Shown: in pieces, positions 1 through 36,309 of the stretch
How positions within the stretch are numbered: the first letter of the stretch is position 1
Layout: each line of letters opens with the position of its first letter
Source of the DNA: Saprospiraceae bacterium
GTDB lineage: Bacteria; Bacteroidota; Bacteroidia; Chitinophagales; Saprospiraceae
Length of the DNA stretch: 36,309 bases
Reading direction: 5' to 3'
Assembly (NCBI GenBank): GCA_023301005.1
Contig: JALZVK010000088.1
Span: 1-36,309, forward strand
Notes under the pieces: model-generated
Seen by the model: the letters and a program-made list of their open reading frames with translations, nothing else
Told to the model about the DNA's origin: nothing
Databases searched by the model: none
Program-made: the position numbers and the translations under genes

Positions 1-51
1 AGTAATTCTTTTCAGTTATTTAAAATTTTAAACATGCTCCTAAATTTAAAT

Positions 52-92
52 AAAAAAAGCAAAACAATAATAGTATTGTTTTGCTTTTTTTT
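52..92. terminator. Bidirectional intrinsic terminator downstream of the thioredoxin gene
   Basis: AAAAAAAGCAAAACAATA / TATTGTTTTGCTTTTTTT inverted repeat with A and T tracts on either side. Confidence 0.8.
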
Positions 93-124
93 ATAAGAAC
101 TAAATTATAACAATGCTTTCACAT

Positions 125-430
125 TTAAGCATGATTCAAAATTTCATCGGTCAGTTGAGTAACAGTTTTTGTTCCCGCTTCATGCCAGAGTTTTTTTCCA
201 TTTTTAAATATCATAAAAGTAGGAACGCCCATCACACCCATATCAGCTGACATCTTTGCATATTTATCAACATCAATTTTTATGATTTTAGCTTTGCCAG
301 CAACTTTACCAGCAACTTCTTTGAGTACAGGATTCATCGTCATACAAGGTCCACACCAAGTAGCGTAGAAATCAATTAGTACAGGTTGGTCTCCATTTAG
401 GAGTTCTTTAAAACTAGGTTTTTTACTCAT
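125..430 (-). CDS. Thioredoxin family protein
   Basis: WCGPC active site with thioredoxin-fold context (DFYATWCGPC, VMGVPTFMIFKNGK). The ORF track extends to a GTG at 493, but the Met at codon 22 (MSKKPSFKELLNGDQPVLIDFYATWCGPC) is a more natural thioredoxin start. Confidence 0.92.
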   Translation of the reverse strand: MSKKPSFKELLNGDQPVLIDFYATWCGPCMTMNPVLKEVAGKVAGKAKIIKIDVDKYAKMSADMGVMGVPTFMIFKNGKKLWHEAGTKTVTQLTDEILNHA

Positions 431-545
431 TCTTTCATCGTTGTTTAATAGTTCATTATCTTGTGGATGATAAAACCAAATTGGTTTTGACACATTTATC
501 CCGCTTATTAAGCGGGATAAAATTAATCATTCAAAATTAATTTTA

Positions 546-1550
546 ATGACATATCCTCAAATTATAAAGGATTTAAAAGCAAAAAAGTTTTCACCTGTCT
601 ATCTATTGCATGGTGATGAATCATATTATATTGATAAGATTTCAAAATTCATTGAAGAAAAAATTTTGACAGAAGGGGAGAAGTCCTTCAATCAAATGAT
701 TATGTATGGGAAAGAAACGGATCATAAAACTTTGATTGATACTTGTAGTCGTTACCCAATGATGGCTTCGCATCAAGTTGTTATTTTAAAAGAGGCGCAG
801 GAAATGAAGACGCTCAAAGAGTTATTGCCTTATATCCAAAATCCAGTTCCGACAACTATTTTAGTTATCAATTTTAAACATAAAAAATTTGATGGTAGAA
901 CTAAGTTTGGAAAAGCGGTAAAAGCAAAAGCTGTAGTTTTCGAATCAAAAAAATTATACGATAATAAAATTCCTGATTGGATTCAATCTTATTTGAAAGA
1001 TAAAAAAATGACTATTACGCCTTCTGCTTCTGCTTTGGTTGCAGAATATTTAGGAACGAGTTTGTCGAAGGTGAGTAATGAGTTGGATAAATTAGCTATC
1101 AATCTCGCATCAGGTACAGAGATCAACGAAAAACATATTCAAGAACAAATAGGAATCAGCAAAGAATATAATGTGTTTGAATTGCAAAAAGCATTAGGTA
1201 CAAAAGATGTGGTCAAAGCGAATCGGATCATCAATTATTTTATTTCCAATCCAAAGAAAAATCCTTTAGTGGTAGTTGTAGGAACATTGTTTAATTTTTT
1301 CAGCAAAGTTTATATGACTCATTTTTTAAAAAATAAATCAGAAGGAGAGATGATGAGTGCGTTAGGCGTTCGTCATGCATTTTTTTTAAAAGATTACAAA
1401 TTGGCTGCTCGAAATTATCCTTACCAACAATCTCAAAAAGTAATTGCTGTATTAAGAGAGTATGACTTGAAGTCAAAAGGTGTAGAACGAAATAATACTT
1501 CTGATGGTGACTTGATGAAGGAGATGGTTTTTAAAATTTTGAATGGCTAA
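546..1550 (+). CDS. holA: DNA polymerase III subunit delta
   Basis: Typical N-term (YLLHGDESYYIDKI), EAQEMKTL, and C-terminal domain 'GISKEYNVFELQKALGTKD'. Confidence 0.9.
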   Translation: MTYPQIIKDLKAKKFSPVYLLHGDESYYIDKISKFIEEKILTEGEKSFNQMIMYGKETDHKTLIDTCSRYPMMASHQVVILKEAQEMKTLKELLPYIQNPVPTTILVINFKHKKFDGRTKFGKAVKAKAVVFESKKLYDNKIPDWIQSYLKDKKMTITPSASALVAEYLGTSLSKVSNELDKLAINLASGTEINEKHIQEQIGISKEYNVFELQKALGTKDVVKANRIINYFISNPKKNPLVVVVGTLFNFFSKVYMTHFLKNKSEGEMMSALGVRHAFFLKDYKLAARNYPYQQSQKVIAVLREYDLKSKGVERNNTSDGDLMKEMVFKILNG

Positions 1551-1645
1551 GAATAAATTTAATCTCCTCATTTTTATATTTGGAAAATAACAATATTCGT
1601 TTCTCATGAAATTAATTCCGTTATTGGATTTTTAAATTCAATACT

Positions 1646-2626
1646 ATGGAAAAACGAGACGCTCTTTGGAAAGGAATCATTGAAGATTTTTTCAATGAAT
1701 TTTTAGAATATTTTTTTCCAAAATATATTAAACAAATAGACTTACAAGCTGGATATGAATTCTTGGACAAAGAACTTCAAAAGATTACTCCACACTCTGA
1801 AGAGTCCCGACGATTTGTAGATCTATTGGCAAAAGTCTATTTAAAAAATGGGAAAGAAAACTGGATTTTGATTCATGTTGAAGTTCAAGGATACCCTGAT
1901 TCAAATTTCGAAAAAAGGATGTTTGTATATCAATATCGAATCTACGATAGATTTCAAATACATCCTGCCGCTTTAGCAATTCTATCAGATGACGATCCCA
2001 ACTTCCATCCAAAAAAATATAGCCAATCAATCTTTGGAACAAAAATTCAATATCAATTTCCTACCTATAAATTGTCTGAGAAAAAGATAGAAGAGTTTGA
2101 AAACTTCAAAAATCCATTTTCAATAATAATGGAAACTGCTTGGTGGGGACTAAAGAAAAATAAATTGACTCAAAAACAACTTTTTTCAAAAAAGATTCAT
2201 TTATATAGAAAGTTAATGAAATTAGGGCTTTCAGGGGAAAAGATTCATAATCTATTGAGTTTTGTTAAATATTACACACCCTTTGAAAAATCAGATATAA
2301 GCATTAAATTTGAAGAAGAGATAAATATCATTTCAAAAAATATAGAAAATATGGGTATTCAAGAAAGATTATTAGAATTCTATAAGGCGGAAGGAATCGC
2401 TATGGGAAAAGAGGAAGGGAGGAAAGAGGGAAAAGAGGAAGGAAAAGCCGAGGGAAAAGTCGAGGGAAAAGCGGAAGGAAAAGAAGAAGGTCAACAAGAA
2501 GGAATGAGCCTTACTTTACAAATAATAGATTTGTTGAAAGCAGGAAATTCAATACCTGATATTTCAAAAAAGCTAGGAATACTTGAAGATAAGATTCAAA
2601 AAATAAAAACTCATTTAGGACTCTAA
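1646..2626 (+). CDS. Rpn/YhgA-like PD-(D/E)XK nuclease (recombination-promoting nuclease / putative transposase family)
   Basis: 'WILIHVEVQGY' core motif, 'FEKRMFVYQYRIYDRF', and a C-terminal low-complexity GKEEG/GKAEG repeat common in this family. Confidence 0.8.
   Translation: MEKRDALWKGIIEDFFNEFLEYFFPKYIKQIDLQAGYEFLDKELQKITPHSEESRRFVDLLAKVYLKNGKENWILIHVEVQGYPDSNFEKRMFVYQYRIYDRFQIHPAALAILSDDDPNFHPKKYSQSIFGTKIQYQFPTYKLSEKKIEEFENFKNPFSIIMETAWWGLKKNKLTQKQLFSKKIHLYRKLMKLGLSGEKIHNLLSFVKYYTPFEKSDISIKFEEEINIISKNIENMGIQERLLEFYKAEGIAMGKEEGRKEGKEEGKAEGKVEGKAEGKEEGQQEGMSLTLQIIDLLKAGNSIPDISKKLGILEDKIQKIKTHLGL
2402..2499 (+). repeat. 12-nt period tandem repeat encoding (GKEE/GKAE/GKVE)n
   Basis: gggaaaagaggaagggaggaaagagggaaaagaggaaggaaaagccgagggaaaagtcgag..., 4-aa periodicity in the protein. 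Confidence 0.8.
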
Positions 2627-2661
2627 TTCTTTCCTGAAAAATTGTTGTGTATAAAATCAAC

Positions 2662-2700
2662 AAAAAAGTGCCTAATCGTTTTCATGGTTAGGCACTTTTT
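2662..2700. terminator. Intrinsic terminator after the Rpn-like gene
   Basis: AAAAAGTGCCTAA...TTAGGCACTTTTT. Confidence 0.85.
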
Positions 2701-2741
2701 CATTGGTAGATATTTGCAAGTAATATTGAAAATTTAAAAGA

Positions 2742-3341
2742 ATGAAAATACTAATGTTAGACAACTATGATTCATTTACATATAATCTAGTTGATTACAT
2801 AGAGGAAATTACATCAGAGAAAATAGATGTTTTTAGAAATGATAAAATTACTTTAGAAAAAGTAGGAGAGTATGATACTATTATTTTATCGCCAGGTCCA
2901 GGTCTACCCAAAGATGCAGGTATATTGTTACAAGTGATAGAAAAGTACGCCGCAACAAAAAATATTTTAGGAGTTTGTCTTGGGCAGCAAGCAATAGGAG
3001 AAGTATTCGGAGGTCAACTTATCAATCTTGAAAAAGTCTATCATGGTGTTTCGACATCGGTTACTCAAGTTAAAAATGATGAACCTATCTTTAAAAATAT
3101 TCCTTCCTCATTTGAAATTGGTCGTTATCATTCTTGGGTCGTTGATAAAGATAAATTTCCCGAATGTTTAAGTATTACTGCTGAAGATGAAAATGGAGTG
3201 GTTATGGCACTTAGTCATAATTCCTATAATGTCAGAGGTGTTCAATTTCATCCTGAATCAATTATGACTCCTCAAGGGAAATTGATTTTGAATAATTTTA
3301 TAAATTATTCAAAATCAATTTGTAACAATGAAATTGCATAA
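2742..3341 (+). CDS. Anthranilate/aminodeoxychorismate synthase component II (class I glutamine amidotransferase)
   Basis: MLDNYDSFTYNLVDY, LSPGPGLP, GVCLGQQAIGE, HPESIMTPQG. Confidence 0.92.
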   Translation: MKILMLDNYDSFTYNLVDYIEEITSEKIDVFRNDKITLEKVGEYDTIILSPGPGLPKDAGILLQVIEKYAATKNILGVCLGQQAIGEVFGGQLINLEKVYHGVSTSVTQVKNDEPIFKNIPSSFEIGRYHSWVVDKDKFPECLSITAEDENGVVMALSHNSYNVRGVQFHPESIMTPQGKLILNNFINYSKSICNNEIA

Positions 3342-3362
3342 TGTAAGAAGTTTGAGAATTAA

Positions 3363-4367
3363 TTAATCCTCCGACCGATTCGGCTTCATCCAATCCTTTT
3401 CAAATCTCTCTTTAAATTCCTTCAACACTCCAGTTTTTCCCCAATCCTTTTTTTCTTCCTCAGTCCACAGCGTTTGGAAGAAAATAATTTTTTGAAATTT
3501 AGGAGGTAAGTACTTGCGCCAATTCGTTCCACCTGTACCTTGGTCGTCAGCAGGTAGGTGTCGACTCGATGACATCTGATGACTTAATTTCCAAAAGACA
3601 TTTAACAACTCATCATAACTTCTTAATAAAGTCTTGAGTTTTTTATCATTTTTGATTTCCTCATTTGCAAGGAAATATAAATAATTCAAATTTCTAAATT
3701 GAAACTTCTTAATCCATTGTAATAACTCTTTATCATACTTTTCCTCAAATTCTAATAATGTAAGTGTCTTGTTATTGGTTTTCATATTGATGCCGCCGCC
3801 TTTCCAATAAATGTCGTTATACAATTTATTAAGAGGAACATCTTGTTGATTTCTAGCGTCGATGTGTAGAAGACTATTTAAGTTAGTACTCATAATTTCG
3901 ATATGTCGAAACTGTACCGCTTGAAAACCAGATGCAGGTAACAATGCCATTCTGAATTTTCTAAAGTCTCGAGCATCCATTCCACTTTTCATAATGTCAA
4001 AACTTTGGCAGAGATGTTTGAAATAATTGTTCACTCTGCTAATTCGTTTATACCAAAATTCAAGTTGCTCAAATTCTTTATTCTCCTTATTAGTCAATTG
4101 GTCTAATTCCAATTTTATCAATTTAAAATACAACTCACATATTTGATGATAAGTAATAAATATAATTTCATCCGTATAATCTGTTCGAGGCATTTGCAAA
4201 CCTAACAAACTATCTACATGAATATAATCCCAATATTTCAAACCATTCGACTCTACAAGACCTTTCATATAGTCCGTAAAATCTTGCCCGATACCATCAT
4301 ATTTTTCATTAAGTTGATGTAGATATTCTATACTTTTATTTAATTCTTCGCTATTTAGTTTTTTCAT
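3363..4367 (-). CDS. kynA: Tryptophan 2,3-dioxygenase
   Basis: 'LLGLQ...DEIIFITYHQICELYFKLIKLELDQL', 'RHIEIMS', 'SSSRHLPADDQGTGGTNWRKYLPPKFQ'. Confidence 0.88.
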   Translation of the reverse strand: MKKLNSEELNKSIEYLHQLNEKYDGIGQDFTDYMKGLVESNGLKYWDYIHVDSLLGLQMPRTDYTDEIIFITYHQICELYFKLIKLELDQLTNKENKEFEQLEFWYKRISRVNNYFKHLCQSFDIMKSGMDARDFRKFRMALLPASGFQAVQFRHIEIMSTNLNSLLHIDARNQQDVPLNKLYNDIYWKGGGINMKTNNKTLTLLEFEEKYDKELLQWIKKFQFRNLNYLYFLANEEIKNDKKLKTLLRSYDELLNVFWKLSHQMSSSRHLPADDQGTGGTNWRKYLPPKFQKIIFFQTLWTEEEKKDWGKTGVLKEFKERFEKDWMKPNRSED

Positions 4368-4379
4368 TTTTTCTAGTTT

Positions 4380-5405
4380 TTAAAAATGACTAATATTTTT
4401 CATGCCAACCATTTGTTTAACATCATATAGGTTTTTTTGAGCGATCACTCTTGCACGTCCTGACATTTCTCGAATGACATCACTAATTAAACTTACATCA
4501 TTTTCTATAGTCGCTCGTCTTTGCCTCATATCCGAAGTCAATTCAACCAAAGCATCAGCAACCGTTTCTTTTAGTAATTTGTATTTTAAATTTCCATTAT
4601 GAAAATCATTCATCATACTAAGAGTAGCATTTTCTTTTCCACATGCATTTAGCATATCAAATAAATTTTTGACACCTTCACTCAATTCTCCTTCTTTAGT
4701 ATCGCCGCTATCAGTAACGGCACTCATTACTTTTTTTCGTAAAACTGCTTCTTCTTCAAAGAGTCGAATAAAATGTTTGTCCCCCAAACTCTTACTCATT
4801 TTTTGTTGTGGATCAGAGAAAGACATCACCTTAGGTACATCAGAATACTTAGGTTCAGGTATCGGAAAATATTCTCCAAATTGATTATTAAATCGCTGCG
4901 CTAAATTTCGAGTCAATTCCAAATGTTGCTTTTGGTCTTTCCCTACGGGAACTGATTTTGCTTTATAAATTAAAATATCTGCAGCCTGTAAGATTGGGTA
5001 GGTAAACAAACCTACTGGCACACTCGCTTTAGTAGTTTTACTTTTTTCAAATTTGTCCTTAAACTGAGTCTGTCGAGAAAGTTCTCCGAAGGAAGCAATA
5101 GAACCCAGCACCCAGGCCAATTCTAAATGTTCAGGAACTAATGACTGAACGAACAAAAGGCTCTTCTGCGGGTCAATTCCACAAGCCAACAAATCAATCA
5201 TCATTTGATTAGATCGTTGTCTCAATAGATTTTGGTCGAAGCTTTTTCCAGTCATGGCATGTAGATCTACGATTCCGTAAATACATTGTTTTGTATCTTG
5301 AAGTTCTACCCATTTTTTTATTGCACCGAAATAATTTCCTATATGTACTTCACCAGTTGGTTGGATACAACTTAATACTTCGCAGTCTAATTTTGATTCT
5401 GACAT
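4380..5405 (-). CDS. trpS: Tryptophan--tRNA ligase
   Basis: CIQPTGEVHIGNYFGAIKKW (HIGN signature), PVGKDQKQHLELTRNLAQRFN, KMSKS motif. Confidence 0.95.
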   Translation of the reverse strand: MSESKLDCEVLSCIQPTGEVHIGNYFGAIKKWVELQDTKQCIYGIVDLHAMTGKSFDQNLLRQRSNQMMIDLLACGIDPQKSLLFVQSLVPEHLELAWVLGSIASFGELSRQTQFKDKFEKSKTTKASVPVGLFTYPILQAADILIYKAKSVPVGKDQKQHLELTRNLAQRFNNQFGEYFPIPEPKYSDVPKVMSFSDPQQKMSKSLGDKHFIRLFEEEAVLRKKVMSAVTDSGDTKEGELSEGVKNLFDMLNACGKENATLSMMNDFHNGNLKYKLLKETVADALVELTSDMRQRRATIENDVSLISDVIREMSGRARVIAQKNLYDVKQMVGMKNISHF

Positions 5406-5500
5406 TTTTCTTATTTAAATAAAATTTAAGATAAGTACTTAGATATAAATATGTTGATAATTTTGACGAGTGAATTTTTTTTTTCTAAAAAAATCATTGC

Positions 5501-5535
5501 ATCCCCTGCGGGACGGTCCCCTTCTAGAATGGGAT
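5501..5535. repeat. Cluster of short palindromes (REP-like)
   Basis: CCC-TGC-GGG, GGAC-G-GTCC and CCCcTTCTAGAAtGGG in immediate succession, bounded by ATCCC/GGGAT. Confidence 0.5.
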
Positions 5536-5598
5536 TTAAGGAAAAATAGCAGAAAAATCCGCCGTCATAATATCAAGATATTCGTGTCCAAGTACTTA

Positions 5599-6597
5599 TT
5601 ACCCAATATATTTCATACACAAATCCACCGTCGCCATAATTCCTTTTTTATGAGTACGCTCCACACCATGCGAAGCAGAAACACCAGGTCCAATTAATCC
5701 AACTCTAAAATTATTTCCAGCCTTCAAAGCCGCGGAACCATCAGAACTATAAAAAGGATAAACATCTACCACATGGGGAATTTTATGTTTACGAGCAAGC
5801 AGCGTTAATTTTTTTCTAATTTCAAAATCATAAGGTCCCGATGAGTCCTTTGCACAAATCGAACAAGCAGTTTCCTTACCTTCCGTACCATCACCAACTA
5901 CACCCATGTCGATTACTAACAATTCTTTTACGGAGTCAGAATATCCAACCGTTCCACCATGACCGACTTCTTCATAATTGGAAAAGAAAATCTCAACAGC
6001 AGGTTTTTTCTTTTTTGCTTTTAGTTGTCGAGCAATTTCAAATAAAACAAAACAACCTGCTTTATTATCCATATATCGAGATTTGACAAATCCACTTTTG
6101 GTTTCTTCATAATTCGTTTCAAAACAAACAAAGTCTCCAACTTGAATACCCAATTGCTCTGTATCTTTTTTTGATTCCACTTCTTCATCCAATCGGATAT
6201 GCATATTATATAGTGTACGTTGGGCAGTACCTAAATCTCGATTGACATGAGCTGCAGGATTATCCAATAACAAAGTTCCGGTATAAATTTTTCCTTCCAA
6301 CGTTCTAATTCGACAATAACTTCCTTCATAGCCATTCAGTTGAATGCCTCCTACTTTTGAAAATCTTAAATTGCCATCACCCATAATATTCGAAACCACT
6401 CCGCCTAATGTATCGACATGTGCAGCAATAGCAAGTGTAGGGTTTTTTCCAAAAACACATTTTACTGCACCTTTGTTAGTACGCTCAGGTTTCCATCCAT
6501 AACTTTTAAGGAGATCAAAAATATACTGACTAGCTTCTTCGGTATAGCCTGATGGAGAGTCGATAGCTACTAATTTTTTTAGGGTTGAAAGATTCAT
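5599..6597 (-). CDS. M42 family metallopeptidase (glutamyl/deblocking aminopeptidase-like)
   Basis: 'AAHVDTLGGVVSNI', 'GSYCRIRTLEGKIYTGTL', 'RYMDNKAGCFVLFEIARQL', 'FSNYEEVGHGGTVGY', 'SSDGSAALKAGNNFRVGLIGPGVSASHGVERTH'. Confidence 0.9.
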   Translation of the reverse strand: MNLSTLKKLVAIDSPSGYTEEASQYIFDLLKSYGWKPERTNKGAVKCVFGKNPTLAIAAHVDTLGGVVSNIMGDGNLRFSKVGGIQLNGYEGSYCRIRTLEGKIYTGTLLLDNPAAHVNRDLGTAQRTLYNMHIRLDEEVESKKDTEQLGIQVGDFVCFETNYEETKSGFVKSRYMDNKAGCFVLFEIARQLKAKKKKPAVEIFFSNYEEVGHGGTVGYSDSVKELLVIDMGVVGDGTEGKETACSICAKDSSGPYDFEIRKKLTLLARKHKIPHVVDVYPFYSSDGSAALKAGNNFRVGLIGPGVSASHGVERTHKKGIMATVDLCMKYIG

Positions 6598-6682
6598 GTT
6601 CTTTTTTATGCAAGTTAAAAAATTAAATAAATTTTTAATTTTTTATCCTTAAATAAAGATTCAGCTAGTTGTCATATTTTAG

Positions 6683-6728
6683 AAATTGTAAATGAGAAAA
6701 GTTAGTCAGCGTTTACAATTTTTTTTAA
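6683..6728 (+). terminator. Intrinsic terminator-like hairpin in a divergent intergenic region
   Basis: AAATTGTAAA ... TTTACAATTTTTTTT. Confidence 0.5.
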
Positions 6729-6997
6729 AATCATGTTGGACAAAATCTTTCTACATTTAAAAAATCAAAAATTTTTCTCAAACAATGATTAAATCAAATC
6801 TATTCAACATCTCCGAATACGATAATTAATTAATTATCTACCAATACTATATTTTCTCACGAAAGTTAATATTCGGGAAGAATTGACAATTTTATAGGAA
6901 GTTTAATCCTAAAATTTTCTTATTTTTTTCTTCATCTTTGTACCATTAATTGAGATGAATTTTTTTTAAATAAAATTTAATTACATAAATATTAAAG

Positions 6998-8038
6998 ATG
7001 AAAAATTATACTAGTATTTTAACTGTATTTACATTGTTATTAATGCTCGGTTTTACAAGTTGTGAAACTGACACAGCAGAGAAAAAAACAACAACAACAG
7101 AAACTACGAAAAAAGCAGAACCAGTAAAAACTGCAAGTAAACCAGAAACTATTAGATTGAACCAAAAACCTGGTGTATTTGAAAATACAAGTGTTGCCTT
7201 AGCAGAAGGCTCTTATCAATTTGAAATTGCAAATGATGGAGTTGATCACGAAGTAGGATTTGTATTAGTACCTAAAGGAAAATATGATCAGAAAGATCAT
7301 ATCAAAGCAGCTTATGTAAAAGCACCAGCAGCAACTGGAAAGAGTTCAATGACAAATGTTGTTAACTTAAAAGCAGGCGAGTATGAATATTTTTGTCCAT
7401 TAAATCCTACACCAAAATATAGCTTGATTGTACATGATAAAGTAGAGACTGTAAGGTTGAACCAAAAACCTGGTGTATTTGAGAATACAAGTGTTGCCTT
7501 ATCGAATGGCGCTTATCAATTTGAAATTGCAAATGATGGAGTTGATCACGAAGTAGGATTTGTATTAGTACCTAAAGGAAAATACGATGCTGCAAATCAT
7601 ATCAAAGCAGCATATGTAAAAGCACCAGCAGCAACTGGAAAAAGTTCAATGACAAATATCGTTAACTTAAAAGCAGGAGAGTATGAATACTTTTGTCCAT
7701 TAAATCCTACACCAAAATATAGCTTGGTGGTACATGATAATGTGGAGACTGTAAAGTTGAGTCAAATGCCTGGGAAATTTACAAAAGATAATGTTGCTTT
7801 AACTGAAGGTGCTTATCAATTTGAAATTTCAAATGATGGAGTTGATCATGAAGTAGGATTTGTATTGGTACCTAAAGGGAAATATGATGCGAAGGATCAT
7901 ATCAAAGCAGCTTACGTAAAAGCACCTGTACCAACTGGAAAAAGTTCAATGACAAATATCGTTAACTTGAAAGCAGGTCAATACGAATATTTTTGTCCTT
8001 TAAATCCAACAGAAAAATATAACTTGACTGTTAAATAA
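6998..8038 (+). CDS. Lipoprotein with three tandem ~100-aa cupredoxin-like repeats
   Basis: Lipobox-like signal peptide (LLMLGFTSCE); three near-identical units each with VDHEVGFVLVPKGKY and AGEYEYFCPLNPT. Confidence 0.75.
   Translation: MKNYTSILTVFTLLLMLGFTSCETDTAEKKTTTTETTKKAEPVKTASKPETIRLNQKPGVFENTSVALAEGSYQFEIANDGVDHEVGFVLVPKGKYDQKDHIKAAYVKAPAATGKSSMTNVVNLKAGEYEYFCPLNPTPKYSLIVHDKVETVRLNQKPGVFENTSVALSNGAYQFEIANDGVDHEVGFVLVPKGKYDAANHIKAAYVKAPAATGKSSMTNIVNLKAGEYEYFCPLNPTPKYSLVVHDNVETVKLSQMPGKFTKDNVALTEGAYQFEISNDGVDHEVGFVLVPKGKYDAKDHIKAAYVKAPVPTGKSSMTNIVNLKAGQYEYFCPLNPTEKYNLTVK
7145..8035 (+). repeat. Three in-frame tandem repeats, exact 300-nt period
   Basis: agattgaacc at 7154, aggttgaacc at 7454, aagttgagtc at 7754; same spacing throughout. 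Confidence 0.92.
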
Positions 8039-8069
8039 GAATATAAGATTTCTTATATAAATTTTAGAC

Positions 8070-8110
8070 AAAGGCTAGGCTTACGAAATGTAAGTTTAGC
8101 CTTTTTCTTT
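8070..8110 (+). terminator. Intrinsic terminator
   Basis: AAAGGCTAGGCTTAC gaaat GTAAGTTTAGCCTTTTTC. Confidence 0.85.
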
Positions 8111-8229
8111 TTATACAGGTTTTAATCGTTGCTAAATAATCATAAAGAAAATAAAATAGTTTTTATACTCCACTCCTACATAAAGTATTTAAACAATTTC
8201 ACTAGTTTCGCATTTCCTTAACAACGACT

Positions 8230-9774
8230 ATGATATTTTCAAAAAAATACAAATTCTTCCTTTTTATATCCGCATTTATTTTTGTGATTAATTTACTCAT
8301 CATGAATGAGTACACAACAGTAGTCAATGATGTGGAATCCAATTTTTTATTAGAAGTTCAAGCCTTATCAGGTAAGGGCGAATCTATCTCCAATACGAAA
8401 GCATTACTACCAATATGGACGAACTCATTAGTGTATAATTCCCTGGGATTCAACAAGTTCGGTTTACGATTACCTCAAGTGTTGGTATTGCTATTGACAT
8501 TTATAGGTTTCTATTTTTTTGGAAAAAAGATATTTGGATTAAAGACAACTGCAGTTACATTATTAGTGATGGGAAGTTCATTTTTACCTATCAATTTAGC
8601 GAAACTAGCAACAGGCGATGTATGGTTATTTAGCGCACAGTTAATGAGTTTTATTTTTTTGATTTTATTTTTAAAACAACCAATAGGGAAGTGGAAATGG
8701 GGCGTTTGGATATTTGTAGTTTTAGGAGCGATGATACATCCGTTGAGTATGTTTGTTTGGAGTTTGGGAATGTTTGGATATTTAAGAATTTTCCATCCAA
8801 AGAAAGATAACCTCAAAGGATTGGTTCTTTTACCTTTACTATTAGTCATTTATTTGCCGTTATATTTTTTCGGATATGTAAGTTTGGAGATGCCTTATTT
8901 TTATATGGGAATTGGGTCAGGGCAATTTAAATATTATTTTGTAATAGCATTGTTAGGAGTATTGCCCTGGATTGGTTTTTTGCCTGCGGGACTTTGGGAT
9001 ATGTTTCAAAAAGTAAGAAAGAAAGAAGAAATGGCAATCATCAATTTAGGTTGGATTTTATTTGCCATACTCAGTCAAGGTATGGTGATTATCGCAGCAT
9101 TTTCATTTATCATCGCCAAATCACTTTTAGCATTTTTCCAAAAAAACTATCCCTACCGAAGGTGGGTCAAAGGTGGTGCGTTACTCAATATGATATTTAC
9201 GTTTATGATTTTGTTCTCTGCATTACTAGGTGGATTTTTAGAATTTAAAGGAGTCGGGTATCGTTCCGTTTTTGGAGTGAGTACATTGTACTGGATGTCA
9301 AGTATGGCAGCAATATTAGGATTGTTTATGGTAAATAATACATTAGTGACTGGAGGAATTGCAGTAGGAGGATTGATGGCGACTTGGTTGTTCTGGTTAC
9401 AAGTGAATCCGCTGATGGATAGCCAAAGAGATTTCCCAAAACAAGTTTATCAAATAATGCGAACAGAAGGAATAGGTAGAGGAAATATTTCCAAACCTAT
9501 CGAATTATATCATCAGGATACCGATTCTATTTTTTATCAAAAAAATACACAAGTGTATTTACAAGATTTAAATGTGAAAACGGTCGTAGTTAATTTTGAG
9601 GAATTCACCTCGATGCCATCTAAATCGGAATCAGCTTACGCAGCGGTTCCTCTTACCTTATATAATGTCTTGCCACCTGAGCATGTCTTTTTGAAAACTA
9701 AGAAAAAATTAGAAGTGAAAGGAGGAAAAGGATTTTTGAAAGATGAGGAAGAATATGTGATTGTGGAATTTTAA
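8230..9774 (+). CDS. GT-C/ArnT-like membrane glycosyltransferase
   Basis: Multi-TM protein; N-terminal region 'TKALLPIWTNSLVYNSLGFNKFGLRLPQVLVLLLTFIGFYFFGKKIFG' resembles the ArnT/PMT family organisation. Confidence 0.6.
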   Translation: MIFSKKYKFFLFISAFIFVINLLIMNEYTTVVNDVESNFLLEVQALSGKGESISNTKALLPIWTNSLVYNSLGFNKFGLRLPQVLVLLLTFIGFYFFGKKIFGLKTTAVTLLVMGSSFLPINLAKLATGDVWLFSAQLMSFIFLILFLKQPIGKWKWGVWIFVVLGAMIHPLSMFVWSLGMFGYLRIFHPKKDNLKGLVLLPLLLVIYLPLYFFGYVSLEMPYFYMGIGSGQFKYYFVIALLGVLPWIGFLPAGLWDMFQKVRKKEEMAIINLGWILFAILSQGMVIIAAFSFIIAKSLLAFFQKNYPYRRWVKGGALLNMIFTFMILFSALLGGFLEFKGVGYRSVFGVSTLYWMSSMAAILGLFMVNNTLVTGGIAVGGLMATWLFWLQVNPLMDSQRDFPKQVYQIMRTEGIGRGNISKPIELYHQDTDSIFYQKNTQVYLQDLNVKTVVVNFEEFTSMPSKSESAYAAVPLTLYNVLPPEHVFLKTKKKLEVKGGKGFLKDEEEYVIVEF

Positions 9775-9905
9775 AAAAATCACTCAAATAAATTGAATCC
9801 TTGATTCACATTTCTATTAAATGGACAAATAGAACACATAGATTCATTGTGAATATAAATCTATGCGCCTATCTGTGAAATGAGTTAGTATTGTATTATT
9901 GTATT

Positions 9906-10034
9906 TTAATTTATAAACATTAAATACAAAAGCACTACTAATATTAAAGTAGCAATAACAACAACAGTAATAAATTTCTTTTCTTCTTTTTTTTGTCTTG
10001 TCTCGATTCTTCTTTGTTTCTTTGATTTAGCCAT
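9906..10034 (-). CDS. Small 42-aa single-TM basic protein (not in ORF track)
   Basis: Manual translation: MAKSKKQRRIETRQKKEEKKFITVVVIATLILVVLLYLMFIN*; basic N-term plus hydrophobic helix. Confidence 0.5.
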   Translation of the reverse strand: MAKSKKQRRIETRQKKEEKKFITVVVIATLILVVLLYLMFIN

Positions 10035-10190
10035 TTTGTATTTGTTTAAATTGCGGTAATAGAAATATAATAATCACTAATAAATTAAATACTAAAATAT
10101 AAATTTTTTTGTTATCCAAAAAAATCTTTTCAACTTCTTTTTTTTTGAAAAAAAAACTCTCTAAAATTAGTTCATTTCCATCAATAAAAT

Positions 10191-10198
10191 TACTTTTG
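10191..10198 (+). promoter_or_regulatory. Bacteroidota -7 promoter element (TAnnTTTG) for SRP RNA
   Basis: TACTTTTG ending 5 nt before the predicted RNA 5' end at 10204. Confidence 0.65.
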
Positions 10199-10203
10199 CG
10201 ACT

Positions 10204-10296
10204 GGTGAGGGCCATTCGACCAGCTCCTTTCGAACTCCCCCAGGGTGGAAACGCAGCAAGGGTAGAGGGTTGAGCGGTGCGGAGTGGTTTCTCACC
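10204..10296 (+). ncRNA. ffs: Signal recognition particle RNA (small bacterial type)
   Basis: GGTGAGG...CCCCCAGGGTGGAAACGCAGCAAGGGTAGAGGG...CTCACC: conserved SRP apical hairpin (CAGG..GGAA..GCAGCA) with closing helix GGTGAG/CTCACC, followed by a poly-T tract. Confidence 0.95.
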
Positions 10297-10455
10297 TCTT
10301 TTTTTTTAAGTAATTAGATTATAGAAACTTTATAACTCCATACTAAACTATAAGGTTTCTATTAATTACATACTTAACATACTTGAGACTTGTCCTACCA
10401 TTTTAAACAACCCTAAATTCAATTTTCATTTCTTAATTTATAATAATCAAAATTT

Positions 10456-11118
10456 ATGAAATTTTTTGTTGATACAGCAAACTTAGATGAAATCAAAGAA
10501 GCTAAAGATTTTGGAATTTTAGATGGTGTAACTACTAATCCTTCGTTAATGGCTAAAGAAGGAATCGTTGGTACTGATAATGTGATGAAGCATTACAAAG
10601 CAATTTGTGATATCGTAGAAGGTGACGTAAGTGCGGAAGTTATCTCTACTGACTTTGATGGAATTATTAAAGAAGGTCAAGCATTGGCGGCAATCGCTCC
10701 TAATATAGTAGTGAAAGTACCAATGATTAAAGATGGAGTAAAAGCAATTAGTTGGTTTACGGAGCAAGGAATTAAGACCAATTGTACATTGGTATTTTCT
10801 GCTGGTCAAGCGATACTTGCAGGTAAAGCTGGGGCAACTTACCTTTCACCCTTTATAGGAAGAATTGATGACATGTCGTGGGATGGAATTGAGTTGATTC
10901 ATCAGATTGCTGAAATATATGCTATACAACAATTCGATACTGAAATATTAGCGGCTTCGATTAGAAGTCCTAAACATATAGTTGACGCTGCGGAGTCAGG
11001 TGCTGATATTGTAACTTGTCCGTTGAAAGCAATTCTTGGGTTATTATATCATCCGTTGACAGATATTGGATTGGCTAAGTTTTTAGCAGACCATAAAAAA
11101 GCGAATGAAAAAGCATAA
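10456..11118 (+). CDS. Fructose-6-phosphate aldolase / transaldolase (small TAL family)
   Basis: MKFFVDTANLDEIKEA, GVTTNPSLMAKEG, VKVPM, TNCTLVFSAGQAILAGKAGATYLSPFIGRIDD, AASIRSPKHI. Confidence 0.95.
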   Translation: MKFFVDTANLDEIKEAKDFGILDGVTTNPSLMAKEGIVGTDNVMKHYKAICDIVEGDVSAEVISTDFDGIIKEGQALAAIAPNIVVKVPMIKDGVKAISWFTEQGIKTNCTLVFSAGQAILAGKAGATYLSPFIGRIDDMSWDGIELIHQIAEIYAIQQFDTEILAASIRSPKHIVDAAESGADIVTCPLKAILGLLYHPLTDIGLAKFLADHKKANEKA

Positions 11119-11144
11119 GATTGTTTTTTTATAACAATATAAAT

Positions 11145-11180
11145 ACGGTTGACTTGATACTTCAAGTGAACCGTTTTTTT
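11145..11180 (+). terminator. Intrinsic terminator after transaldolase
   Basis: ACGGTTGACTTGatactTCAAGTGAACCGTTTTTTT. Confidence 0.8.
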
Positions 11181-11288
11181 TTACCGCAGAGTTTTTAGTG
11201 AGTTAGGCACAGAGTTACTCAGAGTTTTTTCGACAACTCTGAGTAACTCTGCGAAAAACTCCATTTAAACTCTGCGGTAAAAAAAAAA
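11174..11288. repeat. Intergenic inverted-repeat element, ACCGCAGAGTT word family
   Basis: TTTTACCGCAGAGTTT...AGAGTTACTCAGAGTT / AACTCTGAGTAACTCT...AAACTCTGCGGTAAAA. Confidence 0.85.
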
Positions 11289-11372
11289 GTTTAGAGAAAA
11301 TAGGAACCATTTCTTTCTAAATTACATTGATGTTCTTTTCTATTTTTCATCTCACATAAAACAACTCACTCC

Positions 11373-11987
11373 ATGAAAAAAACATTTTACATCATTCGTC
11401 ACGGTCAAACCGAATATAATAAACTCAGAATCGTACAAGGTTCAGGAGTCGATTCAGATCTAAACGATCGAGGTCGTGAGCAAGCTCATTTTTTCTATAA
11501 AAAATATAAAGACATTTCTTTTCAAGCAGTACTGACTTCTACTCTAAAAAGGACACATCAAACGGTAAAGCAATTTATAGAAGATGGAATTCCTTGGGAG
11601 CAATTTGATGAAATCAAAGAAATGAATTGGGGAATCCATGAAGGAAAAAAAGGAAATCCTGAAATGCGCAAAGATTATGAAAGAGTGGTTTTGTCAGGTC
11701 AGTTTGATGAAAGAATCGAAGAGGGAGAAAGTATCAATGAAGTAGCTGCTCGCCTTCAAAAATTTACAAAACATATTATCAATCGAGAAGAAGATCTTAC
11801 TTTGATATGTGTACATGGTCGAGTGATGCGAATATGGATGGCGCTTTTGGATGTGAATGATTTGACGACAATGGAAACTTATGACCATTCTAATACAGGA
11901 CTTTATTTAGTGGAATATGAGAATGGAAAATTTACTTTAATAAAGAAAGATGATACTGAACATATTACGACAAGTCGTAATTCTTAA
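11373..11987 (+). CDS. Histidine phosphatase family protein (phosphoglycerate mutase-like)
   Basis: YIIRHGQTEYNKLRIVQG (RHG motif), STLKRTHQT, CVHGRVMRI. Confidence 0.92.
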   Translation: MKKTFYIIRHGQTEYNKLRIVQGSGVDSDLNDRGREQAHFFYKKYKDISFQAVLTSTLKRTHQTVKQFIEDGIPWEQFDEIKEMNWGIHEGKKGNPEMRKDYERVVLSGQFDERIEEGESINEVAARLQKFTKHIINREEDLTLICVHGRVMRIWMALLDVNDLTTMETYDHSNTGLYLVEYENGKFTLIKKDDTEHITTSRNS

Positions 11988-12167
11988 TTGAAAATGAAAA
12001 ATTAAAAATTGATTTCTAACTTGAAAAAGGTCTAAGTGATGAGTATAATTAGCTGACAATGAGTGGAAAAGGAAATATTTTTAATATTATTAGTTAAATA
12101 TGAAATATGTTTAGTAACCTGTTGACGGTATTTTTAAATGGTTTAACAGTTAACTTGCTATGATAAG

Positions 12168-12198
12168 TTGACACTTAGTAATTATGCCCTTAATTTTG
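12168..12198 (+). promoter_or_regulatory. Candidate Bacteroidota promoter (TTG-N20-TAATTTTG)
   Basis: TTG at 12168-12170 and TAATTTTG at 12191-12198. Confidence 0.45.
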
Positions 12199-12282
12199 CT
12201 CTACTAGAAACGAATATGATCTCACTTTTTATATTTTAACAAGTAGTTTTTATTAACTACAACCACAACAAATTATAATCCT

Positions 12283-12318
12283 AACCTTTCCGAGTCCTTC
12301 GGAAAGGTTTTTTTTATT
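12283..12318 (+). terminator. Intrinsic terminator upstream of the MoeB-like gene
   Basis: AACCTTTCCGAGTCCTTCGGAAAGGTTTTTTTT. Confidence 0.85.
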
Positions 12319-12338
12319 TACTTTTATTAAAAAAAAGA

Positions 12339-13481
12339 ATGAGCCAACAAGAAGAATTAAGTTCTGCGGAGTTAGCAAGATACAGTCGTCATATTGCAAT
12401 TCCTGAATTTAATATAGAAGGGCAAAAGAAATTAAAAGCTGCCAAAGTTTTGGTAGTAGGATCGGGAGGATTGGGAAGTCCTTTGCTTTTATATTTGACT
12501 GCTGCGGGAGTTGGTCATATAGGGATTGTAGATTTTGATGTAGTTGATGATAGTAATTTGCAACGTCAAGTCTTATTTACCGTAGATGATATAGGGAAGT
12601 CAAAAGCTGAAACTGCAAAGAAGCGACTAGAACAATTAAATCCTTATGTGAAATTCACAGTTTATAACAATGCTTTTACAAAAGATAATGCATTAGGGAT
12701 TATTAAGGATTATGATGTCGTTGCAGATGGAACTGATAATTTCCCTACTCGATATTTAGTCAATGATGCTTGTGTATTGACAGATAAGGTAAATGTATAT
12801 GCAAGTATATTTCGATTCGAAGGACAAGTTTCTGTTTTTAATTATTTAAAAAAAGATGGAAGTCGTGGAGCGAATTATCGAGACCTTTTCCCTGAACCGC
12901 CACCGCCAGGAATGGTTCCGAGTTGTGCAGAAGGTGGCGTGTTGGGTGTGTTGCCTGGAATTATTGGAAGTATGCAAGCGAGTGAAGTTATCAAAGTAAT
13001 TACTGGAGTAGGAGAGCCATTGGTGGAAAGATTATTTTTGATGGATGCTGCTAGTTTTACGACTCGGATATTGAAATTTAAAAAGAAAAATAACAATACA
13101 ATTACGGAGTTAATTAATTACGAAGAGTTTTGTGGAATTGGTCAATCTGATGCAACAACTTCTATAAAAGAAATTAGCGTTTTAGATTTTGAAAAAATAA
13201 AAAAAGAAAATCTTGATTTTCAATTAATAGATGTTCGAGAACCATTTGAATATGAAATCGTTAACTTAGGAGGTGAACTAATTCCATTATCGACGATAAC
13301 GCAGAATGTTTCTAAAATTTCAAAAGAGAAGAAAGTCGTAATTATGTGTAGAAGTGGAAAAAGGAGTGGTGATGCGATTAAGACTTTGCAAGAGATTTAT
13401 CCATTTGAGAATTTGTATAATTTGAAAGGTGGAATTATAGAGTATAGTAGAGAGGTAGATGATAGCATTATGACTTATTGA
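12339..13481 (+). CDS. HesA/MoeB/ThiF family E1-like adenylyltransferase fused to rhodanese domain
   Basis: RYSRHIAIPEFNIEGQKKLKAAKVLVVGSGGLGSPLLLYL, ADGTDNFPTRYLVNDAC, C-terminal rhodanese QLIDVREPFEYEIVNL...VIMCRSGKRSGDAI. Confidence 0.95.
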   Translation: MSQQEELSSAELARYSRHIAIPEFNIEGQKKLKAAKVLVVGSGGLGSPLLLYLTAAGVGHIGIVDFDVVDDSNLQRQVLFTVDDIGKSKAETAKKRLEQLNPYVKFTVYNNAFTKDNALGIIKDYDVVADGTDNFPTRYLVNDACVLTDKVNVYASIFRFEGQVSVFNYLKKDGSRGANYRDLFPEPPPPGMVPSCAEGGVLGVLPGIIGSMQASEVIKVITGVGEPLVERLFLMDAASFTTRILKFKKKNNNTITELINYEEFCGIGQSDATTSIKEISVLDFEKIKKENLDFQLIDVREPFEYEIVNLGGELIPLSTITQNVSKISKEKKVVIMCRSGKRSGDAIKTLQEIYPFENLYNLKGGIIEYSREVDDSIMTY

Positions 13482-13560
13482 TTAATTTGTCAATATGATT
13501 TGCTTAAAAAAAATAGAAAATTCTTATCTTGAATTTCTTTGAAATATATAAGTACCGAGT

Positions 13561-14178
13561 ATGAAAAATATTACCTTATTTATTATCCTATCTTTCGTGT
13601 TGATGGGCTGTCAACAAAAGTACGCCCCTCAAAATTATAATCGCTCCACTTTGTTTCATAACAAAAGAGTTGCCGTAATGCCTTTTGATATTTACACGAG
13701 TGTCGAGCATCTTCCCAAAGGCGCAACTATTGCCATGGTCGAAAAGGCTGAACGTAAAAAAGCGAGAGTAATGCAAAGAGATTTGTATCGCTATATCCTT
13801 AGAGAACTTGCCAAATCATCTCGAAAAGTAAAACTCCAAAGTTTAAATAGAACAATAGAAATTATTAATGAGTCTGGTTATACCGATGAAGAAATCATTG
13901 ACTTGCCTAAACGTAAATTAGCTAAAATACTCAAAGTTGATATTATTGTTCAGGGCAGTCTTTATCAGTATAAAAATAAAATGCGTTGGGAAGGAGATGA
14001 TTTTTTAAGATACACAGGTTCGAATAATCGAGTATCGACAGTCATTAATGTATATGAAAAAAAGAGAGGTAGAATAGAATGGAAATATGATAAATCTCAA
14101 TCTGGTTTTCCTAGTGATTATGCGCCTGATGCGATTAAAGGATTGTTGAGGAAAGCGGCGAGGAATTTTCCTTTGTGA
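13561..14178 (+). CDS. Hypothetical lipoprotein
   Basis: Signal peptide with lipobox (FVLMGCQQ); KRVAVMPFDIYT and KILKVDIIVQGSLYQYKN suggest a CsgG/TolB-N-like fold (inference). Confidence 0.6.
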   Translation: MKNITLFIILSFVLMGCQQKYAPQNYNRSTLFHNKRVAVMPFDIYTSVEHLPKGATIAMVEKAERKKARVMQRDLYRYILRELAKSSRKVKLQSLNRTIEIINESGYTDEEIIDLPKRKLAKILKVDIIVQGSLYQYKNKMRWEGDDFLRYTGSNNRVSTVINVYEKKRGRIEWKYDKSQSGFPSDYAPDAIKGLLRKAARNFPL

Positions 14179-14236
14179 ATTGAAAATTGCGATTTGTCGT
14201 AAAATCAAAAACACCTTTTAGAATAAAATAAAAAAT

Positions 14237-15370
14237 ATGAATTACTCCTCCATGGAGAATGCTGGTGAGCAAAAATACATTGCTGATTATTTAAAAACTT
14301 TACCTAATCTTACACCTCTTCAACTCAATAAAAAAATTGCCAAGTTTGGTTATATCGGTCAAGACAAAGCTAAAAAAGCAGTTAGCCTTTTAGCCTTTCG
14401 TCATATCAATCGGTTACGTAAAATTTTTGTTGACAATATTGATAAACGATTGTTGCCCTCCAAAGAAAATTATTTACTCATTGGTCCTACTGGTTGTGGA
14501 AAGACTTTTTTAGTAGACATTTTATTTAATCAAATATTAAAACTACCAACGGTAGTTATTGATATTACTTCATTTTCTGAAACAGGTTATGTAGGAACTG
14601 ATCCTGTTGCGATATTGACTCGATTGATTCAAGCTGCACAAGATCCTGTAATTGCATCCATCGGAATTATTTGTATAGATGAGTTTGATAAAATTTCTAC
14701 TGGAAAAAATAATGCAGTTTTTGCAGGTGCAGGTACGACTAAAGATGTTGGTGGACTTGGCGTACAAAAAGAATTATTAAAAATGTTGGAAGGTGCGGAA
14801 TTGAATGTGCCTACGAGTATCACACATTCTTCTTACGCAGAGAAAAGACCATTTAATACAGAGCATATAACTTTTTTAGCGAGTGGTGCATTTTCAGGAT
14901 TTAGACAAATCGTAAAAGCATCTCAACATCAAATTGGTTTTGGAAAAAATGCAGACGACTTCGAAGAAGTCAACAAAGTTGCAGTTTCCTATGATAGAAA
15001 AGATGTGGACAAAGTTGCTCATTTCGAAAAATATGGAATGATGCCCGAGTTGATTGGACGATTTTCTCGAATTGTTCCTTTTCATGCTTTAGGTAAAAAA
15101 GAGTTGAAATCAATTCTGACTAAAAATACAATTGAGCAATACTCTAAAGAATTAGAATTGGAAGGAGCCAAATTAACAATTGATACTAAGGTGATGGACA
15201 AAGTAGTCGAAGATGCATATATAAGAGAGACAGGAGCGCGTGGATTAAAATATGCATTACTCGAATATTTAGAAGATGCTTGTTATGATTTTTATTCTTC
15301 TAAAAAGAAGATTAAGGAAATTGTGCTGACGATGAAGAAAGGGGAGATTGTTACGAAGTTAAACGGTTGA
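14237..15370 (+). CDS. ClpX-like AAA+ ATPase lacking the N-terminal zinc-binding domain
   Basis: Walker A LLIGPTGCGKTFLVD; pore loop SETGYVGTDP; Walker B IICIDEFDKI; VGGLGVQKELLKMLEG; SGAFSGFRQIV; IGFG; LIGRFSRIVPFHAL; ETGARGLKYAL. Confidence 0.9.
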   Translation: MNYSSMENAGEQKYIADYLKTLPNLTPLQLNKKIAKFGYIGQDKAKKAVSLLAFRHINRLRKIFVDNIDKRLLPSKENYLLIGPTGCGKTFLVDILFNQILKLPTVVIDITSFSETGYVGTDPVAILTRLIQAAQDPVIASIGIICIDEFDKISTGKNNAVFAGAGTTKDVGGLGVQKELLKMLEGAELNVPTSITHSSYAEKRPFNTEHITFLASGAFSGFRQIVKASQHQIGFGKNADDFEEVNKVAVSYDRKDVDKVAHFEKYGMMPELIGRFSRIVPFHALGKKELKSILTKNTIEQYSKELELEGAKLTIDTKVMDKVVEDAYIRETGARGLKYALLEYLEDACYDFYSSKKKIKEIVLTMKKGEIVTKLNG

Positions 15371-15450
15371 CGGTAGACGGTCGTTTAACTTGACGATAGA
15401 CAACCGACAACCGACAACCGTCAAGCGAAGCGACCGTCTACCGTTCACCG
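15364..15450. repeat. Inverted-repeat element, GACGGTAGACGG word family, overlapping the stop codon of the ClpX-like gene
   Basis: CGGTTGACGGTAGACGGTCG (15364-15383) vs CGACCGTCTACCGTTCACCG (15431-15450), 18/20 complementary; inner TTGACG/CGTCAA and CAACCGACAACCGACAACCG iterations. Confidence 0.85.
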
Positions 15451-15460
15451 ACAACCGAAA

Positions 15461-15499
15461 AAAAAAACGAGACATAAAATTAATTATGCCTCGTTTTTT
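15461..15499. terminator. Bidirectional intrinsic terminator between convergent genes
   Basis: AAAAAACGAGACATAA...TTATGCCTCGTTTTTT. Confidence 0.85.
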
Positions 15500-15523
15500 A
15501 TATTTTTATAGGTGTTGTTTAGT

Positions 15524-16177
15524 TTATTTTCCAAACAACTTGCCAAGACCACCTAAAGCGTCTTTTGCTTTATCCATAACATCACCTGCAGCATCAGCAG
15601 CTCCTTCACCTCCTTCAGCAGCATCACCAGTCAAACCACCTAAAGCATCTTTTGCTTTATCCATTAGTCCATCACCACCACCAGTCAAACCACCTAACAT
15701 AGCAGCAGCACCACCTGCACCACCTAACATACCTGCAGCTTTTCCAAGCATTCCGCCAGCATCTCCGCCTACTCCAAGAACATTCATAATGCTACTTGCA
15801 TCGATACCATCTGTATCACCATCTTCTTGCATTTTTCCAGCTAATCCACCAATCATACTTGACATACCAGCTCCAGCAGCTAATCCAGCAACAGACTCAG
15901 GTAATCCCATACTTGTCATTACTTTTTGCATAAACATTGCTTTGATACCTCCAAAAATAGAGTTACTAGCAAGACCTTCTCCACCACCTACAGCACCTTG
16001 GAACATTCCCATAAGACCACTTACATTACCTCCAGTAACCTGTGACATTACGCCTTCAGTCAAACTCTCTTGAGCCATTGGTAACATTTCTTTTGCTTGG
16101 TCTACTGAGATACCTGCTTTTCCAGCAATTTGTTCTGCGATTCCACCGCCCATAGATTCCATAATTTTGTCTAACAT
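15524..16177 (-). CDS. Gly/Ala/Met-rich protein (DUF937/YidB-like by appearance)
   Basis: MLDKIMESMGGGIAEQIAGKAGISVDQAKEMLPMAQESLTEGVMSQV; Gly-rich midsection; C-terminal duplicated MDKAKDALGGL. Confidence 0.65.
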   Translation of the reverse strand: MLDKIMESMGGGIAEQIAGKAGISVDQAKEMLPMAQESLTEGVMSQVTGGNVSGLMGMFQGAVGGGEGLASNSIFGGIKAMFMQKVMTSMGLPESVAGLAAGAGMSSMIGGLAGKMQEDGDTDGIDASSIMNVLGVGGDAGGMLGKAAGMLGGAGGAAAMLGGLTGGGDGLMDKAKDALGGLTGDAAEGGEGAADAAGDVMDKAKDALGGLGKLFGK

Positions 16178-16388
16178 ATTTCTTTAAATTTTAAATGATT
16201 AATAAAACCTATTCTCTTAAAAAGAGAAACATAAGGTTTCTGTAATAATTGTTTCAATTATATATACGTTGAAATTTGGCGAAAGGTACTTTTTTAAATG
16301 TAAAATTCTTGTAAAAAGTTGTTTAAAGTCGTGACGGCACAGATTAAAGTATTAATTTTTGGTAGAATATTACTTACCTTCGCTTCAT

Positions 16389-16471
16389 CTCGTTTGGGGT
16401 GTACCGTTCTTGAATGGTACTGAGATTATACCCATTGAACCTGCCCAGATTATGCTGGGAAGGGAAATGAG
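16389..16471 (+). ncRNA. TPP riboswitch (THI element)
   Basis: CTCGTTTGGGGTGTACC...TACTGAGATTATACCCATTGAACCTGCCCAGATTATGCTGGGAAGGGAAATGAG: matches conserved GGGGUG, CUGAGA, ACCC-GAACCUG and GGGAA blocks with P1 CTCGTTT/AAATGAG. Confidence 0.93.
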
Positions 16472-16537
16472 CCAACCAAAAATATTCATCGTCCGATGGA
16501 TAGGCTTCTCAATGGTGTTTACTAATTTGATTTTTAA

Positions 16538-16617
16538 CACATAGGTACATAGAACACATAAGTTCTTTGACCTTGTTTAGTTTTTCTAAATAACTATGTG
16601 TTCTATGTACCTATGTG
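16538..16617. repeat. 23-bp perfect inverted repeat, CACATAGGTACATAGAACACATA word family
   Basis: CACATAGGTACATAGAACACATA (16538-16560) and TATGTGTTCTATGTACCTATGTG (16595-16617). Confidence 0.92.
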
Positions 16618-16641
16618 GTAGAAATCAAAATTATCATCTGC

Positions 16642-16664
16642 GACTCTTCGAGTCCTATTTTTTT
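16642..16664 (+). terminator. Possible terminator / riboswitch expression platform
   Basis: GACTC-TTC-GAGTC followed by CTATTTTTTT; short stem only. Confidence 0.4.
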
Positions 16665-16699
16665 ATTTAAAACAAAACAGTCAAACACTATTTTTTATT

Positions 16700-19204
16700 A
16701 TGAAAAAATTTTACAAAATCTGTTCTTGCATTCTAACAATGACTTTACTTTTTTCCAACATTGCTTTTACGCAATATAAAATTTATGGAAAAGTAACCGC
16801 CGAAAAAGAAACACTTATCGGAGCAACAATTCTCATTGTAGAAACTAATGAGCAAACCACTTCTCAAATGGACGGTAAATATCAATTCGAAAATATCGAA
16901 AAAGGATATTATACATTGATGGTCAATTACGGAGGTTACGAAAGTCATATTGTTGCGGTAAGAGTAAAAGATGATACAGAATTGGATATTGATATCTCAA
17001 GGCGATTGGAATTTGGTGAATTAATTGTTTCTTCCACTCGTGCAAGTGAGATCACGCCTATGACTTTTACCAATGTCACTAAAGAAAAATTAGAAAAAAA
17101 TAACCTCGGTCAAGATGTTCCTTTTTTATTAAAATGGACACCTTCCGTTGTGGTGACTTCTGATGCAGGTGCAGGAATCGGTTATACTGGAATACGAATA
17201 AGAGGTTCTGATCCAACTCGAACTAACGTTACGATTAATGGAATTCCGCTTAATGACTCTGAGTCGCAAGGTGTATTTTGGGTAAATATGCCCGACTTCG
17301 CAAGTAGTACTGAAGACATCCAAGTGCAACGTGGAGTGGGAACTTCTACAAATGGCGCAGGCGCATTTGGAGCAAGTATAAATTTAAATACCTCGAAAGT
17401 CCATACCGATGCTTATGGAAAAATTGCTTCTTCCATTGGCTCATTTAATACCTTAAAAAATAGTGTTCAATTTGGAAGTGGATTGATAAAAGATAAGTTC
17501 ACATTTGATGGTCGGTTGTCGCAATTACAATCGGATGGATATATTGATAGGGCAGAAGTGGATTTGAGTTCTTACTATTTGTCAGGTGCATATATAGGTG
17601 ATAAAACTTCGGTTCGATTCAATACTTTTTCAGGACATGAGGTAACTTACCAAGCTTGGAATGGAGTGCCTGCTCAATTTTTGGATGGAGAAGAATTGCA
17701 ATTTGATGTAACAGGATTGCCATTGGAAAGTGGGGAATTGATTAGATATAATGTTTCAGGAACTGAAAAATCAGGAACACCTCATGACAATGAAGTGGAC
17801 GATTATAGACAGACACATTACCAAGCACTTATCAATCATCAAGTGAATGGAGCAGTTAATTTTAATGGAGCATTACACTATACCAAAGGGCAAGGATTCT
17901 TTGAACAGTATAAAGGTGGAGAAGATTTTAGTGCTTATGGATTGAATCCAATTGAGCTGTCAGCTGATACAATTACTTCAACAGATTTGATTAGAAGACG
18001 GTGGTTGGATAATGATTTTTATGGAGTGACGTATGCTTTGAATTATACGCCTAATGATAAAATTGATTTTACCTTAGGTGGAGCTTGGAACAATTATGAA
18101 GGAAAACATTTCGGAGAAATCGTATGGGCGCAATTTGCAAGTGACGGCGCACTCGGTCATCGCTATTACGATAATGATGCAACGAAAACTGACTTTAATA
18201 TTTTTGGGAAATTGAACTATATGTTGACTGATAAATTATCGAGTTATGTGGATTTGCAATATCGAAAAGTAGATTACGAATTTCAAGGTTTAGATGCTGA
18301 TGGAAGTTTTATAGAAGCGAATGAAAATCTAAATTTCTTTAATCCAAAAGTTGGATTGACTTATCAATTAAAAAATAATGCTCAAACTTATGTTTCATTT
18401 GGCGTAGCGAATAGAGAACCTAACCGAAGTGATTTTACAGATTCTTCTCCTGATAGTCGCCCGACTCATGAGACACTTTACAATGCAGAATTAGGTTACC
18501 GTAAAAATTTCAGAAAGACTGTTCTAGGAGCGAATGCTTATTGGATGCAATATGACAACCAACTCGTATTGACAGGGCAACTAAATGATGTAGGAGAAAA
18601 TACTCGTATCAATGTCGATGATAGTTTCCGTGCTGGTGTGGAATTGGAAGGTGCATTGGAAGTGATGGATGGATTGACTATAAATGCTGGAGCAACATTT
18701 TCCCAAAACAAAATCAAAGCATTCACAGAATTTATTGACAACTGGGATATAGGAGGACAAGGACAAGTGAATCATGAAGATACTGATTTAGCATTTTCTC
18801 CTAACCTTTTATTTTCGGGAGGAATGAATTATGATGTTTTTAAGGATAATGATAAGCAACAACTTAGTTTATCTTTAACTGGAAAATATGTTGGGCAACA
18901 ATTCATTGATAATACGTCTAATGAAAATACTCAGTTGGATGCTTTTGCTTATGGCGATTTTAGAGTTGGATATACTATTAAAACAAAATGGGTAGAAGAA
19001 ATAGGAATTACATTATTAGTGAGAAATGTATTCGATGCACAGTATGTCAATAATGCTTGGACTTACCGTTACCAATCTGCTGGCTTTGATGCTCGACCTT
19101 TTGATGCCTTTGCGAGGTCGGAAGGAAATTCGATTTATAACTTAACTGGATTTTATCCGCAAGCAGGAAGGAATTATTTATTAGGGATAAATTTGAAATT
19201 TTAA
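16700..19204 (+). CDS. TonB-dependent receptor, probable outer-membrane thiamin-compound transporter
   Basis: Signal peptide, CarboxypepD_reg-like domain (KIYGKVTAEKETLIGATILIV), plug (IRIRGSDPTRTNVTINGIPLNDSESQGVFWVNMPDFASSTEDIQVQRGVGTSTNGAGAFGASINL), C-terminal barrel ending F; upstream TPP riboswitch. Confidence 0.88.
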   Translation: MKKFYKICSCILTMTLLFSNIAFTQYKIYGKVTAEKETLIGATILIVETNEQTTSQMDGKYQFENIEKGYYTLMVNYGGYESHIVAVRVKDDTELDIDISRRLEFGELIVSSTRASEITPMTFTNVTKEKLEKNNLGQDVPFLLKWTPSVVVTSDAGAGIGYTGIRIRGSDPTRTNVTINGIPLNDSESQGVFWVNMPDFASSTEDIQVQRGVGTSTNGAGAFGASINLNTSKVHTDAYGKIASSIGSFNTLKNSVQFGSGLIKDKFTFDGRLSQLQSDGYIDRAEVDLSSYYLSGAYIGDKTSVRFNTFSGHEVTYQAWNGVPAQFLDGEELQFDVTGLPLESGELIRYNVSGTEKSGTPHDNEVDDYRQTHYQALINHQVNGAVNFNGALHYTKGQGFFEQYKGGEDFSAYGLNPIELSADTITSTDLIRRRWLDNDFYGVTYALNYTPNDKIDFTLGGAWNNYEGKHFGEIVWAQFASDGALGHRYYDNDATKTDFNIFGKLNYMLTDKLSSYVDLQYRKVDYEFQGLDADGSFIEANENLNFFNPKVGLTYQLKNNAQTYVSFGVANREPNRSDFTDSSPDSRPTHETLYNAELGYRKNFRKTVLGANAYWMQYDNQLVLTGQLNDVGENTRINVDDSFRAGVELEGALEVMDGLTINAGATFSQNKIKAFTEFIDNWDIGGQGQVNHEDTDLAFSPNLLFSGGMNYDVFKDNDKQQLSLSLTGKYVGQQFIDNTSNENTQLDAFAYGDFRVGYTIKTKWVEEIGITLLVRNVFDAQYVNNAWTYRYQSAGFDARPFDAFARSEGNSIYNLTGFYPQAGRNYLLGINLKF

Positions 19205-19206
19205 TT

Positions 19207-19345
19207 AAATTACATTTTATTTTTACCGCAGAGTAATGAAAGAGTTTTCGTAGAGTTACACAGAGTTTACCTAATATTCTTAAAAACGCTGTGCAACTCT
19301 GTGAAAACTCATTTCAACTCTGCGGTAAAAAAATAAATGTAATTT
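19207..19345. repeat. Intergenic inverted-repeat element, ACCGCAGAGT word family
   Basis: AAATTACATTTTATTTTTACCGCAGAGT ... ACTCTGCGGTAAAAAAATAAATGTAATTT. Confidence 0.85.
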
Positions 19346-19362
19346 CACAGAAATAATCTTTT

Positions 19363-20865
19363 ATGCCCCTGAGTTTTTTGATAAAAAAAATACCACTTAC
19401 TGTACAGCACATTGTTTTTATTGCATTTATAACAATGTACTTACTAATCAAATTTACCTACCATGAATTATGGAAAGATGAGTGGCAAGCGTGGCTGATG
19501 GCGCGCGATATGGGATGGGGCGAACTCCTCGGTTCCTTATACTACGAAGGTCATCCCGCCCTATGGTATCTCTACCTTAAAGTATGGTCACTTTTTTCCA
19601 CAGGAATGAATGATGAAGTATTATTACAATTGTCACATGCTGTAATTATGTGTGGCGTGTACTATATTTTATGTATTCGATTTACATTGCCATTTTGGTT
19701 GAGAGCATTGCTATTGTTGAGTTATTACCCGTTTTTCGAATATGGAATAGTAAGTCGAGGGTATGCATTTGTGATGTTGATAGGATATGTAATTGTATTG
19801 TTATTAAATAATGCAAAACAACATGTTGGAAAATTATGTGTCTTATTTTTTCTGCTGTGTCAGACAGAAGTATATGCGGTGATGATGGCAGGCGCACTTT
19901 TGTTTTATTTATTTTTAGAACAAAAAATAGATAAGACTTGGAAAGAAGTTTTGCAAGATTCTGATTTTAGAAAAATAGCGGGGAGTAGTTTTGCAGGGTT
20001 AGTTGTGTTTTTACTTTCGGTATATCCTCGGACTAGTGAAGACGAATTATCACGAGCTTATTTATCAGAACCATTTAGCGGAGAAATATTTTTTAAAGGA
20101 TTTCAAGGGATGTTCGCCAATACCTTTTGGATAGGTTCGATAAATGATACCAACGTATTTGGAGTGTCAGCAATAGGATTGATTTTGAGTTTGATAGTAT
20201 TGATAGGATTGGTTTATTTCTTTTATCAAGATGGTCGAGATTCATTTAAGGAAAAAAATCTGTTGTTTACTTTATTGTTTTTTGTAGTTGGATATTTTAT
20301 TTTTTTGATAACGATATATACAGGAGGAGTTAGACAATGGGGAACATTTTTTATTTTCTTTACGATGATATTGCAATTATATTTTTCCCAAAAAAGAAAA
20401 AAAGAATCTGCTAGCAGATTAGATATGTTGCAAATAGGATTTCTTGTAAGTGTATTGTTATTTCAAATGTACTATAGTTTTTTAGCATTAAAAAAAGAGA
20501 TTGAATTTCCATTTTCAAATGCAAAAATAGCGGCTGAATTTATTCAGTCAAAAGTCCCTGAGAATGTTCCTATCGTAGCGATTAATAAATTTGAAGTTGC
20601 TCCCGTAGTTGGTTATGCCAATCGAGATTTTTATGCTCTTCCTGACGGAGAGCCTTTTACTTATTTTAAATGGGTAGAAAAAGTGTACTTACCTCCTGAG
20701 CAAGAATTGAAGATGTTTGCTAACTTTAAAAAAGTAGGCGGCATCATTATCATTTCTCCAAAACTATTAGGGCAGAAACGTTATCCTAATGCTAAGTTGT
20801 GGAAAGAGTTTACCAACTACAATATCAAAAATGAGAATTATTATCTTTATACTTTAGAAAAGTAA
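19363..20865 (+). CDS. Multi-TM GT-C-like membrane protein
   Basis: YHELWKDEWQAWLMARDMGW...YYEGHPALWYLYLK, many TM helices, soluble C-terminus. Confidence 0.6.
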   Translation: MPLSFLIKKIPLTVQHIVFIAFITMYLLIKFTYHELWKDEWQAWLMARDMGWGELLGSLYYEGHPALWYLYLKVWSLFSTGMNDEVLLQLSHAVIMCGVYYILCIRFTLPFWLRALLLLSYYPFFEYGIVSRGYAFVMLIGYVIVLLLNNAKQHVGKLCVLFFLLCQTEVYAVMMAGALLFYLFLEQKIDKTWKEVLQDSDFRKIAGSSFAGLVVFLLSVYPRTSEDELSRAYLSEPFSGEIFFKGFQGMFANTFWIGSINDTNVFGVSAIGLILSLIVLIGLVYFFYQDGRDSFKEKNLLFTLLFFVVGYFIFLITIYTGGVRQWGTFFIFFTMILQLYFSQKRKKESASRLDMLQIGFLVSVLLFQMYYSFLALKKEIEFPFSNAKIAAEFIQSKVPENVPIVAINKFEVAPVVGYANRDFYALPDGEPFTYFKWVEKVYLPPEQELKMFANFKKVGGIIIISPKLLGQKRYPNAKLWKEFTNYNIKNENYYLYTLEK

Positions 20866-21055
20866 CCGCCAACCCTGACGGTAGCCAGATAAGGATTGAG
20901 TACCTCTGTAAAACTCTGTGAAAAATCTCTGTGAAACTCTGTGAAATAGCCCTCTAACTTGACTATTTCACAGAGTTTCACGGAGAACTAAAAGAGTTTC
21001 ACAGAGACACTCAATCCTTAAGTCAATGACTCTAGTAGTCAGGATTGGCGGTTAC
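20862..21055. repeat. 194-nt inverted-repeat element, CTCTGTGAAA word family, overlapping the stop codon of the upstream gene
   Basis: GTAACCGCCAACCCTGAC...AAGGATTGAGTACCTCTGTAAAACTCTGTG...CTCTGTGAAACTCTGTGAAATA versus complementary right arm ending GGATTGGCGGTTAC. Confidence 0.88.
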
Positions 21056-21071
21056 ATTAAAATCAAAAAAA

Positions 21072-22049
21072 ATGAAATACCAATATTCACAAATCCTTCT
21101 TTTCCTATCACTAACTCTTTTTATTTTTTCATGTGAAAAACTCATAGAACTTGATGTTCGGAATAATGCAGGAATGCTTGTTGAGTTAGAATTTATAGAA
21201 GGAGAAAATTCTGAAGAGTTCATAATTGCCTCCAAAAGGTTTGCAGATTTTTTTCCAAAATATAATATGGAATTAAAGAAAATAGGAGAGGGGAATAAAT
21301 ATAAAGTACAACTTCCGACTTTTTTAAGTCCTAATTTGGTAGGTATGTTACTAGGTGGGAAAGGTGAAATTACACTTGCACCACAGGTAGGAGATAAGTT
21401 AACGGTTACTCCTAATCAAATTGCAGATTTTCAAAGAAGCCATTCAAATGGAGATAAAACAATCATGGTAGAATTAACGGATGACTATGCAGTTAAATGG
21501 GAGGCAATGACAAAAAGTAATGTTGATAAAAATATAACAATTATTGTAGATGGAATGTTTGTGTCGAGTCCTGAAGTAAGATCTCCAATAAGTGTTGGAA
21601 AGTTTACTTTGCTGAATGAAAATGAAGAATTTTTAAAAGTAATATATAGTTTATTAAAAAATCCTTCTGATAATTTGAAGTCTCCAAAATTTACAACTAA
21701 GTTATTTTTAAGAGATGGTGAAGGTGCAACGGAATTATCTGAAGAACTTAGGAAAGAGTACTACGCACTTCAACATGGATTTAATCAAAATAAATATGAT
21801 GTATTTCAAATAATAGATGAAAATCCATTGTTAGAACCTCATGTAAAAGAAGGACTGAAAGAAGATATCGGAAGAATGATGGATAGGGATTTGGGTGGAT
21901 ATTTGGGACATAGTAAATTTAATCTTTTGCAATTTCAAGATGTGATGAGAAATGCGAGACTGGTGTATGATACGAGTTTGTCGAGACAGAAAGTTAGAGA
22001 GGAGCAACGACTTCGGGAGGTGAAAGAGGATGATGGATTGCCGTTTTGA
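21072..22049 (+). CDS. SecDF P1-head-like domain lipoprotein
   Basis: Lipobox LFIFSCEK from Met at 21072 (the ORF-track start at 21045 is a TTG inside the inverted repeat); TIMVELTDDYAVKWEAMTKSNVDKNITIIVDGMFVSSPEVRSPISVGKFTL resembles the SecD P1 head. Confidence 0.7.
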   Translation: MKYQYSQILLFLSLTLFIFSCEKLIELDVRNNAGMLVELEFIEGENSEEFIIASKRFADFFPKYNMELKKIGEGNKYKVQLPTFLSPNLVGMLLGGKGEITLAPQVGDKLTVTPNQIADFQRSHSNGDKTIMVELTDDYAVKWEAMTKSNVDKNITIIVDGMFVSSPEVRSPISVGKFTLLNENEEFLKVIYSLLKNPSDNLKSPKFTTKLFLRDGEGATELSEELRKEYYALQHGFNQNKYDVFQIIDENPLLEPHVKEGLKEDIGRMMDRDLGGYLGHSKFNLLQFQDVMRNARLVYDTSLSRQKVREEQRLREVKEDDGLPF

Positions 22050-22055
22050 TTTTTT

Positions 22056-22090
22056 TTTACCGCAGAGTTATGAAGAGTTTGAGTGTCATC
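22056..22090. repeat. Half/decayed ACCGCAGAGTT element
   Basis: TTTTTTTTACCGCAGAGTTATGAAGAGTTTGAG without a full right arm. Confidence 0.5.
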
Positions 22091-22201
22091 AAAAAAAGCG
22101 TTTTAGCCAAAATTTGATTTTCCAAGAAGCTCTAATTGTATCGTTTTTAAATCTCTATTCTCGACTCTAAATCATTCTAGTAATTTTAAAAAATATAAAA
22201 C

Positions 22202-22891
22202 ATGAAAAATACTATCTCAACACTTTTCCTATTGACCTTTTTATTGACCAATCCAATATTCGCTCAACAACCTCGCCCAAATGTTACTACTGTCGGAGAA
22301 GCGATTGTCTACGCGGCACCTAATGAAATTGTAATGTCATTTACAGTTATAACTCAAGACGAATCTATCGTTAAAGCTAAAGAGAGGAACACAGCGATTT
22401 CAAAAAAAGCTATCAAATACCTTCGTAAAAAAAGAGTATCATCTGAACATATTCAGACACAGTATATGAGTGTATATCGGGTTAGAAAGAATATCCAAAA
22501 ACCATTTAACGTAAGTCAGCGATTTGAGATATGTATTCAAGATATTTCCTCTTACGAGGAAATTGTAGATGGATTGTTAGAAAATGGAATTGAAAATGTA
22601 CAAGGTCCCATTTTTAGAAATACAGAGATAAAAAAATATAAAGATGAAGCTCGAAAAAAAGCTATCAGAAATGCAAAAGAAAAAGCTGAATTGTTAGCTG
22701 GTGAATTAGGTCAGACGATTTCCAAGGCTTATGAGATAACTGAACAAACTGCGAATAATTCTAATAGTAGTCAAGGTGGTTATGGAACTTCCGAGGTAGA
22801 GTTAGAAGCGAATATGGATGACAATACTAGTTTTGCACCAGGGCAAATGAAGGTGCGGGCGAAGGTGGAGGTGCGGTTTTATTTGAATTAG
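22202..22891 (+). CDS. SIMPL domain-containing protein (DUF541)
   Basis: Signal peptide; VTTVGEAIVYAAPNEIVMSFTVITQDESIVKAKERN...ARKKAIRNAKEKAELLAGELGQTISKAYEI...MKVRAKVEVRFYL. Confidence 0.88.
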   Translation: MKNTISTLFLLTFLLTNPIFAQQPRPNVTTVGEAIVYAAPNEIVMSFTVITQDESIVKAKERNTAISKKAIKYLRKKRVSSEHIQTQYMSVYRVRKNIQKPFNVSQRFEICIQDISSYEEIVDGLLENGIENVQGPIFRNTEIKKYKDEARKKAIRNAKEKAELLAGELGQTISKAYEITEQTANNSNSSQGGYGTSEVELEANMDDNTSFAPGQMKVRAKVEVRFYLN

Positions 22892-22928
22892 AAAATGATT
22901 TGTATTACTCATAATATCAAATTAAAAA

Positions 22929-23597
22929 ATGAAAATAAAAAAACTTGTATATGGAATCTTAATGATGGTATTATCAAGTTGTGCTAGATTTAATTCAGAT
23001 ATTAGATATGAACCGAAAACAGAAAGAGAATTTATATTTCCAATGCAAAGTCAAGAATTTACTAAATCAGTAGAAGAATGTATGAGATTGGAAAAGTTTC
23101 CTTGCAATTATCCAGAACCTCAAGATTCATTAAGTGAATTTCAAAATACATGGTACTCAAAACATCTGATAAGTTTAAAAGAACCGAAAATTTATAATCA
23201 AAAAGGAAACGGTTTAAAGATTATACGATTTACTGAATTAGGAACATGGTCAAATCCATTCTGTTACAAAATTGAAAACCAAAACGATTTAATTTTAGGA
23301 ACATATAGTAGATCAAAAGGACTTGGTGGATATAAAGCTGGAAGAAGGATTAGGTTTAAAGAAAAAAAATTAAATCAAAATGATTGGAATACTATCAAGA
23401 CAAAAATTGATAGCATTAAATTTTGGCAAATACCAACTCATGACCCAAATATTATTTTTGATGGTGGAGAATGGATTTTAGAAATATTATGGGAAGATGA
23501 ATATCACTTTGTAACAAGAAATAGTCCTGCTGATTATGGTGGAAAAGAGTATGCTGAACTATGCGAGTTGATAATAAATATGTTTAATGGAAAATAA
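22929..23597 (+). CDS. Hypothetical lipoprotein
   Basis: Lipobox MMVLSSCAR; no family recognised. Confidence 0.6.
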   Translation: MKIKKLVYGILMMVLSSCARFNSDIRYEPKTEREFIFPMQSQEFTKSVEECMRLEKFPCNYPEPQDSLSEFQNTWYSKHLISLKEPKIYNQKGNGLKIIRFTELGTWSNPFCYKIENQNDLILGTYSRSKGLGGYKAGRRIRFKEKKLNQNDWNTIKTKIDSIKFWQIPTHDPNIIFDGGEWILEILWEDEYHFVTRNSPADYGGKEYAELCELIINMFNGK

Positions 23598-23986
23598 TAA
23601 AACTTGTGACTATGAAACATTTGTACACAAACAAAAAGCATAAAAACCAAGTTTAGAAATGTTTCAATTTTATATACAGTCTTGATTTTTTTGTAACTTT
23701 TTTCATCAGGAAAAAAGTTAAGTTAGAAGAACCAAGAGTATATTTAGCCATCTCTCTCTCCCCCAATCTCATTTGTCCCCCAATATACATCCCAAATAAA
23801 AATACCATTCAAGGTAGGTCACTTCTTCACTAGTTTGTATTAAATAAGTAGTACAAGTCTATGATAGTGTAGTAAGTAATACATGAAAGAATATAAATAT
23901 TGAAAATAAATATATTTTTACGATTTTTGATATTCATATTATTATAGATTCCAAGACAAACACATAATCGTATTTAATTTTAAGGC

Positions 23987-23994
23987 TAATTTTG
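23987..23994 (+). promoter_or_regulatory. Candidate -7 element TAATTTTG
   Basis: Exact TAnnTTTG, 25 nt upstream of the 24019 start codon; no clear -33 TTG. Confidence 0.4.
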
Positions 23995-24018
23995 CATAAC
24001 TGAACAAAACTCTAACTT

Positions 24019-27000
24019 ATGACATTCAAAGCTTCCCTTTGGATAACACTTTTGTTAATCCCGATTATTACTTTTTCGCAACAAACTCACAGATGCCACT
24101 CTGACGAAAGAATGGAAACTGCATTTCAATTAGACCCTGAGTATAAAAAAGCACTACTCAAAGAACAATCTCAACCATCAACTCTTCCATCAAATTCTCA
24201 AAAAGCAATGATGAACATTGTAACGATTCCCGTTCATGTCATCTTAGTTCATCCTCCAGGTCAACCTATTGGGACAGGAGATAATTTTTCATTAGCACAT
24301 GTTGAATCTCAGATTCAAGTTTTAAATGAAGACTTCCGTCGTATGAATGCCGATGCAGGCAACACGCCGTCAGTTTTCCCTGCTGATGATTCTGAGATAG
24401 AATTTTGTTTAGCAGCCTTTGACGAAAATGGAAATCCTACAGATGGAATTACTCGATACGGAACTAATGATAATCTCGACGATGATGAATTTTCCATAAA
24501 ATCTGCCACAGGTTGGGATAGAAATTTATACCTCAACTTTTGGGTCGGATCTGGTTTAGGAGGTATTTTAGGATGGGCGTATTTACCGTCAACTAATAAT
24601 TTGCCCAATGCAACTTTGGATGGAGTAGTGGTGGCATCTTGTACTTTTGGAGGACCAGGTTTTGGTTCTTGTACACCTTATCATTTAGGTAGAACTGGAA
24701 CACATGAGGTTGGACATTATTTAGGGCTGCGACATGTATGGGGAAATGGAGGATGTAATAGTGATGATAATATTGCCGATACGCCAATACAAACTGGTTC
24801 TAATTTTGGTTGTCCTAATCACCCTGATCCAAGTTGTAATAATGGTGGAGATATGTTTATGAATTATATGGATTATGTGAATGATAATTGTATGAATGCA
24901 TTTACGACAGGGCAAGCAACTCGAATGAATCAAATACTCAATAACTCTCGATCAAGTCTTCTGACTGCTGCCAATACTAAATGTCAATCATCAGGAGTGC
25001 CGTTGACTTTATCTATTTCGAGTCAGACCGATGTGACTTGTAATGGTTTAAATGATGGAACGATTACAGTCAATGCAACTGGAGGTTCAGGTACTTTTAC
25101 TTACTCGATTGATGGAGGCAACGGACAAAATAGTAATACATTTACGGGAGTGGCAGCAGGCAATCATGTCATCGAAGTTGACGATGGATCGAGTACACTT
25201 TCGATAACAGTTACGATTACAGAACCTGATGTTTTATTCCCAATTGTTACTGACCAATTTGATGTAAGTTGCTTCGGTGAGAATGATGCCATCCTTACAG
25301 TAAGTGCTGTAGGTGGAACAAATAATACAGGTCCAGGAGGTTATCAGTTTAGTTTGGACAATGGAAATTATACGCCTAATACTTCTTTTTTCAATTTGTC
25401 GGCAGGCGTTTATACCTTGAATGTAAAAGATGAAAATGATTGTATAAGCAATACTTCAGTAATTATAAATGAACCAAGTGAGTTGATTTCATTTATTCAA
25501 AATGAAGTCGGAATTGATTGTGCGGGGCAAAGTAATGGTTCGGTAGAGATTGCTTCGATAGGAGGAAATCCTAATTATCAATATTCATTAGACCAATCTC
25601 AATATACGTTTAACAATGTATTTACAAATTTGTCGAGTGGAACTTATTTCCTTTCTACCTTAGATGATAATGGATGTGATCACCAATTTACTTTTACTTT
25701 GGCGGAGCCAAATTCTATGGTTGTAAATATTTCACAACAAACTAATTTAGATTGTTTTGGAGATTCAAATGGAATGATAGAAGTGAATGCGCAAGGTGGA
25801 GGATCTGGTTTTCAGTATGCCATTAATAATGGTGGATTTCAAAGTAATCCTATTTTTAATAACCTCACAGGAGGTAATTATGTAGTGACCGTGCAAGATG
25901 CGAATGGTTGTATTGAGGTGTTAAATACAACAATATCTGAACCTGCGGAATTGACTATGAATATTGCTAACCAAATTAATGTCAATTGTTTTGGAGAAAA
26001 TACAGGAAGTATTTCTGTTAATGCAATTGGCGGTTCAGGCAATCTGAATATCTCTATGAATGGTACTACGATGACGGGTAATTCTGTTTCGTTTGAAAAT
26101 TTATCAGCAGGGAATTATATGATATTAGTAGAAGATGCAAATAATTGTAGTCAGCTTACTTCTGTTGATATTACTCAAAATGATGAGATAACTCTTTTTG
26201 CAACCAATACTCAAAATGTAAATTGTAACGGAGATAATAACGGACAAATTACAGTCGAGTCACTTGGAGGTGCTGGAGACTTTACCTATTCCATCAATGG
26301 AAATAATCAAAATAATAACAATGTATTTACAAATTTGTCAGGCGGAAATTATACCATCGAATCTACCGATGTAGTAGGTTGTGTAACTGATATAATTGTA
26401 ACTATCGATGAACCTGCCGAACTTATATCTCAAGTTAATCAACAAACTAATATTGATTGTTTTGGGGCAAATAATGGATCTGTTCAATTATCAGCTTCGG
26501 GTGGAAATGGAACGATTCAATTTTCAATTGGAAATGAAACGAACTCCTCTGGAGTGTTTAATAATTTACCTGCGGGAAATTTTAATGCAATTATTTTCGA
26601 TGAAAATAATTGTACGGAAACTTTAAATTTGACTATCACAGAACCATCTGAAATAATTGCACAAGTTGCTAACTCAACTTCAGTAAATTGTTTTGGAAAT
26701 AATAATGGTGCATTTGAAATATCAGTTTCAGGTGGAAATTCCAACTACACATTTGATAATGGAATGACCTCTAATGCTACAGGGATTTTTAATAATCTTT
26801 CGGCTGGTAATTATCTAGTTACGGTTACCGATGGAAATAATTGTACCACTACAATCGAGTCAAACATTTCCCAACCTAATCAATTAGTTACCAATATTGC
26901 CAACCAACAAAATGTAAATTGTTTCGGAGAAAATTCAGGTTCCATATCTCTACAAGCTAATGGCGGTGTAGGTAACATTACATTTACATTAAATGGAAAC

Positions 27001-30000
27001 TCAAATGCCACAGGTGATTTTCAAAATCTTCCAAGTGGAAATTATAGCATAATTGCAACTGATGAAAATAATTGTGAAAGCATTGTTACAATTTCTATTG
27101 ACGAACCTACCGAGTTGAATTTGTCTATTACAAATATTACTCAAGCAAGTTGCGCAGGACAAGAAGGTGCGATTCAAGTCAACGCAACAGGCGGAACTGG
27201 AAGCTATCAATATTCAATTCCTAACAACTCTAATAGTTCTGGAAATTTTTCAGGACTGACAGGTGGAACTTATAATGTACAAGTTACCGATGGCAACGGA
27301 TGTACGACTTCAGTCGAAGTTGACATCAACGAACCGAACGCAATTAATGCTTCAGTTGCTCAAATCCAAAATATCAATTGCTTTGGAAATAATAATGGAA
27401 GTGTCCAAATTACAGCAAATGGCGGCGCAGGAACTTTGACTTATATGTTGGGAAATGAGACAAATACAACTGGACAATTTTCAAATTTAACAGCAGGCAA
27501 TTACGGAGTAATTGTAACAGATGATAATAATTGTACTTCGACAATCGCTTTAGAAATTACTCAACCTGATGAATTAATTACCAATATTTTAACTCAACAA
27601 AATGTAAATTGTTTTGGAGAAAATTCAGGTTCCGTATCGCTACAAGCTAATGGTGGCGTAGGTAACATTACATTTACATTAAATGGAAATTCAAATACTA
27701 CAGGTGATTTTCAAAATCTTACAGTTGGAAATTATAACATAATTGCAACTGATGAAAATAATTGTGAAAGCATTGTTACAATTTCTATTGATGAACCTAC
27801 GGAATTAAATTTATCAGTTACAACTGTTACGCAAGCAAGTTGCGCAGGTGATGAAGGTGCGATACAAGTTGATGCCACAGGTGGAGTAGGAGGTTACCAA
27901 TATTCGATTCCAAACAACTCGAATAACTCTGGAAACTTCGCAGGATTGTCAGGTGGAATTTATAATGTACAAGTCACAGATGCCAACGGTTGTACAGCAA
28001 CAGTTCAAGTTGACATCAACGAACCTAACGCACTTAATGCTTCCGTTGACCAAATCCAAAATGTAAATTGTTTCGGAGATAATAATGGAAGTTTCCAAAT
28101 TATAGGAAATGGCGGCGCAGGAACTTTGACTTATATGTTGGGAAATGAGACGAACACAACTGGACAATTTTCAAATTTGACAGCAGGGAATTATGATGTA
28201 GTTATTGCAGATGATAATAATTGTACGTCAACTATTAATGTATCAATTACTCAACCTGACGAACTTATTATTTCAACGACATCAGTAGCAATGCCAAGTT
28301 GTTGGGAAGGAACAGATGGTGCGGTGAATCTTGCTGCAACAGGTGGAACTGGAAATTTAACTTACAGTCTAGCAAGTCAAAATAACTCTTCAGGTATTTT
28401 CGAAAATTTAGAAAATGGAACTTACCTATTTAATGTAGCAGATGAAAATGGTTGTGTGGATCAGATTGAAATTCAAATCACAGCACCGACATCAATTACA
28501 ACTATGATAAATGATATGCAACATATTTCATGCGCAGGTGCGAATGATGGAATTGCAGATTTGTCAGCAATCGGAGGTACGGGAAGTTATACTTACACTC
28601 TAGGAAATGAATCAAATACAACTGGATATTTTGATGGAATTGCAGCAGGAAACTACGTTGTTTTGATTACAGATGAAAATGATTGTGTATCAGAATTAAC
28701 TTTAGATTATAATGAACCGCAATCAATTACTTTTGTAACAATAAACTTACAAGATATAGATTGTAGTGGCGATGCAACTGGATTTGTTCAGTTAGATGCC
28801 AACGGCGGAACAGGAACATTGACTTATACTTTAGGAACGGAAACGAATACCACAGGTGAATTTGAAAATTTGCCAAGCGGAAATTATGCGCTTCAAATTA
28901 CCGACGAAAATAATTGTATCATAACTGACAACATTCAAATCATAGATGCGACACCTATCCAACCGATTGTCGAAAACATTAGCGATGCCAATTGTTTTGG
29001 AGAAAATTCAGGATTGATTGATTTTACAGCGATGGGCGGTGCAGGCGGATTTGAATATACAATTGGAAATGAAACCAACACCACAGGACTATTTGAAAAT
29101 CTTCCTGCTGGATTTTATGAAATCATTTTTACTGATGCTAATGATTGTACGACTAGTATGAATATTACGATTAATCAACCTTCGCCAGTTATTTCTACTG
29201 CGAATGAGATTACGGGAATACATTGTTATGGAGATTCCAATGGATCGATTCAATTAACTGGAATGGGCGGAATTGGTAACTATATTTATTCCCTAAATAA
29301 TGATTCTAACACGACAGGTTTATTTGAAAATCTAAGCGCAGGCGATTACGATTTCGTCATTCAAGATGGAAATGGTTGTGAGTCGGTTACAACATTTACA
29401 CTTACTCAACCTGATGAAATTTTAATTTCAATTATAGATGAAACTCCTGCTGATTGTGCGGGAAGTGCAACAGGTACGGTAACTGTACAAGGTATGAATG
29501 GCGTAGGAACATTTGAATATCAATTAAATAACGAAACGAACACGACAGGGATTTTCGAAAATCTTGCAGCAGGGATTTACGATTTGGTAGTGACAGATGC
29601 GAATGGATGTATAGCTGAAAGGAGTGTTCCAGTTTCTGAAAATAGCGATATAGCAGTAGAGAGTAATTGGTCGATGAATGTCGATTGCTTTGGAAATGAT
29701 AATGGAGAAATTCATGTGGTGGCTGCGAGTATAGCAGGTGCAGTTACTTTTGAATTGGATGGAATAGGTACAATTAGCAGTACGGGAGATTTCGAAAATC
29801 TACCTCCAGGAATTTATAATGTTATCATTACTGATGTCAATAATTGTTCGCTCATTCTTCCTTTCGAAATTACAGAACCAATGGAAGTGAATTTAGAAGT
29901 TACTGCAATTTCTAATATTGATTGCTTTGGAGATGATACTGGAGTTGTCAATTTAAATGCGACAGGCGGTGCTGAAAATTTCACCTATACTATAGATGGA

Positions 30001-30624
30001 AATTCCAATATGATAGGAATTTTTGAAAATCTTTCAGCAGGAACTTTTACTGCGAATGTAGTAGATGGAAATGGTTGTACGCAAATGCAAACTATCGAAA
30101 TCGTTCAACCTGACGAACTTACTATTTCACTTAATGCTTCAACTCCTGACCTCGGTAACGATGATGGAAGTGCGACTTTCGATGGAGTAGGAGGTGTGAG
30201 TCCGTACACTTATTCCATAAATGGAATAGATTATCAGAGTGTAAATATCTTTGAAAATTTGTCAGGAGGTGGTTACGATATTTTCATTCAAGATGCGAAT
30301 GGTTGTATTACACAATCGACATTTACGATAGAAATGCAGACGAGTACATTTACACCTAACAATACAATTACAAGTTTGGATATTTTTCCAAATCCATTTT
30401 CTGAAAATTTATTTTTAGAAATAAACATTACAATAGCGCAGCAATTCCAAATCAATATGTGGACAGTTACAGGACAAGTAGTCTATCAGAATAATGTTGA
30501 TTTGGGACAAGGGAAACATACGATTCCTTTAGATTATGATACTGGAATGGCAGCGGGAGTTTATGTATTGCAAGTGAGTAATCAGGATGGCGAGGTTGGA
30601 TATTTTAAATTAATTAAACAGTAA
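24019..30624 (+). CDS. Secreted M43-type (pappalysin/cytophagalysin-like) metalloprotease with 23 SprB-like repeats and T9SS type A sorting domain
   Basis: Signal peptide; HEVGHYLGLRH zinc motif with downstream MNYMDYVNDNCMNAFTTGQATRM Met-turn; ~77-aa repeats (NCFGENSGSI..GGxGxxxYxLxNxxNTTGxFxNLxAGNYxVxVTDxNNC..xITEP); C-terminal LDIFPNPFSENLFLEI...TGQVVYQ...GVYVLQVSNQDGEVGYFKLIKQ. Confidence 0.92.
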   Translation: MTFKASLWITLLLIPIITFSQQTHRCHSDERMETAFQLDPEYKKALLKEQSQPSTLPSNSQKAMMNIVTIPVHVILVHPPGQPIGTGDNFSLAHVESQIQVLNEDFRRMNADAGNTPSVFPADDSEIEFCLAAFDENGNPTDGITRYGTNDNLDDDEFSIKSATGWDRNLYLNFWVGSGLGGILGWAYLPSTNNLPNATLDGVVVASCTFGGPGFGSCTPYHLGRTGTHEVGHYLGLRHVWGNGGCNSDDNIADTPIQTGSNFGCPNHPDPSCNNGGDMFMNYMDYVNDNCMNAFTTGQATRMNQILNNSRSSLLTAANTKCQSSGVPLTLSISSQTDVTCNGLNDGTITVNATGGSGTFTYSIDGGNGQNSNTFTGVAAGNHVIEVDDGSSTLSITVTITEPDVLFPIVTDQFDVSCFGENDAILTVSAVGGTNNTGPGGYQFSLDNGNYTPNTSFFNLSAGVYTLNVKDENDCISNTSVIINEPSELISFIQNEVGIDCAGQSNGSVEIASIGGNPNYQYSLDQSQYTFNNVFTNLSSGTYFLSTLDDNGCDHQFTFTLAEPNSMVVNISQQTNLDCFGDSNGMIEVNAQGGGSGFQYAINNGGFQSNPIFNNLTGGNYVVTVQDANGCIEVLNTTISEPAELTMNIANQINVNCFGENTGSISVNAIGGSGNLNISMNGTTMTGNSVSFENLSAGNYMILVEDANNCSQLTSVDITQNDEITLFATNTQNVNCNGDNNGQITVESLGGAGDFTYSINGNNQNNNNVFTNLSGGNYTIESTDVVGCVTDIIVTIDEPAELISQVNQQTNIDCFGANNGSVQLSASGGNGTIQFSIGNETNSSGVFNNLPAGNFNAIIFDENNCTETLNLTITEPSEIIAQVANSTSVNCFGNNNGAFEISVSGGNSNYTFDNGMTSNATGIFNNLSAGNYLVTVTDGNNCTTTIESNISQPNQLVTNIANQQNVNCFGENSGSISLQANGGVGNITFTLNGNSNATGDFQNLPSGNYSIIATDENNCESIVTISIDEPTELNLSITNITQASCAGQEGAIQVNATGGTGSYQYSIPNNSNSSGNFSGLTGGTYNVQVTDGNGCTTSVEVDINEPNAINASVAQIQNINCFGNNNGSVQITANGGAGTLTYMLGNETNTTGQFSNLTAGNYGVIVTDDNNCTSTIALEITQPDELITNILTQQNVNCFGENSGSVSLQANGGVGNITFTLNGNSNTTGDFQNLTVGNYNIIATDENNCESIVTISIDEPTELNLSVTTVTQASCAGDEGAIQVDATGGVGGYQYSIPNNSNNSGNFAGLSGGIYNVQVTDANGCTATVQVDINEPNALNASVDQIQNVNCFGDNNGSFQIIGNGGAGTLTYMLGNETNTTGQFSNLTAGNYDVVIADDNNCTSTINVSITQPDELIISTTSVAMPSCWEGTDGAVNLAATGGTGNLTYSLASQNNSSGIFENLENGTYLFNVADENGCVDQIEIQITAPTSITTMINDMQHISCAGANDGIADLSAIGGTGSYTYTLGNESNTTGYFDGIAAGNYVVLITDENDCVSELTLDYNEPQSITFVTINLQDIDCSGDATGFVQLDANGGTGTLTYTLGTETNTTGEFENLPSGNYALQITDENNCIITDNIQIIDATPIQPIVENISDANCFGENSGLIDFTAMGGAGGFEYTIGNETNTTGLFENLPAGFYEIIFTDANDCTTSMNITINQPSPVISTANEITGIHCYGDSNGSIQLTGMGGIGNYIYSLNNDSNTTGLFENLSAGDYDFVIQDGNGCESVTTFTLTQPDEILISIIDETPADCAGSATGTVTVQGMNGVGTFEYQLNNETNTTGIFENLAAGIYDLVVTDANGCIAERSVPVSENSDIAVESNWSMNVDCFGNDNGEIHVVAASIAGAVTFELDGIGTISSTGDFENLPPGIYNVIITDVNNCSLILPFEITEPMEVNLEVTAISNIDCFGDDTGVVNLNATGGAENFTYTIDGNSNMIGIFENLSAGTFTANVVDGNGCTQMQTIEIVQPDELTISLNASTPDLGNDDGSATFDGVGGVSPYTYSINGIDYQSVNIFENLSGGGYDIFIQDANGCITQSTFTIEMQTSTFTPNNTITSLDIFPNPFSENLFLEINITIAQQFQINMWTVTGQVVYQNNVDLGQGKHTIPLDYDTGMAAGVYVLQVSNQDGEVGYFKLIKQ
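25012..30348 (+). repeat. Array of 23 SprB-like repeat units (~76-79 aa each)
   Basis: Units delimited by eye from conserved Cys pairs and terminal EP/QP. Confidence 0.9.
26887..28266 (+). repeat. 690-bp tandem duplication covering three SprB units (units 9-11 and 12-14)
   Basis: 26887-27576 vs 27577-28266: near-identical DNA stretches, e.g. AATGTAAATTGTTT[C/T]GGAGAAAATTCAGGTTCC and GGCGGCGCAGGAACTTTGACTTATATGTTGGGAAATGAGAC, at 690-nt offset. Confidence 0.92.
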
Positions 30625-30640
30625 TGCGACAAGTCGCAAT

Positions 30641-30784
30641 TAATAATTGAAAATTGAGAATTATCGAGTTAACTTAGAACAAAAATTATTGATAATAGGA
30701 AAAATAATAAGCTATTGCTACTCGTTTTAAAACTCTATTGTCGTAAATCAAGTTAACTCGACAATTTTTAATTTTCAATTATTA
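30641..30784. repeat. Intergenic inverted repeat, AATTGAAAATTG/GAGTTAACTT word family
   Basis: TAATAATTGAAAATTGAGAATTATCGAGTTAACTT (30641-30675) vs AAGTTAACTCGACAATTTTTAATTTTCAATTATTA (30750-30784), 32/35 complementary. Confidence 0.88.
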
Positions 30785-30826
30785 AATGCCTATTTTTACA
30801 CATTAAAAAATTTAAATAAAATAAAA

Positions 30827-31549
30827 ATGAAAAAAGCATTATACGTTTTAACTGTCATATCGATAATGATGTTTATGGCAAATGACACACAAGCTCAAAG
30901 AAAAAAGAATAAAAATAAAGCTGCAACAGAAACAACGAACTTAAAAACATTTCAAGATTCCGTTTCTTACGCTTATGGATTTTTGATAGGTAAGCAAATG
31001 AAAGAAATGGGAGAGGTAAATCACGAAGTTGTAAAAATTGGATTAGATGATCAATTTTCCAATAAACCAATTCTTACTGAATCAGAGGCGCAAGACTTAA
31101 TGACACAATCAAGATTGCGAAAAGAAGAAATGGAAAGAAAAAAACAAGAAGAAGTCGGCGCTGCCAATATTGCTAAAAACAAAGAATTCTTAGCTGCAAA
31201 TATTAAGAAAAAAGGAGTCAAAGCAACTACTAGTGGATTACAATATAAAGTATTGAAACCTGCAAGTGGCGCTAGACCAGTTGCTAAAAACAAAGTAAAA
31301 GTTCACTACGAAGGACGTCTATTAGATGGAACTGTTTTCGATAGTTCTTATAAAAGAGGTAAAGCTGCAACCTTCGGATTGAATCAAGTGATCAAAGGTT
31401 GGACGGAAGGACTTCAACTTATGGAGACAGGTGCTAAATACCAATTTTATATTCCTGCTGCACTTGCTTATGGAGTTCGTGGTCAAAGAGGAATTCCATC
31501 TAATTCACTTTTGATTTTTGATGTGGAGTTGTTGGAGATTGTGAAGTAA
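30827..31549 (+). CDS. FKBP-type peptidyl-prolyl cis-trans isomerase
   Basis: KVHYEGRLLDGTVFDSSYKRGKAATFGLNQVIKGWTEGLQLMETGAKYQFYIPAALAYGVRGQRGIPSNSLLIFDVELLEI. Confidence 0.95.
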   Translation: MKKALYVLTVISIMMFMANDTQAQRKKNKNKAATETTNLKTFQDSVSYAYGFLIGKQMKEMGEVNHEVVKIGLDDQFSNKPILTESEAQDLMTQSRLRKEEMERKKQEEVGAANIAKNKEFLAANIKKKGVKATTSGLQYKVLKPASGARPVAKNKVKVHYEGRLLDGTVFDSSYKRGKAATFGLNQVIKGWTEGLQLMETGAKYQFYIPAALAYGVRGQRGIPSNSLLIFDVELLEIVK

Positions 31550-31566
31550 GCACGTTTAGAATTTAT

Positions 31567-31617
31567 AAAAAAAGATACACACTTTTGATTCGTAATGGTC
31601 GGGAGTGTGTATTTTTT
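31567..31617 (+). terminator. Intrinsic terminator after FKBP gene
   Basis: AAAAAGATACACACT...AGTGTGTATTTTTT. Confidence 0.75.
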
Positions 31618-31618
31618 A

Positions 31619-31680
31619 TTTAAGTAGTTAGACAAAAGATATTTCATATAAAACACGTTTTCTATTGTCTAACTACTTAA
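31619..31680. repeat. Perfect 16-bp inverted repeat, AAGTAGTTAGACAA word family
   Basis: TTAAGTAGTTAGACAA (31620-31635) and TTGTCTAACTACTTAA (31665-31680). Confidence 0.88.
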
Positions 31681-31711
31681 GTTCGTAGAAATATTTAAAA
31701 TTAAAAAAAGA

Positions 31712-32434
31712 ATGAATCATCCAAATTATAAAAGAGAAACGAGATACGGTTTACCAGAAGCTGACCAAATTCTATACAATAGAAATTACGTAGTTGGTTA
31801 TTCCTATTATTTCAGGCAAGCCAAATGGGCATTAGAAATAGTTGATTCCGAAGAATCTGAAGTAGAACGAAAAGATCACTTTCGTTCAGATTATAGAATT
31901 CCAGAAAGATTTAGAGCGGATAAAGAAGTCTATGAAGGTTCAGGTTATCATCGTGGTCATCTAGTGGCAAGTGCTAATAAGTTGGAAAGTGAAATCCATA
32001 ATAGTGAGACTTTTTTACTTTCTAATATGTCTCCTCAAAAACCTAAATTCAATAGCGGTATCTGGAAAAAATTAGAAGATGCTGTAAGAAAATTAGACCA
32101 ACAAGAAAGCGTATTTGAAACCTATGTAATATCTGGACCTATATTTTATTTTGATAAAGATGTGATTATGATGGGCGATGAAAATGAAAAAATCAAAGTG
32201 ACTTTACCGATTCCACATGCTTTCTTTAAATCAATTCTGGTAGAAAAAAATACAGGTACGATTAATATGTGGTCTTTTATTATTCCAAATAAAAAGTCGA
32301 GTAAAGAACTAGATGAGTTTTTAGTAGAAACATCTAAAGTAGAAAAAGTATCAGGCTTGTTATTATGGGAGACGCTTCTTGGTACCAAAATGATTAATAA
32401 GAAAAATAAAATATCGAAGATGTGGAAGTATTGA
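31712..32434 (+). CDS. DNA/RNA non-specific endonuclease (NUC1 family)
   Basis: YVVGYSYYFRQAKWALE, GSGYHRGHLVASANK, ETFLLSNMSPQKPKFNSGIWKKLE, VISGPIF. Confidence 0.85.
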   Translation: MNHPNYKRETRYGLPEADQILYNRNYVVGYSYYFRQAKWALEIVDSEESEVERKDHFRSDYRIPERFRADKEVYEGSGYHRGHLVASANKLESEIHNSETFLLSNMSPQKPKFNSGIWKKLEDAVRKLDQQESVFETYVISGPIFYFDKDVIMMGDENEKIKVTLPIPHAFFKSILVEKNTGTINMWSFIIPNKKSSKELDEFLVETSKVEKVSGLLLWETLLGTKMINKKNKISKMWKY

Positions 32435-32673
32435 ATAGAACACGGATGCCGCGGATTGAGCGGATTTTAGCGGATTTTGACGATTAAACTTGTATGGATT
32501 TTACGAGCGACTTTGTATGGACTTTACGATTGAACTTATTTATCAATTTTAAATAAAAAAAACAAAGTCGCTAGTCAAAAAAAAATCAAACAAGTTAGCT
32601 CGAAAAAAATCCATACAAAGTCGCTCGTCAAAATCCGCTAAAATCCGCTCAATCCGCGGCATCCGTGTTCTAT
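32435..32673. repeat. 239-nt element with perfect 49-bp inverted termini, GCGGATTTTA word family
   Basis: ATAGAACACGGATGCCGCGGATTGAGCGGATTTTAGCGGATTTTGACGA (32435-32483) and its exact reverse complement (32625-32673). Confidence 0.95.
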
Positions 32674-32707
32674 CAAAAATCCATTCGACATTTCCTTCCA
32701 AAAACAT

Positions 32708-32715
32708 TACATTTG
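32708..32715 (+). promoter_or_regulatory. Candidate -7 promoter element TACATTTG
   Basis: Exact TAnnTTTG, 4 nt before the 32720 ATG. Confidence 0.5.
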
Positions 32716-32719
32716 CAAA

Positions 32720-33298
32720 ATGTTAAAAGCATCTGCCAAATTTGTATTAAGATTACAAGGATGGTCAGTTAAATCTGAGTATCCAAAAGAAGCATATCGT
32801 TGCGTAATGATAGCAGCTCCGCATACCTCCAATTGGGACGGTTACTTTGTACGAGTAGCATTATGGGTATTAGGTATTCCAGTAAAAATAGCGATTAAAG
32901 ATTATTGGACAAAAGGACCAATTGGTTTCATTACCAAAGGAATAGGATTCTTAGGAATAGATCGAAGTAAAAAAGACCCCAACAAACCTCGAAGAAGCCA
33001 AACCGAACAAATGGCTGATTTTTTTAAAAAATATGAAGAGATTGCTTTAGTAATCGCACCTGAAGGAAGTCGAACCTTGAAAAAGCAATGGAAATTAGGC
33101 TTTTATTATGTTGCTAAAATGGCGAATGTTCCCATCACTTTTGGATATTTAGATTACGAAAAAAAGGAAGCAGGTGTAGGAGGAATGATTATGCCTACTG
33201 ATAATTTAGAAGCTGACATGAAAAAGATAATGGAATTCTACAAAAATATATCTCCTCAAAATCCAGCAAATTATAGCCTAGATGAACGTTATGTCTAA
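32720..33298 (+). CDS. 1-acyl-sn-glycerol-3-phosphate acyltransferase-like protein (PlsC family)
   Basis: APHTSNWDGYFV (HX4D), GIGFLGIDRS, IAPEGSRTL. Confidence 0.88.
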   Translation: MLKASAKFVLRLQGWSVKSEYPKEAYRCVMIAAPHTSNWDGYFVRVALWVLGIPVKIAIKDYWTKGPIGFITKGIGFLGIDRSKKDPNKPRRSQTEQMADFFKKYEEIALVIAPEGSRTLKKQWKLGFYYVAKMANVPITFGYLDYEKKEAGVGGMIMPTDNLEADMKKIMEFYKNISPQNPANYSLDERYV

Positions 33299-33524
33299 TT
33301 GATGACGCTTACCCAAGTATAAATTTATTTTTCAATTCTTACCACAAGTTTAATTCTAATTAAAACTCTAATAGTCACTTCTTTGAAGTGAACTAAGAAT
33401 TTATATTGACGTAACATCAAAATATTTACACTTTAAAATAAATCAAGACATCCTAAACCATAAAGGCTTGTCTTTTGTTTAGACCCTTTAAATTACATTT
33501 TTAAAAAAAAATAATACCTATCTA

Positions 33525-35981
33525 ATGAAAAGAAATTGTACCCTGATTTTTATCTTTTTAATGATGACCATTCCCTTTGCTCTCTTTGCTCAACAACCTA
33601 AAATGAAAGGCATCGTAAAAGGTAAAGTGGTAGATGTAGATTCGAATGCTCCCTTAGAATATGCTACGATTTCTATTCTTTCCCAAAAAGATAGTTCTAT
33701 TGTCACAGGTGATATTACCGATGCAACTGGACAATTTACTATAAGTACTCGACCTGGGAATCATTTTGTCAAAATAGATTTTATTGGATACCAACCTGTA
33801 TTTGTTAATGATGTTGTCATTAATAGAGAAAATAAAATGGTGGATTTAGGAACATTAAAATTAGGTGCGAACGCTGAGCAACTCCAAGAGATTGAAGTTC
33901 GAGCTGAAAAAAGTTCTGTCCAAATGTCATTAGATAAGCGAGTATTTAATGTAGGAAAAGACTTAGCGAACACAGGAGGAAGTGCCGAAGATATTTTAGA
34001 TAATGTACCAAGTGTTGCAGTTGATGTCGAAGGTAATGTAAGTCTTAGAGGTAGCGAAGGTGTTCAAATTTTGGTAGATGGAAAACCATCTGGTATGATT
34101 GGAATTGGCGGTTCAGGTGGACTAAAAAATATTCCAGCTAACCTTATCGACAAAGTAGAAGTGATTACTAATCCATCTGCAAAATTTGAGGCAGAAGGTG
34201 CTGCTGGTATTATCAATATCGTTTTACGAAAAGAAAAGAAAAAAGGATTGAATGGTTCATTTGATTTTACGGCGGGTTATCCTCAGATATTAGGTACAGC
34301 AATCAACTTAAATTATCGAAGAAAAAATTTCAATTTCTTTACCAATCTTGGAATCAACAATCGAACTAATATCGGAGGTGGATCTTCTTATCAAGAATTT
34401 TATGATTCTCTTACTACTGAAATTTTAAAAACAGATAGAGAACATAATCGAGGTGGAATTACAGGAAGTTTTAGATTTGGTGCAGATTACTACGTCAATA
34501 AAAACAATATACTTACAACTTCTTTTAATTATAGATTGGGTGATGAAAATAATTTGTCAACTATATATTATCAAGATTTTTTAAATAGTTTAGATAACCC
34601 TTTGGGAAATAGTACGAGAACAGATGAGGAAGAAGAGAAAGAAAGTAAACTCGAATATGTATTATCATACAAACGCTTATTAGGAAAAAAAGGACATGAG
34701 CTTACTGCTGATGTTCGCTATCAAGATAATTCAGAAATTGAAAATTCTATCTTTACAGAGAAATTTTTTACTTCTGAAAATATACCGTCAGGTATAGATG
34801 ATACTCAACAACGCTCTAATAATGAGGAAGGAGAAAGTCGTTTGATTACCAAGTTAGATTACGTTCGTCCATTCGGTAAGGATGGAAAATTTGAGGCAGG
34901 TTATCAAGGTTCTTATAGAAATATTAGAAATGATTTTCTCGTAGAGCAGCTTAATGACCAAGTGTGGGAAGTATTTGATGGGTTGAGTAATAATTTCAAT
35001 TATGAAGAAAATATCCATGCAGTATATGCGATGTATGGAAATAAAATCAATAAATTTTCTTACCAATTTGGTGGTCGATTAGAGCATTCTGATGTTGTAA
35101 CTGAATTGTTACAAACCAATGAAGTTAATCCAAGAGATTATACTAACTTCTTTCCGACTATACATTTGACTTATGATTTGCCGAGCGACAATGCGGTACA
35201 AGTGAGTTACAGTCGTCGATTACGTCGTCCTCGATTTTGGGATTTAAATCCTTTCTTTACGTTGAGTGATGCTCGAAGTCGTTTTTCTGGAAATCCTGAT
35301 TTAGATCCTGAGTTTACAGACTCTTACGAAATTGGTCATATCAAATATTGGGAAAAAGGTTCGTTAGGTTCTTCGATTTTTTACCGACATACAACAGGAG
35401 TGATTCAACGAATCATTTCAGATGTAATTGAGGTGGATTCGATTATCGTTACTTTTAGACAACCTGAAAATTTAGCAACTAGAGATGATATTGGGTTTGA
35501 ATTTAATTTTTCATATAACCCTGTGAAGTGGTTGAGAATAAATGGTGATATGAATTTGTTTCGATCTATAACTGACGGAACTAATTTTGGTGACGATTTT
35601 AGCGCAGACACTTATACGATGAGTGGACGATTGACGACTAGAACAACTATCAAAAAGAAAACCGATGTACAGATACGATTTAATTATCGAGCTCCGAGAG
35701 AGACGACGCAAGGTAGAACGAAAGCTATGGCTATGATGGACTTTGGAGCGAATAGAGATATTCTTAAAAATAAAGGTACGTTGACGTTGAGTATTAGAGA
35801 TGTTTTTAACTCTCGAAGAAGACGTGGAATTATTGATACAGAAAATTTATTTCGAGAAGAGGAATTCCAATGGAGAGGTCGTACTGCTACGTTGACTTTG
35901 AATTATAGATTGAATCAGAAGAAGCGTCGTGGTGGACAACGAGGTGGTGGTTCTGGTGGTGGCGGTGGTGATGAATTTTAG
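33525..35981 (+). CDS. Outer-membrane beta-barrel / TonB-dependent receptor-like protein
   Basis: Signal peptide, CarboxypepD_reg-like domain (GIVKGKVVDVDSNAPLEYATISILSQKDSSIVTGDITDATGQF), plug (VDVEGNVSLRGSEGVQILVDGKPS...VEVITNPSAKFEAEGAAGIINIVLRKEKKKGLNG), SYSRRLRRPRFWDLNPF. Confidence 0.9.
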   Translation: MKRNCTLIFIFLMMTIPFALFAQQPKMKGIVKGKVVDVDSNAPLEYATISILSQKDSSIVTGDITDATGQFTISTRPGNHFVKIDFIGYQPVFVNDVVINRENKMVDLGTLKLGANAEQLQEIEVRAEKSSVQMSLDKRVFNVGKDLANTGGSAEDILDNVPSVAVDVEGNVSLRGSEGVQILVDGKPSGMIGIGGSGGLKNIPANLIDKVEVITNPSAKFEAEGAAGIINIVLRKEKKKGLNGSFDFTAGYPQILGTAINLNYRRKNFNFFTNLGINNRTNIGGGSSYQEFYDSLTTEILKTDREHNRGGITGSFRFGADYYVNKNNILTTSFNYRLGDENNLSTIYYQDFLNSLDNPLGNSTRTDEEEEKESKLEYVLSYKRLLGKKGHELTADVRYQDNSEIENSIFTEKFFTSENIPSGIDDTQQRSNNEEGESRLITKLDYVRPFGKDGKFEAGYQGSYRNIRNDFLVEQLNDQVWEVFDGLSNNFNYEENIHAVYAMYGNKINKFSYQFGGRLEHSDVVTELLQTNEVNPRDYTNFFPTIHLTYDLPSDNAVQVSYSRRLRRPRFWDLNPFFTLSDARSRFSGNPDLDPEFTDSYEIGHIKYWEKGSLGSSIFYRHTTGVIQRIISDVIEVDSIIVTFRQPENLATRDDIGFEFNFSYNPVKWLRINGDMNLFRSITDGTNFGDDFSADTYTMSGRLTTRTTIKKKTDVQIRFNYRAPRETTQGRTKAMAMMDFGANRDILKNKGTLTLSIRDVFNSRRRRGIIDTENLFREEEFQWRGRTATLTLNYRLNQKKRRGGQRGGGSGGGGGDEF

Positions 35982-36004
35982 GTTTGTTTGAATATCGAGT
36001 TTTA

Positions 36005-36281
36005 GACGAGTTGACTTCTTTTACGATTTGACCGAACAAGGGAACATTCGAGCATTCGAACAATCGAATGTTGAAGTATGACGAATCACCTTGTTTTACT
36101 TACTACGTAAGTGTATTGTTATTTTTTATAAATAAGAAACCCAAATCTTCGGAAGAAGATTTGGGTTTCTCATTTTTTTTCTAAAAAGTCAATCAAAGTA
36201 TATTCGACATACTTCAAACTTCTCAAATCCGTCTTCCCTATTTCCCTTCTTCAGTCAAATCGTAAAAGAAGTGAACTCGTC
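36005..36281. repeat. 28-bp inverted repeat (27/28) flanking ~220 bp including a terminator
   Basis: GACGAGTTGACTTCTTTTACGATTTGAC (36005-36032) and GTCAAATCGTAAAAGAAGTGAACTCGTC (36254-36281). Confidence 0.9.
36135..36180 (+). terminator. Strong intrinsic terminator
   Basis: AGAAACCCAAATCTTC ggaa GAAGATTTGGGTTTCT cattttttttt. Confidence 0.9.
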
Positions 36282-36309
36282 AAAACTTCAAAAAATCGAA
36301 TGTTGAAGT

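Follow-up and report, generated by a model that had tools for sequence, protein, structure and literature searches.

A palindromic repeat downstream of an endonuclease gene in a Saprospiraceae genome is probably an ORF-less copy of a GxxExxY-associated mobile element

Among described systems, the REP/REPIN elements and their RAYT partners come closest to the repeat reported here. REPs are small intergenic palindromes present in many copies, with a preference for gene 3' ends and with ends that provide stop codons (PMC3733652; PMC12306157); their termini can supply TAG stops (PMC3733652), and in E. coli those located 15 nt or less from a stop codon lower translation (PMC12306157). Their mobilisation is presumed to occur in trans, through a small gene for a single-domain endonuclease that has the same repeats on either side. 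The family described below resembles them in its copy number, its placement and its stop-supplying ends, and its candidate partner is likewise a small endonuclease-like gene between the same repeats, but this partner is a predicted PD-(D/E)XK protein, GxxExxY, rather than a Y1 HUH enzyme. Its arms are arrays of ~10-bp units reaching 68 nt or more, compared with 6-9 bp stems in most REPs, and the elements are about 95-240 nt long with the end TTGATAGAACACGGATG, whereas a REP is a 20-40 nt palindrome with a GTAG or CGTC tag. MITEs are also similar, being ORF-less, dispersed and equipped with inverted ends that are shared with a longer, gene-carrying element of the same genome, but here there is no DDE transposase partner, no target-site duplication was recognised and almost the entire element is stem. 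The intervening sequences of 23S rRNA, hairpin-forming elements around a small ORF (S23/IVP), are regarded as selfish (PMC4990558); those elements interrupt rRNA, whereas the hairpins described here lie between protein genes and are associated with GxxExxY. The archaeal Hjc Holliday-junction resolvases, lambda exonuclease and Cas4-like nucleases appear from a structure model to share a PD-(D/E)XK core with GxxExxY, although no sequence-level relation to it is found in the PDB and junction cleavage by GxxExxY is hypothetical.

The repeat occupies positions 32435-32673 (239 nt, no strand assigned) of the window, the whole 36,309-nt stretch of DNA that was analysed. Its left arm (32435-32483, + strand) is an exact 49-nt copy of the family consensus, ATAGAACACGGATG-CCGCGGATT-GAGCGGATT-TTAGCGGATT-TTGACGA, built of units of ~9-10 bp, and its right arm (32625-32673, - strand) is the perfect reverse complement of the left, as a sequence-only reading of the window had reported. 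Ungapped extension lengthens the arms to 68 nt at 93% identity. The inner left arm (32476-32544, + strand) consists of 23-nt units in tandem of the TTTTACGAGCGACTTTGTATGGA type, the boundaries of the last unit being placed by eye, and is followed by an A+T-rich tip or loop region (32545-32560) that resembles the centres of copies L008, L009 and L010. The units of the inner right arm (32561-32628, - strand) stand one unit out of register with the left side. This accounts for the inner word that the same reading had correctly placed near both arms in inverted orientation and at shifted spacing: ACGAGCGACTTTGTATGGA occupies 32503-32521, its reverse complement occupies 32610-32628 and shares 4 nt with the right arm, and the displacement is a one-unit register shift of the 23-nt tandem unit (family D3), which fits the loss or gain of one unit. 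Folded as RNA, the hairpin has a predicted energy of -130.9 kcal/mol against -45.6 +/- 4.4 for shuffled sequences (z -19.5), and is therefore far beyond chance. Nothing exceeded an Rfam gathering score at 32435-32673, and identity with an Rfam RNA family was rejected. Elsewhere in the window, a TPP riboswitch (16385-16482) and a Bacteroidales small SRP RNA (10196-10301) do exceed these scores, and a 2201-aa ORF (24019-30624) rich in degenerate tandem repeats, with a metalloprotease-like region at its N terminus, apparently encodes a secreted protein.

Both neighbouring genes lie outside the element on the + strand. It begins directly 3' of the stop codon of a DNA/RNA non-specific endonuclease gene (Endonuclease_NS, PF01223; 31712-32434) and ends 46 nt upstream of an acyltransferase gene (PF01553; 32720-33298). 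The endonuclease stop (TGA, 32432-32434, + strand) is part of the element's terminal motif, TTGAATAGAAC, and comes one codon later than in the orthologue of G064, a genome of the same genus. The sequence-only reading had suggested looking for an empty site between orthologues of the two genes. No clean one came to light for the window copy: the congener examined has an endonuclease orthologue but does not preserve the synteny around it, and the acyltransferase is kept elsewhere in G062-G064.

The repeat is one copy of a dispersed family, a fact invisible from the window alone. A blast search of its own genome (4.17 Mb in 448 contigs, 67% complete) gave 91 hits over about 30 contigs. Related hairpins occur at about 30 sites, and the 21 complete copies extracted are about 95-240 nt long, with the consensus ends given above and arms of nnnCGGATT units. 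As the family is present at so many different sites and in several other genomes, an assembly palindrome artefact is unlikely and was rejected. In both arms the window copy is identical to its subtype consensus, suggesting that the hairpin is young and supporting the recent origin put forward in the sequence-only reading. The words within an arm do differ from one another, as had been noted, because they already differ in the family consensus. The large copies mostly resemble one another at their centres, and where the core is asymmetric (five copies) one orientation aligned better in 10 of 10 pairwise comparisons, which indicates that whole elements were copied rather than arms at each site; these alignments support dispersal of the hairpins as whole units. 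Searches by blastn returned no plasmid homologue of the window hairpin, inspection of the flanks by eye revealed no target-site duplication, and no exact empty site was seen for a hairpin copy. Two copies (L009, 3585-3860; L011, 2035-2295) carry an identical extra block, TCTACC(TTT)GTCGGCAGACAGG, at the same place in both arms, forming a palindrome nested symmetrically within another. Local scans located this block in L009 and L011 only; L064 (G046) has a similar nesting. A second, short palindrome family, CCTGCCTTTGCCGGCAGGCAGG, is found in the same genome at L016 5187, L020 216 and 366, and L021 1091.

The hairpins are strongly concentrated at gene ends. With genes taken as mechanical ORFs of at least 100 aa, 16 of the 21 copies start 10 nt or less from a stop codon, compared with 5.4% of random element-free intergenic positions (binomial p about 1e-16), and loci carrying GxxExxY follow the same trend (30/63 within 20 nt). 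Often it is the terminus of the element itself (end TTGATAG) that provides this stop, as TGA or TAG. This preference could reflect selection instead of insertion targeting. At the site between GT9 and beta-lactamase2 genes (L030 3487-3591; L253-L256) the first gene ends at the same residue in all five genomes of the genus, and its stop belongs to an element-like end (TGATAGAACACGG in G000; TAGCCACAGA or TAGCCACGAA in the others). Different unit words stand at this identical stop codon in the five congeners; a hairpin is visible in two of them (better in G061, weak in G062), and G064 retains a 22-nt remnant only. The comparison of arm co-variation among relatives, proposed for the window locus, was made at this other family site, where the congeners differ in their words and some have paired arms. 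Replacement, re-insertion or conversion may each have produced this pattern.

A candidate partner gene is present in the same genome, where GxxExxY (PF13366) is represented by four full genes and two partial ones. The gene on contig C71, a clear member of TIGR04256 (GxxExxY; 137 bits, cut-off 35) and of PF13366 (PDDEXK_3; 141 bits, cut-off 22), lies between inverted arms of nnnCGGATT words (GGGAACACGGATGACACGGATTTTTACGGATT ... AATCCGTGTCATCCGTGTTCCC), and its left arm aligned to every hairpin tested with scores of 16-43, against a shuffle maximum of 10-15. The ORF-less hairpins and this gene-bearing element therefore share inverted ends within one genome, as expected of MITEs in the broad sense. 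The other GxxExxY copies sit in arrays of other words (CGCAGAGG, CACATAG, CACAGAG). In G064, which gave 61 hairpin hits, family hits flank a GxxExxY gene at C41:27134-27463, and among the 38 genomes of the host family that were compared GxxExxY was found in 10 of 10 with hairpin hits and in 16 of 28 without (Fisher p 0.016), so the gene also occurs where no hairpins of the window's word are detectable. A parallel arrangement with a different ORF and word (GACGGTT) was observed at L045 (G000:C233, 1501-1815), where a PF05635 four-helix S23/IVP gene lies between inverted arrays (GACGGTTGACGG / CCGTCAACCGTC); its presence in arrays of another word suggests that mobility may lie with the arms and that the ORF may be replaceable.

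The predicted properties of GxxExxY are those of a small nuclease. Eight residues (G22, G24, E27, Y30, D66, E76, K78 and F108) are invariant in 57 sequences, with the motif G-x-G-x-x-E-x-x-Y, and the AlphaFold model built from these sequences has a pLDDT of 96.8; a model from 4 sequences (pLDDT 45) was discarded. Foldseek matched the model to SSO0001 (4ic1), LHK-Exo, lambda exonuclease and Hjc resolvases, with probabilities of 0.97-1.0 for the best hits of the Hjc, lambda-exonuclease and Cas4-like groups, but the similarity (TM 0.4-0.6) extends to the superfamily and no further, and does not determine the reaction. Sequence profiles run against the PDB found no solved relative. GxxExxY combines the conserved D ... 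ExK residues (D66, E76 and K78) with the corresponding fold, and is accordingly predicted to be a PD-(D/E)XK nuclease. We infer that it would act catalytically and recognise its cognate unit array.

The association of GxxExxY with inverted arrays is general. Eighty named loci were collected from Bacteroidota, Desulfobacterota, Planctomycetes, Chloroflexi, Verrucomicrobia, Spirochaetes, an archaeon and others, and 74 could be tested for an inverted repeat scoring at least 14 within 150 bp of the ORF ends, with 418 other ORFs from the same loci as controls. Such a repeat flanks GxxExxY in 38 of the 74 (51%), against 0.24% of the control ORFs (p about 1e-23); among swapped arms, 5.4% reached the score. 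Units occur at 0.85 per 150 bp upstream in sense orientation and at 0.68 downstream in antisense, compared with 0.12. Bracketing by inverted arrays of ~10-bp units is thus a general feature of GxxExxY. The word class requires 9 changes on a tree of 87 proteins, against 22.1 after shuffling (0/200), and in these sequences the unit word follows the protein clade rather than the host phylum, word clades spanning phyla. The agreement would also be expected from simple co-inheritance of gene and arms, and is consequently no proof of protein-DNA recognition. In Flavobacterium, the gene and its arms are present or absent at one orthologous site: the intergenic region between 2OG-oxygenase and SUI1-like genes measures 580-634 bp in three loci with GxxExxY and arms, and 65-115 bp in five relatives without the element. 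This polymorphism was seen at one site and concerns a gene-bearing relative of the window copy, for which congener synteny is broken. GxxExxY was not found in phages.

The best reading of the window hairpin is as a MITE- or REP-like derivative of a GxxExxY-associated mobile element. It belongs to a dispersed family, its arms are common to the C71 GxxExxY element, and it is placed at a stop codon with ends that bear stops; the repeat is probably a recently dispersed copy, lacking an ORF, of a palindromic element in which, at full length, GxxExxY lies between the same arrays. In the mechanism we propose, GxxExxY would bind the unit array cognate to it, perhaps in the form of an extruded cruciform or of a single-stranded hairpin at the replication fork. 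By nicking or resolving this array, it would allow the hairpin to be copied or to move to a new site. Hairpins without an ORF would be mobilised in trans, by analogy with the supposed action of RAYT on REPs. Insertion at the 3' end of a gene would be tolerated because the terminus (TTGATAG, TTTAGCC or TAGAAC) itself supplies a stop codon, and the hairpin might afterwards also serve as a 3'-UTR stem-loop.

The REP-like traits of the family raise the question of whether it consists of REP or BIME-type palindromes moved by a genome-encoded RAYT (TnpA-REP, a Y1 HUH transposase). This is very improbable, since the family lacks the GTAG/CGTC tag, its arms are several times longer than REP stems and the gene inside its arms is GxxExxY, not RAYT. 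Y1_Tnp (PF01797) was absent from the 67%-complete genome in a search that does detect it in control genomes, and a RAYT partner was rejected. It is unlikely, too, that the hairpins and GxxExxY belong together while host replication or repair, or an unseen transposase, moves the DNA, leaving GxxExxY as a passenger, a maintenance nuclease or a regulator. The incompleteness of the genome leaves room for an unseen transposase, the structural matches of GxxExxY reach superfamily level only and the S23/IVP gene occupies a similar position between GACGGTT arrays, but the unit word follows the GxxExxY clade across phyla and the catalytic residues are invariant.

That the repeat is a host-recruited 3'-UTR hairpin (a terminator, mRNA stabiliser or translational regulator) held at gene ends by selection is improbable: the RNA hairpin is very strong, most copies lie close to stop codons and E. 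coli REPs in such positions affect translation, but the copies are degenerate and spread over unrelated genes, congeners carry different words at one site and G064 keeps only its remnant there. Such a role is compatible with mobility as a later function. Arm copying or active homogenisation at the locus itself, by template switching at a quasi-palindrome or by gene conversion and without any element, is very improbable. It would account for the exact 49-nt arms, for the extra block shared by both arms in L009 and L011 and for the differing words, some with paired arms, at one orthologous site, and the arms of one copy share a modest excess of non-consensus changes (41 against 25.7 expected; 199/20,000 permutations). 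However, the dispersed family has a common consensus, the asymmetric cores are shared in one orientation, and arm identity in the 21 copies is 75.6% within a copy and 73.3% between copies (reached by 716/20,000 permutations). Arms within a copy being barely more alike than arms of different copies, most copies drift freely and the arms are not generally homogenised. Homogenisation, with little support from the permutation test, was rejected as a general cause; the active homogenisation suggested by the sequence-only reading is not needed, and what stands of it is that arm-to-arm correction may happen occasionally at best.

Arms that bracket a small unstudied gene in many bacteria and an archaeon point to a poorly described class of mobile element. 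We give an even chance to the broader proposal that this is a separate and very widespread prokaryotic class, in which a gene for a ~120-aa GxxExxY nuclease lies between clade-specific arrays of ~10-bp units, gives rise to ORF-less hairpin derivatives, spreads by way of hairpins or cruciforms and lands on stops that its own ends supply. No description linking GxxExxY to inverted unit arrays or to mobility was found in the open-licence PMC literature, which is no proof of novelty. If the proposal is true, an orphan family annotated over many bacterial phyla and an archaeon without an assigned role would gain a function, short degenerate intergenic repeats of the CACGGAT, ACAGGAT, CACGAAT and CACAGAG types would gain an origin, and a second system beside REP/RAYT would be recognised in which a tiny nuclease shapes gene 3' ends. 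Because the unit words are clade-specific, recognition lends itself to a direct test in vitro.

The contexts of the gene-bearing loci are varied. In Bacteroides, the GxxExxY gene and its arms follow radA. At L206 (1440-1960), GxxExxY with arms of the CGCGAAGG type separates fabD from fabG within a cluster of fatty-acid genes in Sphingomonas. The copy at L146 (2989-3400) in Flavobacterium sasangense has its GxxExxY reading frame broken by a stop codon, and so looks decayed.
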